From: Eubacteriales bacterium
Lineage (GTDB): Bacteria; Bacillota; Clostridia; Tissierellales; GPF-1
Assembly: GCA_030625815.1 (NCBI GenBank)
Contig: DAOUQF010000008.1
Coordinates: 1 to 64,000 of the forward strand
DNA length: 64,000 bases
Direction: 5' to 3'
A program made the translations under genes and the position numbers. The notes beneath the pieces were generated by a model. The model made no database searches and was not told the origin of the DNA. It saw nothing but the letters and a program-made list of their open reading frames with translations. This document shows positions 1 through 64,000 of the stretch, piece after piece (the stretch's first letter is position 1; every line of letters starts with the position of its first letter).

Positions 1-81
1 TTTTTCCTTATCCCAATAGGCTTCATTGCTATACGCATAAGTGATACCTGTCTTCTTGTTTGTTTGATAAATGATACCCAT
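1..81 (-). mobile_element. Transposase N-terminus (partial, runs off window)
   Basis: Reading leftward from an ATG at 81, the frame is open for 27 codons to the window edge. It starts MGIIYQTNKKTGITYAYSNE and continues AYWDKEK. A 'TYxYxxxxYWDKEK' start is characteristic of a group of IS4/IS1634-like DDE transposases, as I recall the family. The start is supported by a GAGGGG ribosome binding site about 10 nt upstream on the same strand. Only the N-terminus is visible, so intactness and family cannot be judged. The palindrome at 93-124 lies directly upstream. Confidence 0.45.
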
Positions 82-92
82 AATCATCACGC

Positions 93-124
93 CCCTCGTT
101 ATATATTATAATATATAACGAGGG
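93..124. repeat. 32-bp perfect palindrome
   Basis: Positions 93-108 (CCCTCGTTATATATTA) are exactly the reverse complement of 109-124, with no spacer. It sits about 12 bp upstream of the leftward transposase start, and its distal edge supplies the GAGGGG ribosome binding site of that gene. It could be an operator or promoter dyad, a hairpin that hides the ribosome binding site in read-through RNA, or part of an insertion-sequence end. The sequence does not decide among these. Confidence 0.8.
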
Positions 125-278
125 TAAAATCAACTGAAAACTGCTAAATCTGTTGATTTTTCAACGTTCTATGTAGTTTTCCTCGTTACACTTGCCGGGA
201 ATGCAGGTTAAAAGAGTATTGAATATGCGGTGGTAAGGCTAAAAACAATCCGATACGATCATATAAGAGTGAAAACAA

Positions 279-309
279 AAATGAGCTATCTTTAATAGAT
301 AGCTCATTT
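279..309 (-). terminator. Terminator of the M48 protease gene
   Basis: A 13-bp perfect stem (AAATGAGCTATCT, 279-291, with 297-309) and a 5-nt loop overlap the stop codon of the leftward protease gene. On the minus strand it is followed by TTTTGTTTTC. The stretch 125-278 holds no recognisable gene. Confidence 0.75.
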
Positions 310-1548
310 ATTGTTTGCTGGAACGGCTTTTTTCTGCTCCAAAGCAGCGATCCTGTCCCCGATAGGCGGATGAGAATAGGTTATCTGAACAACTACAGGG
401 TGCGGCGTTAGATTGGCGTAATTTTCTCTGGCCAGTATCTTTAATGCACGGATCATGGCGTTGGGGTCCGTCGATTTCGCAGCGAATGCATCGGCTTTGT
501 ACTCGGCACGTCTTGAAAATGCAGACATTGGAATGCCGAGGAACATGCTAACGGGCTCCATTAGAATGTTGAACAGGATGATCGCAAATCCGTAATGCGC
601 CTGCTTAAAGCCAAAGGCAACTGCAAAAGTGTCCGACGAGAGAAAAAAAGACAAAAGGAAAAGGAATGCAGCTGTTTGGATTGCCATAACGATAAGGTTT
701 TTCAACACAGCCTTATGATTTGCATGCCCGATTTCATGAGCCAGGATGCTGATGATCTCATCGGTGCTGCATTTTTCAAGCAGTGTGTCGTATAGAACAA
801 TGTGCTTGAACTTTCCGAAGCCCGTGAAGAAGGCATTCAGTTTGGTGGAGCGTTTGGAGGCATCCATAATGCTGATTTTCTGAACTTTATAGCCGGTATG
901 TTCTGCAAGAGACTTGGCTTTTTGATAGAGTTCACCCTCTGTTAGCGGCGTTAATTTATTAAAGAACCGCATGAACACCCGAGTATACAGGATGTTGAAC
1001 ACAAGAATAACGGCCATGATAATCAGCCAGGTGTAAAGAAATGAGCGGCGTCCCATTTGTTCGTATAAGGAAAGAAGGATATATAGGAGGGCTCCGCCTA
1101 AGACTGTTGCCAATAAAACAGACTTGATCTGATCTGAAACAAAGACGTTGACTGTTGATGTGTTGAAGCCAAACCGCTCCTCAATGCTGAAGGTGCGGTA
1201 GAGCCGGAAACCTATGGAGAGAATGTACATCGCCGCCAGATAGAAACCGAGAAAAAGCAATGTTTGGAGAATTGTATTTGATGTGATGTTTTGAGTCAGC
1301 CGGTCAAGCGCCGGGAAAACCCCCAACGATAAAAACAATAGAAGCACTATTTTTCCGACGGTTCTGTTGAATATGGACAGGCGCGTGATTTCCATGGTGT
1401 AGCTGAGCCACTTGTCGTATTCTTCTTGGTTGTACACATCCGATACATTCTTAGGAATGGGTTTGTTCCGATGCCGGTAATTTAGCATGGAAAGGCTAAT
1501 GTCGACAATAAAAACAGCGAGAATAACAAATAGGGTTAACAGAAACAA
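304..1548 (-). CDS. M48 family membrane metallopeptidase (Ste24/HtpX-like)
   Basis: A 414-residue integral membrane zinc protease. The catalytic motif HEIGHANHK lies near residue 270, and the third zinc ligand is expected in the segment 'RRAEYKADAFAAK' near residue 350. Hydrophobic segments lie at the N-terminus, near residues 65-110, 145-190 and 290-335, as in CAAX-protease-like M48 proteins. These enzymes cleave membrane or misfolded proteins at the inner face of the membrane. I chose the TTG start at 1548 because AGGAGG stands 6 nt upstream and no better ATG is nearby. The gene is alone on this strand and ends in its own hairpin. The exact substrate is unknown; family assignment is secure. 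Confidence 0.9.
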   Translation of the reverse strand: MFLLTLFVILAVFIVDISLSMLNYRHRNKPIPKNVSDVYNQEEYDKWLSYTMEITRLSIFNRTVGKIVLLLFLSLGVFPALDRLTQNITSNTILQTLLFLGFYLAAMYILSIGFRLYRTFSIEERFGFNTSTVNVFVSDQIKSVLLATVLGGALLYILLSLYEQMGRRSFLYTWLIIMAVILVFNILYTRVFMRFFNKLTPLTEGELYQKAKSLAEHTGYKVQKISIMDASKRSTKLNAFFTGFGKFKHIVLYDTLLEKCSTDEIISILAHEIGHANHKAVLKNLIVMAIQTAAFLFLLSFFLSSDTFAVAFGFKQAHYGFAIILFNILMEPVSMFLGIPMSAFSRRAEYKADAFAAKSTDPNAMIRALKILARENYANLTPHPVVVQITYSHPPIGDRIAALEQKKAVPANNK

Positions 1549-1572
1549 GGTGCACCTCCTTTATGACGATAT

Positions 1573-1600
1573 AAGCCTCCAGTCATCAAGCTGGAGGCTT
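1573..1600. terminator. Hairpin upstream of the protease gene
   Basis: A 10-bp perfect stem (AAGCCTCCAG, 1573-1582, with 1591-1600) and an 8-nt loop. It has no strong T-run on either side, so it may be a weak terminator for a lost gene or a leader hairpin. The rest of 1601-1960 has no intact gene. A short plus-strand stretch ending at about 1802 can be read as ...KWITLTELITITPG..., faintly like a chromate-transporter segment, but this is too weak to call. Confidence 0.4.
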
Positions 1601-1964
1601 TAATCTTCATGAGCCAGTCGTTCTACTATAAATATATCCCAAATGCGTGCTTGAATACCATGGAGAATCAAAGTTGACATAAAATAGCAGTCCAGAGTCG
1701 TAAGGGCACCAATGAGGCAGGTTTTGTTTGGATGGAGAAGTGGATCACTTTGACAGAACTTATAACGATCACGCCGGGAATGATGAAGCAGCCAGCAGAA
1801 TAATCAGCTGTTTTTTTCATGTGATCTTAACGGTTTATTGTATGTAAAAAGTTATTAATCGAATTTGAAATTGTGCAAGCATTTTAGTGAGTGAGGGTTT
1901 ATGATAGAAGACAAATGAAGGATGAACTGGCGGATTCGGAATCGATAGATTTAGAGAGGGTAGG

Positions 1965-2732
1965 GTGAAAGATATGGGAAAGGTGACATATATTTCCAAT
2001 GCAGGCATGTTGGTGGAAATGGGGGACAAGAAAATCCTGATTGACAGTTTGTGCGATTCGACAGTTCCAATTTACAAGGCAACCCCTGATGAAATCAAAG
2101 GCAAGATCATAGGTGGAGTTTCGCCCTTTGATGGGATTGATCTGATGTTGTTTACCCATCATCACAGCGATCATTTCGAACCGAAGAGTACGGTGGAATT
2201 TATCAACTGCCAACCAAGTGTCGTTTTGGTGTCGACGGGTGAGACGATCCGGAGACTTATAGCTCAGGATCCTAGTTTAGACAAAAATCGACTGGTCGTC
2301 CTTGATCTTCAGGTTGGCGAGGTTAAAGCGTTTGAGATTAACGATATTCGCATTCAAGTCATATCCATGGTTCACGACGGCAAAGATTATCAGGATGTAG
2401 AGAACTTTGCGTATCTGCTCGAGGTGAATGGGAAGCGCATCCTTCATGTCGGGGACGCGAAGCCCATGGCAGAAAACTATGGACATTTGAATTTGATTGA
2501 GCAGTCCATCGATTTGCTGCTGGTGCCATTTCCCTATGTGGGCATCCCTTCGGGTCAGTTGGTGATAGCAAATCAGATCAAGCCTAAGAAAATCGCAGCA
2601 ATTCATCTTCCGTATAAGGAAAAGGACCGGTTTAACTGGATTGAAGGAACAAAGAAAAGCTTTGGCCGGGTGAGGGAACAATTTGTAGAAACGGTATTTT
2701 TGGAAGAGGTCGGCGATTCGATTATCTTTTAG
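1965..2732 (+). CDS. MBL-fold metal-dependent hydrolase
   Basis: A 255-residue soluble protein of the metallo-beta-lactamase superfamily. The signature THHHSDHF (near residue 66) supplies the first metal ligands. The later 'HVGDAKP' (near 161) and a histidine near residue 215 ('AAIHLPYKE') fit the remaining ligands. It resembles the UlaG-like or 'L-ascorbate-6-phosphate lactonase-like' subgroup, which hydrolyses diverse substrates, so I do not name a substrate. The start is either GTG 1965 or ATG 1974; GAGAGGG lies just upstream of both. It is a single gene followed by a terminator at about 2763. Confidence 0.85.
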   Translation: MKDMGKVTYISNAGMLVEMGDKKILIDSLCDSTVPIYKATPDEIKGKIIGGVSPFDGIDLMLFTHHHSDHFEPKSTVEFINCQPSVVLVSTGETIRRLIAQDPSLDKNRLVVLDLQVGEVKAFEINDIRIQVISMVHDGKDYQDVENFAYLLEVNGKRILHVGDAKPMAENYGHLNLIEQSIDLLLVPFPYVGIPSGQLVIANQIKPKKIAAIHLPYKEKDRFNWIEGTKKSFGRVREQFVETVFLEEVGDSIIF

Positions 2733-2762
2733 TATTTTGTATGAAGAGTGATGCAAACGGGG

Positions 2763-2795
2763 AAGCCAACTGTTAACTAAATTGGCTTTTTTTGG
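2763..2795 (+). terminator. Terminator after the MBL hydrolase
   Basis: Stem AAGCCAA (2763-2769) with TTGGCTT (2782-2788), followed by a T-run. It lies about 30 bp after the hydrolase stop codon. Confidence 0.65.
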
Positions 2796-2979
2796 TTGAA
2801 ACTCGGGGTTTTGCAAGTATTCTTTGGTGGAAAAGCGAATAAATTACATGTAAGTAGTTAAAATATTCGCTTTATGAAAATCTCTGCGTGAGATATTATG
2901 GAAGCACTACTATTTTCAGAAAAGTTTGACGAAATGTGTTTAGATGTTGTTCTGTTATGGATTTGAGAGGAGAAAATCG

Positions 2980-4281
2980 ATGAAATGGATGAAGCTGTAT
3001 AACCAAAAATTAAGACATGCTGCGGAAATTGCAAGCCAAATTCAACCGAACTCCGTTTGTGTTTCGCCGGTGATGTGCGGGGAACCGCGGGAGATCCTTC
3101 AGGGGATTTCAGATCGGGCGAGCAGGACAGATGCTTTTAGAATCGAGCATCATTCGCTTCTTGCTTTCCATAACCATGACTTGCTCAAGCCTGAACTGCA
3201 GTCATCCATCAAATATGTTTCCTGGTTTACTTCCGGTTATTCGCGAAAAGCCGTTCAGGAAGGCCGAGCGGACTATATGCCGACATACTACAAGGATGTG
3301 CCGAAGCTTTGGGATCAGTTTATGGACGTTGATGTTTTTTACGCCCTTGTATCGCCCATGGATCAGCATGGCTATTTTAGTTTCGGGCTGTCTTGTAGCG
3401 AGACACTAGTTGCAAAGAACAAGGCGAAGAAAATCTTCTTGGAAGTAAATCCAAATATGCCGAGGACCCACGGCCAGAACTTCATTCATATTTCAGAAGT
3501 GGATGCCTTATGTGAGAGCATTTATTCCATTAGGGAATTGGCAGAGCCACCGATTGGTGAATTGGACAAGATTATCGGCGCCTATGTGGCGGATGAGATT
3601 CCCAATGGATCGACCATCCAGTTGGGGATTGGAGGCATTCCCAATGCGGTGGGTCGGGCGCTGAAGGATAAGAGGGATTTGGGCATTCACAGCGAGATGT
3701 TTGTAGAGGCCTTTGTCGATCTGATTGAATCCGGTGCTGTAACCAATCGGTTGAAAGATATTAACAAGGGGAAAAGCGTGACCACCTTTGCAGCAGGCTC
3801 AAAACGATTGTACGATTTTTTACATGACAATCCGTCCATTGAGTTTCGTCCGGTGGATTATGTTAACGATCCGGCGGTGATTGCATCTCATCGAAAAATG
3901 ATGTCGATCAACTCCTGTGTGGAGGTGGATTTACTTGGGCAAGTGTGCTCTGAGTCCATGGGGCGAACCCACTACAGCGGAACCGGCGGGCAGGTCGACT
4001 TTGTACGAGGCGCGACCCATTCGGAAAACGGCCGATCTTTTATCGCTATGCAGTCTACTGCTAAACGCGGCACGGTTACAAAAATCAAGCCGGTGCTGAC
4101 ACATGGCTCTGTGGTTACCACATCAAAAAACGATGTAGACACCATTGTAACCGAGCATGGAATTGCACAATTGAGGGGAAAAACTGCGGGGCAACGCGCG
4201 AAGGCACTGATTGAAATTGCTCATCCGGATTCTCGGGACGAACTACGATTTGAGGCGAAAAAGATGAATTTGATGATTTGA
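2980..4281 (+). CDS. Acetyl-CoA hydrolase/transferase family CoA-transferase (4-hydroxybutyrate or butyrate type)
   Basis: A 433-residue cytosolic enzyme that exchanges CoA between acyl-CoA and free carboxylates, usually acetyl-CoA with butyrate, propionate or 4-hydroxybutyrate. Family marks are 'IQLGIGGIPNAVG' mid-protein, a following 'HSEMFVEAF' carrying the likely catalytic glutamate, 'MGRTHYSGTGGQVDFVRG' and the C-terminal 'EHGIAQLRGKTAGQRA'. Length matches the family. The ATG at 2980 is preferred over an in-frame upstream start at 2944 because GAGAGGAG sits at the right distance. Substrate specificity cannot be read from sequence; a fermentative acid-exchange role fits the rest of the window. 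The gene stands alone. Confidence 0.88.
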   Translation: MKWMKLYNQKLRHAAEIASQIQPNSVCVSPVMCGEPREILQGISDRASRTDAFRIEHHSLLAFHNHDLLKPELQSSIKYVSWFTSGYSRKAVQEGRADYMPTYYKDVPKLWDQFMDVDVFYALVSPMDQHGYFSFGLSCSETLVAKNKAKKIFLEVNPNMPRTHGQNFIHISEVDALCESIYSIRELAEPPIGELDKIIGAYVADEIPNGSTIQLGIGGIPNAVGRALKDKRDLGIHSEMFVEAFVDLIESGAVTNRLKDINKGKSVTTFAAGSKRLYDFLHDNPSIEFRPVDYVNDPAVIASHRKMMSINSCVEVDLLGQVCSESMGRTHYSGTGGQVDFVRGATHSENGRSFIAMQSTAKRGTVTKIKPVLTHGSVVTTSKNDVDTIVTEHGIAQLRGKTAGQRAKALIEIAHPDSRDELRFEAKKMNLMI

Positions 4282-4370
4282 TGATCAAACTTGAGCAGAT
4301 GGCGGTGTGGTGCAGGAATCATAGATCATTTGTAAATCAAGGCGGCAGAGAAATTGTTGCTGGAAACAAT

Positions 4371-4414
4371 AAAAGCTGCAAGCGAAGATTGGCTTATTCG
4401 TTTGCAGCTTTTTC
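4371..4414. terminator. Bidirectional terminator
   Basis: AAAAGCTGCAAGCGA (4371-4385) pairs with TCGTTTGCAGCTTTT (4398-4412) with one wobble, and is T-rich on both strands. It lies between the CoA-transferase and the leftward relic. Confidence 0.75.
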
Positions 4415-4417
4415 TTG

Positions 4418-4885
4418 TTATACGCATTCGTGCACTTTTTTTCCCTGCACCCAGACTTCCCGGATATTTCTGGACGGGTCAGGTAGAGGATCTTTTGGAA
4501 AATGTCGTCAGATTCTCATCTTGAGTAAAAATGGGCAGTCTTGCCGTCGGGATTGTCGTATCAATCATCTGGGCGTCAAAGGCGTAGCCTTTTTCCAGTT
4601 TTCCAATAGGCAAGCTCAGGGCTTCCCCGCCTCCACCAGTTAACATATCCCGGTACATCAAGGCTGCATCATCCTTTATCATGAATTTCTTTTGGAGATG
4701 GGTGTTTGGCGCAGCAATGCCTCCATCACTGATGATGGAGTTGCCGCCATAACCATGCATTTTTTCTATGACTAGCACATGAACGTTATGAGTTCTTGCT
4801 TTGATGGCTGCCGAGAGACCGCGAAGCCAGTACCTACAACAAGGACATCGGTTGTGCGGTGCCATGTGAAGTTTTCATTTAGCAT
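4418..4885 (-). pseudogene. Relic: FAD-dependent oxidoreductase N-terminus fused to amidohydrolase C-terminus
   Basis: Reading leftward from ATG 4885, which keeps a good AGGAG site, the frame begins MLNENFTWHRTTDVLVVGTG. This is the FAD-binding strand of a flavocytochrome-c/fumarate-reductase-type protein. It then shifts frame and continues with 'LSAAIKARTHNVHVLVIEK' and 'GGNSIISDGGIAAPNT'. Near the distal end a third frame reads 'DPSRNIREVWVQGKKVHECV' and stops at 4418, which matches the C-terminal strand of amidohydrolase-family enzymes. The simplest reading is that one deletion joined the head of one gene to the tail of the next, followed by frameshifts. No function is expected. Confidence 0.7.
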
Positions 4886-5123
4886 CGAATTCACTCCTAT
4901 TTTTGATAGTTGGCAATGAGGTGGTTTACCTATACTACACACCACTGAGGGAGCCGTTGGGAGTTCGCAGCGGGTTAAGAAGCAAACTTCTTCCTTCATG
5001 GGGCCGATTATAATTGAATCAAGGGGCGGAAGGCGGGTAAGGAGAGGATGTAAAAGCGATGGAAAGCTGGTCGCTCGGGTATACCGGGTAAACCAACGTA
5101 AACAAGAATGAGGTGGAGGAATT

Positions 5124-5460
5124 TTGAAAGCAAATCGTTTTTTTGAACTTGTTGAGCTGCCGACAAAGGTAGCGAGTGTTTTTCCATTTATGGTCGGCAC
5201 TTTGTATGCATTGTACAGGTACGGACGCATTGATGGGATTAATTTGCTTGTTATGGTTATTGCCATGCTTAGTCTTGATATGGCTGCCACGGCACTCGAT
5301 AATTATATGGATTACAAGCGTGCAATCAAGACGCATGGTTTTAATTACGAGCAGCAGAATGCCATCGCAAAATATAAGCTGAAAGAGAATACGGTGCGAT
5401 GGGTTATTGGAGGTATGGTCAGTATCGCGATGATTCTAGGTGTCTCCTTTTTTCTCTTGA
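5124..5460 (+). pseudogene. 5' fragment of a UbiA-family prenyltransferase (MenA-like)
   Basis: It starts at TTG 5124 behind GGAGG and reads MKANRFFELVELPTKVASVF. It includes the aspartate-rich prenyl-diphosphate motif 'ALDNYMDYK' near residue 55 and a hydrophobic segment near residue 95. Homology ends after about 112 residues ('MILGVSFFLL'), where the sequence runs into the tail of the opposite lysR gene. Full-length UbiA enzymes are about 290-310 residues, so roughly the last two thirds are gone. The remaining open frame to 5600 is antisense to lysR. The break coincides with the left edge of the lysR-chrA cassette. Confidence 0.7.
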
Positions 5461-6338
5461 GAAATGAATCGTTCCATAATAATGCTTTCTTTCAAATATC
5501 TCAGAGCTGGAGTGAAAAATTTATTCTTATGATAAGTCACCTTAAAATATCGCTTGATTACAACGTTCTTAACGAAAAACTCCGCTATTCTTCCCTCTGA
5601 GATACTGTCTTCCACAAGCAGCTCCGGTAAAAGTGAAAGCCCTATGTTCTTCTCGACTCCGCTTATAATAGCTTTTGTACTTGCGCTCTCCCACAGGGTA
5701 TTTACAGTGAGGTTATAATTCGTTTCTAAGTATTCAAATTGATCTCTGCCCGCACTTCCCTTTTCACGCAAAAGGAAATTACAGTCGTTAAGCTCGTCAA
5801 TATTGATTTCTCTGTTTGCAAATTTATGCACTTTTGAACAAATAAAGCTCAGTTTGTCGGGCCGAAAATCCTCATACAGAATATTGTCAAAGTGCGTGCT
5901 TCCTTCAACGATTCCCAAGTCGATTTTGTTGCCAAGCACCAACTCCTCAATGGTATGTGAATTCTCGATTACTGCTTTTACTTTTATTTCCGGATATTTC
6001 TGTGTGAAGCGCTCTATGATGTCGGGTAGCAGTTTTGTTCCTATTGTTATACTCGTGCCAATACGAATTGTGCCAACATTATCTATGTTTTTCATATGCA
6101 AATCAAGGTGGTCTATCAGGTTCAAGATATTGGTGGCATTGGAGTAATACTCTTTGCCCGCTTCTGTGATTTCAAGCCGTCTGGAAATCCGATCAAAAAA
6201 TTTTGTGCCGTAATATGTCTCAAGTTCGGATATTGCACGGCTGACCGCAGGTTGAGCCATATATAATTTTTCTGCCGCCCGAGTCATACTTCCGCAATCA
6301 TACACCTCAACAAAAATCCGCATCGATTTAATATTCAT
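5436..6338 (-). CDS. LysR-type transcriptional regulator
   Basis: A 300-residue regulator with the winged HTH at residues 1-60 ('SMTRAAEKLYMAQPAVSRAI') and a periplasmic-binding-like effector domain from about residue 88. AAAGGAG lies upstream of the ATG. It is divergent from the two chrA genes across a 115-bp AT-rich spacer with dyads, so it probably controls them. Its last residues (EKKGDT) lie at the junction with the broken UbiA gene, and its natural C-terminus may have been altered there. The effector is unknown; chromate or sulfate-related signals are possible but unproven. Confidence 0.9.
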   Translation of the reverse strand: MNIKSMRIFVEVYDCGSMTRAAEKLYMAQPAVSRAISELETYYGTKFFDRISRRLEITEAGKEYYSNATNILNLIDHLDLHMKNIDNVGTIRIGTSITIGTKLLPDIIERFTQKYPEIKVKAVIENSHTIEELVLGNKIDLGIVEGSTHFDNILYEDFRPDKLSFICSKVHKFANREINIDELNDCNFLLREKGSAGRDQFEYLETNYNLTVNTLWESASTKAIISGVEKNIGLSLLPELLVEDSISEGRIAEFFVKNVVIKRYFKVTYHKNKFFTPALRYLKESIIMERFISQEKKGDT

Positions 6339-6354
6339 AGCAGCGCTCCTTTGA

Positions 6355-6406
6355 ATAACAAATATGTTATGTATCTAATATGATAATATTATTATACTTA
6401 TGTATC
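6355..6406. promoter_or_regulatory. Dyads in the lysR/chrA divergent promoter
   Basis: Two short palindromes lie between the divergent genes: ATAACA-AATA-TGTTAT (6355-6370, perfect 16-bp dyad) and ATAC-TTAT-GTAT (6395-6406). LysR-type proteins bind such AT-rich dyads near their own start, so these are operator candidates. AT-rich -10-like sequence lies between them. Confidence 0.5.
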
Positions 6407-6453
6407 GTCAAGCCATATGATGAAATTATTATGGAATACATAGGGGGAAATTC

Positions 6454-7032
6454 ATGAAAAAACTGCTGAAACTGTTTTTGTCAACTTTCTACCTCAGCGC
6501 ATTTACCTTTGGCGGAGGGTATGTAATCATCTCACTGATGAAAAAGAAATTCGTGGATGAAATGCACTGGATGGAAGAGGGGGAAATGCTCAATTACACC
6601 GCAATGGCACAGTCCGCTCCGGGAGCTGTGGCGGTGAATGCTTCTATACTTGTCGGATTTCGCATTGCGGGATTTGCAGGTGCGGTCGTGGCGATTATTG
6701 GGACAATCCTGCCGCCACTTATTATTATCTCGGTGATTTTCTTCTTTTATGAAGCATTTCGCAGCAACCCAATAGTTAGCGCGGTACTTAAAGGCATGCA
6801 GTCGGGTGTTGCCGCGGTCATTGCCGATGTTGTGGTAAATCTGTCAAGCACAATTATAAAAAACAAGGATATGATTTCGGTAATGATTATGATCCTTGCA
6901 TTTGTTGCCACCTTTGCTTTAGGCGTGAATGTGATGGTGATCATCGCGGTATGTGCGGCTGTTGGAATCGTCAGGGAAGCGTTGGCCGTACATAGGAAGG
7001 AGGCAGATCATGAGCTTGCTGGAACTCTTTAA
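6454..7032 (+). CDS. chrA: Chromate transporter, first short subunit
   Basis: A 192-residue membrane protein of the CHR family, short monodomain type. It has the paired signature 'FTFGGGYVIISLM' near residue 20 and 'AQSAPGAVAVNASI' near residue 55, and about five hydrophobic segments. Short CHR proteins occur as adjacent pairs that together replace the single long two-domain form, and act as proton-coupled exporters or exchangers of chromate and perhaps other oxyanions. Its 3' end overlaps the second gene by 23 bp, so translation is probably coupled. Confidence 0.88.
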   Translation: MKKLLKLFLSTFYLSAFTFGGGYVIISLMKKKFVDEMHWMEEGEMLNYTAMAQSAPGAVAVNASILVGFRIAGFAGAVVAIIGTILPPLIIISVIFFFYEAFRSNPIVSAVLKGMQSGVAAVIADVVVNLSSTIIKNKDMISVMIMILAFVATFALGVNVMVIIAVCAAVGIVREALAVHRKEADHELAGTL

Positions 7033-7573
7033 GGCTTTCTTTCAGATCGGGATGTTCAGCTTCGGTGGCGGTATGGCAGCTATTCCTCTTGTTCAAGAAG
7101 GAATAGTTGCACAACGCGGTTGGCTAAGCATGACTCAGTTTACGGATCTCATTACCATTGCGGAAATGACTCCTGGTCCTATTGCGGTAAATTCCGCAAC
7201 CTTTGTGGGCATGCAGCTTTTTGGATTGCCGGGGGCGATTGTGGCAACGGCGGGTTGTATTTTGCCGTCAATCATTCTTGTTTCGATCCTTGCAGTAGCC
7301 TATTCAAAATACAAGGAGATCTTTTGGATCAAGGGTGCGCTGAACGGACTTCGTCCGGCGGTCGTCGCATTGATTGCTTCAGCGGGTATTACGATTTTAT
7401 TTCTGGTCGTGTTTGGTACTTCCAAAGTGATGGATGGTATTGAGAGCATCAATGTGATTGGTTTTTTGCTTTTTGCCGCTGGGTTCTTTGTTCTGCGCAA
7501 GTGGAAGTTCAGCCCGATCAAAACGATGCTGTTGTGCGGGCTTTGCGGAGGAATATTTTACAGCGTGCTTTAA
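7010..7573 (+). CDS. chrA: Chromate transporter, second short subunit
   Basis: A 187-residue partner of the preceding gene with 'GMFSFGGGMAAIPLV' near residue 15 and 'AEMTPGPIAVNSATFVG' near residue 50, the CHR-domain marks. The start at ATG 7010 is preferred over an upstream in-frame start because AAGGAGG precedes it. It overlaps the end of the first subunit, so the two form one unit. No terminator follows before the relics at 7607-8116. Confidence 0.88.
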   Translation: MSLLELFKAFFQIGMFSFGGGMAAIPLVQEGIVAQRGWLSMTQFTDLITIAEMTPGPIAVNSATFVGMQLFGLPGAIVATAGCILPSIILVSILAVAYSKYKEIFWIKGALNGLRPAVVALIASAGITILFLVVFGTSKVMDGIESINVIGFLLFAAGFFVLRKWKFSPIKTMLLCGLCGGIFYSVL

Positions 7574-7606
7574 TCAAACAAATTGGGAAAATCATGGGAG
7601 ATATGA

Positions 7607-7801
7607 ATCGGCTCATCAAACCAACCTCCAGCAATGGAGCCTGATTATCGTAGAATGGGGTTGGGAAAGGCCGTTGTTCTGGAAGGGATCAAATGGACTA
7701 GGGAGCTTGGAGCCAAAACAGTTCTAGTGGGCTCCTTACAGCAATTCTATTATAGTATCGGAATGCGGCCGTATGCGACCGCTACAAAGTGGAGAGGTTG
7801 A
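7607..7801 (+). pseudogene. 3' fragment of a GNAT acetyltransferase
   Basis: The frame reads 'MEPDYRRMGLGKAVVLEGIK' then 'ELGAKTVLVGSLQQFYYSIG', 'MRPYATATKW' and a stop at 7801. This is the acetyl-CoA pyrophosphate loop (RRMGLGKA) and the last strands of a GNAT domain. There is no start codon, ribosome site or N-terminal half. It abuts the right edge of the chrA cassette. Confidence 0.75.
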
Positions 7802-8116
7802 TGGTTATTCGATTTCCACGGGACTGCGGAAACCACGCAAGAGGGCGATGATGTGATCATCATGGCTAAAGTACCCGTTTATACCTTTAAGGATTATCAT
7901 ATGAGGCGTATGAATATCACCAGTAGCAAAGGCTGTATGAAAGCAAGGATGGTTGGTTATGAACCGTGTTGCAATGCCGATGAGGTGATTGCAGAGATTG
8001 GTTATGAAAAAGTGACAGATGATGAGTACTCTTCTGCATCGATATTCTGTTCGAAAGGGAAAGGGTACACCGTTGCTTGGGGAGATGCAGAAGATCATAT
8101 GCATTGTCTGAAATGA
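7802..8116 (+). pseudogene. 3' fragment of an EF-G/TetM-like translation GTPase (tentative)
   Basis: The frame is open from the stop at 7801 without a proper start and reads 'TTQEGDDVIIMAKVPVYTF', 'EPCCNADEVIAEIGYEK' and 'ASIFCSKGKGYTVAWGDAE'. I recognise this pattern as the C-terminal domain of large EF-G-like ribosome-protection-type GTPases of Clostridia, which run to roughly 650-900 residues. The GTP-binding part is absent. The GTG at 7853 could start an 87-residue peptide, but it has no ribosome binding site. The identification is from memory and moderate. Confidence 0.5.
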
Positions 8117-8140
8117 CAAAGAAAAAACTGTAAGGATATA

Positions 8141-8174
8141 AAAACGCCATCAGACATTCTGATGGCGTTTTTAT
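8141..8174. terminator. Bidirectional terminator
   Basis: A 14-bp perfect stem (AAAACGCCATCAGA, 8141-8154, with 8159-8172) and a 4-nt loop, with A-run and T-run flanks. It serves the leftward sigma-54 activator gene. Confidence 0.85.
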
Positions 8175-8179
8175 ATGTA

Positions 8180-9832
8180 TTATTTATTGGTACGCCCAGG
8201 AGTTTCGATCTTGTATTTCTTGATTCGGTATTGCAGGGACTGTCTTGATAATCCCAATTGCTGCGCGGCATTGGTTATATGGTAGTTGTGTTCCTTTAAA
8301 ATAACTTCAATCAAACCCTTTTCAAGACTATTGTTAATATCGCTTAATGAATTGGGCATCTTGGTAGTTGTATCCTGCGAATAGGGGATAGCGGATTCAA
8401 GTTTTTTTGCAATATAGGACGGCAGCAATTGAGTGGATAACTGTTCCGTATCGAAATCGGCTGAGATAAAGGTTGATTCAAGCATATGACGCAGTTCCCG
8501 AATATTGCCGGGGAAGTCATAGCTCTGCAACAATCGCAAGAACTCATCGCTCACCCCTTTGATACGGTAATTGAATTTTCGATTAAAGATCTGCAAGAAA
8601 TGATTAACCAATATTGGTATATCACTTTTTCGCTCACGAAGGGGTGGGATTTCAAGAACAAAAGTGGATAGGCGATAATATAAATCATCTCTTAATTCAT
8701 TGTTTTCTATGCATTCTAAGGGATCTTTGTTGGTTGAGCTAATGACGCAGCACGCAACGTTAATCTGTTTGTTGCTTCCGAGTTTCATGATTTTTCTTTC
8801 TTGTAGCGCGCGAAGCAGCTTTGCCTGCAAGATCACATTCATGCTATTGATCTCATCCAGAAAAACGGTGCCGTCTTTTGCTTCTTCGAAGATTCCAATG
8901 GAATCGATAGCACCGGTGTAGGCGCCTTTTGTGGTTCCGAAGAAGATGCTTTCCATTAGAGTTTCAGGGATAGCGGCACAGTTAATTGCAATAAAGGGTT
9001 TGTCTGATCGTTCACTATTATGATGAATTGCGTGAGCGAACAATTCTTTCCCAGTGCCGGTTTCTCCAAATAACATGACGTTTGCATTCTTTTTTGCAGC
9101 CTTAATGGCAATCTTTTTTGTAAACAGGAATCTTTCGTTTTCGCCGATCAGATCATCTGAAGCGTTGGCATTCTCAGAATACGTGACGAATTTTTGTAAA
9201 AGACTGGATTGATAGGCGAGGTTTTCACTAATCAAATCGGAGTTCTGATAGATGGAATAGACCGCCTCCAATTCGCCGTGATCAAAGTGTGGGAAATTGT
9301 CTGAAATGACATTCACATATTGTCCGTTGGACATTTGATACTCGACTCTATGGTTGCATAGTGCCTTCTTGGTTTTCATGACATAGTCGTGGGGCGCGTT
9401 GGGATCCTGATTAGCATATAAGTGATTGCGTTTGATATGGTCATCTGCCGAATAATTGGCAGCTTCCATATCCAATGCGGTTTTGTTGACGAACATGACA
9501 AAGTCGTCTTTGTCTGCTACAAAGATGCCCTGTTTGATGTTATTCATAATTTCTTCGTAGAGATTGACTTTCATAGTCAATCTTTTTTCTTTATTTGGCA
9601 TAAATAAGTAGGCATCCATTTTTCCGATCAGGAATGAAGAGACGGTAAAAAAACGATGATCGAGCTCGATTTCAAATGACTTCTCTCGTTGGCGAGAGCG
9701 TTCAAATTTTTTTGTATGGATATAGGCTATGAGTGCTTGGCAGTTTTCTGCATTTAGGTTGCTGTAAATGAATTCATTTTTTAGAAAAACGATAACAGGA
9801 TAGGGAAAGTGCTCATAAGCAAAATGTTGCAT
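8180..9832 (-). CDS. Sigma-54-dependent transcriptional activator (PAS, AAA+, Fis-type HTH)
   Basis: A 550-residue enhancer-binding protein. Residues 90-200 look like a PAS sensor ('IMNNIKQGIFVADKDDFVMF'). The AAA+ domain follows, with Walker A GETGTGKE near residue 256, the sigma-54-contacting loop GAYTGA near 302 and a Walker B region 'GTVFLDEINSM'. The C-terminus has a Fis-like HTH ('NAAQQLGLSRQSLQYRIKKY'). AGGAGG precedes the ATG. It is divergent from a sigma-54 promoter with two upstream dyads, so it probably activates the gene at 10034 and perhaps the following catabolic genes. The ligand is unknown. Confidence 0.93.
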   Translation of the reverse strand: MQHFAYEHFPYPVIVFLKNEFIYSNLNAENCQALIAYIHTKKFERSRQREKSFEIELDHRFFTVSSFLIGKMDAYLFMPNKEKRLTMKVNLYEEIMNNIKQGIFVADKDDFVMFVNKTALDMEAANYSADDHIKRNHLYANQDPNAPHDYVMKTKKALCNHRVEYQMSNGQYVNVISDNFPHFDHGELEAVYSIYQNSDLISENLAYQSSLLQKFVTYSENANASDDLIGENERFLFTKKIAIKAAKKNANVMLFGETGTGKELFAHAIHHNSERSDKPFIAINCAAIPETLMESIFFGTTKGAYTGAIDSIGIFEEAKDGTVFLDEINSMNVILQAKLLRALQERKIMKLGSNKQINVACCVISSTNKDPLECIENNELRDDLYYRLSTFVLEIPPLRERKSDIPILVNHFLQIFNRKFNYRIKGVSDEFLRLLQSYDFPGNIRELRHMLESTFISADFDTEQLSTQLLPSYIAKKLESAIPYSQDTTTKMPNSLSDINNSLEKGLIEVILKEHNYHITNAAQQLGLSRQSLQYRIKKYKIETPGRTNK

Positions 9833-9883
9833 GGCGATCCTCCTTATTAGAATACGTTTATTCTATCGCGATTGTTAGAGAAC

Positions 9884-9921
9884 CGCAAAATATATTTGCG
9901 CAAAAGCAAAATTATTTTGCG
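9884..9921. promoter_or_regulatory. Tandem dyads, probable upstream activator sites
   Basis: Two copies of the same dyad: CGCAAA-N5-TTTGCG (9884-9900) and AGCAAA-N5-TTTGCG (9905-9921). Their centres are 21 bp apart, two helical turns, so bound dimers would face the same side of the DNA. They lie 60-100 bp upstream of the -24 element at 9983, the usual distance for a sigma-54 activator, and between the activator gene and its likely target. Confidence 0.72.
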
Positions 9922-9982
9922 GAAATATGCAAAAAAATCATTATTATAATAATTTTTTTCGGGAATCGGCGCATTTTACTCT

Positions 9983-9998
9983 TGGCACGGTACTTGCA
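9983..9998 (+). promoter_or_regulatory. Sigma-54 (-24/-12) promoter
   Basis: TGGCACGGTACTTGCA matches the consensus TGGCACG-N4-TTGCA. GG (9984-9985) and GC (9996-9997) are separated by exactly 10 bp. It lies 35 bp before the ATG at 10034 and next to a divergent sigma-54 activator gene. Confidence 0.88.
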
Positions 9999-10033
9999 AT
10001 GGTTAGTTGTGACAGAAGGGTGGTGGTAACAAG

Positions 10034-10702
10034 ATGAAGAAGGAATTGAATTTTGAACCTTATTTGCAATTGGTTGATTTTTTCGGTGAAGTTCTTGGGG
10101 AGAATGTTGAGATTGTTCTTCATGATCTGACAAACTTGGAGGAATCAATTATCGCCATAACAAACGGACAGATTAGCGGCCGTCAATTGGGTGGACCTGT
10201 TACGAATTTGGTATTGCGGATGATGAAAGATGTTGAATTCAAGGACATCAATTACGTAACAAATTACAAGAGTGAATCCAAAAATGGCAAGATGTTGCAT
10301 TCAGCGACTTATTTGATTAGAGATGAGCAAAACCGTGTATTTGGAATGATGTGCTTTAACTTTGACTATAGCGATCATTATGCCATTCAACAAGCTGTAG
10401 AAAAGATCATGCCCAACTTTATGATGAACAAAGAAACAAATGAGAAACAGACGAATGGAATTTCTGAGAAGTTGAATGATTCTATTGAATATTTGGTAAG
10501 CGGATCCATTCAAGAGCTGACATTCTTTAATGAATTTGTTCCGCAAAGATTGGTTCAGGAAGAGAAAATTGATATCGTTCGAGGCTTGCATGATAAAGGC
10601 GTTTTTCTGATGAAGGGTGCGGTGCTGGAAGTTGCATTACAATTGCAGATGTCTGAGGCAACGGTGTATCGATATTTATCATTGATAAAAAGACAGGACT
10701 AA
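10034..10702 (+). CDS. YheO/DauR-type PAS-HTH transcriptional regulator
   Basis: A 222-residue regulator. Residues 5-115 match the YheO-like PAS domain ('EVLGENVEIVLHDLTN', 'GGPVTNLVLRMM'), and residues 155-220 form the DauR-type HTH ending in 'QLQMSEATVYRYLSLIKRQ'. Members regulate D-amino-acid or related amino-acid catabolism, and some are co-located with Rid-family imine deaminases. It is the first gene behind the sigma-54 promoter at 9983. The neighbours downstream (NhaC antiporter, C-S lyase, por genes) suggest control of amino-acid breakdown. Confidence 0.88.
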   Translation: MKKELNFEPYLQLVDFFGEVLGENVEIVLHDLTNLEESIIAITNGQISGRQLGGPVTNLVLRMMKDVEFKDINYVTNYKSESKNGKMLHSATYLIRDEQNRVFGMMCFNFDYSDHYAIQQAVEKIMPNFMMNKETNEKQTNGISEKLNDSIEYLVSGSIQELTFFNEFVPQRLVQEEKIDIVRGLHDKGVFLMKGAVLEVALQLQMSEATVYRYLSLIKRQD

Positions 10703-10801
10703 ATGTATGAGGCTGTTTTGGTAGAAAATTTATTGGTAGTCTCTGGCCAGGTACCAATAGATGGGAAAATAAAGAAGAACAGAGGAGGGGGTGCTAGATG
10801 A
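10703..10801 (+). pseudogene. Possible RidA relic, or short leader peptide
   Basis: Directly after the YheO stop codon an ATG opens a 32-codon frame reading MYEAVLVENLLVVSGQVPID before turning non-homologous. It resembles the N-terminal strand of RidA-family imine deaminases ('xGNLVFVSGQIPID'). RidA proteins are about 125 residues, so this would be the first quarter only. It has no ribosome binding site of its own. A second tiny frame of 9 codons (10798-10827) overlaps its stop behind AGGAGGGGG. The remaining spacer to 10916 has no gene. Confidence 0.35.
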
Positions 10802-10916
10802 GCAATAAAGTATTCGTTAGAGAATAAGACGGCGATATGGAATGAAGCAAGCATGGATTATATAATGACAGGGAGTAGAGCAGAAATTATATTCTATTTT
10901 ATGAAGGAGTGTGTTT

Positions 10917-12374
10917 ATGGGAACTCAAGGAAAAACGAAAAACGGGAAAAGACTACCAAATAAAATTGAAGCATTCTCAGTTCTCTTATTGGTAATAGCA
11001 GGGGTAAGCCTTGGCAGTAAATTTGGCGTAAGCATTGGTTCTGTATTAATTGTTAGTGCTGTATATTCAATAATTATCGGGATGAGATGCGGATATAGCT
11101 GGAAAGAATTAGAAGCAGGAATTGTTGAAAAGATTAACGATATTTTACCGGTATTTTTCATTCTGCTGGCAATCGGCATGTTGATTGGAACTTGGATGTT
11201 CGCAGGAACAATCCCAACAGCCATTTACTATTTGGTTAAGCTAGTGGATCCGCGAATGGTGATTGTATTTGCATTTGTGGTTTGCGCAATTGTTGCTACA
11301 ATTATTGGAACCTCATGGGGTACCGCGGGAACGATCGGCGTTGTGATGATCGGTTTGGCTCAAGTGCTTGAGGTGCCAATGCCGGTAGTAGCGGGCGCGG
11401 TAGTAGCGGGTTCACATTATGGCCAACTGATTTCACCGATGTCTGATATGGTTGCCATATCCTCATCAATGGCGAAAGTGGATCCGGCTGAAATGATTAA
11501 GCGGACATTGATTGTAGTCATTCCGAGTACGATTGTCAGTTTGATTCTTTACACGTTTATTGGATTTACATCCGGCGGCGGATCGGGTTCATCTGTGATG
11601 GTTGAAGAATTATTGATGACGATTCGTGCAACTTTCAATATAAATCCAATCGTTTTATTGCCATTGGCGTTTATCATGTTTACAAGCGCGAAAAAGTATC
11701 CATCTGCTCCATCCATGATCCTTTCTGGATTCTTGGCAATTATTTTGGGTGTTATCTTCAACGGCTTCTCATTGGGCGATGGCCTTACGGCTGCGTTTGA
11801 CGGGTTCAGCGCAAGCATGACTCATATCGATCCCAGTACTTTGATGCCACAGGTTGCTTCGTTGATCAACCGTGGTGGCATGTTGACTATGAGCTATGTG
11901 ATTATCTTGCTATTCTGTGCAATGATGTTTGCGGGCGTTGTATCAAAAATTGGTTGTCTTGAAGTCATCGTTAGTTCTTTGGCGAAGAATGTGAATTCAA
12001 TCGGTGGTTTGACTGTAGCGGTTATTATCGCAGCTTTTATTACAGCGGTTACAACGCTGCAAGCGTACTTGACGATTATTGTTCCAAGTGAGTTGTTCGA
12101 GAAGAAATATATTGAAAATGGATATCATCCGGTGAATATGGTTGTGGCAGCACAAACGATCGGTGCGCTTATTATGGTTTGCTTCCCATGGGGTGATACG
12201 GGTCTTTATATGGCAGGGGTTACTGGTGTGTCAACGCTTACCTATGCTCCTTATGCATTCTTCTGTTGGGGTACCGCGATTATTGCCATCGTATTCGCAT
12301 TCTTGAAGATCGGTGTTAAAAAATATGAGCCAGCAATGATTACTGGCGCAAATGATGTAGAGGAAGCAGTGTAA
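10917..12374 (+). CDS. nhaC: Na+/H+ antiporter NhaC family
   Basis: A 485-residue, about 11-segment membrane antiporter. Family marks are 'TIIGTSWGTAGTIGVVMIG' near residue 125, 'GSHYGQLISPMSDMV' near 165 and 'PWGDTGLYMAGVTGVSTLTY' near 425. NhaC-family members exchange Na+ or H+, or couple these ions to organic acids or amino acids (MleN, for example). The position between an amino-acid regulator and a C-S lyase makes substrate or ion coupling for that pathway plausible. ATG 10917 is preferred over GTG 10911 because AAGGAG lies 8 nt upstream. Confidence 0.88.
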   Translation: MGTQGKTKNGKRLPNKIEAFSVLLLVIAGVSLGSKFGVSIGSVLIVSAVYSIIIGMRCGYSWKELEAGIVEKINDILPVFFILLAIGMLIGTWMFAGTIPTAIYYLVKLVDPRMVIVFAFVVCAIVATIIGTSWGTAGTIGVVMIGLAQVLEVPMPVVAGAVVAGSHYGQLISPMSDMVAISSSMAKVDPAEMIKRTLIVVIPSTIVSLILYTFIGFTSGGGSGSSVMVEELLMTIRATFNINPIVLLPLAFIMFTSAKKYPSAPSMILSGFLAIILGVIFNGFSLGDGLTAAFDGFSASMTHIDPSTLMPQVASLINRGGMLTMSYVIILLFCAMMFAGVVSKIGCLEVIVSSLAKNVNSIGGLTVAVIIAAFITAVTTLQAYLTIIVPSELFEKKYIENGYHPVNMVVAAQTIGALIMVCFPWGDTGLYMAGVTGVSTLTYAPYAFFCWGTAIIAIVFAFLKIGVKKYEPAMITGANDVEEAV

Positions 12375-12395
12375 GCAGTAGATTCAAATAGAAGA

Positions 12396-12521
12396 ATGAA
12401 GGTGGTCTTGTCGCCGCTAACGGAAAGCGAGTTCTTCAGGCTGGATGGAGGCGGTGCTAAATCCACTTTACTCATGTTTGAGATCAACCAACAAATGAAA
12501 TTGCGTTTGGAATTCCAATAA
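12396..12521 (+). other. Short open frame of unknown status in the spacer
   Basis: A 41-codon frame from ATG 12396 (MKVVLSPLTESEFFRLDGGG, ending ...MKLRLEFQ) lies between the antiporter and the lyase. It has no convincing ribosome binding site and I recognise no family. It may be chance or the relic of a deleted gene. The rest of 12375-12611 shows nothing else. Confidence 0.2.
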
Positions 12522-12611
12522 AGATTGGTAGAAAAGTGTATGTTTACATGACGGGAATCAATTGAGCGTCTAGCACAAATACTAAGGCTGTCACAGAAGG
12601 GATGAGCGAAA

Positions 12612-13802
12612 ATGAAATTTGATTTTGATAAAAAAGTAGATCGATATAATACCGCTTCTTTAAAGTGGGACAATGTGAAAAAATACTATCCGAATGCGAA
12701 AGAAGATCCGTTTATTATGTGGGTAGCAGATATGGATTTTGAATGTGCGCCATGTATCATGGATGCATTGCATAAACGCGTGGACCACGGTGTATTTGGG
12801 TATTCTGCAGAAGGTGATCATGAATACAGCCAAGTGATTCATGATTGGATGCAAAGAAGACATAATTGGGATGTTGATCAAGATGCGATTTTCTTTTCAC
12901 CTGGAATTCTTGCAGCATTGGGTTATATCATTCACTTGTTAACGGAACCTGGCGAAGGCATTATTATTCAACAACCCGTTTATTATCCATTCTCTTATTT
13001 GCCAAAGGGCAATGAACGCAAACTTGTAGATAACTCACTTATTTGCAAGGATGGGAAATATGAAATGGATTATGAAGATCTAGAAGAGAAATTACAAGAT
13101 GATAATAACAAGATGTTGATTCTCTGCAATCCGCATAACCCTGTTGGGCGTGCTTGGACGAAAGATGAATTAAGCAAATTGGTCGCTTTGTGCAAGAAGT
13201 ACAACAAGATTATTATTTCAGATGAAATTCATTTTGATCTTACCAGAACGGGTGTAACACATACCGTACTGGAAACGGTTGATCCATCTTATAAAAATAA
13301 TATCATTACATGCACGGCTCCAAGCAAGTCGTTTAATCTTGCTGGATTGCAAAATTCAAATATCATTATCAATGATCCGAAAATTCAAGAAGACTGGCGT
13401 TTCTTTACGAGATATGTTGCCCATCTAGATGGTCCGAATACCTTTGGAGCGATAGCCAACCTTGCGGCATATGAAGAAGGGGAAGAATGGTTGGATGAAG
13501 CCAGAAAATATATCGATGGAAATATTGCGTTGATGGAAGGGTACATTGCTGAGAACTTGCCCAAACTAAAACTGGTTGAATGTGAAGCAACCTATTTGAC
13601 CTGGGTGGATTTCAGCGGTTATGGTTTGGCTGACGAAGAAGTGGATCGAATTCTTATTGAAGAAGCCGGCGTATTGCTTGATAATGGTTTGGCATTCGGC
13701 GAACCGGGACAAGGATATCAGCGATTCAATGTTTCTTGCCCAAGATCAACGGTTGAAGGTTCTCTTCAAGCGATAAAAACCGCATTTGCAAAGTACGAAT
13801 AA
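12612..13802 (+). CDS. PatB/MalY-type pyridoxal-phosphate C-S lyase (aminotransferase fold)
   Basis: A 396-residue fold-type I PLP enzyme. The start 'DRYNTASLKWD' and the motifs 'CNPHNPVGRAW' and 'ISDEIHFDL' are typical of MalY/PatB cystathionine beta-lyases, and the PLP lysine is in 'TAPSKSFNLAGLQ'. Such enzymes cleave cysteine, cystathionine or other beta-thio amino acids to pyruvate, ammonia and a thiol. Pyruvate would feed the por operon that follows. GC and codon use match the neighbours. A terminator separates it from por. True substrate unknown; some members act as aminotransferases. A relic of a second family member lies at 48788-49085. Confidence 0.88.
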   Translation: MKFDFDKKVDRYNTASLKWDNVKKYYPNAKEDPFIMWVADMDFECAPCIMDALHKRVDHGVFGYSAEGDHEYSQVIHDWMQRRHNWDVDQDAIFFSPGILAALGYIIHLLTEPGEGIIIQQPVYYPFSYLPKGNERKLVDNSLICKDGKYEMDYEDLEEKLQDDNNKMLILCNPHNPVGRAWTKDELSKLVALCKKYNKIIISDEIHFDLTRTGVTHTVLETVDPSYKNNIITCTAPSKSFNLAGLQNSNIIINDPKIQEDWRFFTRYVAHLDGPNTFGAIANLAAYEEGEEWLDEARKYIDGNIALMEGYIAENLPKLKLVECEATYLTWVDFSGYGLADEEVDRILIEEAGVLLDNGLAFGEPGQGYQRFNVSCPRSTVEGSLQAIKTAFAKYE

Positions 13803-13867
13803 GATAATCAATAACTATTGGACGGATCATTGTTTACAGATGACCCGTCTGTTTTATAGGGTAAAAG

Positions 13868-13898
13868 AAACCACTCATTCTTTATTGAGTGGTTTTTT
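13868..13898 (+). terminator. Terminator after the C-S lyase
   Basis: A 10-bp stem AAACCACTCA (13868-13877) with TGAGTGGTTT (13886-13895), followed by a T-run. A weaker hairpin with GACGG/CCGTC arms lies just before it, so termination is doubled. The spacer 13900-14042 contains an AT-rich dyad but no gene. Confidence 0.8.
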
Positions 13899-14042
13899 GC
13901 TGGGTAATCGTAGCGGGCTTCTATCTGTTGTTACAATTGGCGTGAATATTGGACAACGTTTGCTTGACGGATATTTTGTTAATGGATATACTGGTGTTAC
14001 GTTAATATATCAACGCAATATCAAAAACAATGGAGGTGCAAT

Positions 14043-14588
14043 ATGATTCAAGTCAGATGGCATGGACGTGGGGGACAGGGAAGTTTTACAATCGCGCGTC
14101 TTCTGGGAGCGGCAGCGGTTCTCCAAGAAGGTAAAAACGCTTTGGCGTTCCCAACATTTGGACCAGAAAGAAGAGGGGCTCCGGTTCTTGGATTCACAAA
14201 AATATCCGATGGAAAAATCCATGATCGAAGCGAAGTTCAGAGTTGTGATTATGTTGTGGTATTAGATGAAACCCTGATTGATGAAAACACGGTTAAAGGA
14301 CTTACTCGGGACGGGTGCATGCTCATCAATACAAAATATCCACTAAAGTATAAAGAGATGTTTGATTGCAAAGTGATTGGAATTGATGCAACGGACATTG
14401 CCTTACGGCATATCGGAAGACCAATAACAAATACGGCTATGTTGGGCGCATTGATTGCAGAATCAAATATGCTGGATATTGAATCTGTGAAAGCGACGAT
14501 CGCAACGGAGATGCGTGAGAACTTGGTTGAGAAAAATCATGGCGCATTGATGGAAGCCTATCAAATGATGAAGGGGGAACGATCATGA
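14043..14588 (+). CDS. porC: 2-oxoacid:ferredoxin oxidoreductase, gamma subunit
   Basis: A 181-residue gamma subunit starting 'MIQVRWHGRGGQGSFTIARL', the standard glycine-rich opening of PorC/VorC/KorC, with 'FGPERRGAPVLGF' near residue 40. It works with the delta, alpha and beta subunits to decarboxylate a 2-oxoacid, load the acyl group on CoA and reduce ferredoxin. AATGGAGGTG precedes the ATG. Its stop overlaps the next start by 4 bp (ATGA), and the gene order gamma-delta-alpha-beta is the usual four-subunit arrangement. Pyruvate is the likeliest substrate, but branched or other oxoacids are possible. Confidence 0.92.
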   Translation: MIQVRWHGRGGQGSFTIARLLGAAAVLQEGKNALAFPTFGPERRGAPVLGFTKISDGKIHDRSEVQSCDYVVVLDETLIDENTVKGLTRDGCMLINTKYPLKYKEMFDCKVIGIDATDIALRHIGRPITNTAMLGALIAESNMLDIESVKATIATEMRENLVEKNHGALMEAYQMMKGERS

Positions 14589-14893
14589 GACCAAAAGTGA
14601 GAGCGTATAAAAGGCCAGATAAAATTTCGGATTATCCAAGCACACCTGCCTTTGAATCGGGTCATTTGGTTTCGAAAAATGCAGGATGGAGAACCTTTAA
14701 ACCAGTAGTGGATCCAGAGAAATGTGTGGGTTGCTTGCGATGTTACCTAGTATGTCCAGATGGTGTTATTTCACGCACTGAAGATAATAAAGTAGAGATT
14801 GATTATGATTTTTGCAAGGGTTGCGGCATTTGCGCTCACGAGTGCAAGCTGGATGCAATAACCATGAAGAAGGAGGCCGATGAAGATGAGTAA
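14585..14893 (+). CDS. porD: 2-oxoacid:ferredoxin oxidoreductase, delta (ferredoxin) subunit
   Basis: A 102-residue ferredoxin-like subunit with two [4Fe-4S] motifs: 'CVGCLRCYLVCPDGVI' near residue 45 and 'CKGCGICAHECKLDAI' near residue 78. It passes electrons from the TPP centre in the beta subunit to external ferredoxin. The start overlaps porC by 4 bp and its end overlaps the start of porA. Confidence 0.92.
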   Translation: MRPKVRAYKRPDKISDYPSTPAFESGHLVSKNAGWRTFKPVVDPEKCVGCLRCYLVCPDGVISRTEDNKVEIDYDFCKGCGICAHECKLDAITMKKEADEDE

Positions 14894-16070
14894 AAATCTG
14901 AAATTTGTCTCGGGTGATGAGGCGGTAGCATTAGGTGTTCGATTGGCAAGACCGCATGTCATCTCGGCATATCCAATCACACCACAAACCATTGTCGTTG
15001 AGAGGCTCGCAGATTTTGTTGAAGATGGCAGTCTTAAAGCGGAATTTATGCATGTTGAATCTGAACATTCAGCAATGGCAGCTGCAATGGGTGTAAGTGC
15101 AGTAGGTGCCCGTGCGTTTACGGCCACTTCATCGCAAGGCTTGTTGCATATGGCTGAATGTGTGCACTATGCCAGCGGCGCCAGGTTTCCAATCGTTATG
15201 ATGAATGCGAATCGTTCCATTGCAGTTCCTTGGAGCATCTATGGTGATCAGCGTGATTCTTTGGGACTGTTGGATTCAGGTTGGATTCAAGTTTATGTGG
15301 AAGACGCACAGGAAGCCTTGGACATGATCATTCAAGCCTATAAGATTGCTGAACACCCCGAAGTTTCAACGCCTTTTATGGTGAATCTCGATGGCTTTGT
15401 TTTGACGCATACATATGAGCCGATCGAATTGCCGGACCAGAAGGTGGTTGATGATTTTCTGCCCATGTATCAGACAGCGAACAAAATGTCATTCGAAGAA
15501 CCCAAAAGTTTGTGCTTCAGTACTTCACCGGCTGACAATCAAGAGTTTAAGTATATGCAGCATAAAGCGATGGAACGATCGATTCATATAATTCATGAAG
15601 TTGAGGCTGAATTTGAGCAAGCCTTTGGACGCTCTTATCATGGCTTGACTGAAAGCTATCGATGTGAAGACGCAGAAGCCGTACTTATGACTCTCGGTTC
15701 TGTGACCGGTACGGTGAGAACGGTTGTCGATGAACTTAGATCGGAAGGGCATAAAGTCGGTTTGTGCAAGATCCGCTATATGCGTCCGTTCCCGAAAAAA
15801 GAAGTGTCTGAACTTGGCAAGATGGTATCCAAAGTGGGTGTGTTGGAAAAGAATGTTTCCTTTGGTTACGAGGGAACCGTATTTACAAATGTGAATTCTG
15901 TATTTTCCTCATTGGATACAAACGTTAAATCGAAGAACTATGTTGGTGGATTAGGTGGACGCGACATTACAAAAGACGATATCCGTGCCATCTTCATGGA
16001 CTTGTTGAACAACGAATCGTTTACAGAGCGCGTTGAATTCATAGGAATGGGGTGTGACACGAATGAGTAA
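14886..16070 (+). CDS. porA: 2-oxoacid:ferredoxin oxidoreductase, alpha subunit
   Basis: A 394-residue alpha subunit with 'ISAYPITPQTIVVERLAD' near residue 25, 'FMHVESEHSAMAAAMGVSA' near residue 60 and 'TATSSQGLLHM'. These match the PorA pyrimidine-binding and core domains. The ATG at 14886 has AGGAGG 9 nt upstream; an ATG at 14880 is only 3 nt from it and is less likely. It overlaps porD by 8 bp and porB by 8 bp, which implies strict co-translation. Confidence 0.92.
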   Translation: MSKNLKFVSGDEAVALGVRLARPHVISAYPITPQTIVVERLADFVEDGSLKAEFMHVESEHSAMAAAMGVSAVGARAFTATSSQGLLHMAECVHYASGARFPIVMMNANRSIAVPWSIYGDQRDSLGLLDSGWIQVYVEDAQEALDMIIQAYKIAEHPEVSTPFMVNLDGFVLTHTYEPIELPDQKVVDDFLPMYQTANKMSFEEPKSLCFSTSPADNQEFKYMQHKAMERSIHIIHEVEAEFEQAFGRSYHGLTESYRCEDAEAVLMTLGSVTGTVRTVVDELRSEGHKVGLCKIRYMRPFPKKEVSELGKMVSKVGVLEKNVSFGYEGTVFTNVNSVFSSLDTNVKSKNYVGGLGGRDITKDDIRAIFMDLLNNESFTERVEFIGMGCDTNE

Positions 16071-16959
16071 TTATAATATTCGTCCAAAAGACTTGACGGA
16101 TCAGGAATTTTTTTATGGCCATAAGGCTTGTGCCGGATGCGGTGCGACTATTGCCGTTCGTTTGGCGCTTAAGGTTTTAGGAGAACGAACTTTTTCCGTT
16201 CTTCCCGCGAATTGTATGTCGGCAGTCAGCTTTATTTATCCGCAAATGGCATTTGCGACGAACGCAATGATTGCCCCGTTTCCTGCGACAGGTGCTATGT
16301 TGTCGGGTGTTGCTGCCGGTGCAAAGGCATTGGGTTTGAAGGACTTTCAAACAGTTGGATTCGCCGGCGACGGAGGTACAGCCGATATTGGGTTCCAAGC
16401 CTTATCCGGAGCCATTGATCGAGGGGATGATATCCTTTATATTTGTTATGACAATGAAGCCTATATGAATACGGGGATTCAGAAGAGTGGTTTGACGCCT
16501 TACGGGACGAAAACAACAACTTCCCCAGCGGGTGAGAATCTTCCAGGTTCAGTTAAACATAAGAAAAACATGTTTGAGATTGTCGCAGCGCATGGGATCG
16601 CCTATGCAGCGACTGCCAGCATTGGTTATCCCAACGATTTTTTAAGAAAACTCAACAAAGCGAAGAGCGTCAGAGGTCCGGTTTATCTTCATATTTTGGC
16701 AAGTTGCCCAACGGGTTGGGGTTCCAAGACGGAACTGTCTGTTGAACTGGCAAAGGATGCGGTCGATTCGGGGCTTTGGTATTTGGCGGAATATGAGAAT
16801 GATGAATTCAAACTGAATGTAAATCCCAAGGAATTCGCATCCGTTGAAAATTATCTTTCGAAGCAAGGGCGTTTCAAACACTTGAAAGAAGAGGATATCA
16901 ATGTGATAATTGAACACAGAGATAAAAAGTGGGAAAAAATGCGTAAAACTTGGCTGTAG
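16063..16959 (+). CDS. porB: 2-oxoacid:ferredoxin oxidoreductase, beta (TPP-binding) subunit
   Basis: A 298-residue TPP-binding subunit. 'HKACAGCGATIAVRLALK' near residue 20 carries the cysteines of the proximal cluster region, and 'GFAGDGGTADIGFQALSGA' near 105 is the TPP/Mg motif, followed by 'YDNEAYMNTGIQKSG'. The ATG at 16063 overlaps the stop of porA (ATGAGTAA). Sequence features resemble pyruvate-type enzymes. Fed by the upstream C-S lyase, it would yield acetyl-CoA and reduced ferredoxin. Confidence 0.92.
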   Translation: MSNYNIRPKDLTDQEFFYGHKACAGCGATIAVRLALKVLGERTFSVLPANCMSAVSFIYPQMAFATNAMIAPFPATGAMLSGVAAGAKALGLKDFQTVGFAGDGGTADIGFQALSGAIDRGDDILYICYDNEAYMNTGIQKSGLTPYGTKTTTSPAGENLPGSVKHKKNMFEIVAAHGIAYAATASIGYPNDFLRKLNKAKSVRGPVYLHILASCPTGWGSKTELSVELAKDAVDSGLWYLAEYENDEFKLNVNPKEFASVENYLSKQGRFKHLKEEDINVIIEHRDKKWEKMRKTWL

Positions 16960-16971
16960 AAGGAGAACGAC

Positions 16972-17607
16972 ATGCCTCAAGATAACATGGAAATTTATTC
17001 AATATTACTGGATCGGATTATCGAACTTGAATATCAGCCAGGTGAATTGCTGAATGAAAAGAAGCTTATCGAGGAATTTAAAGTAAGTCGGACACCGATT
17101 CGTGAAGCGTTATTGAAATTGTCTGAAAAAGATTTTGTGAAGATGGTTCCAAGAGTTGGGACTTATATTACACAAGTGGATATTCGAGATATCAAATATG
17201 CGTATGAAGTAAAAAAGAATCTGGAAGTATTGGCATGCGAATTGGCGGCTGAAAGGGCATCGGAAGAGCAGGCGCAAGAACTGCTTGCGATTGTCGAACG
17301 CATTGAAACATACAGTTCACAAGCGGACTACAAAAAATACATCCACGATGACTACTTTTTCCGTAAGATCATTCGAGAGGCATCACAGAATCCATATCTC
17401 CAAAATTATCTTGAAGAGTTGAATAAAAAGACGATGAGGTTTGTCAACTATGTGCAATATAAGATGGACAACCCTGAATGGTACAATGAATCCTTGAGAA
17501 CAATTGCGCAAGCAATAAAAAACCGCAACGCGGAAGTTGCGGGCAAGGAGATGAAAACCCATACTGAAATTTTCTTGAATGAACTTTCAAAACGATTTTT
17601 TATGTAA
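16972..17607 (+). CDS. GntR-family regulator with FCD domain
   Basis: A 211-residue regulator with a winged HTH ('EEFKVSRTPIREALLKLSEK') at residues 25-65 and an all-helical FCD effector domain with candidate metal-ligand histidines ('HDDYFFRKII' and 'MKTHTEIF'). It starts 12 bp after porB, so it is the last gene of the por operon and probably a feedback repressor of it. A terminator follows at 17636. Confidence 0.9.
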   Translation: MPQDNMEIYSILLDRIIELEYQPGELLNEKKLIEEFKVSRTPIREALLKLSEKDFVKMVPRVGTYITQVDIRDIKYAYEVKKNLEVLACELAAERASEEQAQELLAIVERIETYSSQADYKKYIHDDYFFRKIIREASQNPYLQNYLEELNKKTMRFVNYVQYKMDNPEWYNESLRTIAQAIKNRNAEVAGKEMKTHTEIFLNELSKRFFM

Positions 17608-17635
17608 GAAATGGAATGACATTGATCGTGATATG

Positions 17636-17688
17636 CGCCCTTGCATGAGAGTTGAATGACAAAACTTTCATTGCAAAGGGCGTTTTTA
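17636..17688 (+). terminator. Terminator of the por operon
   Basis: A long bulged stem in which GCGCCCTTGCATGAGAGTT pairs with AACTTTCATTGCAAAGGGCG, followed by TTTTT. It ends the por-gntR transcript. Confidence 0.7.
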
Positions 17689-18042
17689 TGCAAGTGGGAG
17701 AGTGGGAAAACAGTAATTTGAAGGATAAGCTTTATTCGATTATAAAGATGAATCTGAAGGAATTGGAGCGGAATAGCCGCTTCCTTGACGGAGCTTAAGA
17801 ATTAAGATATCATCAGAGAGAATGTTAAATTGAATACCCTTCAATAATAGAAGTAAAAATCGTAAGTAATAGACGAGTAAGGTGCAGAATGCGTTGGTGC
17901 AGTGTGAATTCAAACTTGTTGACAAGAATGAAAAGGATTTTGAAAATATTTGATTTGAACTGGGGTTTGTTTAGGGTCTGGAAGCAGGCAATAAACTACA
18001 CTATGGAAATGGTGTAATGTGAATGCTTATGCGTGAAACTTA
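17689..18042. other. Long spacer or leader without a recognisable gene
   Basis: About 350 bp with only short frames full of stops. A TTGACA box (17919-17924) with 17-bp spacing to GAAAAT (17942-17947) could start a transcript that runs about 110 nt into the hairpin at 18043. This would be either a leader RNA for the BCCT gene or a small RNA. I see no known riboswitch consensus. Confidence 0.35.
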
Positions 18043-18085
18043 AACACTCTAACTCTTATCCATAAGAGTTGGGGTGTTTTTTTAT
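18043..18085 (+). terminator. Intrinsic terminator or attenuator before the BCCT gene
   Basis: A 16-bp stem (AACACTCTAACTCTTA, 18043-18058, with 18063-18078, two wobbles) and a TCCA loop, followed by a T-run. It lies only 20 bp before the BCCT ribosome binding site with no gene upstream on the strand for 435 bp. Control by read-through is therefore possible. Confidence 0.7.
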
Positions 18086-18104
18086 ATTCAATAAAGGGGG
18101 ATGT

Positions 18105-19727
18105 ATGGAGAGGAAAGAATTAAAGGAGAAGTTATTTAGTAGAAATTTTGTGCGTTGGGGATTTGATATGAATCCATTTGTTTCATTGACTGCTGCCGTT
18201 TTGGTTGGCGGGTTTATCATATTTACCTTGGTGAATCCTGATTCAGCAGCGAATACGTTCAGTGAGATTAATATGATCTTGAACCAGAAGTTCAATTGGG
18301 TATATATAGCAACCATTAACTTGGCGATAGTTTTTTTACTGGTGATGGGATTGTCTAAATTGGGGAAAATTCGCTTGGGCGGCTTCACGGCAAGACCGGA
18401 GTACAGCAATTTTTCTTGGTATGCGATGCTGTTTAGTGCAGGGATTGGGATCGGAATATTCTTTTACGGTGTGGCAGAACCGATCTATCATCTATCGATT
18501 CCGGAAGCGCTTCAATCAGGATCAACCTTTGATAATTTCAAGATCATGTATTTGCATTGGGGTGCACATGCTTGGTCTCTATACGGTCTTGTTGCCGTAG
18601 GACTTGGATACTTTGCGTATAACCTCAACCTGCCTTTATCTTTTCGAAGCCTGTTTTATCCGATCATTAAAGATAAAATTTTTGGCATTTGGGGCGATGT
18701 CATTGATACGTTTGCAGTCCTTGCCGTGCTTTTTGGGCTGGCAACCTCTCTGGGACTGGGAGCGAGACAGATCAATGCGGGATTGAATTATGCTTTTGGA
18801 ATTCCAAACAGTGAAGTGGTTCAAGTCATTCTCATTGCAGTGATTACATTTATGGCGACACTGTCGGTAGTGAGTGGAATTTCGAAGGGAATCAAGTTGT
18901 TGAGCCAAGCCAATACCATGATTAGCGCGACCTTCTTGTTAATGATTCTGTTGCTTGGTCCGACTGCTTATATTATGTCGACGTATTTTTCGAGCCTGGG
19001 CATTTATTTGAAGGACTTTGTTAACATTGGATTCTTCACGGCTATTGTGCCTGAGGATATTGCATGGCAAGGAGGATGGACCATCTTCTATTGGGCATGG
19101 TGGATCTCTTGGACGCCTTTTGTAGGTACCTTTATAGCAAGGATTTCCAAGGGAAGGACGATTCGGGAAATCGCAGTGGGGACCATCATCCTTCCGACCT
19201 TGATCATTACCTTTGCGATGACGATTCTTGGGGCGACGGGAGTCTTTCTCAATGATGCCTATCAAGGAGTGATTTCAGATGCGATTAGCGCGAATATCGC
19301 AACGGCGATGTTTGAAATGATTAGAGTCTTGGTGGATCAACCGGCGCTGCAAATGCTGTTGTATTGTATTGCGGTGATCGCAATCGTCTTATTTTTCGTG
19401 ACGAGCAGTGATTCTGGATCATTGGTTGTTGATAATCTTACCAGTGGCGGAAAAGAAGATTCGCCGAAAACACAACGGGTATTTTGGGCGATTATGGAAG
19501 GGATCATTGCACTTTCCGTTTTGCTTCTTGGAGGGGAGAGAGCGTTGAAAACCTTGCAATCGGCAGTGGTGATCACAGGTTTCCCTTTTGCTATTCTTTT
19601 GATGATTATGATGTTTTCTCTTTCAAAAGAATTGAAGAAGAGCTATAAGAAGTATGAGTATAATTCAATTGTGAAATTGAAACGGCGCATGGTTAAATTA
19701 GATAAAGATGTAGAATATAAAAGATAA
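18105..19727 (+). CDS. BCCT-family betaine/carnitine/choline transporter
   Basis: A 540-residue, 12-segment secondary transporter. The tryptophan-rich BCCT signature is 'FYWAWWISWTPFVGTFIARI' near residue 335, and 'GIGIGIFFYGVAEPIYHL' near residue 115 lies in the first core helix region. BCCT carriers import quaternary amines (glycine betaine, choline, carnitine) with Na+ or H+, as osmoprotectants or nutrients. The short polar C-terminus does not obviously show an osmosensing extension. The ATG at 18105 follows AAAGGGGG. It is transcribed alone between two terminators. Confidence 0.9.
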   Translation: MERKELKEKLFSRNFVRWGFDMNPFVSLTAAVLVGGFIIFTLVNPDSAANTFSEINMILNQKFNWVYIATINLAIVFLLVMGLSKLGKIRLGGFTARPEYSNFSWYAMLFSAGIGIGIFFYGVAEPIYHLSIPEALQSGSTFDNFKIMYLHWGAHAWSLYGLVAVGLGYFAYNLNLPLSFRSLFYPIIKDKIFGIWGDVIDTFAVLAVLFGLATSLGLGARQINAGLNYAFGIPNSEVVQVILIAVITFMATLSVVSGISKGIKLLSQANTMISATFLLMILLLGPTAYIMSTYFSSLGIYLKDFVNIGFFTAIVPEDIAWQGGWTIFYWAWWISWTPFVGTFIARISKGRTIREIAVGTIILPTLIITFAMTILGATGVFLNDAYQGVISDAISANIATAMFEMIRVLVDQPALQMLLYCIAVIAIVLFFVTSSDSGSLVVDNLTSGGKEDSPKTQRVFWAIMEGIIALSVLLLGGERALKTLQSAVVITGFPFAILLMIMMFSLSKELKKSYKKYEYNSIVKLKRRMVKLDKDVEYKR

Positions 19728-19738
19728 CGGTATGGAAG

Positions 19739-19773
19739 AATGAAAGCCTTGGGGGAAACCCAAGGCTTTCATT
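19739..19773 (+). terminator. Terminator after the BCCT gene
   Basis: A 15-bp perfect stem AATGAAAGCCTTGGG (19739-19753) with CCCAAGGCTTTCATT (19759-19773). A short T-rich stretch follows. The spacer 19774-20023 holds a TATAAT-like box near 19815 and a 20-codon frame (19855-19917, MNDTIENEKIHAGVFILGQY) of doubtful reality. Confidence 0.75.
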
Positions 19774-20023
19774 CTTGTTAGGGAAGTTTTTTAGTGAAAA
19801 TGCTGAGAAACAGATATAATAGTATTAGAGAAACAATTCGAATAAGGTGTGTTTATGAATGATACCATAGAGAATGAAAAAATTCATGCGGGAGTTTTTA
19901 TTCTAGGACAATACTAGATTAAGTGATACGGGACCTGGCTTTTTCTAGAACATAACCAGTTTGATTCTGCATCAGCATACGTAATTCTGTACGTTTTATT
20001 ATATGGAGTTTAGGAGAGGTAAT

Positions 20024-20707
20024 ATGATCACGAAAGAAGAGAAACCAAGATATTTCCAAGTAATTGAATATATTAATCAACAGGTAGAATACGGACAATT
20101 GCAGAAGGGGGATAAAATTCCAACCGAGAGGCAATTGGTTGAAATTTTAGGAATTGGAAGAAATTCGATTCGAGAAGCGCTTAAAATATTAGAGATTATT
20201 GGGATTGTGGATCGAAAACAAGGTGATGGGTCTTATATACGAAAGGATTTTCATAATTGGGTTTCTGAACCGATGAGCATTGCATTTATGTTGTCGGAAA
20301 CAAACAAAAAAGAGATTTTTGAATTTCGAAATATGATCGAAGTCGAGATTGCTACACTTGCGGCACAGAGAATAACGGATGAAGAAATTGAAGAATTGAA
20401 AGCATGTTATAGCAAGATGATTGAGGAAAATGAGGAAGAGATTAGCGCAAAATACGATAAAAACTTTCACAGTTTACTTGCGAAAATATCAAAAAATATG
20501 ATTATCATCAATTCATACAACTCGATGGATTACATGTTGGATCTATTTATTTTTGATATTCGGACGGATGTGGTTAATAGTGAAGGCAGAGAAGTGGCGT
20601 TGACAATTCATAAAGGAATTTTTGAAGCAATTATTAACAGAGATCCGAAACGAGCACGAGAAGCAATGAAGAAACATATGGATCTAATCAGGAGATATTA
20701 TAATTAG
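20024..20707 (+). CDS. FadR-subfamily GntR regulator, first of a tandem pair
   Basis: A 227-residue regulator. The winged HTH at residues 5-75 has 'KGDKIPTERQLVEILGIGRNS' and 'IREALKILEIIGI', and a FadR C-terminal (FCD) domain follows ('FEFRNMIEVEIATLAAQRI'). GGAGAGG precedes ATG 20024. It is followed 14 bp later by a close paralogue of the same length. It probably binds the TGGT-N3-ACCA operators at 21482-21546 and represses the etf operon; lactate-type regulators (LldR, LctA) belong here. The ligand is inferred only by analogy. Confidence 0.9.
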   Translation: MITKEEKPRYFQVIEYINQQVEYGQLQKGDKIPTERQLVEILGIGRNSIREALKILEIIGIVDRKQGDGSYIRKDFHNWVSEPMSIAFMLSETNKKEIFEFRNMIEVEIATLAAQRITDEEIEELKACYSKMIEENEEEISAKYDKNFHSLLAKISKNMIIINSYNSMDYMLDLFIFDIRTDVVNSEGREVALTIHKGIFEAIINRDPKRAREAMKKHMDLIRRYYN

Positions 20708-20721
20708 TTGGGGGAATTTAT

Positions 20722-21405
20722 TTGTTTAGTGAGAAATCAAATAAAACATATCACCAAGTTATAGCATATTTGATTGAACAAATCAGAGAACAAAAAATTA
20801 AGAAGGGGGACAAGTTGCCAACCGAAAGAGAGTTGTCAGCCTCTTTGAATGTAAGCAGAGCTTCAGTCAGAGAAGCCTATAAAACATTTCATGTTTTAGG
20901 GCTTGTGGTAAATCGTCCCGGAAGCGGTACCTATGTAAGAGAAGAAGTGGATGAATGGCTTAACGAGCCAATGAAAATTGTTTTTAAATTGTTTGGGATA
21001 AAAATGGAAGAGGTTTTTGAATTTAGAAAAATGATTGAGGTTGAAACAGCTACGCTTGCAGCGGAAAGCATTACAGACTCAGAATTAATTCAGCTAACGG
21101 AATGTTATGAAAAGATGCTCAATGTGGAGAGCGAGTTTGAGAAATCAAAATATGATAAAAAATTTCATTATATCATTGCAAAAGCATCCAGAAACCATAT
21201 CATATTCAATTCGTACAACGCGATGTCTTCTATGCTGGAGGCGTTTACTTATGATATTAGAGCAATGGTTTTGCAGATGGAAGGGGAAGATATTCTTGAA
21301 AAAATTCATATGGATATCTATAGAGCCATCATGAATCGGGATAAGGAAAATGCGAGAAAGAGCATGAAAGCGCATATGAATATGATTAGCAAATATTTTC
21401 AATAA
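20722..21405 (+). CDS. FadR-subfamily GntR regulator, second of the pair
   Basis: A 227-residue paralogue of the preceding protein, colinear throughout ('KGDKLPTERELSASLNVSRA', 'FEFRKMIEVETATLAAESI'). It starts at TTG 20722 behind GGGGGA, a weaker signal than that of the first copy, so its level may be lower. Two like-sized paralogues in tandem could form heterodimers or respond to different hydroxyacids. A terminator follows and the controlled operon begins 190 bp downstream. Confidence 0.88.
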   Translation: MFSEKSNKTYHQVIAYLIEQIREQKIKKGDKLPTERELSASLNVSRASVREAYKTFHVLGLVVNRPGSGTYVREEVDEWLNEPMKIVFKLFGIKMEEVFEFRKMIEVETATLAAESITDSELIQLTECYEKMLNVESEFEKSKYDKKFHYIIAKASRNHIIFNSYNAMSSMLEAFTYDIRAMVLQMEGEDILEKIHMDIYRAIMNRDKENARKSMKAHMNMISKYFQ

Positions 21406-21429
21406 TGAATGAATTAAGAGTTATGATTG

Positions 21430-21467
21430 AAAGCCCTGAATGTATGACAATTCGGGGCTTTGTTTTG
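21430..21467 (+). terminator. Terminator of the regulator pair
   Basis: AAAGCCCTGAAT (21430-21441) pairs with ATTCGGGGCTTT (21450-21461) with one wobble, then TGTTTTG. Confidence 0.75.
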
Positions 21468-21481
21468 TTAAATAATAAACT

Positions 21482-21546
21482 ATTGGTAGAACCATTTACA
21501 TTGAAGAGGCATAGTGATATTCTAAAACCATAATGGTTCTACCAAT
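21482..21546. promoter_or_regulatory. Two FadR-type operators as a 15-bp inverted repeat
   Basis: ATTGGTAGAACCATT (21482-21496) is repeated exactly inverted at 21532-21546, 35 bp apart. Each copy contains TGGT-N3-ACCA, which fits the FadR/LldR-type operator TnGT-N3-ACnA. The pair lies between the regulator genes and etfB, so looping or side-by-side repression of the etf promoter is likely. Confidence 0.8.
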
Positions 21547-21594
21547 GAGACACGCATGCAATAAACAAGAATAAATCGATCAGGAGGGGGAAAC

Positions 21595-22398
21595 ATGAGA
21601 ATCATTGTACTGATGAAACAAGTTCCGGACATGGAAAAAGTGAAGTTCGACAGAGAAAAAGGCGTCATTGACAGAAAATCAGCGGGAACAGAAATAAATC
21701 CGTTTGATTTAAATGCATTGGAAGCGGCTGTACAGATTAAAGAAACTCATGGTGCGGAAGTCGTTGCTGTGTGCATGGGGCCACCAAGTGCAGAAGTAGC
21801 GCTTAAGGAAGCAATTTCAAGGGGCGCCGATCGGGGAATTCTATTAAGTGATCGGAAATTTGGAGGATCGGATGTAAAAGCGACGGCATATACTTTGGCG
21901 GCAGGAATTAAAGCCATTGGAGAGTATGACTTGGTCTTCGCGGGGATACAGACGGTTGACGGAGATACGGGCCAGGTAGGAGCGGAGGTTGCGCAATTTT
22001 TAGACATCCCGCATATCTATTATGTTGACAAGATCGAAGAAGTGGATGAAGAAAGCATAACCGTGGTTACTGATATTTGGGATGGCGTTTATGTGAAAAA
22101 AATGAAATTGCCAGGACTTGTTACCGTGACAAAAGATATCAATTCACCGAGGCTTCCCGCTTTCAAGGAAAAAATGAAGTCAAGAAAAGCGGTAATCCCA
22201 GCGTGGGGAATGGATGAGCTTACGGGGTTTTTGGATGAAACAGAAACTGGGCGTAAAGGCTCAGCAACAATGGTGAAAAGAATAGAAGTGCCGAAAGCTG
22301 TACACCGGAAAGGATTGCTGTGGCGAGATAACATGGACACTGCATTGAATGAGTTTGTGGATATTCTGGTAGATAAAAAAGTTATCGAGGTGGAATAG
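21595..22398 (+). CDS. etfB: Electron transfer flavoprotein beta subunit
   Basis: A 267-residue EtfB: 'MRIIVLMKQVPDMEKVKFD' start, 'AGTEINPFDLNALEAAVQIK' near residue 30, and 'FAGIQTVDGDTGQVGAEVAQ' near residue 115. With EtfA it forms a flavodoxin-like heterodimer carrying FAD and AMP or a second FAD. Genomic pairing with a GlcD-type dehydrogenase resembles the confurcating lactate dehydrogenase of acetogens. AGGAGGGGG precedes the ATG. Whether it bifurcates cannot be settled from sequence by eye. Confidence 0.93.
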   Translation: MRIIVLMKQVPDMEKVKFDREKGVIDRKSAGTEINPFDLNALEAAVQIKETHGAEVVAVCMGPPSAEVALKEAISRGADRGILLSDRKFGGSDVKATAYTLAAGIKAIGEYDLVFAGIQTVDGDTGQVGAEVAQFLDIPHIYYVDKIEEVDEESITVVTDIWDGVYVKKMKLPGLVTVTKDINSPRLPAFKEKMKSRKAVIPAWGMDELTGFLDETETGRKGSATMVKRIEVPKAVHRKGLLWRDNMDTALNEFVDILVDKKVIEVE

Positions 22399-23385
22399 AT
22401 GAAAGAATATAGCGGAGTAATGGTCTTTGCAGAGCAAAAGGACAAGGAAATCCATAAAGTTTCATACGAGTTATTGGGGAAGGCAAGGGAGCTTGCCGAT
22501 CAAATCAACGAAGAGGTCGTTTGCTGCCTCTGTGGACCGAGCGAAATTGATGTGAATGAATTGATTTATCGCGGAGCGGACAAGGTATTTCATGTGCAGG
22601 ATGAGGAAATTTTTGGTAGTCCTGAAGTGATGACCTACGTGGAAAATGTAGTGAAAATCATTGAGGAAAAGAAACCGGAAATCTGTCTTTTTGGGGCAAC
22701 CAGTTTTGGCAGGTCCCTGGCGCCAAGGGTAGCGGCAACACTAAAATGCGGACTTACCGCAGATTGTACAGGTCTTGCTATCGACGAGGAAGACATGAAA
22801 TTGGTTCAAATTCGCCCAGCTTTCAGTGAAAATATTTTGGCACATATTAAATCGCAATATTTGCCTCAGATGGCTACTGTCCGATATAAAGAATTTGATG
22901 AAGCGAAAAGGGATGAATCAAGAACCGGGGAAATCATCAATTTTCCATCGATTAAAATCAAAAATAATCCCATTGAAGTTCTTCGTGAGATTACGGAAGA
23001 GGCATTTAATATTACAGATGCTAGGGTCGTTGTATCTGCAGGAAAAGGGTTAAAGAGCCCAGAAGATTTTAAAATGATTGAAGAACTGGCAGCCGTTTTG
23101 GGCGGTGTAGTGGGTTCGTCAAGACCGTTGGTAGAGGATGGGTTTATCTCGAAGGCGCATCAAGTTGGGTATAGTGGGAATCGAGTGAAACCGAGTCTAT
23201 ACATAGCATGCGGTATCTCCGGTGCACCGCAGCATCAGGCTGGCATGAAAGAAGCGGATGTGATCTTGGCGATCAATTCAGATCCTTCAGCGCCGATATT
23301 CAATATCGCGGATTATGGGATTGTTGGGGACATGTATGAGATTGTACCGCAAATGATTGAAAAAATAAAAGGGAAAAGGGCGTAA
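22399..23385 (+). CDS. etfA: Electron transfer flavoprotein alpha subunit
   Basis: A 328-residue EtfA beginning directly after the etfB stop. The C-terminal FAD domain has 'VVGSSRPLVEDGFISKAHQV', 'SLYIACGISGAPQHQAGM' and 'ILAINSDPSAPIFNIADYGI', all expected positions. It lacks the N-terminal [4Fe-4S] ferredoxin extension seen in LctC-type EtfA subunits of some confurcating lactate dehydrogenases. Electrons therefore pass directly between flavins or through a separate ferredoxin. Confidence 0.93.
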   Translation: MKEYSGVMVFAEQKDKEIHKVSYELLGKARELADQINEEVVCCLCGPSEIDVNELIYRGADKVFHVQDEEIFGSPEVMTYVENVVKIIEEKKPEICLFGATSFGRSLAPRVAATLKCGLTADCTGLAIDEEDMKLVQIRPAFSENILAHIKSQYLPQMATVRYKEFDEAKRDESRTGEIINFPSIKIKNNPIEVLREITEEAFNITDARVVVSAGKGLKSPEDFKMIEELAAVLGGVVGSSRPLVEDGFISKAHQVGYSGNRVKPSLYIACGISGAPQHQAGMKEADVILAINSDPSAPIFNIADYGIVGDMYEIVPQMIEKIKGKRA

Positions 23386-23466
23386 AATTTATGCCAAAGG
23401 AGGGGAAAACGATTTTTCGGCTTCAAGGTTTATTGAGATAGAAAAATAAATTATTTGGAGGGACGT

Positions 23467-24642
23467 ATGGAAAAGAAAAAATTGATGCCCGCATTTTTCG
23501 CTGTAGCATTCGTATGGTTTACCACGCACTTTGGCGGAGGTTTTGCATCGGGTCGACAGGTTGTTCAGTACTATGTTGGTTATGGCTGGTATGCATCGTT
23601 TTTACCAATCGTATCGCAGGCTCTTGAGGCAGTCGTATTTTATTATGCCTGGAAATTTGCAATCGAGAGAAAAAAGTTCGATTATCGAAGCTGGACATTG
23701 GAATTTTATAAACCAGTTGAAAAGGTTATGGCTCCGGCATTTGAATTTATTTTTCAATTAATTTTAGTAACGGCAACAGCAGTTGCATTTGCAACGGGTG
23801 GAGCTACAATTACAAAAGTATTTGGCACGAGTTATCTTATCAATACATTGGTCATCGCAGCGGCGATGCTGCTTCTGACCATATTCGGAGCGGGTCTTGT
23901 AAGGAAAGCGGCATCCTTTATCGCGATCGCCATTATCCTTGGGGTTATTGTGATTTACGTACCGAATATTGTGGTCAATTGGAGCAAGATTACAGGGAAT
24001 ATCGCAGCGTTGAAAGCGGGAACAATCGTCAATGATGCGACATTCGGACAGGCATTATGGAAAACCATGGTGTATGCTGGTTTCCAAGCCAGCTGTTTGG
24101 GTGCGTACTTGGCTCACTCAAATGCATTGAAAGATTTAAGCGACGTAAAAAAAGCGGCTGGTTGGGGATTTGTCATCAATGCATCAATCTTGATGATGTC
24201 AACATTAGGGATCATGGCCTTCTACCAAGACGGCATCTTAACGGAAGCAGTTCCGGCATTATATGTCGTGATGAATGGCGTGGGTTCCACATGGATGACA
24301 CCACTGATTTCCATTTTAATTATTTTGGGTGCCGTATCAACCGGAGTCAATCTAATTTATGGGACAACGAGCAGAATTGTGAACTTTGTTTCTAGAAACG
24401 ACACGGAAGAAGTGAGAAAACAAAAGGAAACAAAGCGGAGTGTTGTCGTCTCTTTTGGTTATGTGGTAGCGACTTGGATGATTGCGCAGTTTGGCTTGAT
24501 TCCATTGATTGCAAAAGGATACGGAACTTTGGGATATGTCGCAGTATTTGTTATTATCATCCCAGTCATCTTCAGAGGAATTGTTGGATGGAAAAAAAAT
24601 GATGGTGGCGCAGTAGGCGAGTCTCAAGAAAAAATTTCATAA
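23467..24642 (+). CDS. YkvI-family membrane transporter
   Basis: A 391-residue, roughly ten-segment membrane protein. The start 'FVWFTTHFGGGFASGRQVVQ' is the unwound first-helix signature of the YkvI family within the APC superfamily. No substrate is established for the family as far as I know. TTGGAGG precedes ATG 23467. Its place between etfA and a 2-hydroxyacid dehydrogenase suggests that it imports the substrate of that enzyme. Confidence 0.82.
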   Translation: MEKKKLMPAFFAVAFVWFTTHFGGGFASGRQVVQYYVGYGWYASFLPIVSQALEAVVFYYAWKFAIERKKFDYRSWTLEFYKPVEKVMAPAFEFIFQLILVTATAVAFATGGATITKVFGTSYLINTLVIAAAMLLLTIFGAGLVRKAASFIAIAIILGVIVIYVPNIVVNWSKITGNIAALKAGTIVNDATFGQALWKTMVYAGFQASCLGAYLAHSNALKDLSDVKKAAGWGFVINASILMMSTLGIMAFYQDGILTEAVPALYVVMNGVGSTWMTPLISILIILGAVSTGVNLIYGTTSRIVNFVSRNDTEEVRKQKETKRSVVVSFGYVVATWMIAQFGLIPLIAKGYGTLGYVAVFVIIIPVIFRGIVGWKKNDGGAVGESQEKIS

Positions 24643-24672
24643 AGAATTGAAAGGATGGAGGTTATAATCGAT

Positions 24673-26067
24673 ATGGAAAACAAAATTACAGCAGAATTGG
24701 TACAGGAATTAAAAGGAATTACAGGTGAAGATTGGGTCGTAGCAGATTTATCTCAGATGCAAAGTTATTTATATGACGAGACCGAGTTGTTGATTCGCCC
24801 GGTTGCAGCGGAAGAATGCGTCGTTGTGAAACCGGGCACGGCGGAAGAAGTTTCTGCGATTGTGAAACTGGCAAACGAACATTTGATTCCAATTGTTCCC
24901 AGGGGTGGAGGGACAGGCATTTGCGGAGCCGCAATTCCTACACAATCCAGTATTGTATTATCATTGGAAAGATTGAATCGCTTGGTAGAATACGATGAAA
25001 AGAACATTATGATCACGGTTGAAGCCGGGGTAACGCTAGAGGGTTTATTGGAAGAACTGAAAGAGCATGATAAAATATTCTTCCCGGTTCATCCAGGTGA
25101 TGAAGGGGCTCAAATTGGCGGGATGGTTGCTGAAAACGCCGGTGGGGTAAGAGCGGTGAAGCATGGTATTATGAGAAATCATATCAAGGGATTGGAAGTA
25201 GTATTGCCGACGGGTGAACTCGTTCAATTAGGCGGAAAGCTGATTAAAAACAATATGGGGTATGATCTGCTTCATATGATGATCGGTAGTGAAGGAACCC
25301 TTGGCATTGTCACAAAAGCGACTTTGAAACTATATGCTAAAAACCCTTGCATTGGAACATTGTTGGTTTCTTTCGATTCTATAGAAGAGGCATCTGATGT
25401 TGTACCAATGATCCTTCAAGAAGGGATTACGCCGCTTGCCATTGAATATATGGATCGCGAAGTGGCGATTGAGGCAGCAAAGCATATCGGACAACCATAT
25501 CCAGCCAAGAATGGATCAGCGGATTTAATGTTTATCCTCGATGAGGCTACGGAAGATGAGTTGTATGAGAAATGCGGAAGAATCGTAGAAATGTGTGAAG
25601 AAAATGGAGCCGTTGACAGTTTAATCGCAGAAACGACAAAAGATCAACGTGCATTGCTTGAGATAAGAAGCAATGTATATACGGCCTATAAGGAAAATGT
25701 CGCCGACGCATTGGACATTGCCGTACCGGCAGGTTCCGTTCCGGATATATTGAAAGATATCAATCGAATTGCAAAGAAATACAATACAACCTCACCGGCG
25801 GTCGGGCATATCGCAGATGGGAATGTACATAATTTCTTAATGCTTGAGAACGGTGAACTACCGGAATATCTCGATGAGATCAGAAATGAAATGTATGAAG
25901 CCGCAATCAGTTATGGTGGAACGGTAACTGCAGAACATGGTACCGGTAAAACGAGGAAGAAGCATATGCCTCTACAATTTTCACCTCGAGAAATTGAGAT
26001 CATGGAAAATATCAAGAAAGTTTTTGACCCGAATGGGATCTTGAATCCTGGGACAATAGTCGATTAA
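24673..26067 (+). CDS. FAD-linked 2-hydroxyacid dehydrogenase (GlcD/lactate dehydrogenase type)
   Basis: A 464-residue VAO-fold flavoenzyme. The FAD-binding region is 'PIVPRGGGTGICGAAIPTQS' near residue 75, followed by 'HPGDEGAQIGGMVAENAGGV' near 145 and 'GSEGTLGIVTKATLKLY' near 215. The C-terminal cap domain has 'GHIADGNVHNF' and ends 'FDPNGILNPGTIVD'. It oxidises D- or L-2-hydroxyacids (lactate, glycolate, 2-hydroxyglutarate) and passes electrons to EtfAB. ATG 24673 is chosen because GGAGG precedes it and an upstream ATG at 24655 would contain the ribosome site. Last gene of the operon; a terminator follows at 26146. Confidence 0.88.
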   Translation: MENKITAELVQELKGITGEDWVVADLSQMQSYLYDETELLIRPVAAEECVVVKPGTAEEVSAIVKLANEHLIPIVPRGGGTGICGAAIPTQSSIVLSLERLNRLVEYDEKNIMITVEAGVTLEGLLEELKEHDKIFFPVHPGDEGAQIGGMVAENAGGVRAVKHGIMRNHIKGLEVVLPTGELVQLGGKLIKNNMGYDLLHMMIGSEGTLGIVTKATLKLYAKNPCIGTLLVSFDSIEEASDVVPMILQEGITPLAIEYMDREVAIEAAKHIGQPYPAKNGSADLMFILDEATEDELYEKCGRIVEMCEENGAVDSLIAETTKDQRALLEIRSNVYTAYKENVADALDIAVPAGSVPDILKDINRIAKKYNTTSPAVGHIADGNVHNFLMLENGELPEYLDEIRNEMYEAAISYGGTVTAEHGTGKTRKKHMPLQFSPREIEIMENIKKVFDPNGILNPGTIVD

Positions 26068-26145
26068 TTCAGCATGAAAATTCGGTTTCTCGAAATTTGA
26101 TGTTTCGGAGAGTTAGGTTATAGGGAAATATGTTTTTGAAAATAA

Positions 26146-26196
26146 AGCACGGCCCAAATGCTGGATTGCTTGTCTGCGTTTGGGGCGTGCTATTTT
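26146..26196 (+). terminator. Terminator of the etf operon
   Basis: AGCACGGCCCAAATGC (26146-26161) pairs with GCGTTTGGGGCGTGCT (26176-26191) with one mismatch, then ATTTTTA. Confidence 0.7.
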
Positions 26197-26271
26197 TATC
26201 CAGCGACAATCCAATGGCCAGTAAAAATAGTGGCTGAGGGTTTTGTAAAAAGGATAACCAAGTTTATGAAA

Positions 26272-26308
26272 AAAGGAAAGTCTCTTGGTTAAGAGGCTTT
26301 CCTTTTTG
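26272..26308. terminator. Second hairpin terminator before the GNAT gene
   Basis: A 15-bp stem AAAGGAAAGTCTCTT (26272-26286) with AAGAGGCTTTCCTTT (26291-26305), one wobble, GGTT loop, then TTTT. It is 30 bp before the GNAT start, so it may back up the upstream terminator or act in the GNAT leader. Confidence 0.65.
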
Positions 26309-26337
26309 ATATACTGAAAAGAAAAAGAGGTGAGGGT

Positions 26338-26829
26338 ATGAGTGAACTGATGATACGGAATGCGACGTTGGCCGATTTGGACGCGGTGACAACCATAGAG
26401 GGTATTTGTTTTCCGGAGACGGAAGCAGCCACGAGGGCTGCCATGGAGGAGCGGTTAACGATTTATGCAAAAGGATTTTTTGTAGCGGAGACGGACGGGG
26501 AAGTGATTGGATTTATCAATGGGGCGTCCAATGATTCGCCGATTATTGAAGATCGTTTCTATGAGTCCATGAAATACCATCAGGATATGGGCAAACATCT
26601 GATGGTTTATGGATTGGATGTACATCCAAAGCATCAAAGGAAAGGCTATGCGAGAGAATTGATGACTCGATTTATTTCCTTTGGTCGGGAAGAAGGAAAG
26701 GTGGCGGTCCTTTTAACCTGCAAGGCTCATCTGGTGGCATTTTATGAGAGTTTCGGTTATGAGAATCTGGGCGTGTCTGAATCGACCCACGGTGGCGCTC
26801 AGTGGTATGATTTAAAGCTTATTTTGTGA
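26338..26829 (+). CDS. GNAT-family N-acetyltransferase
   Basis: A 163-residue acetyltransferase. 'IRNATLADLDAVTTIEGICF' opens the fold, 'DVHPKHQRKGYAREL' near residue 100 is the acetyl-CoA pyrophosphate loop, and 'CKAHLVAFYESFGYENLG' is the C-terminal strand typical of arylalkylamine-like or RimI-like members. GAGGTGAGGG precedes the ATG. Monocistronic; acceptor unknown. Confidence 0.88.
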   Translation: MSELMIRNATLADLDAVTTIEGICFPETEAATRAAMEERLTIYAKGFFVAETDGEVIGFINGASNDSPIIEDRFYESMKYHQDMGKHLMVYGLDVHPKHQRKGYARELMTRFISFGREEGKVAVLLTCKAHLVAFYESFGYENLGVSESTHGGAQWYDLKLIL

Positions 26830-26932
26830 AGTGTGGAGAAATCAGATCGATATGGTCTGGTTAATGCATATGAAAAAACGATGATTTGAAGGGTTTGTTT
26901 AACTAGGTATTCAATCAGAAAGGAGGTTCTTT

Positions 26933-27859
26933 GTGAAATCACGCATTGTTTCATATTTGGTATTATTTTTTGGCGTATTGGCGCTATCCACATCAGCCAT
27001 TTTTGTGAAGCTGGCAAATGCGCCATCATCGATCACGGCATTCTATCGACTCTTTATTGTCGCATTGATCCTCTTGCCTTTTGTTTTGTTGAATAAAGGG
27101 AGGCGACAAGAATTACGTGCACTGTCAAAACAACAATGGGGATTTGGCATATTGTCAGGGCTGTTTTTAGCCATGCATTATGTATTGTGGTTTGAATCTC
27201 TGCGGTATACATCCGTGGCCAGTTCAACCGTACTTGTTACACTCCAGCCGCTATTTGCAATTGTTGGCGGGTATTTTTTCTTTCGGGAGCGATTTAGCCG
27301 AGGGGCGATCATGGGTTGTTTGATCGCCATTGTCGGGAGCTTCATTATTGGGTGGGGAGACTTTCAAATCAGCGATCAAGCGCTTTTTGGCGATCTGCTT
27401 GCATTTGTTGCGGCCGGCATTATCACGGTCTATTTTTTTATCGGCCAGCACTTGCGAAAGAACCTGTCTGTGGTCCCGTATTCGTTTTTGGGATACGTCA
27501 GCAGCACGGTGTTTTTAGCGATTTATGCGATCAGTCAGCAGGTTTCGTTCACAAATTACCCCCTGCAGACCTGGCAAGCCTTTCTTGGATTGGCATGCAT
27601 CGCAACGATTCTGGGGCAAATGACTTTTAACTGGCTGCTCAAGTGGTTGAGTACTTCTGTTATCTCGATGAGCATTTTAGGAGAGACGATTGGAACCTGT
27701 ATTCTTGCCTATTTTGTTTTGGGTGAGGGTATTTCTCTGCAGCAGGGGGCGGGGATTGCGGTGATCTTAACCGGTTTAGCTCTGTTTTTAATTCGGAAGA
27801 ACAAAGCGGACGACAAGCTCGACAGTCTTTCCATGAATCCGGTAAAAGTTGAGAATTAA
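26933..27859 (+). CDS. EamA/DMT-family permease
   Basis: A 308-residue protein with ten predicted hydrophobic helices in two EamA repeats ('AIFVKLANAPSSITAFYRLF' in the first, 'STSVISMSILGETIGTCILA' in the second). It probably exports a metabolite or amino acid. The GTG start at 26933 follows AAAGGAGG. A bidirectional hairpin lies at 27877-27924. Substrate unknown. Confidence 0.88.
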   Translation: MKSRIVSYLVLFFGVLALSTSAIFVKLANAPSSITAFYRLFIVALILLPFVLLNKGRRQELRALSKQQWGFGILSGLFLAMHYVLWFESLRYTSVASSTVLVTLQPLFAIVGGYFFFRERFSRGAIMGCLIAIVGSFIIGWGDFQISDQALFGDLLAFVAAGIITVYFFIGQHLRKNLSVVPYSFLGYVSSTVFLAIYAISQQVSFTNYPLQTWQAFLGLACIATILGQMTFNWLLKWLSTSVISMSILGETIGTCILAYFVLGEGISLQQGAGIAVILTGLALFLIRKNKADDKLDSLSMNPVKVEN

Positions 27860-27876
27860 GCGTTCAGCTCATTAAA

Positions 27877-27924
27877 AAAGCAATGACTGAAGTCCAAGTG
27901 TTTTTGGATTCTGATCATTGCTTT
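27877..27924. terminator. Bidirectional terminator
   Basis: AAAGCAATGA (27877-27886) pairs with TCATTGCTTT (27915-27924), with further pairing inside (AGTCCAA with TTGGATT). It separates convergent genes. Confidence 0.75.
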
Positions 27925-27936
27925 TCATCATTTATT

Positions 27937-28600
27937 TTATAAAATTGCCCAGCCTTTTTCCAATGCGATATCTCTTAATCCTTTGTCCGGATTCACGGCA
28001 ACCGGATTGCCGGTCAGGCTCAAGATGTCGTGGTCATAGTAGCTGTCTCCGTAAGCATAGCTGTTTGGCCAATCGATCTCCATTCCTTGAAAGGTTTCCA
28101 AAAGAGCCTTTGGCTTATTTGTGCCGGTTACAATCATCAGGGGCGCGTCAAAATCATAGGTTTTATCATCAAGGAAGATAAGTTCTGTACCGATGATGGT
28201 GTCGATGGGCAGATGCTTGCCGACTTCGTTCAATAATAGGGTGTTTGCACCGGAGCAGATGACAGCCTTCGGCTTTTTTCTCATAGATGCTTTCGATAAC
28301 GACTGCGTTGAAGTGGTTTACGACCTCTGTTGTGCAGTCGCTGAAAAACTGAGTGATTTCTTTTTTTGTCATTCCTTGAAAAAGCACCATAAAGAGTTTT
28401 GCCGCTGTTGCTCTGAAGTTCTCTTTATCCATTGAGGGATCCAGTTTGAGTTTGTAGGTTGCGATTAATTTAATGATGAGCGCATAAAACTTTACAAGTT
28501 TGATCTTGGAATAGCCGTTAGCGGCCTAGTACTTCACAATAAAAGGAAGAGTTTCTTTTTCGAAGATGGTACCGTCAAAATCGTATATGGCTAATTTCAT
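27937..28600 (-). pseudogene. Broken HAD-superfamily phosphatase (SerB-like)
   Basis: Reading from ATG 28600, which keeps a GGGAGG site, it begins MKLAIYDFDGTIFEKETLPF with the catalytic DFDGT motif. An in-frame TAG follows at codon 25 (28526-28528). The frame then continues with 'MDKENFRATAAKLFMVLFQG' to about 28265, where a 6-A run causes a frameshift. The rest, including 'AVICSGANTLLL' and the metal-binding 'SYAYGDSYYDHDIL', is in another frame and ends at 27937. All HAD motifs survive but cannot be joined into one protein without correcting both lesions. It is a young pseudogene, or less likely a sequencing artefact. Confidence 0.8.
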
Positions 28601-28720
28601 TAGTGCCTCCCGTCAGATCGTTACAATCATTTGTAGGTAGTATACAATAATCGTTCACAAATGGACAGATGAAAATAATTTTGAAAAAGTGTATAATTAT
28701 ACGAAAAGGGAGGGAATTTC

Positions 28721-29869
28721 ATGAATTTTAATTTTGTTTTGCCGTCTACCATTAAATACGGAAATGGTGTTATCCGAGAATTGGATCAAGAGCTGAATCA
28801 GATTGCAGCAAAGAAGATCATGGTTGTTTGTGATGAAGGAATTATTCAAGCGAAAATCTTGGAAAAGGTTCTGAAATTTGTTGGAAAGGACAAAGCGGTT
28901 GTGATCTTCAGCGGGGTGGAAGCCAATCCAAAGGATTACAATATCCATGAGGGTGCGGATTTAGCCGTTAAAGAGGATGTGGATGTTTTGGTTGCGATTG
29001 GAGGCGGAAGTCCAATCGATGCGGCGAAGGGAATTGCGGTCTTGGCGAAACAGGGCGGTGCGATTCGTGATTATTCCAAAAAACCCATTGGCGCGGATTG
29101 CTTGCCTTTGATTACGATTCCGACAACAGCGGGAACGGGAAGCGAAGTGACCTTTTCTTCTGTGATCACCGATACCAAAGAGAATTTCAAGTTTACGGTC
29201 AAGAGTCCGTACATTGCAGCGAAGGTCGCGTTGGTCGATCCGGAACTGACCTATACCCTACCGCCGGCTATTACTGCTGCAACGGGGATTGATGCCTTGA
29301 CTCATGCGATTGAAGGATATACCGCAACCTGTACGGAACCGATTGCGGAAGCCTTAGGATTGTATGCGGTGGAATATATCGCGAAATACATTGCCAGAGC
29401 GGTAAAGGACGGCAGCGATGAAGAAGCGCGCGATGGGATGATGATGGGAAGCCTCTTGGCGGGTCTTTCTTTCAGCCACGCGGATGTCGCATCGGTGCAT
29501 TGCATGGCGGAAGCCTTGGGAAGCATCTATGACAAGCCCCATGGTTTGTGCAATTCCATTATCCTGCCTCATATCATGACAGAAAGTCTGCCGTTCGCTT
29601 TGCAGAAATACGCGAGAGTGGCAAGAGCGATGGGGATTGACGAGCAGGATGATCAAATTGCTGCGGAGAAAGGGATTGAATGGATTCAAGCAACTTCCAA
29701 GGAGATTGGATTGCCGGATTTCAAGTCGTTGGAGATCGATCTCAAGGATTTTCGATTGCTGGCTGAATTGTCGGAGAAAAACGGATCCAATGGCAGCAAT
29801 CCAAAACCTATGACGGTTGAAGATTATGAGCAGCTCTTTATCAAAATCAATCAAATCGAATTGGATTAG
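28721..29869 (+). CDS. Iron-containing (type III) alcohol dehydrogenase
   Basis: A 382-residue NAD(P)-dependent dehydrogenase. The Rossmann-like N-domain has 'DVLVAIGGGSPIDAAKGIAV' near residue 90 and 'TIPTTAGTGSEVTFSSVI' near 135. The iron site is in 'GIDALTHAIEGYTA' (near 190) and the histidines of 'VHCMAEALGSIYDKPHGLCN' (near 260). It interconverts alcohols such as butanol, ethanol or 1,3-propanediol with aldehydes. AGGGAGGG precedes the ATG, with a TATAAT at 28692 as a possible -10. Single gene with its own terminator. Confidence 0.92.
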   Translation: MNFNFVLPSTIKYGNGVIRELDQELNQIAAKKIMVVCDEGIIQAKILEKVLKFVGKDKAVVIFSGVEANPKDYNIHEGADLAVKEDVDVLVAIGGGSPIDAAKGIAVLAKQGGAIRDYSKKPIGADCLPLITIPTTAGTGSEVTFSSVITDTKENFKFTVKSPYIAAKVALVDPELTYTLPPAITAATGIDALTHAIEGYTATCTEPIAEALGLYAVEYIAKYIARAVKDGSDEEARDGMMMGSLLAGLSFSHADVASVHCMAEALGSIYDKPHGLCNSIILPHIMTESLPFALQKYARVARAMGIDEQDDQIAAEKGIEWIQATSKEIGLPDFKSLEIDLKDFRLLAELSEKNGSNGSNPKPMTVEDYEQLFIKINQIELD

Positions 29870-29900
29870 ATTAGTAAAAACGTGCAAGTAAGGATAAGGT

Positions 29901-29939
29901 AAAATCGATCTTCTTAGAATTAAGAGGGTCGATTTTTTT
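29901..29939 (+). terminator. Terminator after the alcohol dehydrogenase
   Basis: A 16-bp stem AAAATCGATCTTCTTA (29901-29916) with 29921-29936 (two wobbles), GAAT loop, then a T-run. The spacer 29940-30215 contains a 9-codon frame with a good GAGGAG site at 30028 that stops at once. It may be the start of a decayed gene; nothing else is recognised there. Confidence 0.85.
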
Positions 29940-30215
29940 GAGGCTGGCAGGAATTGCATGGGGGTATTTGGTATATAATAAATACGAAGAAACATCATTC
30001 AATTCTTGAATTCCGTGAGGAGAGCGGATGAAAATTTTACAATATCCTTGCGCATAAATGGGTCGGTTTTGAGTCTGGACTGACACGAATAACGACACCA
30101 GAGCAGACGGGTTTTTCCGGGTATGGGAAGCTGTTTCCCTCTATTTGATGGAGAAGCAATTGGAAAGATTGAATGGCTAGAAAGAAGACAAAAACGAAAA
30201 ATCAGGAGGCTCCGT

Positions 30216-30989
30216 ATGAAAAATGATTTAAAAGTGAAGATGGGCAATGGGGAAAATGTACTGGGTACTTTCTTTGAAATCGGCGGGAACAATGCGATTG
30301 AGTGTCTTGGACTGGCGGGGCTGGACTTTTTGATTATTGATTCGGAACATGGTCCCTTCGATGTCGAAAGCGCCATGGGATATATTCGCACGGCAGAACT
30401 GAAACAGATTACACCTTTGGTGCGGGTAAAGAATCACGAGCGCTCATCCATTCTGAAAATGTTGGATATTGGAGCAAAAGGATTGATTATTCCCTGTATC
30501 TATACGGTGGAAGAAGTAGAAAAGATCATTGAATACGGGAAGTATTATCCCGTTGGGAATCGCGGCTTTTTCTTTGGCCGGGCCGCAGGGTATGGACATG
30601 ACGAGATCGCGAAGGATGTTGAATCCTATTTTTCGATCTGCAACAGAGAAACCCTGCTGATTCCTCAGTGTGAAACCGTTGGCTGCTTGGAGAATATTGA
30701 AGTCATTGCCGCCTTGGAAGGGGTCGATGGGATCTTTGTGGGTCCGTATGATCTTTCCATTGACATGGGAATCCCGGCTCAATTCGACAATCCTTTGTTT
30801 GTTGAAGCCTTGGACCGCATCGTGAAGGCATGCAAGGCTGCAGGAAAACCTGCGTTTATCTTTACCGCTTCCGCAGAAGTGGCGAAGCGATATTACGAGC
30901 AAGGATTTACGGGCGTTGCGGTAAATACGGATGTTTCCGTTTACATCAATGCCTATAAAAATATCGTTGCCGAGATTAGGAATAAATAG
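30216..30989 (+). CDS. HpcH/HpaI-family class II aldolase
   Basis: A 257-residue metal-dependent aldolase. 'GLDFLIIDSEHGPFDVESA' near residue 42 carries the conserved Asp-Glu-His, 'LIPQCETVGCLENI' near 150 has the metal-binding glutamate and 'VDGIFVGPYDLSIDMG' near 170 the metal aspartate. Homologues cleave or form 4-hydroxy-2-oxoacids, giving pyruvate and an aldehyde. ATG 30216 follows AGGAGG. It lies 50 bp before the IS481-like gene and could share its transcript. Substrate unknown. Confidence 0.88.
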   Translation: MKNDLKVKMGNGENVLGTFFEIGGNNAIECLGLAGLDFLIIDSEHGPFDVESAMGYIRTAELKQITPLVRVKNHERSSILKMLDIGAKGLIIPCIYTVEEVEKIIEYGKYYPVGNRGFFFGRAAGYGHDEIAKDVESYFSICNRETLLIPQCETVGCLENIEVIAALEGVDGIFVGPYDLSIDMGIPAQFDNPLFVEALDRIVKACKAAGKPAFIFTASAEVAKRYYEQGFTGVAVNTDVSVYINAYKNIVAEIRNK

Positions 30990-31041
30990 TTCATTAAAAA
31001 ATTAAGGAACAGGGAAATATTTGCAGGGGAGGACCGTCGTG

Positions 31042-32106
31042 ATGAAAGCAGAAGGTGTCAATGCACACCATAAATATATGATCTTGAAGCATGCTTTACG
31101 GGAAAAGAATGTTGCCAAGACGTGTCAGCTCTTTGGTATTTCAAGAACGACGTTCTATAGTTGGAAACGAGCCTATCAGAAGCATGGGATTGCTGGATTA
31201 AATGCAAAGGAGCCGCAAAAGCCGCAAATGCCAAATAAGGTTACTGCTGCTATTGAACAGGATATTCTAGCCTATGTGGCAAGATATCCTGCCGACGGTC
31301 CGAAACGAATTTATTATGAGCTAAAAGCGGAAGGGATTCAGATTGGCGAGTCGGGGATCTATAATGTTTTGCGGCGGCATCAGCTGTCTCGAAGAGCACA
31401 GCGCATGGATTTTGCTAAAAACAAAGCGCTTTGTCTTGGAATGAAACAGAGACGCAAAAAGACAAGCCCTTCCATAAGAAATCCCAAGGAGGCGTATCCG
31501 GGACATTTGATTATTCAGCGGATTGGCTATATGGGCAGGTTTGAAGGAATTGGGAAAATCTATCAATACAGCTTGTATGACACCTACTCGAAATGGGGTG
31601 CGGTGAAACTCTACAATAAAAAACAGGATATTGACGTTTGGGATTATTTTGAGCTGAAAGTGGTTTATTTGATAAAAACCTTTCATTTGCAAATCGACAA
31701 CCTGGTGACGGAAAAGACAAAAGAGTTTGTTCCGTATTTTATCGAGAGCGAGAAGCGAAAAGAAATCATTGAAGCATTGAAGATCAATCATTTTTTTATG
31801 GATCCGAGAGAAAATAAAACCTTCGAGGAGATGAGTGCGTTTAATGAACACCTCGTTCAGGAATTCTACAATAAGATTGGAACAGAGTTACAACTGCATT
31901 CCTTCACCCAGGTTGAACATGCGCTTTATAAATTTTTGCGCCAATATAATTTCTCTGCTAAGACTGGAACGGGGAGTCACGCCGGGAAGGTGCCAGCAGA
32001 TATCATTTTGGAAAGAGCCGCCTGCAACGATGTTGATTTTGATACCTTGCCCCTTTGGCTGATGGCTTTAGTCAGCCCGCCGGATCGAGGTGAATGCGAT
32101 GAATAA
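31042..32106 (+). CDS. IS481-type transposase-like protein lacking the catalytic triad
   Basis: A 354-residue intact frame. The N-terminus has a homeodomain-like HTH ('NVAKTCQLFGISRTTFYSWK', about residues 25-45) and a second helical segment to about 125 ('ADGPKRIYYELKAEGIQIGE'). From about residue 150 it follows the IS481 integrase core by eye alignment: 'PGHLIIQRIGYMGR' stands where 'PGELVQIDTKYIG' is expected (Asp to Arg). 'VTEKTKEF' stands where 'LTDRGSEF' is expected (Asp to Glu), and a glutamate remains at the third position. The triad thus reads R-E-E, so transposition activity is unlikely. No terminal inverted repeats are evident and the gene overlaps the next by 8 bp. A domesticated DNA-binding protein is the best reading. 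Start GTG 31039 is an alternative. Confidence 0.75.
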   Translation: MKAEGVNAHHKYMILKHALREKNVAKTCQLFGISRTTFYSWKRAYQKHGIAGLNAKEPQKPQMPNKVTAAIEQDILAYVARYPADGPKRIYYELKAEGIQIGESGIYNVLRRHQLSRRAQRMDFAKNKALCLGMKQRRKKTSPSIRNPKEAYPGHLIIQRIGYMGRFEGIGKIYQYSLYDTYSKWGAVKLYNKKQDIDVWDYFELKVVYLIKTFHLQIDNLVTEKTKEFVPYFIESEKRKEIIEALKINHFFMDPRENKTFEEMSAFNEHLVQEFYNKIGTELQLHSFTQVEHALYKFLRQYNFSAKTGTGSHAGKVPADIILERAACNDVDFDTLPLWLMALVSPPDRGECDE

Positions 32107-33352
32107 AAAGAGTGATCGAATTGCAATTATCGGCGGGGGACTGACTGGTCTTGTTATTGCCGACGGGTTGCGACGGAAGGGATATGAGCATATAACGGTG
32201 TTCGAGAAGGAAAACTGGATTGGGGGCAAACTGCACACCATTTTGTATAAAGGGAAATCCTATGAATTTGGCGCGCTCTTTGGTTTGCCGAGGCAAAAGC
32301 ACTTGATACAATTAATGAAGAGTTTTCATATCAAGACGGATGGACCCAGAATCTCTCGCAACTATTATGATGTAGAGGGCAATCGAAGGATGCAGATCCC
32401 GAAAAAATCCTTGGGTGAGTTTCTCGAAGAGCTGGATCGGCTACCGGAGGCTTTAAGCCGGTATCCATCTTTGAAAGAGGCGAGTATTCATCATGTTGAA
32501 GCTGATTTGATGCTTCCTTTTTCTCAGTGGTGCGAGATCAATCAATTCCGGGTTTTGAAAACCGTTTATGCGCACTATTTCACCAGCTATGGATTGGGAC
32601 ATGTCGAGGATACCCCGGCGCTTTATGTGCTCAGGATCTTGAATTATGATAACCTGATGGCATTTATGGACGTGCCCGAGTTTTGCACCTGGAAGGACGG
32701 GGTTGTCACCTTGATTGAAAGCTTGCAAAAGGAAATCAAAGACATCCGCTTGGGGCAGAGTGTAATAAAGATTACCGCCTCAAAGGGGGAGAAAGTCTGT
32801 GTGCATACGGAGTTTGAGTCGTTGGAGTTTGATCGGATCGTGATCACAGCGCCCCTGAGTCAATTCGGCAGTTTTTTTGCTGCCGATGAGGAGCTGCAAG
32901 AATTGATCAAGAGCATTCAATACCATGAATTTTGCGTGTATGCGATCATCGCAGAGAAGATTCCCAAGGAATGCGGTTGTGTCCTTGAAAATTTATCGAA
33001 AGAGAGACAAGGCCATGTAGGCATTTGGTACTCTCGGTGGGATGCTTCTGAGGGGGAAGGCTTGGTGATGATCTATGTCTACGATAATCCGGAGAACACA
33101 CCGGCGGAAGCCTTTAAAATTGTAAAGAGCGATCTTTTGCAGCTGGGATTTCAAAATCCGAGACTCTTTCAGGTTCGGCAGTGGAGTCAATGCCCTTGTG
33201 TGCCGACTTCTAGTCTTCAAAAGGGATTTTACGACAAGTTGAAAGCCATGCAGGGGAAAGACAATGTGTATTTTGCCGGTGAGATTATGAGCACCATAAC
33301 GATGGACAATTGCATTGGCTATGCCAATGATTTGGTCGGTCGCTATTTTTAA
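32099..33352 (+). CDS. FAD-dependent amine-oxidase/protoporphyrinogen-oxidase-like protein
   Basis: A 417-residue flavoprotein. The dinucleotide-binding start is 'RIAIIGGGLTGLVIADGLRR' (residues 7-26), followed by 'TVFEKENWIGGKLHT' and, at the C-terminus, 'NVYFAGEIMSTITMDNCIGY', the second FAD contact typical of the amine oxidoreductase family. A membrane anchor is not obvious. Start ATG 32099 is set by the GAGGTG site and overlaps the preceding gene by 8 bp, so the two proteins are likely made together. Substrate unknown. A strong terminator follows. Confidence 0.82.
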   Translation: MNKKSDRIAIIGGGLTGLVIADGLRRKGYEHITVFEKENWIGGKLHTILYKGKSYEFGALFGLPRQKHLIQLMKSFHIKTDGPRISRNYYDVEGNRRMQIPKKSLGEFLEELDRLPEALSRYPSLKEASIHHVEADLMLPFSQWCEINQFRVLKTVYAHYFTSYGLGHVEDTPALYVLRILNYDNLMAFMDVPEFCTWKDGVVTLIESLQKEIKDIRLGQSVIKITASKGEKVCVHTEFESLEFDRIVITAPLSQFGSFFAADEELQELIKSIQYHEFCVYAIIAEKIPKECGCVLENLSKERQGHVGIWYSRWDASEGEGLVMIYVYDNPENTPAEAFKIVKSDLLQLGFQNPRLFQVRQWSQCPCVPTSSLQKGFYDKLKAMQGKDNVYFAGEIMSTITMDNCIGYANDLVGRYF

Positions 33353-33362
33353 TCGGATAGGG

Positions 33363-33402
33363 AAGTTGTTTCGATAAATTGATTATCGAAACAACTTTTT
33401 TG
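33363..33402 (+). terminator. Strong terminator of the two-gene unit
   Basis: A 15-bp perfect stem AAGTTGTTTCGATAA (33363-33377) with 33383-33397, then TTTTTTG. Confidence 0.88.
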
Positions 33403-33510
33403 TTTTCGAGTGTTCTTTACACTTTTTCGATAAATAGCACCTTGAATCCGTGGAAAATACAGGATCTTCGCTAGAATAATTGTGTCAAGTCAACTTGAAA
33501 GAGAAAGTCG

Positions 33511-33545
33511 AGAAACGTTGAAATTTCAACGTTTCTTTTTTTTTG
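33511..33545 (+). terminator. 26-bp palindrome with T-run
   Basis: AGAAACGTTGAAA (33511-33523) is followed at once by its reverse complement (33524-33536) and then nine T residues. It has the form of an intrinsic terminator although the nearest upstream gene already ended at 33352. The T-run merges with the -35 box of the next promoter. The spacer 33403-33510 has no gene. Confidence 0.7.
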
Positions 33546-33571
33546 ACAATACTACCCCGTCTGAATATACT
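33543..33571 (+). promoter_or_regulatory. Vegetative promoter of the hypB operon
   Basis: TTGACA (33543-33548), 17-bp spacer, TATACT (33566-33571). The hypB start is 104 bp downstream. Confidence 0.75.
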
Positions 33572-33674
33572 AATAATGATAAAATTATAACAATCTTGCG
33601 TGACAGAAAACTGTCCAGGAAGCTGCACAGATGCGTGAAAATAAGAATGGTTGAAGCGATAGGGAGGCTATCAG

Positions 33675-34346
33675 ATGGATTCATTTAAGGTTTTTGAGAT
33701 TAAGCAAAGTGTTTTTGAGGACAATGATCGAGAGGCGGATTTGCTTCGAGGGGAATTGAAAGAGGATCAGACTTTTTTGTTGAATTTGATGTCATCGCCC
33801 GGTTCGGGGAAAACAACAACCCTTGTCAGAACCATCGATGCATTAAAAGCGGAAATGAAAATTGGCGTGATGGAAGCGGATATTGATTCTGATGTCGATG
33901 CGCGCACCATAGCACAGACGGGTGCGAAAGTCATTCAATTGCATACGGGCGGCATGTGTCATCTCGATGCGGGAATGACCAAGCAGGGATTGACGGAATT
34001 CGGGACGGAAGGAATCGATTTTATAATTCTGGAAAATGTGGGGAATTTGGTATGTCCGGCGGAATTTGATACCGGCGCATCAAAAAACGCCATGATTTTA
34101 AGCGTCCCGGAAGGGGATGACAAGCCGTTAAAATACCCATTGATGTTTTCTATTGTCGATGTTTTGTTAATCAATAAGATGGACGTTATCGAGTATTTTG
34201 ACTTTGATCTGGAAGCGGTGAAAGAACGCGCTAAAAAACTGAATCCCAACATCAAGGTGATTCCAATCTCTGCCAGAACCGGCGAAGGCATGGGCGAGTG
34301 GGCGGAATGGATTCGTGAAGAAGTTAAAAATTGGAACGAGAAATAA
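33675..34346 (+). CDS. hypB: Hydrogenase/urease nickel incorporation GTPase HypB
   Basis: A 223-residue SIMIBI-class GTPase. It has Walker A 'SSPGSGKTTTLVRTID' near residue 40, metal-site residues in 'THGG'-like 'LHTGGMCHLDAGM' near 95 (a Cys-His pair), 'ENVGNLVCPAEFD' near 120 and the G4 box 'LLINKMD' near 170. It lacks the His-rich N-terminal stretch and the CxxCGC motif, so it is the minimal type. It delivers nickel to a target enzyme together with HypA, encoded downstream at 37113. No [NiFe]-hydrogenase or HypCDEF gene is in the window. Confidence 0.93.
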   Translation: MDSFKVFEIKQSVFEDNDREADLLRGELKEDQTFLLNLMSSPGSGKTTTLVRTIDALKAEMKIGVMEADIDSDVDARTIAQTGAKVIQLHTGGMCHLDAGMTKQGLTEFGTEGIDFIILENVGNLVCPAEFDTGASKNAMILSVPEGDDKPLKYPLMFSIVDVLLINKMDVIEYFDFDLEAVKERAKKLNPNIKVIPISARTGEGMGEWAEWIREEVKNWNEK

Positions 34347-34376
34347 TAGAGACAAACCTATTAGGAGGGAAACGCG

Positions 34377-37076
34377 ATGCTAGAAGATAAGTTGTTGGAC
34401 CTTGCGAATAAAATCAGTCGAACGAAACGCGGAAAAAAGAACGGCATTACAGTGGAGGATCCGGAATACAAAATTTTACTTCCAATCATCACGAAAGATA
34501 TGGCGGATGTTGCGCTCTGTCTTGAATTGAGAAAGCCGTTGAGCGCGGAAGATGTAGCGCCTATGTGTGGAAAATCCGTAGAGAAAACTTCGAAACTCTT
34601 GTGGGAAGTTGCCGTTGCGGGCATGGCCTTTGTCAATAAGATTGATGGCGTGGACAAATACTGGCAGGAACTTTGGGTTCCTGGCCATATGGAAATGGTT
34701 GTAAACAACAAGGAGAATATTGTAAAATATCCCGAACTTGGCGCAGCGTTTGATGCCTATGGGAAAAAGAAAGGTCCGGTAGCTGCAGGAATTGTACCGG
34801 TTGGCGCGGGTCCGATGCGCGTTATTCCCATTGAGCAATCCATTGACGGTGAAACCAGAAACGCCTCTTATGAGGAAGTTTCGAAATTTCTCAATGAAAA
34901 TACGATCTTCTCTGTTTCGGATTGCGCTTGCCGTACATCGCGGGAAGCCATGGGTGAAGGTTGTGGTCACCTGAAAGAAGACATGTGCATTCAGATGGGT
35001 CATGCCGCCGAATACTATATCCGAACCGGCAGAGGGCGCGAGATCACTCGGGAAGAAGCCTTTGAAGTGATTCAATTAGCGGAAGAAAATGGATTGATGC
35101 ATAGCATACCGAATACGGATGGACCGGGAAAAACCCATGCCATTTGTAATTGTTGCGGTTGTGGATGCTTCTCCATGAGAATTGCAAATATGTACACCAA
35201 TCCCGATATGATTCGATCAAACTATGTTTCCGTTGTCGATACAGACAAATGCGTGGGTTGTGGAGAATGTGTTGAGAATTGTCCGACCAATGCATTGAAA
35301 TTGGGTCGGAAAATTTGCGCGGAAACACCGGTTGAAGAAACTGCACGCGAGCTTCCTTATGATACGGAATGGGGTGAGGACAAATTCAATCCCGATTATC
35401 GGATTAACAGAGAAGTGGTCGTGGATACGGGATCCAGCCCTTGCAAGGCGGAATGTCCTGCGCATATCGGCATTCAGGGATATATCAAGCTGGCTGCCCA
35501 AGGAAGATATACGGAAGCATTGGAGTTGATCAAGCAAGAGAATCCGTTCCCAGCAGTGTGTGGACGTGTTTGTCCACGATATTGTGAATCGGTTTGTACC
35601 CGGGGGGATATTGACGATCCGATTGCGATCGACGATATCAAGAAATTTATTGCAGAACAAGATTTGAATCAGGATAACCGTTTTGTGCCGAAACTCAGAC
35701 ATCATTACGGCAATAAAATTGCTGTGATCGGTGCGGGTCCGGCGGGACTTTCTTGCGCGTACTACTTGGCTCTTGACGGATACAAGGTAACCGTGTTTGA
35801 AAAGCAAAAAGCATTGGGCGGCATGTTGACCCTTGGGATTCCCGCTTTCCGATTAGAGAAAGAGGTCATCAATGCAGAAATTGATATCCTAAAAGAATTG
35901 GGTGTTGCGTTTACGACCGGTGTTGAAATCGGCAAAGATGTCAGTCTGAACGACTTGCGAGGCCAAGGTTTTGAAGCATTCTATCTTGCGATCGGCGCTC
36001 AAGCCGGCAGAACCCTTGGAATTGAAGGAGAAAATGCTGCAGGCGTGATCACCGGTGTCGATTTCTTGCGTTCGGTTAACCTGGGCGAGGAAACGAAATT
36101 GCAAGGAAACGTGGTTGTAATCGGCGGGGGCAATGTTGCCATCGACGTAGCAAGGACCGCGACAAGAACGGGCGCGTCCAATGTGGATCTGTTCTGTCTC
36201 GAAAATCGCAAAGAGATGCCTGCCCTTGATGAAGAAATCGAAGAAGCGATGGAAGAAAAGATTGTGATTAACAATTCTTGGGGACCAACACGGATCATCA
36301 CAGAAAATGGCCGGGTAACAGGGGTGGAATTCAAAAAATGCATTTCAATCTTTGATGAAAACAAACGATTTAGTCCGGTATACGATGAGAGCGAAATGAG
36401 GGTTGTTGAAGCTGATCATGTTTTGATTTCAGTCGGACAGGGAATCGATTGGGGCGATTTGATCGCAGACAGCAAGATCGTATTGAATCCCAACAAGACC
36501 ATTCAAGCGGATGCTGTTACCTTCCAAACTGGGGAACCCGATGTATTCACCGGCGGTGATGTATTGACAGGTCCTAAGTTTGCGATCGACGCGATTGCCT
36601 TTGGTAAAGAAGGCGCCATCTCCATTCATCGTTATGTTCAACACGGACAAAGCTTAACCCTTGGCCGAATCAAGCGGGAGTATACAGCTTTTGACAAAGC
36701 GGAGCTTGATCTTGACAGCTATGATCGCCTGCCAAGACAAACAGCAAAGCATGCGGATGCAAATCCAGCCCTGGTAACTTTCAAGGATACTCGCGGCACG
36801 TTGACAGAAGAGCAGATCCAGAAAGAAACAGAGCGTTGTTTGGGTTGCGGTTCCACGGTTGTGGATGAATTTATGTGTGTAGGCTGCGGGGTATGTACAA
36901 CAAAATGTAAATTTGATGCCATTAAATTGGTTAGAAAGTATGACAATGCAAATCCTGAGTTTAAGGATATGAAATCTACGATTATGAAATATGCCTTAAA
37001 GCGCAAGGTGAGAATTGCTGTCAAGAAACCGGTAAAAGCAGTGAAGGCAGCTTTTGCTGGCGGCGGAGCCAAATAA
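34377..37076 (+). CDS. Large NfnL/GltD-like FAD and iron-sulfur oxidoreductase
   Basis: An 899-residue multidomain cytosolic protein. Residues 1-130 look helical, winged-helix-like. Cys-rich segments follow near 185 ('SVSDCACRTSREAMGEGCGH') and 250 ('CNCCGCGCF'), and a [4Fe-4S] motif 'CVGCGECVENCP' lies near 291. From about 355 it is GltD-like: 'CKAECPAHIGIQGYI', FAD site 'IAVIGAGPAGLSCAY' near 447, NAD(P) site 'VVVIGGGNVAIDVA' near 580. The C-terminus adds another cluster ('CVGCGVCTTKCKFDA'). Such proteins channel electrons between NAD(P)H and ferredoxin. It lies between hypB and hypA, 30 and 36 bp away, so it belongs to the nickel-related operon. Specific partner unknown. Confidence 0.88.
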   Translation: MLEDKLLDLANKISRTKRGKKNGITVEDPEYKILLPIITKDMADVALCLELRKPLSAEDVAPMCGKSVEKTSKLLWEVAVAGMAFVNKIDGVDKYWQELWVPGHMEMVVNNKENIVKYPELGAAFDAYGKKKGPVAAGIVPVGAGPMRVIPIEQSIDGETRNASYEEVSKFLNENTIFSVSDCACRTSREAMGEGCGHLKEDMCIQMGHAAEYYIRTGRGREITREEAFEVIQLAEENGLMHSIPNTDGPGKTHAICNCCGCGCFSMRIANMYTNPDMIRSNYVSVVDTDKCVGCGECVENCPTNALKLGRKICAETPVEETARELPYDTEWGEDKFNPDYRINREVVVDTGSSPCKAECPAHIGIQGYIKLAAQGRYTEALELIKQENPFPAVCGRVCPRYCESVCTRGDIDDPIAIDDIKKFIAEQDLNQDNRFVPKLRHHYGNKIAVIGAGPAGLSCAYYLALDGYKVTVFEKQKALGGMLTLGIPAFRLEKEVINAEIDILKELGVAFTTGVEIGKDVSLNDLRGQGFEAFYLAIGAQAGRTLGIEGENAAGVITGVDFLRSVNLGEETKLQGNVVVIGGGNVAIDVARTATRTGASNVDLFCLENRKEMPALDEEIEEAMEEKIVINNSWGPTRIITENGRVTGVEFKKCISIFDENKRFSPVYDESEMRVVEADHVLISVGQGIDWGDLIADSKIVLNPNKTIQADAVTFQTGEPDVFTGGDVLTGPKFAIDAIAFGKEGAISIHRYVQHGQSLTLGRIKREYTAFDKAELDLDSYDRLPRQTAKHADANPALVTFKDTRGTLTEEQIQKETERCLGCGSTVVDEFMCVGCGVCTTKCKFDAIKLVRKYDNANPEFKDMKSTIMKYALKRKVRIAVKKPVKAVKAAFAGGGAK

Positions 37077-37112
37077 GAGCGGTTTTTGCTTTTGAAGAAA
37101 GAGGTGAGCGCA

Positions 37113-37457
37113 TTGCATGAACTGGGTATCGTGTTTCATGTTGTTAAAACGGTTGAAGGCATTGCAAGACAAAACAATCTAACGGAAATCGATACGATTG
37201 TTCTCCAAATCGGTGAACTTTCAACGATTATTCCCAAATATATTGAAGCCTGTTTTCCGGCGGCGATTGACGGGACCTTCATGCAAGAGACGAAATTGGA
37301 AATCGAGATATTGCCGGGCAATGTGCGGTGCAAAAATTGCGATCATGTTTTCAATCTGATTGAGAACAAGGGCAATCAATGTCCAAGCTGCAGGAAGGAA
37401 GAGTGGGAATTGTTAAGCGGAAAAGAGTTTCTGATCAAGGAAATTATTGCGTGTTAG
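37113..37457 (+). CDS. hypA: Hydrogenase nickel metallochaperone HypA
   Basis: A 114-residue protein starting at TTG 37113 behind GAGGTG, which gives the sequence M-H-E-L-G-I. The first Met, His2 and Glu3 form the nickel site in HypA, so this start is functionally decisive; an in-frame start at 37086 would bury it. The zinc ribbon is 'CKNCDHVF' and 'CPSCRKEEWEL'. It hands nickel to HypB. It is followed 24 bp later by an ECF S component. Confidence 0.92.
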   Translation: MHELGIVFHVVKTVEGIARQNNLTEIDTIVLQIGELSTIIPKYIEACFPAAIDGTFMQETKLEIEILPGNVRCKNCDHVFNLIENKGNQCPSCRKEEWELLSGKEFLIKEIIAC

Positions 37458-37481
37458 CGGGTTATAAATAAGGAGGAAATT

Positions 37482-38024
37482 ATGAAAAGCAAGTCGGCAA
37501 AACCATTGGTATTATCAGGAGTATTGATTGCGATTGGCGTTGTGCTGCCAATTGTATTTCATGCCTTTGGAGGAGGTTCGGTATTTTTGCCGATGCATAT
37601 TCCGGTGCTGATAGCAGGTTTTTATTTGGAGGTGCCTTTCGCGTTGGCTGTAGGTGTTTTGATACCGTTGCTTAGTTCGATGATCACTGGAATGCCCCCG
37701 ATATTTCCAGTGCTGCCATTTATGATGGTTGAGTTGCCGACCTATGGAGTCATGGTAAGCGTATTGTATCGAAAACTGAAGGCAAATGTGTATAGTTCGT
37801 TGATTTTGAGCATGATCTGCGGGCGGATGATGGCAGGGGCTGCGGTTTGGGTATTGGCGACCTTCTTTATGGCGAAACTTCCAAGTCCGATGATTTTTAT
37901 CAGCGGTGCTGTTGTAAAAGGTATTCCAGGCATTTTGGTTCAGTTGATATTTATTCCGATTATTGTGATGACTGTGAAAAAAAAGAATTTGTTTCGAGAA
38001 ACACGAGATGTGATAGGCGGATAA
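37482..38024 (+). CDS. ECF transporter S component
   Basis: A 180-residue membrane protein with six hydrophobic segments. It has the S-component look ('GIVLPIVFHAFGGGSVFLPM'-like first loop, 'HIPVLIAGFYL', 'GVLIPLLSSMITGMPP'). S components bind a vitamin, metal or cofactor precursor and dock on a shared EcfAA'T module encoded elsewhere. Directly after hypA, a nickel- or cofactor-related substrate is a reasonable guess, but the substrate cannot be read from sequence. It is 21 bp from the methyltransferase gene. Confidence 0.78.
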   Translation: MKSKSAKPLVLSGVLIAIGVVLPIVFHAFGGGSVFLPMHIPVLIAGFYLEVPFALAVGVLIPLLSSMITGMPPIFPVLPFMMVELPTYGVMVSVLYRKLKANVYSSLILSMICGRMMAGAAVWVLATFFMAKLPSPMIFISGAVVKGIPGILVQLIFIPIIVMTVKKKNLFRETRDVIGG

Positions 38025-38045
38025 GAAGGCGATAGGAGTGTTGAA

Positions 38046-38645
38046 ATGAAATCGCAAAAAGATTTTTTTAATAGTGTGGCGGAATCGTGGGATCAAAAGT
38101 GCAAGCATGATATGACGAAGGTGGAGTCGATCCTGGATCTGGCTGAAATTGAGGCGGGAAACTATATTCTTGATGTGGGTACGGGAACCGGGATCTTGGT
38201 CCCGAGTTTAGCGCAACGCGTTACGCAATCAGGTCGAATCAAAGCGGTTGATGTAGCGGAAAAAATGATTGAAGTTGCCCGTGAGAAAAATCAGTATGAG
38301 AATGTGGTTTTCGAATGCAAGGATGCATTGGATGGCGAAGAAACCGAGATTGGTTATGATCATGTGATTTGTTATTCCATGTTTCCTCATTTTCCAGACA
38401 AGGCGAGGGCAATTAAAAAACTTTCGCGAAAAATCAAGGCGGGGGGAAGATTGGTGATCGGCCATTCTCAAAGTCGGGCTGCCATTAACAATCTGCACAA
38501 GCGGGTGGACAATGCGGTGAAGGAAGATAATTTGCCGTCCATGGTCACCCTGGAACAACTCTTCGAATCGGCGGGTCTTTCCGTCAGGCAAACGGTTGAC
38601 GATCTTGAGATGTTTGTGATTATCGGTGAACGGCCACAGAATTAA
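38046..38645 (+). CDS. Class I SAM-dependent methyltransferase
   Basis: A 199-residue methyltransferase of the UbiE/Methyltransf_11 type. Motif I is 'YILDVGTGTGILVPSLAQRV' near residue 40, the acidic 'IKAVDVAEKMIEVA' follows, and motif IV is in 'YDHVICYSMFPHFPDKARAI'. It is co-transcribed with the ECF S component, so it may modify the imported compound. No further specificity visible. Confidence 0.88.
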   Translation: MKSQKDFFNSVAESWDQKCKHDMTKVESILDLAEIEAGNYILDVGTGTGILVPSLAQRVTQSGRIKAVDVAEKMIEVAREKNQYENVVFECKDALDGEETEIGYDHVICYSMFPHFPDKARAIKKLSRKIKAGGRLVIGHSQSRAAINNLHKRVDNAVKEDNLPSMVTLEQLFESAGLSVRQTVDDLEMFVIIGERPQN

Positions 38646-38648
38646 ATC

Positions 38649-38683
38649 AAACTGGCTTCCCAAAAAGGGGGGCCGGTTTTTTC
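38649..38683 (+). terminator. Terminator of the hyp operon
   Basis: AAACTGGCTTCCC (38649-38661) pairs with GGGGGGCCGGTTT (38667-38679) with wobbles, then TTTTC. Confidence 0.7.
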
Positions 38684-38699
38684 TATCGTTTACCTTGTC

Positions 38700-38708
38700 A
38701 TGGTATAA
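38700..38708 (+). promoter_or_regulatory. Extended -10 promoter of the crp-type gene
   Basis: TGGTATAAT, an extended -10 box, lies 34 bp before the ATG at 38742. No clear -35 box precedes it. Confidence 0.55.
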
Positions 38709-38741
38709 TAGAGAAAACACAAACGGGTCGGAGGGTTGTAG

Positions 38742-39443
38742 ATGGAAGCAATTAGCTATACAAAATGGAGTACCATGATGAAGGGCTTTGAAATCTTTGA
38801 GGGAATCGAAGAGCCGGAGATCGATCGGCTTTTAAACTGCCTGCAGCCACGTGTAAGCGAATATAAGAAAAACGAACATATCAGTATCGAAAAGGACGGC
38901 ATCAGAAGAATTGGTATCGTGATGCGGGGAGAAGTGATGATCCTCAAGGAAAATGAAGTGGGCGACAGGGTGATCATCGGGAAGGTCAAGCGGAACGGAG
39001 GATTCGGAGAGATGCTGGCCTTTTCCAATAGTGATCAGCTGAATATTTCGGTGATGGCATCAAAGGACAGCCGGATTCTTTTCTTGACGCCTAAGCAAGT
39101 GCTGGGCACCTGCGCAAAGCTGTGTAACGGTCATAAAAGGCTGATTCAGAATATGCTGAAAATCGTAACGAAAAAGGGCGTTCAGCTGAACAGGAAGATC
39201 GACTATCTGTCCATCAAGGGGATCCGAAGAAAAATCAGCACCTATTTGTTGGAGCAAATGCACGAATCCGGGGAGGCTTGTTTTACAATCTCCTTGAACC
39301 GCAAGGAGATGGCGGAATTTCTGAACGTGTCCAGGCCGTCTTTATCGCGGGAAATGATCAAAATGAAAGAGGAAGGGATGATTGACTTTTACAAGGCCTC
39401 GTTTAAAATCCTAGATGAGAAGAGCTTGAGGGAAACCCTATAA
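38742..39443 (+). CDS. Crp/Fnr-family transcriptional regulator
   Basis: A 233-residue regulator with a cyclic-nucleotide-like beta barrel (residues 15-125, 'FGEMLAFSNSDQLNISVMAS') and a C-terminal winged HTH ('SLNRKEMAEFLNVSRPSLSR', residues 185-205). No N-terminal cysteine cluster for Fnr-type iron-sulfur sensing is visible. GGAGGG precedes the ATG. Located after the hyp operon but behind its own promoter; a regulatory link is possible, not shown. Confidence 0.9.
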   Translation: MEAISYTKWSTMMKGFEIFEGIEEPEIDRLLNCLQPRVSEYKKNEHISIEKDGIRRIGIVMRGEVMILKENEVGDRVIIGKVKRNGGFGEMLAFSNSDQLNISVMASKDSRILFLTPKQVLGTCAKLCNGHKRLIQNMLKIVTKKGVQLNRKIDYLSIKGIRRKISTYLLEQMHESGEACFTISLNRKEMAEFLNVSRPSLSREMIKMKEEGMIDFYKASFKILDEKSLRETL

Positions 39444-39608
39444 TCGTTTTAAGAGCGCTATCCAAGAAGATCTTCGAACCAAACGATATATGTGAGTAGC
39501 AAATTGGTACAAGATTGCTTGGTATAAGCAAAAAGCGGACATCGTCTTGTTGCTGGTGACTTTTATTGGAGAGGCGCTTGGTCCTTATTGAGCTGATTTT
39601 TCTGGTGA

Positions 39609-39640
39609 GTTGGTTTCCGTAAGGAAGCTAGCTTTTTTTT
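39609..39640 (+). terminator. Terminator in the spacer after the crp-type gene
   Basis: GTTGGTTTCC (39609-39618) pairs with GGAAGCTAGC (39623-39632) using wobbles, GTAA loop, then eight T residues. It is 165 bp after the regulator stop. The stretch 39444-39608 has no gene and could be a long 3' UTR or a small RNA. Confidence 0.6.
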
Positions 39641-39762
39641 ATTGCCAATAAATAGCAAAGTGAGGATTGAAATTGATCGCGAAGAGGGTAGGGTATATAT
39701 AAGACAATACTAAGTCGATTGATTGGCTAGAGCAGGATGATCAATCAGGCAAGGAGGAAAAA

Positions 39763-41628
39763 ATGAGTACGATAAAAGAGTCGATTATAAAGAGTTTGCA
39801 AAGAGCCTTTCTTACCTTTCAAACATTTCCAGTTGTCTTGGCAAGCGCCTTGGGATTTACACTGGTCACCTTGGTTCGCATTTGGATGGACTGGCCGCAG
39901 CAGGAACCCTATAACTTCTTATTCAATTGTCTGCATCTGGCTTTTTCCATGAGTGCTATTTTTGGATTGGCAGCCATCGCCATGGTTCAGGAGCGATATA
40001 ATGAGAAGAAAATATTTCTTGCGGCGAATCTGGCGGGAGCGGCCGCTGGGATCATTGCCTTTCTGCTTCTATACTTTTTGGGTGGAGCAGAACCTAGAAT
40101 AAGTGATTCTGTGGTTCTTCGTGTGTCCGAACTGGCAGCTGCGCGGATTTCCGTTGCGCTGATGGTTAGTTTTATCGGGTTTATCTATTTTGCTGGAAAG
40201 CCCAAGGATGAATCGGATTTTGCCAGGTCGTTGTTTATGACCCAGAAAGCTTTTTTGATTGCAGCCATTTACGGCGGTGTGATGATGAGCGGAACCTCCG
40301 GGATTGCCGGAGCGATTCAAGCGCTTTTGTATCGGAATATGACAAGCAAGGTCTATATGGTGCTGGGCGCCTTGATTGGATTTGTTGCCTTCGCCATCTT
40401 CGTTGGGTATTTTCCCGATTTCAGGAGGGGTCAAAAGGATTCACATCGGGAAGTTGCACAGAAACAACCGCGGTTTATTGAGGTTCTGTTTGAATATATC
40501 ATGGTCCCAATTGTGTTGGTTTTGACGGTCGTCTTGTTTTCTTGGGCCGGGAAAACCATAGTAATGGGAGACTGGTCTTCCTTTACCAGATTGTCCGGAA
40601 TTGTAATCAGCTATTCGATTGGAGGCATTTGGCTGCATATGATGGTCACGCGCCGCGAATCGGGAATCGCTACCTTTTATCGAAAAATCTATCCCATTGC
40701 CTTGCTTGTCATTCTGGCATTTGGGTTGTGGGCATTTGTGATTCAGTTGAACAAGGAAGGGCTTAAGACTCAGGAGTATTACTTTGCTCTGGTATGGTTG
40801 ACAGCTGGTGTTTCAGCGGTTTTCTTGATTCTGATGAAGGCCAAGGCGCATCCAAAGATTGCGGCGGCGATTTGCGTTGCGGCGGTTATTGGGGTGTTGC
40901 CTTTTATGGGCTATCATGTATTGCCGGTTAAGGCGCAAGTGAGTCGCTTGGAAAATATGCTGATCAATGAGGGGATCCTTGAGAATGATCAATTGATTCC
41001 AGCGGTTGTTGAACCCGATCAAGAGGTGCGGGAATCGATTACCGATGCGGTCAATTTTCTCGCCTATGAAGAGGGTGCGAAACTTCCAGCATGGTTCGAT
41101 GAACGCCTTGTAGAAAGCGATGTATTTAAACGCGAACTCGGATTTGCGAAGACTTGGCCAGAGTCTGAGTATGTGGATGGAAGAGGGGACGAGACATTAG
41201 GGACGTTTTTGATGTTGCCGAATGACGCCATCGACATCAGTGAGTATGAGTGGGCAGTTTACCTGCGGGAATATGCGGGGGCATACGATGGAGAAATATC
41301 GGTGTCAATCGATGGGGAGAAGGGCGAGTATGTGATCAACTGGGCGATTAATTATGAGACCGGGATCCCAAGATTGAAAATCTTGTTGGATGATCGTCTC
41401 ATTGTGGATCGTGATATGAAGGAGTATCTCGATAAAACAGCTGAAGATTTCCAATCCGGACAGACAAAAGAAATTCCGGATACCTACGAGCCTTTGAGCC
41501 TGAGGGTGGATAGTCCTGAAATGGATGTTTTGCTGGTTTTTAATCATATTAGTATTACGGTGGATCCTCGAGAGGATATCATCCGATATTATCTTGAATT
41601 GCAGGTTGTATATTTGAATGAGAAGTGA
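39763..41628 (+). CDS. DUF4153-domain membrane protein
   Basis: A 621-residue protein with about ten to eleven hydrophobic helices in the first 390 residues, then a roughly 230-residue soluble, probably extracytoplasmic C-terminal part rich in acidic residues. The N-terminal half matches the DUF4153 pattern as I know it (long polytopic protein starting 'ESIIKSLQRAFLTFQTFPVV'). Function unknown. AAGGAGG precedes the ATG. Monocistronic, ended by the hairpin at 41672. Confidence 0.75.
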   Translation: MSTIKESIIKSLQRAFLTFQTFPVVLASALGFTLVTLVRIWMDWPQQEPYNFLFNCLHLAFSMSAIFGLAAIAMVQERYNEKKIFLAANLAGAAAGIIAFLLLYFLGGAEPRISDSVVLRVSELAAARISVALMVSFIGFIYFAGKPKDESDFARSLFMTQKAFLIAAIYGGVMMSGTSGIAGAIQALLYRNMTSKVYMVLGALIGFVAFAIFVGYFPDFRRGQKDSHREVAQKQPRFIEVLFEYIMVPIVLVLTVVLFSWAGKTIVMGDWSSFTRLSGIVISYSIGGIWLHMMVTRRESGIATFYRKIYPIALLVILAFGLWAFVIQLNKEGLKTQEYYFALVWLTAGVSAVFLILMKAKAHPKIAAAICVAAVIGVLPFMGYHVLPVKAQVSRLENMLINEGILENDQLIPAVVEPDQEVRESITDAVNFLAYEEGAKLPAWFDERLVESDVFKRELGFAKTWPESEYVDGRGDETLGTFLMLPNDAIDISEYEWAVYLREYAGAYDGEISVSIDGEKGEYVINWAINYETGIPRLKILLDDRLIVDRDMKEYLDKTAEDFQSGQTKEIPDTYEPLSLRVDSPEMDVLLVFNHISITVDPREDIIRYYLELQVVYLNEK

Positions 41629-41671
41629 TCGAAAGAGGAGAGGCAAGGACAGAGCGAGAAGTGAGTTGAAG

Positions 41672-41700
41672 GGTAGCACCGATTGGGGTGCTGCCTTTTT
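41672..41700 (+). terminator. Terminator after the DUF4153 gene
   Basis: GGTAGCACC (41672-41680) pairs with GGTGCTGCC (41687-41695) and is followed by TTTTT. The remaining spacer to 41911 shows no convincing gene. Confidence 0.75.
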
Positions 41701-41911
41701 AAGAGGATGCCAGTTATTGGAAATGCAGAATCGTCGACAATGGATGAGCCCTATGGGTATGAGTGAAACAAGCGGCGGGAAACCAGGACCATGTTTGGCA
41801 AGGAAGCCATGAAAGTCAGGCGGTAAGCTTGACGGGAAAATTGATGGCGGGCATATTTGGAAAGATAATGGTGAAGACCACCGAGAAAGAATGGATCAAG
41901 GAGGCGGAAAA

Positions 41912-42430
41912 ATGAGTTTTTTGGAATTGGCAAAGAAACGATATTCGGTACGGTCATATACGTTGCAAAAGGTGGAAGAAGAGAAGCTGAACTTGATTCT
42001 TGAAGCGGCGCATGTGGCGCCTACGGGTGGAAACCGTCAGCCACAGCATCTGATTGTGGTGCAGAGCGAAGAGGGATTGGAGAAATTGGGGAAGGCTGCA
42101 AATATCTTTCACGCGCCTCTCGCAATCGTTGTTTGCAGTGACAAGGAAAAGGCATGGAAGCGACCCTATGAAGGCAAGACCTTGGAGGAAATCGATGCAA
42201 GCATTATTACGGATCACATGATGCTTATGGCAACGGATCTTGGACTGGGCAGCGTGTGGATTTGCAAGTTTGAGCCGGAGGTGTTGAGAGCGGAATTTGA
42301 ATTGCCGAGACATTTGGAACCCGTCAATATCCTGGTGATTGGATATGCGGATGGCAAAAAGAAGAGTCCTGATCGGCATGACGAGGATCGAAAACCATTG
42401 TCTGAAGTCGTTTCCTATGAACGGATCTAG
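41912..42430 (+). CDS. Nitroreductase-family FMN oxidoreductase
   Basis: A 172-residue short nitroreductase. 'LAKKRYSVRSYTLQKVEEEK' and 'VAPTGGNRQPQHLIVVQSEE' are the FMN-binding N-terminal features, 'DLGLGSVWICKF' near residue 110 the central one. Dimeric flavoprotein that reduces nitro, quinone or other substrates with NAD(P)H. Start ATG 41912 follows AAGGAGG. Confidence 0.9.
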   Translation: MSFLELAKKRYSVRSYTLQKVEEEKLNLILEAAHVAPTGGNRQPQHLIVVQSEEGLEKLGKAANIFHAPLAIVVCSDKEKAWKRPYEGKTLEEIDASIITDHMMLMATDLGLGSVWICKFEPEVLRAEFELPRHLEPVNILVIGYADGKKKSPDRHDEDRKPLSEVVSYERI

Positions 42431-42503
42431 AGAATAGTTGAAGGTTGTTGCAAATTGCGGAGGGTGTGCTGTATATCAGACGGTAAAAAAACAGTAGAAT
42501 TGG

Positions 42504-42536
42504 CAGTGTTAATCGAAAGATTGACACTGTTTTTTT
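42504..42536 (+). terminator. Terminator after the nitroreductase
   Basis: CAGTGTTAATC (42504-42514), GAAA tetraloop, GATTGACACTG (42519-42529), then eight T residues. Confidence 0.85.
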
Positions 42537-42613
42537 GTCCATTGTTTATCGTTTGCATGTATCATATAAGTATGAGTATCGAAAAATTGATGAATGGGAA
42601 GGGCGGGAAGCGA

Positions 42614-42973
42614 ATGAAGGCGGAAAAGATTAATATTGCTGAAAAGTTCGAGCAAGTGATAGAATACTGGGAACCAAAAATTATTGAGCAGATGAATGAC
42701 TATCAGTTTAAGTTGGCGAAATTCAAAGGGGATTTCACTTGGCATGATCATAAAGAAACGGATGAAGTGTTTTTTGTGATTGAGGGAGAAATGCAGATCG
42801 ATTTTCGAGATCGTAGCGTTGTTTTGAAAGCGGGAGAAATGTTTGTCGTTTCGAAAGGGGTGGAGCATAAGCCGTATGCGAAGGAAGAATGCAAGGTGAT
42901 GCTGATTGAACCTGCGGGAACGGTGAAAAAAGAACAACTATTCAACGAAGATTATTCAGGATATTTTCAGTGA
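42614..42973 (+). CDS. Cupin-domain protein
   Basis: A 119-residue single-domain cupin. Motif 1 'FTWHDHKETDEVFFVIEGEM' (near residue 40) holds two histidines and a glutamate as metal ligands. Motif 2 'GEMFVVSKGVEHKPYAKE' (near residue 77) holds the last histidine. The homologous region starts at 'MKAEKINIAEKFE', so ATG 42614 is chosen over in-frame starts upstream. Substrate or catalytic role unknown. Confidence 0.85.
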   Translation: MKAEKINIAEKFEQVIEYWEPKIIEQMNDYQFKLAKFKGDFTWHDHKETDEVFFVIEGEMQIDFRDRSVVLKAGEMFVVSKGVEHKPYAKEECKVMLIEPAGTVKKEQLFNEDYSGYFQ

Positions 42974-43113
42974 AAGCGAGTGCAAGCGGAAATCAGAAGG
43001 GTGGAAATTTGTTAAAGTAATAACAATATATTGTAGGAGTTGAAGGATATTGTTTATTAATTATCAATCTTTTCTTTGTTACAATAAATCCATTAAGCAA
43101 AGGAGGAATTGAA

Positions 43114-44205
43114 ATGGCTACTAAGATTGTAATTAGTCCGGGGAAATATATCCAAGGACCTGGGGAATTGAAAAAGTTGGAAGGTTATGCGAGTGCGTAT
43201 GGTTCTCGTGCCTTTATTATCGCGGATGATTTCGTTATGGGTTTGACCAAAGAAATGGTGAAAGAGAGCTTTGCCGATACGGAAAGCAAATACGACTTTG
43301 AGAAATTTAACGGTGAGTGCTCAAAGGTTGAAATTGCACGGTTACAAGGCATGGCTGAAGCGGTGGAAGCAGATATGATTATCGGGATTGGCGGCGGAAA
43401 AACCCTGGATACGGCTAAGGCGATCGGGTATCACATGAAGTGTCCTGTTATGATTTTACCGACGATCGCATCAACAGATGCGCCGTGCAGTGCCTTGTCG
43501 GTGTTGTACACAGAAGAGGGGATTTTCGATGAGTATTTGATTTTACCGATAAATCCAGCAGTCGTATTGATGGATACAGAGATTATTGCCGCAGCGCCTG
43601 TACGGTTGCTTGTCGCCGGAATGGGTGATGCATTGGCAACCTATTTTGAAGCACGTGCAACGGCGAGATCAAACGCGTCTACCATGGCGGGGGCAAAACC
43701 GACAGAAGGGGCCTTGGCGATGGCGGAATTATGCTATAAGACCTTGATTTCTGATGGATTGAAAGCGAAGATGGCAGCGGAGAGCAAGGTGTCCAATTCG
43801 GCCGTTGAGAAAATTGTGGAAGCCAATACCTATTTGAGCGGCATTGGTTTCGAGAGCGGCGGTTTAGCGGCAGCCCATGCGATCCATAATGGGTTGACTG
43901 TGTTGGAAGAGTGTCATCATTTGTATCATGGTGAAAAGGTTGCCTTTGGTACCCTTGCACAATTGGCATTGGAAAATGCGCCATTGGAAGAAATTCAGGA
44001 AGTGATTGATTTCTGTAAAAGCGTAGGATTGCCGATCACCTTGAAAGATTTGAATGCGGAAAATGTTACTGAGGCGCAATTGCGCGAAGTAGCAAAAGCA
44101 TCTTCGGTAGAAGGGGAAACCATTCACAATATGCCTTTTGAAGTAACTGCGGACGCGGTTTATGCGGCATTGCTTACAGCCGATAAACTAGGTGCAACCT
44201 TATAA
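43114..44205 (+). CDS. gldA: Glycerol dehydrogenase
   Basis: A 363-residue zinc-dependent type III dehydrogenase. 'VISPGKYIQGPGELKKL' start, NAD site 'DMIIGIGGGKTLDTAKAIGY' near residue 90, 'LPTIASTDAPCSALSVLY' near 115. Metal ligands lie in 'AGMGDALATYFEA' (Asp) and 'GLAAAHAIHNGLT' and 'HLYHGEKVAFG' (two His). Oxidises glycerol to dihydroxyacetone with NAD+, or the reverse; it also accepts 1,2-diols. Single gene, AAAGGAGG ribosome site, strong terminator. Confidence 0.93.
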   Translation: MATKIVISPGKYIQGPGELKKLEGYASAYGSRAFIIADDFVMGLTKEMVKESFADTESKYDFEKFNGECSKVEIARLQGMAEAVEADMIIGIGGGKTLDTAKAIGYHMKCPVMILPTIASTDAPCSALSVLYTEEGIFDEYLILPINPAVVLMDTEIIAAAPVRLLVAGMGDALATYFEARATARSNASTMAGAKPTEGALAMAELCYKTLISDGLKAKMAAESKVSNSAVEKIVEANTYLSGIGFESGGLAAAHAIHNGLTVLEECHHLYHGEKVAFGTLAQLALENAPLEEIQEVIDFCKSVGLPITLKDLNAENVTEAQLREVAKASSVEGETIHNMPFEVTADAVYAALLTADKLGATL

Positions 44206-44213
44206 ATGAAACG

Positions 44214-44249
44214 ATGGCTTGTCAGAAATTCTGACAAGCCATTTTTTTA
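44214..44249. terminator. Bidirectional terminator
   Basis: A 13-bp perfect stem ATGGCTTGTCAGA (44214-44226) with 44230-44242, 3-nt loop, T-run on the plus strand. It lies between convergent gldA and the XRE regulator. Confidence 0.85.
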
Positions 44250-44909
44250 TTTCTTATGGGTGCCTTTGTTGGTTTCAAAAACATCGAATAGCGCGTAAGC
44301 GATGGGGATGAAGAGGAACACCAACCAGCCCGGATGCCATAATCCATAAACAAAGGAAATAAACAGATAGATGATGGTGCAAATTAAGGATACAGCCGTA
44401 CCCATTGCATTTTTCTTTTTTTGGGATAACTTCGATTGGGTTGGGAATTCAGCTTCATCATCTTGATCTAGATAATCCTTGTTCAGCATATAAAATCGTT
44501 CAAACATAAAACCAGCTTTGATGCACATCAGAACGCCCGCGGTTATCAATATGCCAAAGATTAGGATATTTACTTTGCTGCTGAAGGGCAATAGAATAAA
44601 TCCAAAAGCGCTCAAGATGAAAATCGCAATGGCAATCATGATGAGTTTTTCGGCATTTTTTTTCAGCTCGAGGGCGACGAGCTTTGATTTTTTCTTTGAT
44701 AAATCGGTGTCGGCGTGAATAAATTCATCGACAGTCAATCCGAATGTCTCAGCCAAAGCGGATAGATTTTGAATATCGGGGCTTGCCTCTCCACGCTCCC
44801 ATTTTGAGATCGCTTGTCGGCTCACGCCAATTTGCTCAGCCAATGATTCCTGAGACAGATTCATTTCTTTTCTTAAGGTGAGGATTCTTTCACCTAGATT
44901 GCTGATCAT
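44247..44909 (-). CDS. XRE-family HTH regulator with C-terminal membrane helices
   Basis: A 220-residue protein with an N-terminal HTH ('LGERILTLRKEMNLSQESLA', 'GVSRQAISKWERGEASPDI') and, from residue 90, about four hydrophobic segments. Membrane-anchored XRE regulators of this build are common in Firmicutes and probably sense membrane or envelope state. ATG 44909 follows AAGGA; an upstream in-frame ATG at 44942 is less likely. Target unknown. Confidence 0.85.
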   Translation of the reverse strand: MISNLGERILTLRKEMNLSQESLAEQIGVSRQAISKWERGEASPDIQNLSALAETFGLTVDEFIHADTDLSKKKSKLVALELKKNAEKLIMIAIAIFILSAFGFILLPFSSKVNILIFGILITAGVLMCIKAGFMFERFYMLNKDYLDQDDEAEFPTQSKLSQKKKNAMGTAVSLICTIIYLFISFVYGLWHPGWLVFLFIPIAYALFDVFETNKGTHKK

Positions 44910-45012
44910 ATGGTTTCCTTCTTTCTTCTTTGTATTTTTCAAATCCAGTCGTGAGGCTTCTATACTTGAATTATGTCAAAATACGGGTTGAAATGCTACA
45001 CACAGTTTTTGA

Positions 45013-45215
45013 TTGTTTGCAACCTTTGGTTGCGGAGGTGGTTGCAAGGCGCATATTTCCTGGATTTTTGCCGTAGCGGGAGAAGCCTTGGGTGTAGATA
45101 TAGTAAGATTGGAAAGTGAAAACTTGGAGGGATTACAATGCAAGAAGATGAAAAGTTATTATGCATGCCGTTGTCCTTTAGCACGTGAATTTATGATCAA
45201 TCAGGAGTTGCTTGT
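45013..45215. other. Spacer with hairpins and possible relic
   Basis: TTGCAACC near 45018 and GGTTGCAA near 45040 form one hairpin, and GCAACC-TTT-GGTTGC an alternative overlapping one. An ATG at 45138 has a good GGAGGG site but its frame stops after 16 codons; an overlapping frame of 68 codons ends ...REFMINQELLV. I recognise no family; likely the decayed start of a gene. Confidence 0.3.
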
Positions 45216-45827
45216 CTAGAAGAAGCTGGCAATCTCATATAGAGATTTTTTCTTCAGAACAGGCAAAGCATAGTTTGGATCCGGTCGTCCTACACAAAGA
45301 ATCATCATGGCGGTTTCCCCCGCAGGACGATCCAAAAGCGTTCGCAAGAAGGTTGGCGGAGCCGGGGTATAGGTGAGGCTGACGCAGCCGGCATTTCGAA
45401 GGGCATTGATTAAAAAACCAGTGGCAATCCCAACGGATTCCGTTACATAGTAGTTTTTGTTCTTGGTCCCTGCATCTGTAATTTGATAAAATTTCTTGAA
45501 GATGACAATCAAGCAGGGTGCTTCCGTCAAAAAAGGTTTCTGATAATTGACATTCAGCTTTTCGAGATCCGCTTGCCATTCCTCGCTGATCTTTTTTTCA
45601 TAAAATGCTTTTTCAACCTGTTCAGCTTCTGTTCGGATTTTTTGCTTCATTTCAGGATCTGTGATCACACAAAAATGCCAGGGCTGCTTGTCGGCGCCGC
45701 TGGGGGCGGTCGCTGCAGTCAAAATGCAGTTTTCGATGACTTTTCGCTTGATGGGTTCATCAAGAAATTGACGATAGGATCTTCGTTTGCGACTTTCTTC
45801 CAATAGGCGTTTCGATTTTTCTGGCAT
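45216..45827 (-). CDS. Nitroreductase-family protein, iodotyrosine-deiodinase-like
   Basis: A 203-residue FMN protein. 'RRSYRQFLDEPI' opens the fold; 'APSGADKQPWHFCVITDPEM' near residue 42 resembles the FMN loop of iodotyrosine deiodinase-like members ('PSGAxxQPW'). 'ESVGIATGFLINALRNAGCV' and 'MMILCVGRPD' complete it. Longer than the enzyme at 41912 and clearly a different subgroup. Reaction unknown; reductive dehalogenation is only a possibility by family resemblance. Confidence 0.85.
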   Translation of the reverse strand: MPEKSKRLLEESRKRRSYRQFLDEPIKRKVIENCILTAATAPSGADKQPWHFCVITDPEMKQKIRTEAEQVEKAFYEKKISEEWQADLEKLNVNYQKPFLTEAPCLIVIFKKFYQITDAGTKNKNYYVTESVGIATGFLINALRNAGCVSLTYTPAPPTFLRTLLDRPAGETAMMILCVGRPDPNYALPVLKKKSLYEIASFF

Positions 45828-45910
45828 AATCCTTCCTTTCGTTTCCTTTTGAATTTAGTATAATAGATAGGAAGGCAGTGAGCAAGACATCGAATTGAAG
45901 GAGGCGAAGC

Positions 45911-46330
45911 ATGGCGAAAGTAGTAGCGATTCATATGAGTGATCAAAGAGGTGTGATTAAGGACCCTGTTCAAACGGCAGAAATTGTGGAAGGGTGGGGG
46001 TTGAAAGGTGATGCTCACGGAGGCGACTGGGATCGGCAAGTCAGTATTTTTCCAGTGGAAGCCTTAGAGAAAGTGCCAGAGGATATGAAGGAAGAAGTGG
46101 AAAACGGCGGATACACGGAGAATATCACCATATCGGGGCTTCCGCTAGAAGACTTTCCCGTAGGAACGAAGCTTCGTATTCACGATGCGGAATTTGAAAT
46201 TTATCATATCGGCAAAGAGGTGTTCAAGACACATGATCGCCATTATATTGTCAGCCGAGAGGGCCGATTTGGAAAAGTAATCAAGAGCGGTTTAATCTCC
46301 GTTGGCGATCAGGTAGAGATTATTAAGTAA
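45911..46330 (+). CDS. MOSC-domain protein without cysteine
   Basis: A 139-residue single MOSC domain: 'GWGLKGDAHGGDWDRQVSIF' near residue 29, 'ENITISGLPLEDFPVGTKL' near 72, 'FEIYHIGKEVFKTHDRHY' near 96. In molybdenum-cofactor sulfurase-type MOSC domains a conserved cysteine follows 'IGKxCH'. Here that site reads EVFKTH and the whole protein has no cysteine, so persulfide chemistry is unlikely. Family assignment good; function open. Confidence 0.82.
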   Translation: MAKVVAIHMSDQRGVIKDPVQTAEIVEGWGLKGDAHGGDWDRQVSIFPVEALEKVPEDMKEEVENGGYTENITISGLPLEDFPVGTKLRIHDAEFEIYHIGKEVFKTHDRHYIVSREGRFGKVIKSGLISVGDQVEIIK

Positions 46331-46340
46331 TAGAAACTAA

Positions 46341-46387
46341 AAGATGGAGTTCACCCAAGGTTATTGGATGAATCCCATCTTTTTTTG
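46341..46387 (+). terminator. Imperfect terminator after the MOSC gene
   Basis: AAAGATGGAGTTCACCCA pairs with TGGATGAATCCCATCTTT with two mismatches and one wobble, then a T-run. Confidence 0.6.
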
Positions 46388-46543
46388 ATTTGGTCGGTAT
46401 TCTCGCGAAAGGTAAGCATTTCGAGCAGTGTGAAAGCGACGTAGAAAGCTGTTGAAAGAATCCCGCTTTTCCCCAAGGGAAGGGCACCCACACAAACCCG
46501 CTTCTTCAAATCCGTTTGCAAGAAACAGGCAAATTCTTTTCAT
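46351..46543 (-). pseudogene. Internally deleted DJ-1/PfpI-family gene
   Basis: From ATG 46543, with an intact AAAGGAG site, it starts MKRICLFLANGFEE, the DJ-1/PfpI N-terminal strand. After a junction the other frame reads 'STAFYVAFTLLEMLTFREN' then 'TDQIKKRW', the final helix of the same family, stopping at 46351. About two thirds of the usual 180-190 residues, including the catalytic cysteine region, are missing. Confidence 0.7.
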
Positions 46544-46653
46544 ATCGAACTCCTTTCGTTTTCCAAGCGTTTACAGATTCATTTCTTCATAATAGAATCA
46601 TTGTAACGTGAATTATCTGAAGAATCAGAACGGCGGGCTGTATGGAGGAGAAA

Positions 46654-46984
46654 ATGGAGGAAATCATTCAAATTTTATTTCGGCGATTGAAGTTAGGAAC
46701 GATTATTTGTCCGCCTGAACCGGTAGCCGGTGGACTTTTGCATAAGTTGATGAAGGTGGAGTCAAGGAGACTTGGATGCCTTATTGGAGTATGGATTTAG
46801 AAACAAGTTGGAATGGTTGGAATACAATTTCAAACGATGCGCAGGGATTGAAGCTGCGGAGGAATCTGAAAAGACACTTGCGAAACGAGAAGTGCGAGAA
46901 ACAATCGCAGCACTCCTTTATTATGAGGCGCTTATTCCAGAATTGAAATCGTTGCTATTATATGTATTTGAATCTAAGGAATAA
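46654..46984 (+). pseudogene. Internally deleted aminoglycoside-phosphotransferase-like gene
   Basis: ATG 46654 follows a perfect GGAGGAG and reads 'IICPPEPVAGGLLHKLMKVE', the start of an APH-family kinase (nucleotide loop strand). Near 46765 the frame changes and continues 'LEWLEYNFKRCAGIEAAEES' and 'KREVRETIAALLYYEALIPE', the C-terminal helices of the same family, ending at 46984. The catalytic HxDxxxxN and DxD regions are absent, so no activity is expected. Confidence 0.65.
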
Positions 46985-47027
46985 TAAGCAAGTATGAGGA
47001 TAGAATTGAAGGGATGGAGGTAATGGT

Positions 47028-47462
47028 GTGGAAGTTACAGCGATTGGCAGTGTAGAGAACGGGGTTTATGATGTTCAGAAGCATGATTGGGAAGAGGTGG
47101 AATCGAAAATTGTTCTTAAGTCCGCGTATGAAGGCGGTCTGAAGGGGCTTGAAGAATTTTCTCATGCGGAGATTCTGTTTTTCTTGCACAAAGTTAAGTA
47201 TGATCGAGAGTCGGATCTTTTGGGAAGAGCGAGAGGGAAGCTTGAGAATCCTTTGGTGGGTGTCTTTTCCAGGAGAACCAATCATCGGCCCAATGGGATT
47301 GGGGTCACAGTTGTAAAAATCCTGGAGGTCGGAGATGATTATTTGATTGTAAAGGGATTGGATGCCGTTGATGGAACGGCGATACTTGATATCAAACCCT
47401 ATACACCAAGAATAGCAGAATCAGCGATTAAAATACCGAATTGGGCAAAGCGAAATAAATAG
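47028..47462 (+). CDS. trmO: tRNA (N6-threonylcarbamoyladenosine-37) methyltransferase TrmO
   Basis: A 144-residue beta-barrel SAM methyltransferase (TsaA/YaeB family). It starts 'VEVTAIGSVENGVYD', with 'IVLKSAYEGGLKGLEEFSHA' near residue 25 and the signature 'VGVFSRRTNHRPNGIGVTVV' near 80, then 'DVKPY'-type 'LDIKPYTPRIAES'. It adds the N6-methyl group on t6A37 of some tRNAs. GTG 47028 follows GGAGG. Single gene. Confidence 0.9.
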   Translation: MEVTAIGSVENGVYDVQKHDWEEVESKIVLKSAYEGGLKGLEEFSHAEILFFLHKVKYDRESDLLGRARGKLENPLVGVFSRRTNHRPNGIGVTVVKILEVGDDYLIVKGLDAVDGTAILDIKPYTPRIAESAIKIPNWAKRNK

Positions 47463-47554
47463 TTGTTCTTTCGTTTTTGGTTGAAAAATGATACACTAAT
47501 GCATAAAATCGTGGAAGAAAACGAATTTTTTAATCATGGATTCAGGAGGGTACG

Positions 47555-48802
47555 ATGGCGCAGCATATTATTGAAGAAGCAAAGCGATGCTTGCAATGTA
47601 AAAATCCGAAATGCAAACAGGCGTGTCCAGTTGGGACACCGGTCAATGAAGCGATTCATATGCTGCTGAATGGAGAGATTGAAGAAGCAGGAGAAATGCT
47701 GTTTCGGAATAATCCACTTTCTATTGTTTGTTCCTTGGTGTGTCCGCACGAAAAATTTTGTGAAGGCAATTGTGTTTTGGCTAAGAAGAGCAGCGCCATT
47801 CACTGGAGCAGCATTGAACATTATATCTCCGATTATTATTTGAATCGGATTCATGAAAAACCAACAATCGATCGATCCAAAAAGATTGCCATCATTGGAT
47901 CCGGTCCTGCGGGAATTACCTTGGCCTTTGTATTGGCAACTCGGGGATACGACATTACGATTTTTGAGGCGAAGGATAAAATCGGAGGCGTTTTGAGGTT
48001 TGGGATTCCGGCGTTCCGGTTGCCTAAGGATATCTTAGATCGATTGAAAGATCAATTGATCAACATGGGCGTCAAGATCCGACCGAATACCTTGGTGGGT
48101 CCTGTGATTACCGTGGAGGATTTGTTCCGGGACGGCTATAAGGCGATCTTTATTGGAACCGGTGTGTGGAAACCGAACCCCATGCGTGTCAAGGGGGAGA
48201 GCCTTGGACATGTGCATTATGCCATTGATTATTTAAAGAACCCGGAGAGCTTTGATTTGGGCAAAAAAGTTTGTGTCATTGGCGCGGGGAATGTAGCCAT
48301 GGATGTGGCGCGTACGGCGATTCGACGTGGATCTAAAGATGTGGGTATCATGTATCGGCGAGACGAGTCGGATATGCCCGCTAGCACTCATGAGATTAAA
48401 TACGCCAAGCTGGATGGAGTGAAGTTCGAATTCTTTAAGGCGCCGATTGAAATCACCGACGATGGAATTCGATATAAACACACGGAGAAAGTCATGGACG
48501 GTGATGTGGAAAACCTGGTGGAACTTGATGAACCCGTGGAATTCTGCGAAGTCGATTCGGTGATTATTGCTGTAAGCCAGGGACCGAAGTCGAATATTGT
48601 TGCTAATTCAACGGGAATCGAGATTGGAAAGACAGGTCTCGTTTCTGCTGATGAATGCGGCCGTACGACGCGAGAGGGTGTTTTTGCTTCAGGGGATGTA
48701 GTAACCGGCGCAAAAACCGTGGTGGAAGCGGTTATGCTATCAAAAAAAGTAGCGGATGCAATTGATGCGTATGTAACAGGACTTGGGTCAAAAGAAGCGT
48801 AA
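47555..48802 (+). CDS. NfnL/GltD-like NAD(P)-dependent FAD oxidoreductase
   Basis: A 415-residue protein resembling the small subunit of glutamate synthase and NfnB. 'CLQCKNPKCKQACPVGTPV' near residue 12 and 'CSLVCPHEKFCEGNC' near 52 bind two [4Fe-4S] clusters. The FAD site is 'IAIIGSGPAGITLAFVLATR' near 112, and the NAD(P) site is 'VCVIGAGNVAMDVARTAIRR' near 240. No partner subunit is adjacent, so it may act alone or with a distant partner. The related domain in the 899-residue protein at 34377 is probably a paralogue. Confidence 0.88.
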   Translation: MAQHIIEEAKRCLQCKNPKCKQACPVGTPVNEAIHMLLNGEIEEAGEMLFRNNPLSIVCSLVCPHEKFCEGNCVLAKKSSAIHWSSIEHYISDYYLNRIHEKPTIDRSKKIAIIGSGPAGITLAFVLATRGYDITIFEAKDKIGGVLRFGIPAFRLPKDILDRLKDQLINMGVKIRPNTLVGPVITVEDLFRDGYKAIFIGTGVWKPNPMRVKGESLGHVHYAIDYLKNPESFDLGKKVCVIGAGNVAMDVARTAIRRGSKDVGIMYRRDESDMPASTHEIKYAKLDGVKFEFFKAPIEITDDGIRYKHTEKVMDGDVENLVELDEPVEFCEVDSVIIAVSQGPKSNIVANSTGIEIGKTGLVSADECGRTTREGVFASGDVVTGAKTVVEAVMLSKKVADAIDAYVTGLGSKEA

Positions 48803-49085
48803 GGCGAGGGCTATCGTGTTGGAGAATGCTTTTTCAAGGCGCTCCAAGGCTTCCACAAGGACTGATTTCGGGCAGGCGATATTCATGCGAATAAAGCCGG
48901 TGCCGGGCTCGCCGAACAGGGAGTCGCCTTCCAGAATCAGGTGCGCCTCGTCGACGATGATGGTGAGAAGTTCTTTCTCTTCCAAGTTGTATGTCTTGAA
49001 ATCCAATCAGGTCCGATAGGTGCCTGCGGGTTTTATGAATTTAAGTTTCGGTAATTTGGCTTGGTCATTAAAGAGTAATGGGAAG
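48788..49085 (-). pseudogene. 3' fragment of a PatB/MalY-type C-S lyase
   Basis: The reverse strand reads 'KLPKLKFIKPAGTYRT', a stop where the family has Trp (TGG to TGA), then 'LDFKTYNLEEKEL' and 'SLFGEPGTGFIRMNIACPKS'. These are the last 90 residues of a MalY/PatB-type enzyme, comparable to the end of the intact gene at 12612. No PLP-binding part is present. It overlaps the tail of the oxidoreductase gene by 15 bp. Confidence 0.75.
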
Positions 49086-49143
49086 GATCATGGATTCAAT
49101 GATATAATTATTCAGTTCAATGAAAATTAGGAGATGTGAAGAT

Positions 49144-49686
49144 ATGGATTTTATTGTACTGGATTTTGAAACGACGGGGCTTCGAAATGAAGATCAAATT
49201 ATTGAGATTGGCTATGTTTGGATTCAAAATGGAGAGAGCAAGGCGGAGCGAAGCAGCTTGATCAATCCGGGAGGCCCGATTTCTCGACGGATTACGCAGA
49301 TTACGGGAATTGATACGGAAATGGTGGCAGATGCGCCTGAAATCCATGAGGTGATTGAAGGGTTTGCCAAGTTTTTGCGGGGGAAAATAATTGTGGCTCA
49401 CAATGCTTCCTTCGATGTGCGATTTTTGAATAATGCTTTAAGGCGTGCAGGTCAGGAAGGCGTAACCGAGTATATTTGCACCATGCGGATGTTTCGGGGA
49501 TACAAACGGGAGTTGGGAATTGAAACTCCGGGAGCGAAATTGTCGGATCTTACCTCGCATTTTGGGCTACATAATGATCGCGCCCATCGGGCATTGGAAG
49601 ATGCTCAGGTCACTTCGAAGGCATTCTTGGATATGTGCGAGGTTTTGCCTTGGGAAGCGTGGGTTACAAAAAAAAGCAGATCGTAA
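49144..49686 (+). CDS. DnaQ-like 3'-5' exonuclease
   Basis: A 180-residue DEDD exonuclease. Exo I is 'FIVLDFETTGL' (Asp, Glu), Exo II is 'IIVAHNASFDVRFLNNAL' and Exo III is 'HRALEDAQVT' with the DEDDh-type histidine. Length equals a free-standing epsilon-like or PolC-type exonuclease. ATG 49144 fits the AGGAG site better than ATG 49120. Role in repair or RNA processing undetermined. Confidence 0.9.
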   Translation: MDFIVLDFETTGLRNEDQIIEIGYVWIQNGESKAERSSLINPGGPISRRITQITGIDTEMVADAPEIHEVIEGFAKFLRGKIIVAHNASFDVRFLNNALRRAGQEGVTEYICTMRMFRGYKRELGIETPGAKLSDLTSHFGLHNDRAHRALEDAQVTSKAFLDMCEVLPWEAWVTKKSRS

Positions 49687-49855
49687 AGGCAAGGACTTGA
49701 ATCTGTTTAGCAGTTCACATGATTGCGGAGTATCAAATGAAACGGGAATATTTGGACGATTAAGAGCGTTGCGTGAAATCAGGTGATGCCTGAATTTGTC
49801 AACTTCTGTGATATAATAAGGCTATGATTCGGAATGTTTCGAGAAGGGTGACGGG

Positions 49856-51145
49856 ATGAAAATCGCAATTGTTGGCGCCAAGGATTCGGTTGAAAAAGTA
49901 TATCAGATTGGACGAACCTCATATTTGGAGCATGAGTTTATTCCGTATGCGGTAGGATTATGCGATGAGTGCGAGGCGGTTTTGAATCATTGCGAAGAGA
50001 GCGCTGACGGACTGATTTTCACCGGACTTGGATTCGTGAATATTTCAAAAAAATTAAATATCCTTTCCATTCCTGTGGAGTTCATTACACGGGATGGCTC
50101 TTGCATTATCAAAACATTTTGGGATCTGCGGGATCGCGAAGTAGAGCCGAAACGAATCAGCATGGATGTTGTGGGAAGGCACTTATTCAATGATGTTTGT
50201 GAAGAGCTGGGCTTATCCTTCGAAAAATCCTATTTGTTTCCCTATAATCCGGAACAGATCGAAGCATCGTTAAAGCAAGAACATCAGAGACTGTGGGAAT
50301 CCGGCAAGATTGACCTTGCCATCACCAGTTACGGCTGGATTTATGAGCAATTGATAGAAGCGAAGATTCCGGTGGCGCGACTTGGGGTGACAGCGCCGAT
50401 TATTCGGAATTCCATTGATCGAGTCATTGCGCGTATAGAGAATCAAGAGATGAAGAAATCGCAATTGGCGGTCTTGTTGATTACCATTGAAGCAAAGCAG
50501 GATTATAACCGTTATGAATATGAAGCCCTCCGGAAACGGAATGCTTTTGAGAAGATGTTGATCGACTATCTGCCCATTATTCAAGGGACCGTAACGCAGA
50601 ATCGGGATGATCAGTATATAATTATCAGCACAAGGGGCGCCATTGAGAATGCAGCTGGCGAGGCGGCATTTTTACGGATACTATATGAGGCGGAGAATCA
50701 AAAGATTCGCCTTCACGCAGGTGTTGGGTTTGGCCACACAGCCTTCGATGCGGATTATAATGCGAGGATTGCCTTGAACAAGTCTCGTGAGGAGAAGGGG
50801 AATCGATATTTCCTTGTCGACGCGCAGAAAAGGATCTATGGTCCCGTCGGTCAACGGGAGTCGGTGTCCTATGAGAGTGCGGCAATGGGGGAAGAGATGA
50901 AAAAAGTCGCTCGACAGACTGGCCTAAGTACCACCTATGTTTCAAGAATCGTGAACCTGACAAAAAATTTGGATACCGATTATGTGGATTCAAAAAAGAT
51001 GGCGGAATTATTGATGATCACAGAGCGGTCTGCGCGCAGAATCTTGAAGAAATTGGCGGATGCCGGACATGCGGAACTGGTGACGGAATCTCAAAGAAAT
51101 GCAGTTGGACGGCCGATTCATATTTATAAGATTTTAATTCCTTGA
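49856..51145 (+). CDS. Transcriptional regulator with GGDEF-like and C-terminal HTH domains
   Basis: A 429-residue protein. Residues 1-190 form an N-terminal sensor-like domain I do not recognise. Residues 195-330 resemble a degenerate GGDEF-type domain ('RLHAGVGFGHTAFDADYNAR'), without a GGDEF signature. The C-terminus has two HTH-like stretches ('VARQTGLSTTYVSRIVNLTK', 'LLMITERSARRILKKLADAG'). It is upstream of, and codirectional with, the DUF3100/M20 operon, separated by a spacer with GTCCGAAA operators, so it is the likely regulator. Binds DNA through the C-terminus; ligand unknown. Confidence 0.7.
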   Translation: MKIAIVGAKDSVEKVYQIGRTSYLEHEFIPYAVGLCDECEAVLNHCEESADGLIFTGLGFVNISKKLNILSIPVEFITRDGSCIIKTFWDLRDREVEPKRISMDVVGRHLFNDVCEELGLSFEKSYLFPYNPEQIEASLKQEHQRLWESGKIDLAITSYGWIYEQLIEAKIPVARLGVTAPIIRNSIDRVIARIENQEMKKSQLAVLLITIEAKQDYNRYEYEALRKRNAFEKMLIDYLPIIQGTVTQNRDDQYIIISTRGAIENAAGEAAFLRILYEAENQKIRLHAGVGFGHTAFDADYNARIALNKSREEKGNRYFLVDAQKRIYGPVGQRESVSYESAAMGEEMKKVARQTGLSTTYVSRIVNLTKNLDTDYVDSKKMAELLMITERSARRILKKLADAGHAELVTESQRNAVGRPIHIYKILIP

Positions 51146-51197
51146 AAGTATTGAAATAGGGTTAGAGAAATGATAAGCTTTATTACAGAAAGGTCAT

Positions 51198-51265
51198 ATT
51201 TCGGACAAAGTCCGAAATTAAGTGTGTCCGAAAGGGGGACATCTTTCTTTTCACCAATATCGGAC
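51198..51265. promoter_or_regulatory. GTCCGAAA operator cluster
   Basis: ATTTCGGAC-AAA-GTCCGAAAT (51198-51218) is a perfect dyad with 9-bp arms. GTCCGAAA recurs at 51226-51233, 16 bp after the first right arm, and CGGAC at 51261-51265. Further GGACAT copies follow at 51237 and 51273. The cluster lies between the regulator gene at 49856 and the DUF3100 operon, and is the probable binding region of that regulator. Confidence 0.72.
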
Positions 51266-51426
51266 ATAAAAAGGACATATCCTTAAATGCCTGTAATCAA
51301 AATAGCACAATAGTAAAGAGATCTCTGTCTTTAATTGTCGAAATATTCACACAGTGAAGGTCTTTTCCCAACCGACACACGGAAAGGAGGATAATGGGAA
51401 GCACAAAATTTGAAAGGAGTCTTATG

Positions 51427-52308
51427 ATGAAAGAAAACAAACAACCGGTTGATCCGTTTACGGAAGCCACCAAGAACTCATCTGCATTATTCAAACTTTA
51501 CATCATTGTATTTATTATCGTCATTATTAGTGAACTGATTGGAATCAAAAAATTTGCGGTTGGACCGGGTTCGGTTGTACTTTTGCCTATGCTTTATGCC
51601 GTTATTATTGGCCTTGTAATTACTCCAGGTATTTTAGGGAAGTACATTCAATCGTTGAAATCTTTAGTGTCTGAAGAGGTAATGGAAATTGCAGGCATTA
51701 TGGTTATGCTCTCGTTGCTTCCTTTGGGGGTAAAATATGGAACCTTGGTGGGACCGAATATCGTCAAGGTTGTGCAAGCGGGGCCGGCGTTCTTGCTCCA
51801 AGAACTTGGCAATCTCGGAACCGTCTTTATTGGATTGCCATTGGCGATGGCGTTGGGATTGAAACGTGAAGCCATTGGCGCAACAGTGAGTATTTGTCGT
51901 GAACCGACCCTTGGAGTCATCGGCGAGCGATACGGCATCAACTCGCCGGAGGGAACCGGTGTATTGGGTACCTATATGATGGGTACTGTTTTGGGAACTA
52001 TTTTCTTTGGTTTGTTGGGTTCCTTTGCAGTGAACACGGGAATTCATCCATACGCTTTGGCGATGGCTTCCGGCATGGGCAGTGGTTCCATGATGACGGC
52101 TGCTTCTTCTTCTTTGGCTGAAACGGTGCCGGCAATGCGAGATACCATTCTTGCCTATGCGGCAACCAGTAATATGTTGACGGGTGTAACCGGACTTTAT
52201 AGTGTGGTTTTCCTTGCACTTCCATTGTCCAATTGGTTGTATAAGAAATGGGAACCAATATTTGACCGCAGAGAAAAAGCGAAAGGGAGTGTAAACGATG
52301 TTAAGTAG
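51427..52308 (+). CDS. DUF3100-family membrane protein
   Basis: A 293-residue protein with about nine hydrophobic segments. It matches the DUF3100 family as I recall it ('GPGSVVLLPMLYAVIIGLVI' near residue 43, 'ASGMGSGSMMTAASSSLAET' near 222). Its likely role is transport, but no substrate is established to my knowledge. ATG 51427 has AAAGGAG 7 nt upstream; ATGs at 51424 and 51394 are alternatives. The end overlaps the next gene by 11 bp, so the two membrane proteins are probably made in equal amounts as one complex. Confidence 0.72.
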   Translation: MKENKQPVDPFTEATKNSSALFKLYIIVFIIVIISELIGIKKFAVGPGSVVLLPMLYAVIIGLVITPGILGKYIQSLKSLVSEEVMEIAGIMVMLSLLPLGVKYGTLVGPNIVKVVQAGPAFLLQELGNLGTVFIGLPLAMALGLKREAIGATVSICREPTLGVIGERYGINSPEGTGVLGTYMMGTVLGTIFFGLLGSFAVNTGIHPYALAMASGMGSGSMMTAASSSLAETVPAMRDTILAYAATSNMLTGVTGLYSVVFLALPLSNWLYKKWEPIFDRREKAKGSVNDVK

Positions 52309-52771
52309 AACGATTAATCAATCAAAAATGATGTTGGTGATCGGAATGATGATTCTGGTGGGTCAAAAGATTTCACATCTGATTACACAGAAACCCTTGG
52401 TTCCATTGGGCCAATCTTTCCTTGGAATACTTACAGTGCTTGTTATTTGCGTAGTGGCTTTGAAATTGAAAGAGGCGTTTCCGAAAGTGAAATTCCCTGC
52501 TTTTGCATGGGCGACAATGATTGCATTGATTCTTAGTATGCCGTTTATGCCAACATCGAAATTTTTCTTGCAGTATACAGGAAGTGTTGATTTCTTGGCG
52601 ACAACGACTCCGATTCTTGCCTTTGCCGGTATTTCGGTAGGGACGAAATTGACGCAATTGAAGAAAATCAGTTGGAAGCTTGTTATTATCGCGATGGTTG
52701 TATTTATCGGAACCTATTTTGGTTCGGCTTTGGTTGCACAATTTGTCTTGAAGATGCAAGGCATCATCTAG
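52298..52771 (+). CDS. Small membrane partner of the DUF3100 protein
   Basis: A 157-residue protein with four to five hydrophobic segments ('LGILTVLVICVVALKL', 'AWATMIALILSMPFM', 'LVIIAMVVFIGTYFGSALVA'). I recognise no named family. It starts inside the end of the DUF3100 gene (ATG 52298) and is followed by a terminator-like hairpin before the amidohydrolase. The overlap and matched topology suggest a two-subunit carrier. Confidence 0.7.
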   Translation: MLSRTINQSKMMLVIGMMILVGQKISHLITQKPLVPLGQSFLGILTVLVICVVALKLKEAFPKVKFPAFAWATMIALILSMPFMPTSKFFLQYTGSVDFLATTTPILAFAGISVGTKLTQLKKISWKLVIIAMVVFIGTYFGSALVAQFVLKMQGII

Positions 52772-52810
52772 GTGATATTGGAAGTTTGAATTTAGAAAGT
52801 TGCAGTGACA

Positions 52811-52852
52811 GGGCAACCTCTCCGTTATCAGGTGATAGGTTGCTCTTTTTTT
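52811..52852 (+). terminator. Hairpin between the transporter genes and the amidohydrolase
   Basis: GGGCAACCT (52811-52819) pairs with AGGTTGCTC (52837-52845), then seven T residues. It would reduce but not necessarily abolish transcription into the M20 gene that starts 29 bp later. Confidence 0.7.
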
Positions 52853-52880
52853 GCAAAGATTGGAAAATAGGAGGTGCCCA

Positions 52881-54191
52881 ATGGAAAAGCAAGCATTGAA
52901 AGAGAAAATCTGTGGGATCATTGATTTGCACCGGAACGAAATTATTGAAGCGGGTCAATCGATTTATGATCATCCGCAACTGGGATACAAAGAAGAATAC
53001 GCAACGGAAGTTATGACAAAAGCATTTCGGCAACTGGGGTTGGAGGTCGAAGAGAATATTGCGGTAACCGGATGTCGTGCGCGAAGCAAGTCGGAAAAGG
53101 AGGGGCCACGCATTGCTGTTCTTGGGGAATTGGATGCAATTATTTGCAGCGAACACCCCGATGCAGATCCAAATACGGGTGCGATCCATGCCTGCGGCCA
53201 TAATATTCAAGCCGCGGCCATGCTGGGTGTTGCCATCGGGTTGGTAAAATCCGGTGCGATGGAAGAGCTGGATGGTGCCGTTGATTTTATGGCGGTTCCG
53301 GCAGAAGAATATGTCGAACTGGAATTTCGGGATCGTTTGCGAAAAACAGGGAAGATTCGCTATTTTGGCGGCAAGCAGGAATTGATTCATAAGGGATATT
53401 TTGACGAAGTGGATATCAGCATGATGATTCATGCTTTGAATCTGCAGGGGAAATCGATATTGACGAGCGGGAAGGGCAATGGATTCATCGGGAAAAAGGT
53501 GAAGTTCATTGGAAAGGAAGCTCATGCGGGCGGAGCGCCGCAGGATGGGATCAATGCATTGAATGCGGCTATGTTGGCATTGAATAATATCCATGCGCAA
53601 CGAGAGACCTTTCCGGAAAGCGAACGAATTCGCGTGCATCCGATCATTACAAAGGGCGGGGATATTGTAAATGTGGTTCCGGCTGATGTGCGCATGGAGC
53701 TGTATGTGCGAGGTCGAACGATTCCGGGCATTGTTAAAGCCAATGAAAAGGTGAATCGATCCTTGAAAGCGGGAGCGATGGCAATTGGCGCCGAGGTTGA
53801 AATTGAAGAAATTCCGGGATACTTGCCATTATTGACAGAGGACCACTTAGACTCGGTTTTTTACGAGAATGCCGCGGAATTGGTTGGCCGTGATGCCATC
53901 GTGACGGGCGGAGATTTTACAGGTTCTTTTGATTTTGGCGATGTATCGCATCTGATGCCGTCGTTGCATCCATTTGTCGCGGGGGTAACGGGAGATTTGC
54001 ATACCCGTGAATTTACCAATACGGATCCGGAATTGGCGTATATTGTGTCGGCGAAGGCGATGGCTATGACGATTGTGGATTTGCTCTATGGTGGAGCGGA
54101 ACAGGCGAAACAAATTATCAAAGAGTTTAAACCGAAAATGACGAAAACGGAGTATCTGGCTTATTTAGAAAGTGTTTCTGGAATGGTATAG
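52881..54191 (+). CDS. M20-family amidohydrolase (AbgB-like)
   Basis: A 436-residue metal-dependent aminoacylase/carboxypeptidase-like enzyme. Near residue 100, 'IHACGHNIQAAAMLGVAIGL' holds the first metal-site residues in the AbgB-type form. 'VPAEEY' near 150 holds the catalytic glutamates, and 'GKEAHAGGAPQDGINALNAA' near 215 is the dimerisation/lid region. It hydrolyses N-acyl- or aminobenzoyl-type amide bonds to free amino acids. ATG 52881 follows AGGAGG. With the DUF3100 pair it forms an apparent uptake and hydrolysis module. Substrate unknown. Confidence 0.85.
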   Translation: MEKQALKEKICGIIDLHRNEIIEAGQSIYDHPQLGYKEEYATEVMTKAFRQLGLEVEENIAVTGCRARSKSEKEGPRIAVLGELDAIICSEHPDADPNTGAIHACGHNIQAAAMLGVAIGLVKSGAMEELDGAVDFMAVPAEEYVELEFRDRLRKTGKIRYFGGKQELIHKGYFDEVDISMMIHALNLQGKSILTSGKGNGFIGKKVKFIGKEAHAGGAPQDGINALNAAMLALNNIHAQRETFPESERIRVHPIITKGGDIVNVVPADVRMELYVRGRTIPGIVKANEKVNRSLKAGAMAIGAEVEIEEIPGYLPLLTEDHLDSVFYENAAELVGRDAIVTGGDFTGSFDFGDVSHLMPSLHPFVAGVTGDLHTREFTNTDPELAYIVSAKAMAMTIVDLLYGGAEQAKQIIKEFKPKMTKTEYLAYLESVSGMV

Positions 54192-54194
54192 GAC

Positions 54195-54232
54195 AAAAAA
54201 TCACCCGATCTATTATGATCGGGTGATTTTTT
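54195..54232. terminator. Bidirectional terminator
   Basis: A 16-bp perfect stem AAAAAATCACCCGATC (54195-54210) with 54217-54232 and a 6-nt loop. It ends the amidohydrolase and the convergent HD gene. Confidence 0.9.
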
Positions 54233-54795
54233 TATCCCAATAAACTGGTTCCTTCTGCTTGCAGCATCGCTTCATGTTCTTTTAAGCCGCTTACAATGGT
54301 GTCGATGTGGTCAGCAAATTCGATGTTCATCTCTTCCATGGAGTTGATCAGTTCTTCGCGATTAACCGCACGGGCGAAGGCTTTGTCCTTCATTTTTTTC
54401 TTCACGGATTTTGCTTTCAAGCCTTCGAGTTTTGTGGGACGCATCAGCGCGACTGCGATAACAAAGCTTGCCATCTCATCAACAGCATGCAGGGCTTTTC
54501 GTTCCATCAAATCGCGCGGAACATCGGGATTCAAGCCATGAGACAAAATCGTATCAATAAAGATTGGATCAAAATCGGTGTCCGCCAGCAATTCGGGTGC
54601 CTTGGCGGGATGCACTTCCGGGTATTCCTCGAAATCGATGTCATGAAGCAAGCCCAGCATGCCCCATCGATTTTCATCCTCGCCGAATTTTTTTGCATAG
54701 GCGATCATGGCGGCTTCCACCGCAAGCGAGTGGCGGTAAATTCGGTCCGTTTTCACATGTTTTTTCAAAAGTGCGACTGCTTCTTTTCGATTCAT
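54232..54795 (-). CDS. HD-domain hydrolase
   Basis: A 187-residue HD-superfamily phosphohydrolase. 'YRHSLAVEAAMIAYAKKFGE' gives the first histidine and 'LGLLHDIDFEEYPEVH' the His-Asp pair, with 'DTILSHGLNPDVPRDLMER' and 'ALHAVDEMASFVIAVALM' providing later ligands. Probably acts on a nucleotide or phosphate ester. AGGAGGGG precedes the ATG at 54795. Substrate unknown. The stretch 54796-54983 has a leftward TATAAT-like box but no other gene. Confidence 0.88.
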   Translation of the reverse strand: MNRKEAVALLKKHVKTDRIYRHSLAVEAAMIAYAKKFGEDENRWGMLGLLHDIDFEEYPEVHPAKAPELLADTDFDPIFIDTILSHGLNPDVPRDLMERKALHAVDEMASFVIAVALMRPTKLEGLKAKSVKKKMKDKAFARAVNREELINSMEEMNIEFADHIDTIVSGLKEHEAMLQAEGTSLLG

Positions 54796-54983
54796 AGTAC
54801 CCCTCCTAAACTCGATTTGTTTGAATGTTTTGTTTTCTATTATAGCATAGTTTATCGAGTTGTTTGCGCGGTTTATCCATATAAAACTACCTGCGATTTC
54901 CTTTCAGGCCATGCACGATTGCCGTTGCAGCAAGAGCGGCACGATTATTTATTAAACTTCGAGTAAAATGCGATAGAATTCAT

Positions 54984-55031
54984 AAGAAACCCTCCCGGTT
55001 TGTGAACGATCACAAGGCGGGAGGGTTTCTT
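54984..55031. terminator. Strong bidirectional hairpin
   Basis: A 14-bp perfect stem AAGAAACCCTCCCG (54984-54997) with 55018-55031 and a 20-nt loop that can itself pair (TTGTG with CACAA). It terminates the leftward PTS IIC-like gene. Confidence 0.8.
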
Positions 55032-55043
55032 ATATCATGGGGT

Positions 55044-56078
55044 TTATGATAACTCAAGTTTCAAATCATTCTGTTTGATCGCGCTGGTATTTCGTAAAAA
55101 TTTCGCGATGAGCAGCGTAAGGGTGATCGGTAAAACAAAGTGAAGCAAAAGGATGGAACCATAGAGGTCGACTCCGCCCCTTCCAACGGCTTCCATGGCT
55201 TCGATGGTGCCGAATTGTCCGACCAATCCACTCGTACCCATGCCGGATCCGATGGGGGTGTTTTCCATTTTGAAGATCGTTGTGGAAATCGGACCCAAGA
55301 TCGCCGAGGCAATAATGGATGGAATCCAGATTTTCCAGTTTCGAACGATATTGGGTATCTGCAGCATGGAGGTTCCCAAGCCCTGGGCGAAGATTCCGTT
55401 CCAGCCGTTTTCCTGAAAGCCGATCACCGCAAACCCAACCATCTGGCAGCAGCATCCGACTGTAGCGGCACCGGCGGCTAGTCCGTTGAGTCCCAGCATA
55501 ATGCCGATGGCCGCGCTGCTGATGGGAAGGGTCAGGGCGATGCCCATTAAGACGGAGATGAGGATGCCCATGGGGATGGGCTGTAATTCTGTGGCATAGA
55601 CAATCATTGCTCCAAAACTTGTCATAAAGGCGTTGATCGCGGGACCAACCAGGGTTCCGATAAGGGAACCGACAAGAATAGTCACCGATGGGGTGATGAT
55701 AATATCCAGTTTGGTTTCTTTTGAAATCAATTTTCCACATTCTGTACCCACAAGGCTGGCAAGAAAAGCGCCAACAGGGCCACCTAAGGCGGCGCCTGCT
55801 GCACCGGGGATAATGGATGCGAAGAGCACAAGGGGCGGCGCCTGAAGTCCATAAGCGACGGCAACTGCGATGGCAGGTCCGGTCATGGCTTTTGCCAAGG
55901 GCCAAAGGGTTTCGGATAAAAAAGGAATTCCCAACTTGATCCCGATCATATTCAGGATGCTGCCCACGATCAGAGAGGCAAAGAGTCCGTATGCCATAAA
56001 TCCGAGGGCATCGATCAAATACCGTTTTACACTGATTTCCACGTTCTTTTTGATTAAAAAAGCTTTTAATTTTTCCAA
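55044..56078 (-). CDS. Stand-alone PTS IIC-like membrane protein (PTS_EIIC_2 type)
   Basis: A 344-residue membrane protein with about ten hydrophobic segments. It has the glycine- and alanine-rich pattern of PTS_EIIC_2 proteins ('MAYGLFASLIVGSILNMIGI', 'SIIPGAAGAALGGPVGAFLA', 'SGMGTSGLVGQFGTIEAM'). No IIA, IIB or kinase domain is fused or adjacent, so it may be a solute carrier that does not phosphorylate its substrate. Substrate unknown. Confidence 0.8.
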   Translation of the reverse strand: MEKLKAFLIKKNVEISVKRYLIDALGFMAYGLFASLIVGSILNMIGIKLGIPFLSETLWPLAKAMTGPAIAVAVAYGLQAPPLVLFASIIPGAAGAALGGPVGAFLASLVGTECGKLISKETKLDIIITPSVTILVGSLIGTLVGPAINAFMTSFGAMIVYATELQPIPMGILISVLMGIALTLPISSAAIGIMLGLNGLAAGAATVGCCCQMVGFAVIGFQENGWNGIFAQGLGTSMLQIPNIVRNWKIWIPSIIASAILGPISTTIFKMENTPIGSGMGTSGLVGQFGTIEAMEAVGRGGVDLYGSILLLHFVLPITLTLLIAKFLRNTSAIKQNDLKLELS

Positions 56079-56244
56079 AATTTCTCTCTCATCCTTTCAA
56101 ACCCAACATAAACCGAATAAATATTCTGAATTGCTTATGATTATAACACAGGTTTGTGATTCTTAGAAGATGCAAGATTGAAATTGGCATTTATCCAAAT
56201 GGGTAAAAAAGAAATAGGAGCAGGAATAAGAAGGAGGCGATCGG

Positions 56245-57102
56245 ATGAACGCAGAAATCGAGAAAATCAGTTCAACGTCAAAAACGGCATTGATTACCCT
56301 TTATGCCCATAGCCTGGAGAGTCAAGATAAAAATCCAGTGCTGGTGGATGAAGCGGCGGTGCGAATGACAGATGCGCTCAGTCCGATCTTGGCGAAATCG
56401 GACTCGCGATTGCTTCGGAATTTGTCTCGAGGGAAGATGAGCCGGGCATTGCAGGTGCATATTGCTTTGCGGGCCAAGAAGTATGATGAAGTCGCAGAAG
56501 ATTTTATTGAAAAACATCCGGATGGCATTGTCGTAAACCTTGGCTGTGGATTTGATTCCCGGTATTATCGCCTCAAGAAAAAACCCTTTCTATTTATTGA
56601 TTTGGACTTGCCGGAAATGATCAGCATCAAAAAGGGCGTATTCACGGAAACCGAGTCCTATCGATTGATTGGACAGTCGATCTTCAATCGAGCCTGGCTG
56701 GAGCAATTGAAGTCCTATGATAGTCCGGTGCTATTTTTAGCGGAGGGGCTGTTTATGTATTTGCATCCCGAGGAGTTGATTCCTTGGTTGAAGGAAACGG
56801 CCGAAGGATTTTCGGGTTCTGAGTTGGTTTTTGAGACCGTTGCAGAGAAGTATACCCGAGGATTCAATAAAAAAATGGTGGAATTCAAACTGCGACGGGA
56901 GATCGGGGTGGAGGGGGATGTCGGCTATCATTTTGGGTTATCCGACAGTCGGGATCTTGAGAAGCTCTCCGATCATTTTCAATGGATTGAGGATTGGTCG
57001 TATTTCGACGATAAGAATCCCAAGATTCATTGGATGAACTGGATGGGAAAGGTGCATTATTTTAAATATGTGCAGTGGACGGTGTTTTATCGTATCAAAT
57101 AG
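56245..57102 (+). CDS. Leucine-carboxyl/TcmP-like O-methyltransferase
   Basis: A 285-residue SAM methyltransferase of the LCM family (Pfam LCM, includes polyketide methyltransferases such as TcmP). 'VVNLGCGFDSRYYRL' near residue 95 is motif I, 'PFLFIDLDLPEMISIKKGV' motif II, and 'PVLFLAEGLFMYLHPEELIP' near 160 the characteristic 'AEGLxMYL'. Substrate unknown; no biosynthetic cluster is adjacent. GAAGGAGG precedes the ATG. Confidence 0.88.
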   Translation: MNAEIEKISSTSKTALITLYAHSLESQDKNPVLVDEAAVRMTDALSPILAKSDSRLLRNLSRGKMSRALQVHIALRAKKYDEVAEDFIEKHPDGIVVNLGCGFDSRYYRLKKKPFLFIDLDLPEMISIKKGVFTETESYRLIGQSIFNRAWLEQLKSYDSPVLFLAEGLFMYLHPEELIPWLKETAEGFSGSELVFETVAEKYTRGFNKKMVEFKLRREIGVEGDVGYHFGLSDSRDLEKLSDHFQWIEDWSYFDDKNPKIHWMNWMGKVHYFKYVQWTVFYRIK

Positions 57103-57193
57103 AAACCTTCATTGAGAATTCACGGGAATTGTGATAGGATACAAAACGATGAATAAACTTGCATATTGAGTTGAAGTAATGGAGGAATAAAAA

Positions 57194-57532
57194 ATGAGTT
57201 TACCAAATTGTCCGAAGTGCAGTTCGGAATATACCTATGAAGATGGAAACCTATTGGTTTGTCCAGAGTGCGGCCATGAATGGTCAGCGCTTGCAGTGGA
57301 AGCTGAGGAAGAGGCTGGAAAAGTCTATCGTGATTCCAACGGCAATGTTTTGCAGGATGGAGATACGGTTGTGTTGATTAAAGATCTGAAGGTGAAAGGT
57401 TCATCTTCCGCATTGAAAAAAGGAACCAAGGTCAAGAATATTCGCTTGGTGGAAGGCGATCATGATATCGATTGTAAGATCGATGGATTTGGCGCTATGA
57501 AATTGAAATCGGAATTTGTAAAAAAGATTTAG
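57194..57532 (+). CDS. yjdM: YjdM/PhnA-family zinc-ribbon protein
   Basis: A 112-residue protein. An N-terminal zinc ribbon ('[20 protein letters not shown]' with a final 'CGHEW') is followed by a beta-rich PhnA domain ('[20 protein letters not shown]'). Historically linked to phosphonate use, but function is unsettled. GGAGG precedes the ATG. A GAAA-loop hairpin terminator follows. Confidence 0.9.
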
Positions 57533-57538
57533 TGAGAT

Positions 57539-57566
57539 GGGTGCTGAGAAATCAGCTCCTTTTTTG
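57539..57566 (+). terminator. Terminator after yjdM
   Basis: GGGTGCTGA (57539-57547), GAAA loop, TCAGCTCC (57552-57559) with one mismatch, then six T residues. Confidence 0.65.
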
Positions 57567-57635
57567 TTGGGAAGAATTGGGTACGTACTAGATAGGAACG
57601 GAACCCAGAAATTCGCATAGGAGAGGAGTGGGTGT

Positions 57636-58517
57636 ATGGAAGAAAGAAAAGTGATTGATCCGGAAATTATGAAACGATTAGTGCAGGAACAGCGGGACGA
57701 AATTACAGCCCATCATATTTATTTAGACATCGCTGAACTTGTAAAGGAAGAGGAAAACAAAAAAATTATTCAATGGATTGCTGTCAATGAGAAAAAACAC
57801 TATGAATGGCTGAAGATCCTGACGGGCAGAGATGTGAAACAGAATCGGTGGAAACGAATCTTGTACGTCTGGGTAATTCGAATCTTTGGATTGACCTTTG
57901 GGATCAAGCTACTGGAAAAAGATGAGATACGAGAGATGCAGGACTTTAAGGAGTTGGGTGAAGTATTTCCTGGATTTGATGAGATCTTATTGAACGGAGA
58001 ACGGCGGGAGCAGGAACTGATCGATATGATCGATGAAGAAAGGTTGCGCTATATGGGTTCCGTGGTGCTGGGTCTCAATGACGCATTGATTGAATTGACC
58101 GGGGCGTTGGCGGGATATACCTTTGCCTTTCAGAATACAAAATTGATTGCGGTTACCGGTTTGATTACAGGAATCAGCGGTTCTCTTTCCATGATCGCCA
58201 GTCAATACCTTTCCTCCCGTCATGAGGGTGGACGTGATGCGGTTAAATCCATGCTCTATACGGGGTCGGCCTTTGTGATTACGGTTATTGCCATGGTGTC
58301 GCCATTTTTCTTGATTCAAAATCCTTTTATTAGCCTGATGGTTACCTTCAGCGTCGCGATCTTTATTATTATGATCTTTAATTATTATATTTCGATTGCC
58401 AAGGGATATTCCTTTCGAAAACGTTTTTTTGAAATGGCAGCCATTTCCTTGGGCGTTGCGGGGATTTCATTCTTGATTGGCGTTTTTATCAAACGCTATA
58501 TTGGCCTCGATATTTAA
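57636..58517 (+). CDS. Ferritin-like/VIT1-CCC1 iron transporter, copy 1
   Basis: A 293-residue fusion protein. Residues 10-55 look like a ferritin-like domain with 'RDEITAHHIYLDIAEL' and the ExxH of 'AVNEKKHYEW'. The C-terminal 150 residues form the VIT1/CCC1 domain ('GSVVLGLNDALIELTGALAG', 'ISGSLSMIASQYLSSR') with five membrane helices. This build recalls MbfA, a membrane-bound ferritin that exports or sequesters iron (or manganese). A paralogue of identical length lies 1.1 kb downstream. Confidence 0.88.
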   Translation: MEERKVIDPEIMKRLVQEQRDEITAHHIYLDIAELVKEEENKKIIQWIAVNEKKHYEWLKILTGRDVKQNRWKRILYVWVIRIFGLTFGIKLLEKDEIREMQDFKELGEVFPGFDEILLNGERREQELIDMIDEERLRYMGSVVLGLNDALIELTGALAGYTFAFQNTKLIAVTGLITGISGSLSMIASQYLSSRHEGGRDAVKSMLYTGSAFVITVIAMVSPFFLIQNPFISLMVTFSVAIFIIMIFNYYISIAKGYSFRKRFFEMAAISLGVAGISFLIGVFIKRYIGLDI

Positions 58518-58534
58518 GCGAGTTATATGACTTG

Positions 58535-58560
58535 GAACCCAGTCGAAAGACTGGGTTCTT
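58535..58560 (+). terminator. Hairpin after VIT copy 1
   Basis: A 10-bp perfect stem GAACCCAGTC (58535-58544), GAAA tetraloop, GACTGGGTTC (58549-58558), with a short T-stretch only. Weak terminator or RNA-stability hairpin. Confidence 0.55.
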
Positions 58561-58630
58561 GCATGCTACGGATTTCTTGCATTTAGGGGTATGAAAATAA
58601 AGTGGAATCGATTCAGATTGGAGGAATTGG

Positions 58631-59623
58631 ATGAAGGCAATTATAGCAAGTAAATATGGCCCTCCTGAGGTTTTGAAATTGCAGGAAGTGGAAAAACCAG
58701 CTATCAAAAAGGGTGAATTGCTGATCCGCGTGCATGCGACGACGGTAACGGCGGGAGATTGTGAAATTCGTCGGTTCGAAATGCCGATTCTCTTGTGGCT
58801 GCCCCTGCGGATTTATATGGGGGTTCTCAAGCCGAAATGGATTTTGGGGACGGAAGTGGCTGGCGTGATTGAGGCCGTTGGAGAAGGATGTTCGCGATTT
58901 CAAGTGGGGGATCCGGTAACGGCATTTATGGGGTTTCATTTTGGCGCCTATGCGGAGTTTGTGAGTCTCCCTGAGAAGGGGATGATCGTCAAGAAGCCGG
59001 ATGGCATGAGTTTCGAAGAAGCGGCTGTGATTCATATTGGAGGATTGAACGCCTTGGGATTTTTGAGAAAGGCAGGCATCAAGAAGGGAGATCGCGTCTT
59101 GATTTACGGTGCATCGGGAAGCATTGGAACCTTTGCGGTGCAATTGGCGAAGATTCTCGGTGCCGAGGTTACCGCGGTTTGCAGCGAAAAGCATAGATCT
59201 GTGATTCAATCCATTGGTGCTGATTTTGTGATCGATTATACAAAGGAAGATTATGCCGCTCAGGACAAGCGCTATGATTGCATTTTTGATACGGTTGGGA
59301 AAGACGGCTTGTTTCACGGCTTGCGAGTCGTAAGGCAGGGGGGCGTTTATGCGCAGGCGAGCCCCAAGTTTTTGCATACGATTCTTGCCCCGTGGATCTC
59401 TTTGTTCGGGAAAAAGAAGGTCTTGTTGACTCCAACGGAGGAGAAAATATCTGATTTGGAGGAGTTGAAAAGATTGATCGAGGCAGGCAAGCTTCGATCG
59501 GTGATGGATCGCGTCTATCCCTTTGAGCAGATGGCGGAAGCGCATCGTTATGTGGAGGAAGGGCATAAGAGAGGGAATGTAGCGGTTGCGGTGCAATCGA
59601 TAGAGACGAAGGGAAAGGCTTGA
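58631..59623 (+). CDS. Zinc-independent NADPH:quinone reductase-like alcohol dehydrogenase
   Basis: A 330-residue medium-chain dehydrogenase/reductase. 'MKAIIASKYGPPEVLKLQEV' is the typical QOR start, and the NAD(P) site is 'VLIYGASGSIGTFAVQLAKI' near residue 155. The zinc-binding cysteine and the structural zinc lobe are absent, as in quinone reductase-like members. Its stop is 12 bp before VIT copy 2, so the two are co-transcribed. Substrate unknown. Confidence 0.88.
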   Translation: MKAIIASKYGPPEVLKLQEVEKPAIKKGELLIRVHATTVTAGDCEIRRFEMPILLWLPLRIYMGVLKPKWILGTEVAGVIEAVGEGCSRFQVGDPVTAFMGFHFGAYAEFVSLPEKGMIVKKPDGMSFEEAAVIHIGGLNALGFLRKAGIKKGDRVLIYGASGSIGTFAVQLAKILGAEVTAVCSEKHRSVIQSIGADFVIDYTKEDYAAQDKRYDCIFDTVGKDGLFHGLRVVRQGGVYAQASPKFLHTILAPWISLFGKKKVLLTPTEEKISDLEELKRLIEAGKLRSVMDRVYPFEQMAEAHRYVEEGHKRGNVAVAVQSIETKGKA

Positions 59624-59635
59624 AAGGAGAAAGAC

Positions 59636-60517
59636 ATGACGGGAATGCAAAAGTTTGATCCGGTGTTATTGGATCGGCTGGCTGCGGAGCAACAGGATGA
59701 GATCACGGCACACTACCTATATCAAGATATTTCGGCTTTTGTGAAAGATGAGGAGAATCGGAAAATTATTGAACAGGTTGCGGCCGATGAATGGAAGCAT
59801 TATGAGCAGCTGAAGGCCTTGACGGGAAAAGAGATGAAACCGCAAAGAATAAAGCGGATCTTTTATTATTGGGTGATTCGGATTTTTGGATTGACCTTTG
59901 GGATTAAGCTCTTGGAAAAAGGAGAGTCTCAAGCCATTAATGAATATGGAGAGGTGGGAGATCAGATCCCGGGGATGGATAAGATTTTGCTGGATGAAGA
60001 ACGGCATGAGCGGGAACTAATCGATATGATCGATGAGGAATGGCTTCATTATATGGGATCCGTTGTCTTGGGATTGAATGATGCCTTGGTGGAATTGACG
60101 GGTGCGCTGGCGGGATACACCTTCGCTTTTCAAAACACGCGGCTGATTGCATTGACGGGATTGATTACAGGGATTAGCGCGTCCTTTTCCATGGCGGCCA
60201 GCGAGTATCTTTCAACCCGTCAAGACGGGGGAGATAATGCGGTCAAGTCATCGATCTATACTGGAGTTGCGTATGTGTTTACCGTAATGTTTTTGGTGCT
60301 TCCCTTTTTGATCCTTGAAAATCCATTTCTTGCTTTGGGATCAACCCTGGCCATTGCCGTGTTGATTATATTTGTATTCAATTACTATATTTCCGTGGCA
60401 AAGGATTATCCGTTCAAGAGACGGTTTTTTGAAATGGCGGCAATTTCACTCGGAGTTGCGGGAATTTCATTTTTGATTGGTGTTTTGATCAAGCAATATA
60501 TTGGCGTCGATATTTAA
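59636..60517 (+). CDS. Ferritin-like/VIT1-CCC1 iron transporter, copy 2
   Basis: A 293-residue paralogue of the protein at 57636, colinear along its whole length: 'QDEITAHYLYQDISAF', 'AADEWKHYEQ', 'GSVVLGLNDALVELTGALAG', 'ISASFSMAASEYLSTRQDGG'. Same domain order, so same likely role in metal efflux or storage. The C-terminal third is the most alike, the ferritin-like part more diverged. AAAGGAG precedes the ATG. Confidence 0.88.
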   Translation: MTGMQKFDPVLLDRLAAEQQDEITAHYLYQDISAFVKDEENRKIIEQVAADEWKHYEQLKALTGKEMKPQRIKRIFYYWVIRIFGLTFGIKLLEKGESQAINEYGEVGDQIPGMDKILLDEERHERELIDMIDEEWLHYMGSVVLGLNDALVELTGALAGYTFAFQNTRLIALTGLITGISASFSMAASEYLSTRQDGGDNAVKSSIYTGVAYVFTVMFLVLPFLILENPFLALGSTLAIAVLIIFVFNYYISVAKDYPFKRRFFEMAAISLGVAGISFLIGVLIKQYIGVDI

Positions 60518-60520
60518 AGA

Positions 60521-60553
60521 ACAGGAGTGTTCCTGCAGCAGGAGCATTCCTGT
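60521..60553 (+). other. Stem-loop without T-run after VIT copy 2
   Basis: A 15-bp stem ACAGGAGTGTTCCTG (60521-60535) with 60539-60553 (two wobbles) and a CAG loop. Because no T-run follows, it is not a normal terminator. It may stabilise the 3' end or be a regulatory RNA element. Confidence 0.5.
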
Positions 60554-60622
60554 AAATGGGTAAAAGTGTTACTGCGTTGTTGAGAAAGCAGAGAGAATAA
60601 AAATCGTGAGGGAGTGAGTGCG

Positions 60623-61549
60623 GTGAATGAGAAACGAATTTATGGTCCTGTGCCATCGCGAAGGCTGGGGTTATCCTTGGGGGTCAGTCCGATTCCGAAC
60701 AAGGCATGCAATTATTCATGTGTGTATTGTCAGCTGGGACGAACCAATCGAATGACGAATCAGAGAGAGGATTTCTTCAAGGTAGAGGAGATCCTTGCGG
60801 AATTCCAAGCCAAGATCGAAACGGGTTGTCAATTTGATGTGGTGACGATCGTTGGCGAGGGGGAACCAACATTATACGCGCAGTTGGAGGAATTGATTCT
60901 TGGATTAAAACAGATCACCGACCGGCCCATTGCGGTGATAACCAATGGCGCGCTTTTGTATGACGGTGATGTTCGAAAAGCCTTGAATCAAGCGGATATT
61001 GTGCTGCCTTCTTATGATGCGGGAGATGAAGAAACCTTTGTTGCGATCAATCGCCCGATTGGCTCGATTCGCTATGGCGATGTGGTAGAAGGGCTGCGGC
61101 GATTCTCTCGCGAATATCAAGGACAATTATGGGTGGAAATCATGCTGGTTCGCGGATTGAATGACTCGGATGAGCAGCTGGCGAAGCTCAAGGAAGGTTT
61201 GAAGGAGATTCGACATGACCGTGTTTATGTTAATGCGCCAATTCGTCCGCCGGCTGAATCATCGGTACAAGAGCCGTTGCCGGATCGCATAAAGGAGGCC
61301 GTTGCGGTTTTGGGTGGGATCTCGATCGATCAATTGGTATCGGAAGGGTTTTACAGCGAGGAATTCGATCATTTGAAAGCCGTGTTGAATATTATTCAGC
61401 GGCATCCGATGAATCAACATGAAATTGCGCACTTTCTTCAAACGAGAGACTGCGAGAATCCGGCGCTTATCTTTGATGAGCTGGCGAAGGATCCACACGT
61501 AGAAGGTGTTTTCTATAAGGGATATACGACCTATCGAATCCGAAAATAA
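60623..61549 (+). CDS. Radical SAM protein with CxxxCxxC cluster
   Basis: A 308-residue radical SAM enzyme. 'YGPVPSRRLGLSLGVSPIPN' then 'CNYSCVYCQLG' near residue 30 binds the [4Fe-4S] cluster, 'VGEGEPTLYAQLEELILGL' follows. The C-terminal 60 residues ('IIQRHPMNQHEIAHFLQTRD') form an extra helical, winged-helix-like domain. Specific reaction unknown; this group is widespread in anaerobes. GTG 60623 has GGGAG 8 nt upstream and is preferred over GTG 60614. Confidence 0.85.
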   Translation: MNEKRIYGPVPSRRLGLSLGVSPIPNKACNYSCVYCQLGRTNRMTNQREDFFKVEEILAEFQAKIETGCQFDVVTIVGEGEPTLYAQLEELILGLKQITDRPIAVITNGALLYDGDVRKALNQADIVLPSYDAGDEETFVAINRPIGSIRYGDVVEGLRRFSREYQGQLWVEIMLVRGLNDSDEQLAKLKEGLKEIRHDRVYVNAPIRPPAESSVQEPLPDRIKEAVAVLGGISIDQLVSEGFYSEEFDHLKAVLNIIQRHPMNQHEIAHFLQTRDCENPALIFDELAKDPHVEGVFYKGYTTYRIRK

Positions 61550-61563
61550 CAATAGCGGAATGG

Positions 61564-61592
61564 AAAGGCTTGAGCGAATCGAGCCTTTTTTC
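61564..61592 (+). terminator. Terminator after the radical SAM gene
   Basis: AAAGGCTTGA (61564-61573) pairs with TCGAGCCTTT (61579-61588), one wobble, then TTT. Confidence 0.75.
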
Positions 61593-61632
61593 TTGTTGCG
61601 CTTGAATGATTATGATAAATTTTATTTTGTTT

Positions 61633-61660
61633 CAACTTTTTTTGGAGTTGATGAGTCTAA
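61633..61660 (+). promoter_or_regulatory. Probable autoregulated ECF promoter
   Basis: CAAC (61633-61636) and a run of seven T residues, then GTCTAA (61655-61660) 18 bp downstream. ECF promoters of the SigV type have an AAC-containing -35 box and a GTC-like -10 box. It lies just upstream of the sigma factor gene. Confidence 0.5.
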
Positions 61661-61682
61661 TGGGTGAAAGGGGATTTACTCG

Positions 61683-62183
61683 ATGTCGACAACCGGATTA
61701 AATCATTTTTTATTAATCGAATATATCAAGACCCATCAAGAGCAGTTTTACCGTATTGCCTATTCCTATGCGAAAAATCAGCAGGATGCCTTGGATATTG
61801 TGCAGGCATCTGTCGAGAAGGCGTTGCGCGCTTCGAAGGGAATCAAGGAACCGAAATATATTTCGACCTGGTTTACTAGGATTCTCATCAATACGAGCAT
61901 TGATTTCTTGCGAAAACGCAAGCGGGAGGTGCTGACGGATACCATGGAAGAGTGGATTGGAGGGAAAACGGAAGAACGAGAAGAAAACTTGGATCTTTAT
62001 GAAGCCTTGGACCGCCTGCAGCCTGAAGAAAAGACTCTTATGATTCTTCGATACTTCGAGGATCTTCGGTTTCAGGATATGGCGAAAATTATGGATATGA
62101 ATATCAATACGGTGAAAACGCAGACCTACTCCATCATCAAAAAACTGCGAATTCAAATGGAATGCGAGGTGAATGGTAAATGA
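61683..62183 (+). CDS. sigV: ECF sigma factor, SigV-like
   Basis: A 166-residue ECF sigma factor. Region 2 is 'QDALDIVQASVEKALRASKG' with 'TWFTRILINTSIDFLRKRKR', region 4 'LQPEEKTLMILRYFEDLRFQ' and 'MNINTVKTQTYSIIKKLRIQ'. Together with the overlapping RsiV-like gene (ATGA overlap of 4 bp) it forms a sigma/anti-sigma pair; in Bacillus such a pair responds to lysozyme. The symbol rests on that pairing, moderately sure. Confidence 0.88.
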   Translation: MSTTGLNHFLLIEYIKTHQEQFYRIAYSYAKNQQDALDIVQASVEKALRASKGIKEPKYISTWFTRILINTSIDFLRKRKREVLTDTMEEWIGGKTEEREENLDLYEALDRLQPEEKTLMILRYFEDLRFQDMAKIMDMNINTVKTQTYSIIKKLRIQMECEVNGK

Positions 62184-63010
62184 CGGAGCATAAGAGAAAG
62201 TATCAAGACATTAAAATTCCAGAGGAGTTGAACCGAATGATCAATCAAACGATAAGAAAAGAACAGCAGGAACGGAATCGGAGAAAGCGGCAAACAAGAT
62301 GGATCGCGGCAGCTGCGGTACTTGTTGTGTTTGTTACGCCGTTAAATATCAGTCAGGGATTCGCGGATACGATGGCGGAAATTCCAATCATCGGACAGAT
62401 CGCCAAAGTGCTCACCTTCCGAAGCTATACGGTTGAGAGTGAAGAATTGGTTGCGGAGGTGACGATTCCGGAAGTTGCGGAATTGAACAATCAAGCATTC
62501 GAGGATAAAATCAATGCCTTGATCCAGGAAAAAGTGGACCAAACTTTGGCGACCGCGCAATTGCGCGCGGAAGAAGACCGGCAGGCATATTTGGAAACCG
62601 GTGGTACGGAAGACGGGTATGAGGAACGCAAGACGGAAGCGAAAGTGGACTATACGGTTTATGCGAAGAGCGAAGACGCCCTATCGTTTATGCTGTATTC
62701 CTATGATTCCATCGCTGCGGCTTATGCGGAGTATTCCTATTACAATCTCGATGTGAAAAACGATCGGGAGTGGAACTTGCAGGATTTGCTCGGTGAAGAC
62801 TATGTTGCCGTGATGACGGATCAAGTAAAAGCGCAGATGAGCGAACAGGAAGACATTATGTTTTGGGAAGAGGTGGCGCTGTCCGACTGGAAAGTGCGAG
62901 AGGATATCGACTTTTATATCAACGGGGAAGGACGAGTCGTTGTTGTATTTGACAAGTATGAGCTTGCAGCTGGATATTTGGGACGCTTGGAATATGAAAT
63001 TGTAAAATAG
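62180..63010 (+). CDS. rsiV: RsiV-like anti-sigma factor with DUF3298 domain
   Basis: A 276-residue membrane protein. Residues 1-45 are cytosolic and bind the sigma factor. One helix ('WIAAAAVLVVFVTPLNISQG') spans the membrane, followed by a secreted DUF3298-type domain ('TVESEELVAEVTIPEVAELN', 'LQDLLGED', 'FYINGEGRVVVVFDKYELA'). In RsiV the extracellular domain binds lysozyme and triggers cleavage. Direct overlap with sigV supports the pair. Confidence 0.85.
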   Translation: MTEHKRKYQDIKIPEELNRMINQTIRKEQQERNRRKRQTRWIAAAAVLVVFVTPLNISQGFADTMAEIPIIGQIAKVLTFRSYTVESEELVAEVTIPEVAELNNQAFEDKINALIQEKVDQTLATAQLRAEEDRQAYLETGGTEDGYEERKTEAKVDYTVYAKSEDALSFMLYSYDSIAAAYAEYSYYNLDVKNDREWNLQDLLGEDYVAVMTDQVKAQMSEQEDIMFWEEVALSDWKVREDIDFYINGEGRVVVVFDKYELAAGYLGRLEYEIVK

Positions 63011-63016
63011 CAGAGA

Positions 63017-63044
63017 AGGTTTCGCTTGAGGGCGAAGCCTTTTT
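63017..63044 (+). terminator. Terminator of sigV-rsiV
   Basis: AGGTTTCGC (63017-63025) with GCGAAGCCT (63032-63040), one wobble, then TTTTT. Confidence 0.75.
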
Positions 63045-63124
63045 GGTATAGTAAAGAATAAGAAAAATGACAGGAAAGGAAATGCTTTAACAAGAGCTTA
63101 AATCAGAAAAATGAGTCATAAGAA

Positions 63125-63157
63125 AGAATCTGTGCATTTGTGCGGATTCTTTTTTTG
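63125..63157 (+). terminator. Second hairpin with T-run
   Basis: AGAATCTGTGC (63125-63135) with GTGCGGATTCT (63140-63150), wobbles, then a run of T residues to 63156. It closes off transcription before the cadC-type promoter. Confidence 0.65.
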
Positions 63158-63164
63158 ATTCAGG

Positions 63165-63224
63165 TTGACAGATGCAGGGCATGGCGATATAATTTGGTTG
63201 AACATATGAGCATGTATTCATATG
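63165..63224 (+). promoter_or_regulatory. Metal-responsive promoter and ArsR-type operator
   Basis: TTGACA (63165-63170), 17-bp spacer, TATAAT (63188-63193). The dyad CATATGA-N8-TCATATG (63203-63224) lies just downstream of the -10, around the expected start of transcription. It has the build of SmtB/CadC/CzrA operators, and repression by blocking polymerase is likely. Confidence 0.82.
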
Positions 63225-63244
63225 AAAACACAGGAGGTGTTCTC

Positions 63245-63589
63245 GTGGAGTCAAAATGTTGTGTGAATCAAGAGAACGTTGATATAGTACGTGAGGAATT
63301 GTATACAGATACTGAGATTGCAGAGATTGCAGATTTGTTTAAAAGCTTGGGGGATCCAACGCGGATGCGGATTGTTGCAGCCTTGCGGATTCGGGAATTG
63401 TGCGTAGGGGATTTGTCGGCTTTGATGGAAATTTCGCAGTCGGGGGTTTCGCATCAATTGAGGCTGTTGAAACAGAAGCGGATCGTCAAAAGCCGTCGAG
63501 ACGGCAAATTGATCATGTATTCTTTGGATGATCAACATGTAGTCGATATCATAAAAATTACAGCAAATCATGTGCGACACGAGGAATAG
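63245..63589 (+). CDS. ArsR/SmtB-family metal-responsive repressor (CadC-like)
   Basis: A 114-residue winged-HTH repressor. 'SKCCVNQENV' at the N-terminus and 'RELCVGDLSALMEISQSG' in the recognition region supply cysteines in the CadC-type alpha3N arrangement. 'VSHQLRLLKQKRIVKSRRDG' is the DNA-contacting part. GTG 63245 follows AGGAGGTG. It starts the operon with the P-type ATPase, 10 bp downstream. Metal (Cd, Zn or Pb) inferred from family. Confidence 0.88.
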   Translation: MESKCCVNQENVDIVREELYTDTEIAEIADLFKSLGDPTRMRIVAALRIRELCVGDLSALMEISQSGVSHQLRLLKQKRIVKSRRDGKLIMYSLDDQHVVDIIKITANHVRHEE

Positions 63590-63599
63590 GGGGACAAAA

Positions 63600-64000
63600 T
63601 GATTGTATTGCGATTGGAAGGATTAAATTGCGCCGGTTGCGCGGGGGAAATACAGACCTTGGTGAATGGCATGGATGACGTGAAGGATGCCAAGGTGAAT
63701 TTGGCGATGCAAAAAATAGAGATTGATGCGGCGACGGATGCAGGAGAAGCTGTCATTGCGGAGACGACCAAGATCGTTCAGGAATTGGAGCCCCATGTCA
63801 AGGTGTATCCCATCGATCAGAAACGACAAATTACATTGTACTTGAATGGTCTTCATTGTGCGGGCTGCGCGGCTAAGATTGAGGCGGCGCTGCAAAAACA
63901 TGAAAAGCTCTCGGATGTCAGTTTTAGTTTTGCCATCAAGCGACTCCAGTTTCAAACCAATGTTGAGAAGGCGAAAATACAGCAGATTATTCAAGGGGTG
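63600..64000 (+). CDS. Heavy-metal P-type ATPase, N-terminus (partial)
   Basis: Open to the window end for 133 codons from ATG 63600, behind AGGGGG. It contains two HMA-type metal-binding domains: 'LRLEGLNCAGCAGEIQTL' at residues 4-21 and 'LYLNGLHCAGCAAKIEAAL' near residue 80, with variant CxxC motifs CAGC in both. The remaining domains are outside. With the CadC-like gene it forms a metal-efflux operon; CadA/ZntA class is likely. Confidence 0.8.

Follow-up and report, generated by a model that had tools for sequence, protein, structure and literature searches.

A DUF3100 membrane protein and its small partner, encoded beside an M20 amidohydrolase, as a predicted two-subunit carrier for N-acylated amino acids

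The window, a stretch of 64,000 nucleotides, contains a DUF3100 locus whose features are collected in Table 1. A re-check of the sequence indicated that the four genes described in an earlier note were real and correctly placed on the + strand, and that the DUF3100 gene and the small gene overlapped, as had been described, by exactly 11 bp (52298-52308). The DUF3100 protein may start at 51394 or near 51424, as a second ATG at the latter position has its own Shine-Dalgarno-like site. For the M20 gene, the ATG at 52881 is a likelier start than the listed alternative, TTG 52851, because the ATG is preceded by GGAGGT. An Rfam scan of positions 49500-54500 identified no family reaching its gathering score.

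Table 1. Genes and predicted features of the DUF3100 locus (positions in the window).
Feature	Position	Strand	Description
Regulator	49856-51145	+	429 aa; predicted PrpR_N-like sensor, GGDEF-like middle and C-terminal winged helix-turn-helix
Candidate operator	51198-51266		Four TTTCGGACA-type half-sites, 0-1 mismatch
DUF3100 membrane protein	51394-52308	+	304 aa; PF11299; predicted larger carrier subunit
Small membrane partner	52298-52771	+	157 aa; predicted second carrier subunit
Hairpin with T run	52810-52852	+	Terminator- or attenuator-like; in the gap between partner and M20 genes
M20 amidohydrolase	52881-54191	+	TIGR01891; 436-aa form

The hairpin had a minimum free energy of -25.2 kcal/mol (z -2.2; 6 of 200 shuffles folded equally well), and its aligned counterpart in the nearest relative (L087) had a z of -4.9. 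With such a hairpin and T run separating the two genes, expression of the hydrolase may differ in level.

Analyses of the DUF3100 protein with Pfam matched it to PF11299, described there as a protein of unknown function, over positions 1-234 of the 235-position profile (E=1.6e-96; 322.7 bits vs a cut-off of 27). The family alignment of 27 rows had 23 invariant columns, and beyond PF11299 Pfam assigned the family members one marginal family, in one member only. NCBIfam gave nothing convincing for DUF3100 or the small partner, PDB sequences searched with the profile of DUF3100 gave no match to E=0.1, and neither protein had a Pfam match to AbgT (PF03806). The small partner matched Lys_export (PF03956) below the cut-off (E=0.016; 15.1 bits vs 23.8). 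Of 25 aligned partners, 16 matched this family at E<=0.05 (best 5.9e-5) and two weakly matched 2HCT (best E=0.0029). The partner is thus more similar to LysO, which exports lysine, than to any importer.

To compare loci we used 145 non-redundant examples, derived from 150 loci of over 5 kb by removal of the duplicates L066, L130, L176, L179 and L188; the locus in the window is not among them. Loci L001-L030, L035, L054, L104 and L192 were left out as short, and L133-L158 as short copies of places fetched again. Two of the contributing sets are biased to close matches, namely the best 80 loci of a longer genome-contig list and the plasmid matches, and the even samples came from genome searches of the host phylum, Pseudomonadota and Halobacteria. 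The DUF3100 gene set was present in 29 of 398, 17 of 398 and 6 of 145 of these genomes, respectively, each count including the centre genome.

The partner gene was immediately downstream of the DUF3100 gene in 127 of the 145 loci and fused to it in 17; in the remaining locus, L105, a contig end cuts the partner. For nine of the 127 separate pairs the computed gap fell outside -60 to 150 nt, mostly through over-long ORF starts. This arrangement, found in 144 of 145 loci, bore out the view that the two proteins belong together. The predicted structure of a natural fusion, L198 (pLDDT 91.3, pTM 0.88), had CitS as its best structural match (Z 14.7, 4.2 A over 297 residues spanning both halves, 15% identity), followed by SbtA, NapA, NhaP and ASBT-type carriers. 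The best 50 matches listed (Z 10.6-14.7, values that helical models can reach by common arrangement according to the aligner's own warning) comprised these, including ASBT/bile-acid symporter chains, and chains of SOS1, NHA2, SLC9C1, NhaA and NHE9. With Foldseek the fusion had no match below E=6.8e-3, and the call of an elevator fold thus comes from the second aligner, whose listed matches were all of one carrier kind. The whole-chain CPA/BART-type match was made on the L198 fusion as a representative of the pair in the window. The predicted fold resembles secondary carriers, in agreement with the transporter-like nature proposed for the pair in the earlier note. DUF3100 and its partner very probably make up a single secondary transporter with the CitS/ASBT/NapA elevator fold, encoded by two genes in most of the loci compared and by a fused one in some.

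Analyses of the M20 enzyme assigned it to TIGR01891, 'amidohydrolase' (185.3 bits vs a cut-off of 153.75). Its residues C105, H107, E142, E143, H184 and H374, which we take to be metal ligands or catalytic residues of M20, were at least 97% conserved among 81 aligned M20A proteins. The closest solved relatives were HmrA (E=6.5e-33) and Xaa-Arg dipeptidase (E=1.4e-31), and the match to the aminobenzoyl-glutamate utilization protein 3io1, whose subunit is not named, was much weaker (E=4.1e-11). The term 'AbgB-like' previously applied to this enzyme is therefore a loose label.

Co-occurrence of DUF3100, partner and M20 genes across genomes, the check put forward in the earlier note, was upheld in distant phyla, a deacylase (M20, rarely M14) lying within 4 kb in 124 of 144 scored loci and lacking there in 20; L033, outside the 144, has an M20A gene. 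The proportions were 73 of 77 in the best-match genome set, 16 of 19 on plasmids and 35 of 48 in the even samples (host phylum 22/29, Pseudomonadota 11/16, Halobacteria 2/3; with dropped loci, including L192, restored, 24/31, 11/16 and 3/5). M20 genes scored by this cut-off were found 4-9 kb away in one of 145 loci. The trio recurred in Clostridia, Spirochaetes, Fusobacteria, Pseudomonadota and haloarchaea; depending on the locus, the M20 gene precedes or follows the pair. Four deacylase types were found (two M20 kinds, a DapE-like M20 and a DoeB-like M14), and the deacylase state, counting these four or none, changed at least 24 times on a DUF3100 tree made with FastTree only from 142 of the 145 loci (three with short DUF3100 pieces being left out). 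The linkage of DUF3100 to deacylases is more than chance.

Based on these data, we consider it likely that the pair imports, presumably with a driving ion, an amide that is either an N-acylated amino acid or short and peptide-like. In the cytoplasm, the M20 hydrolase would split this substrate into an acid and a free amino acid. In the family at large, lineage-specific enzymes encoded nearby would then break down the released amino acid, which may be of the beta-hydroxy type.

The neighbouring genes bear on the last of these steps. Within 5 kb of the 145 loci we identified hydroxyisobutyrate-type dehydrogenase (19 loci), aldehyde dehydrogenase (18), SHMT (8), RidA (7), BhcC-like aldolase (6), and TDH, KBL-type and serine ammonia-lyase genes (3 each); these names are from NCBIfam, several being superfamily-level, and the BhcC-like, hydroxyisobutyrate-type, dehydratase, RidA, DoeB-like and DgcN-like proteins scored below its cut-offs. 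The same families were prominent when 88 operon mates chosen by position were tallied by Pfam family; these 88 remained of 114 operon neighbours after 26 (spurious, duplicate and SMC-like haloarchaeal ORFs) were removed by eye and two start coordinates were shifted to annotated starts. An SHMT, serine ammonia-lyase, Thr/Ser dehydratase, TDH/KBL or BhcC-like gene was present in 23 of 142 loci, with at least 14 changes on the DUF3100 tree. Serine ammonia-lyase and TDH were no more frequent within 4 kb than at 4-9 kb (three vs three for each), in a count biased towards the near zone because the reference enzymes came from near genes; two distal serine ammonia-lyase genes begin 4.2-4.4 kb away, in L186 and L126. 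In 18 loci the only scored mate was the hydroxyisobutyrate-type dehydrogenase, which may be linked to serine and threonine metabolism. A D-phenylserine dehydrogenase that shares 24% identity with 3-hydroxyisobutyrate dehydrogenases forms 2-aminoacetophenone and CO2, indicating that a distant relative can oxidise an amino acid beta-hydroxyl; the operon encoding it includes an MFS carrier, and the passages describing it mention no DUF3100 gene (PMC2963168).

Other recurring neighbours, named by eye, were PfkB kinases (5 loci), MATE-type proteins (5) and lineage-bound chromosomal genes. A link to adenine deaminase, also named by eye, was set aside as chromosomal neighbourhood, since the gene was within 5 kb in 4 of 145 loci and in both orientations.

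Together, the neighbouring genes at other loci point to amino acids of the serine/threonine type rather than aminobenzoyl-glutamate, and for the family at large there is close to an even chance that the released amino acid is often serine, threonine or a close relative. For the locus in the window, which has none of the scored mates and no serine/threonine-type enzyme adjoining it, we put a beta-hydroxy product somewhat lower. The pair might alternatively import other or broader amides, such as N-acylglycines (e.g., hippurate), acetylated amino acids or dipeptides, with the serine/threonine enzymes confined to certain lineages. HmrA and Xaa-Arg dipeptidase as closest relatives, the several deacylase types serving the module and the 101 of 142 loci, L087 included, with no scored mate are all consistent with this, as are the aspartate dehydrogenase and nitrilase genes seen together with the BhcC-like gene at several loci; moreover, SHMT, BhcC-like aldolase and KBL also act on glycine. 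Glycine is not, however, known to be a substrate of serine ammonia-lyase, Thr/Ser dehydratase or threonine dehydrogenase. In addition, among the best 25 of the 82 tally families the amino-acid enzymes were mainly of the beta-hydroxy type, the exceptions being aminotransferases (4) and aspartate dehydrogenase (2); class I/II aminotransferase domains, in 4 of the 88 mates, were as common as the BhcC-like gene. We regard the broader-amide reading as unlikely, if the most serious of the alternatives.

Transport in the opposite direction was also considered, with the M20 enzyme freeing an amino acid from imported peptides and the pair expelling an excess or harmful derivative. The similarity of 16 of 25 partners to LysO would suit such a role, and so would Opp-type ABC genes sharing the operon in L090 (named by eye) and an annotated amino-acid ABC transporter upstream in L127; 16 of 145 loci had ABC ATPase genes, recognised by eye, within 5 kb. 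An exporter is nevertheless improbable, as the linked catabolic enzymes would use up the product instead of wasting it, CitS, a citrate symporter, leads the whole-chain fold matches, and 37 of 82 putative operons contain no genes beyond the module, which leaves no other transporter linked there.

We also weighed salvage of threonylcarbamoyl-adenosine, or its base, from RNA turnover, with threonine freed from the carbamoyl link. The hints were a Sua5-type gene between the serine ammonia-lyase and M20 genes in L126 and two Bartonella plasmid copies adjoining pseudouridine catabolism genes, each from a single lineage. As a general role this was rejected, there being no recognisable Sua5 cluster among the neighbour clusters of at least three loci, and it is the remotest of the readings considered here.

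The regulator had no Pfam or NCBIfam match above cut-off, no Pfam PrpR_N match to E=1 and no sigma-54 domain among its Pfam matches. Its AF2 model (mean pLDDT 82, pTM 0.53) matched the PrpR sensor 2pju (E=1.4e-7), 2q5c (E=2.7e-7) and 3i5a (WpsR; E=6.4e-8) with Foldseek. The family was present in 29 of 398 genomes of the host phylum and in 9 of 145 DUF3100 loci. At 20 places examined among the 34 matches listed, no relative stood beside DUF3100, an M20 gene lay within five genes in 12 and an AbgT-type gene, adjoining the M20 genes, in 8 (AbgT identity was Pfam-checked for one member). These findings contradict the earlier description of the regulator as dedicated, and a DUF3100-specific regulator was ruled out by the 20 relatives.

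The upstream gene may still regulate the module. Half-sites of the TTTCGGACA type were located at 51199+, 51209-, 51225- and 51258+, among them the palindrome 51198-51218 of the candidate operator. With up to two mismatches, the palindrome pattern was found in one place in the 3.2-Mb genome, a backward-read control also occurring once per strand, and in L087 only the 51258 half-site and the following GGACA aligned. Over the whole window, TTTCGGACA with one mismatch was not enriched (23 found vs 20.6 expected); only the clustering of half-sites upstream of DUF3100 is notable.

The regulator family beside AbgT-type and M20 operons, together with distant homology to 3io1, might suggest uptake of p-aminobenzoyl-glutamate from folate breakdown. 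This is very improbable, given the single M20 gene here where the known system has two subunits, the closer relationship to HmrA and Xaa-Arg dipeptidase, and no folate family among the best 25 of the 82 tally families.

Taken as a whole, the reading of a two-gene carrier importing N-acyl amino acids, often of the serine/threonine type, for cleavage by M20 appears moderately probable. An open-access literature search retrieved no paper naming DUF3100 or PF11299, and searches of titles and abstract openings on N-acetylserine uptake, serine dehydrogenase operons, hydroxyaspartate with M20, AbgT with M20, and N-acylserine did not return a description of the module. We know of no dedicated uptake system for N-acylated beta-hydroxy amino acids. 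We speculate, less confidently than for the beta-hydroxy product in the family at large, that DUF3100 and its partner define a family of elevator importers that have two subunits and serve specifically such compounds (N-acyl-serine, N-acyl-threonine and relatives), spread across bacteria, haloarchaea and plasmids with interchangeable deacylases and catabolic enzymes. The data suggest that DUF3100 systems feed cells capped (N-acyl) amino acids, perhaps of the serine/threonine kind. Through the linkage, DUF3100 becomes half of a predicted carrier whose substrate class can be tested; if confirmed, this would annotate the DUF3100 gene set and extend the elevator carriers by a member encoded by two genes.

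Among known systems, AbgT-AbgA-AbgB of E. coli comprises a carrier and two M20 hydrolase subunits for p-aminobenzoyl-glutamate. The locus described here similarly has a carrier and an M20 hydrolase in one operon, predicted for uptake and cleavage of an N-acyl amino acid, and the two are also linked via the regulator, whose near relatives share loci with AbgT-type and M20 genes. Unlike AbgT, the carrier here would be two proteins, and unlike AbgAB the operon has a single M20 gene and nothing that matches AbgT. Xaa-Arg dipeptidase (presumably PM20D2) and HmrA, the closest solved relatives of the hydrolase, have to our knowledge no link to a dedicated carrier. CitS, the 2HCT sodium/citrate symporter, is the best structural match of the modelled DUF3100-partner fusion, but is a single chain and carries citrate. 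The split or fused architecture is shared with LysO and LrgA/LrgB, carriers made of two short proteins or one fused chain, in a paper whose searchable text does not contain the name DUF3100 (PMC8396727). The partner is weakly similar to Lys_export; unlike LysO, it falls below that family's cut-off, and DUF3100 itself belongs to PF11299.

A gene check in the window showed that the coordinates given in an earlier note for this locus, and the overlap it described between the genes of the DUF3100 (PF11299) membrane protein and its small membrane partner, were both correct. A TTG at 52851 was considered as the M20 start and set aside for the ATG, which is the likelier. A hairpin followed by a T run lies between the partner and M20 genes, and the nearest relative, L087 (a locus from another genome with a DUF3100 match 92% identical to the window's), has a hairpin at the same position in this spacer, with bases partly different from those of the window. 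Four TTTCGGACA-type half-sites lie 5' of the window DUF3100 gene. The central palindrome of this cluster occurred at a single place genome-wide with up to two mismatches allowed, and in the L087 alignment one half-site only and the GGACA after it were conserved; the cluster is regarded as a candidate operator only. A small HD-domain protein (54232-54795) adjoins a PTS_EIIC_2 membrane protein (PF13303, E=4.8e-91; 55044-56078, minus strand), and no EIIA or EIIB families were among the Pfam matches of the seven window proteins scanned.

Genes of the window locus and loci with natural DUF3100-partner fusions
Feature	Position or loci	Strand	Remark
Regulator	49856-51145	+	429 aa
DUF3100 protein	51394-52308	+	
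Small membrane partner	52298-52771	+	157 aa; 11-bp overlap with DUF3100 gene
M20 amidohydrolase	52881-54191	+	likely start ATG 52881
Natural fusions	L163, L166-L174, L198; plasmid loci L116, L117, L122, L124-L126		

A set of 145 non-redundant loci, drawn from genomes, plasmids and the even samples, was scanned with profiles built from the window family and its relatives. The partner accompanied DUF3100 in 144 of the 145 loci, the exception being L105, in which the contig end falls inside the partner. A deacylase gene lay within 4 kb of DUF3100 in 22/29 loci of the window's-phylum sample, 11/16 of the Pseudomonadota sample and 2/3 of the Halobacteria sample, as well as in 73/77 of the best-match genome set and 16/19 plasmids, the last two sets being biased to close matches. 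With all sets pooled this amounted to 124/144 loci, and L033, the 145th locus outside this count, also had a deacylase. At the same score cut-off as in the near zone, an M20 gene was found 4-9 kb away in 1/145 loci. These counts bore out the co-occurrence of DUF3100, partner and M20 genes across genomes, which the earlier note had named as a check.

The deacylases found with DUF3100 were of the window type (M20A) or the HipO-like M20b type, with a DapE/ArgE-like M20 enzyme in haloarchaea and, in Sulfitobacter, an M14 enzyme that was nearest to DoeB and scored below the DoeB cut-off. The deacylase gene was located either 5' or 3' of the transporter genes, and its state, with absence counted as a state, required at least 24 changes on the DUF3100 tree. 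Recurrent pairing with new deacylase types points to a functional association rather than an inherited neighborhood, and the DUF3100-deacylase link is real. An ATZ/TRZ-type amidohydrolase occupied the M20 position after DUF3100 and partner in L191, L194 and L202. Three haloarchaeal loci lacking the usual M20A (L055, L075 and L081) had a DgcN-like gene near DUF3100, that of L075 being scored and below cut-off; L075 and L081 also contained SHMT-like genes.

DUF3100 was patchily distributed, being found in 29/398 genomes of the window's phylum, 17/398 of Pseudomonadota and 6/145 of Halobacteria (each including the center genome), and in a search of 72,556 plasmid records it was present on 70. Copies of the module with at least 99% identity to the one on the E. 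coli plasmid were found in 8/5,426 E. coli genomes, plasmid-borne in all eight. A spread of this kind is typical of accessory nutrient modules that move between genomes.

The model of the regulator (pLDDT 82, pTM 0.53) had a sensor domain resembling PrpR_N and a GGDEF-like domain, and weak profile matches pointed to a C-terminal winged helix. The family was found in 29/398 genomes of the window's phylum. The earlier note considered the regulator dedicated to the DUF3100 system, a view that was not supported: in the 20 places examined, out of 34 matches listed, no family member was beside DUF3100, an M20 gene was within five genes in 12 and an AbgT-type gene was present in 8, with the AbgT-type identity confirmed by Pfam in one locus. 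The protein seems to be a locally acting regulator that serves hydrolase operons generally, not one specific to DUF3100, and its family could be a general amide-sensing one. In L241-L259, members of this family adjoin AbgT-type and paired M20 genes.

The window locus gave no indication of substrate; the indications come from other loci. Within 5 kb of DUF3100 in the 145 loci, with names assigned by NCBIfam scoring or by eye, recurring neighbors included LysR regulators (29), 3-hydroxyisobutyrate-type dehydrogenase (19), aldehyde dehydrogenase (18) and ABC ATPases (16), as well as the window's regulator family (9), SHMT (8), RidA (7), a BhcC-like 3-hydroxyaspartate aldolase relative, nitrilase and YheO-like regulator (6 each), aspartate dehydrogenase and ATZ/TRZ-type amidohydrolase (4 each), and threonine dehydrogenase, serine ammonia-lyase and glycine C-acetyltransferase type (3 each, the last including an L129 gene annotated as aminotransferase only). 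The BhcC-like, hydroxyisobutyrate-type, dehydratase and RidA proteins were all below their own NCBIfam cut-offs. When 88 operon mates chosen by position (26/114 having been removed by eye) were counted by Pfam family, the most frequent, among the top 25 of 82 families listed, were 3-hydroxyisobutyrate-type dehydrogenase and LysR (7 each), aldehyde dehydrogenase and RidA (5 each), class I/II aminotransferase and the BhcC-like domain pair (4 each), and SHMT, nitrilase and Amidohydro_1 (3 each). Thr/Ser dehydratase and RidA genes were immediately 5' of DUF3100 in Sulfitobacter, TDH and KBL were 3' of DUF3100 in Psychrobacter and 3' of the M20 gene in L049 (window's phylum; the same place as L188), and LysR genes adjoining three enterobacterial plasmid copies were annotated TdcA. 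In two Bartonella plasmids (L118 and L132) the module adjoins pseudouridine-phosphate glycosidase and PfkB kinase genes, and in L132 also a nucleoside transporter.

The common denominator of the Ser/Thr-type enzymes is a beta-hydroxy amino acid. D-phenylserine dehydrogenase, a distant 3-hydroxyisobutyrate dehydrogenase relative, is described as acting on such an amino acid (PMC2963168). A Ser/Thr-type enzyme was present at 23 of the 142 sequences in the DUF3100 tree, requiring at least 14 changes (SHMT alone, 6; hydroxyisobutyrate-type dehydrogenase, 8). Against a Ser/Thr type stand the 101/142 loci with none of the scored mates, the lack of near enrichment of serine ammonia-lyase and TDH taken singly (3 near versus 3 far each) and the use of reference enzymes taken from near genes. 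Glycine or N-acyl amino acids in general may instead be the substrate. We regard a Ser/Thr-type amino acid as a testable lead.

The module genes stood alone in 37/82 putative operons. These operons fit import, as do the catabolic mates and the AbgT-type and M20 operons that adjoin the same regulator family. The alternative, that DUF3100 and its partner form an exporter, would be in keeping with LysO being nearest to the partner, with the Opp-like ABC genes (named by eye) in the DUF3100 operon of L090 and with the amino-acid ABC importer upstream in L127. The carrier likely imports an N-acyl or peptide-like amide: an extracellular amide of this kind would enter through DUF3100 and partner and then be cleaved by the M20 hydrolase. 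The uptake system proposed in the earlier note is partly supported and extended, with the Ser/Thr-type substrate as a lead.

The partner was downstream of DUF3100 on the same strand in 127/145 loci (median gap -1 nt), and the gap was -60 to 150 nt in 118 of these 127 separate pairs. The two were fused into a single ORF in 17/145 loci, comprising ten Pseudomonadota-sample loci, six plasmids (one actinobacterial) and L198 from the window's phylum. In L205 (G345), L206 (G117) and L207 (G332) the DUF3100 match was in two pieces, which suggests interrupted copies or sequencing errors. Structure prediction of the L198 fusion from 99 aligned rows gave pLDDT 91.3 and pTM 0.88. Foldseek alone returned a mixed list (best E 6.8e-3); when its candidates were re-aligned to the model, CitS was top (Z 14.7 over 297 residues, both halves spanned), followed by SbtA, NapA, NhaP and bile-acid-symporter homologues. 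Other Pfam families were absent from the 27 DUF3100 members searched, save one marginal match in one member. DUF3100 and its partner are very likely a two-subunit elevator carrier. The partner weakly resembles the lysine exporter family (16/25 members at E<=0.05), which is likewise described as occurring in split and fused forms (PMC8396727).
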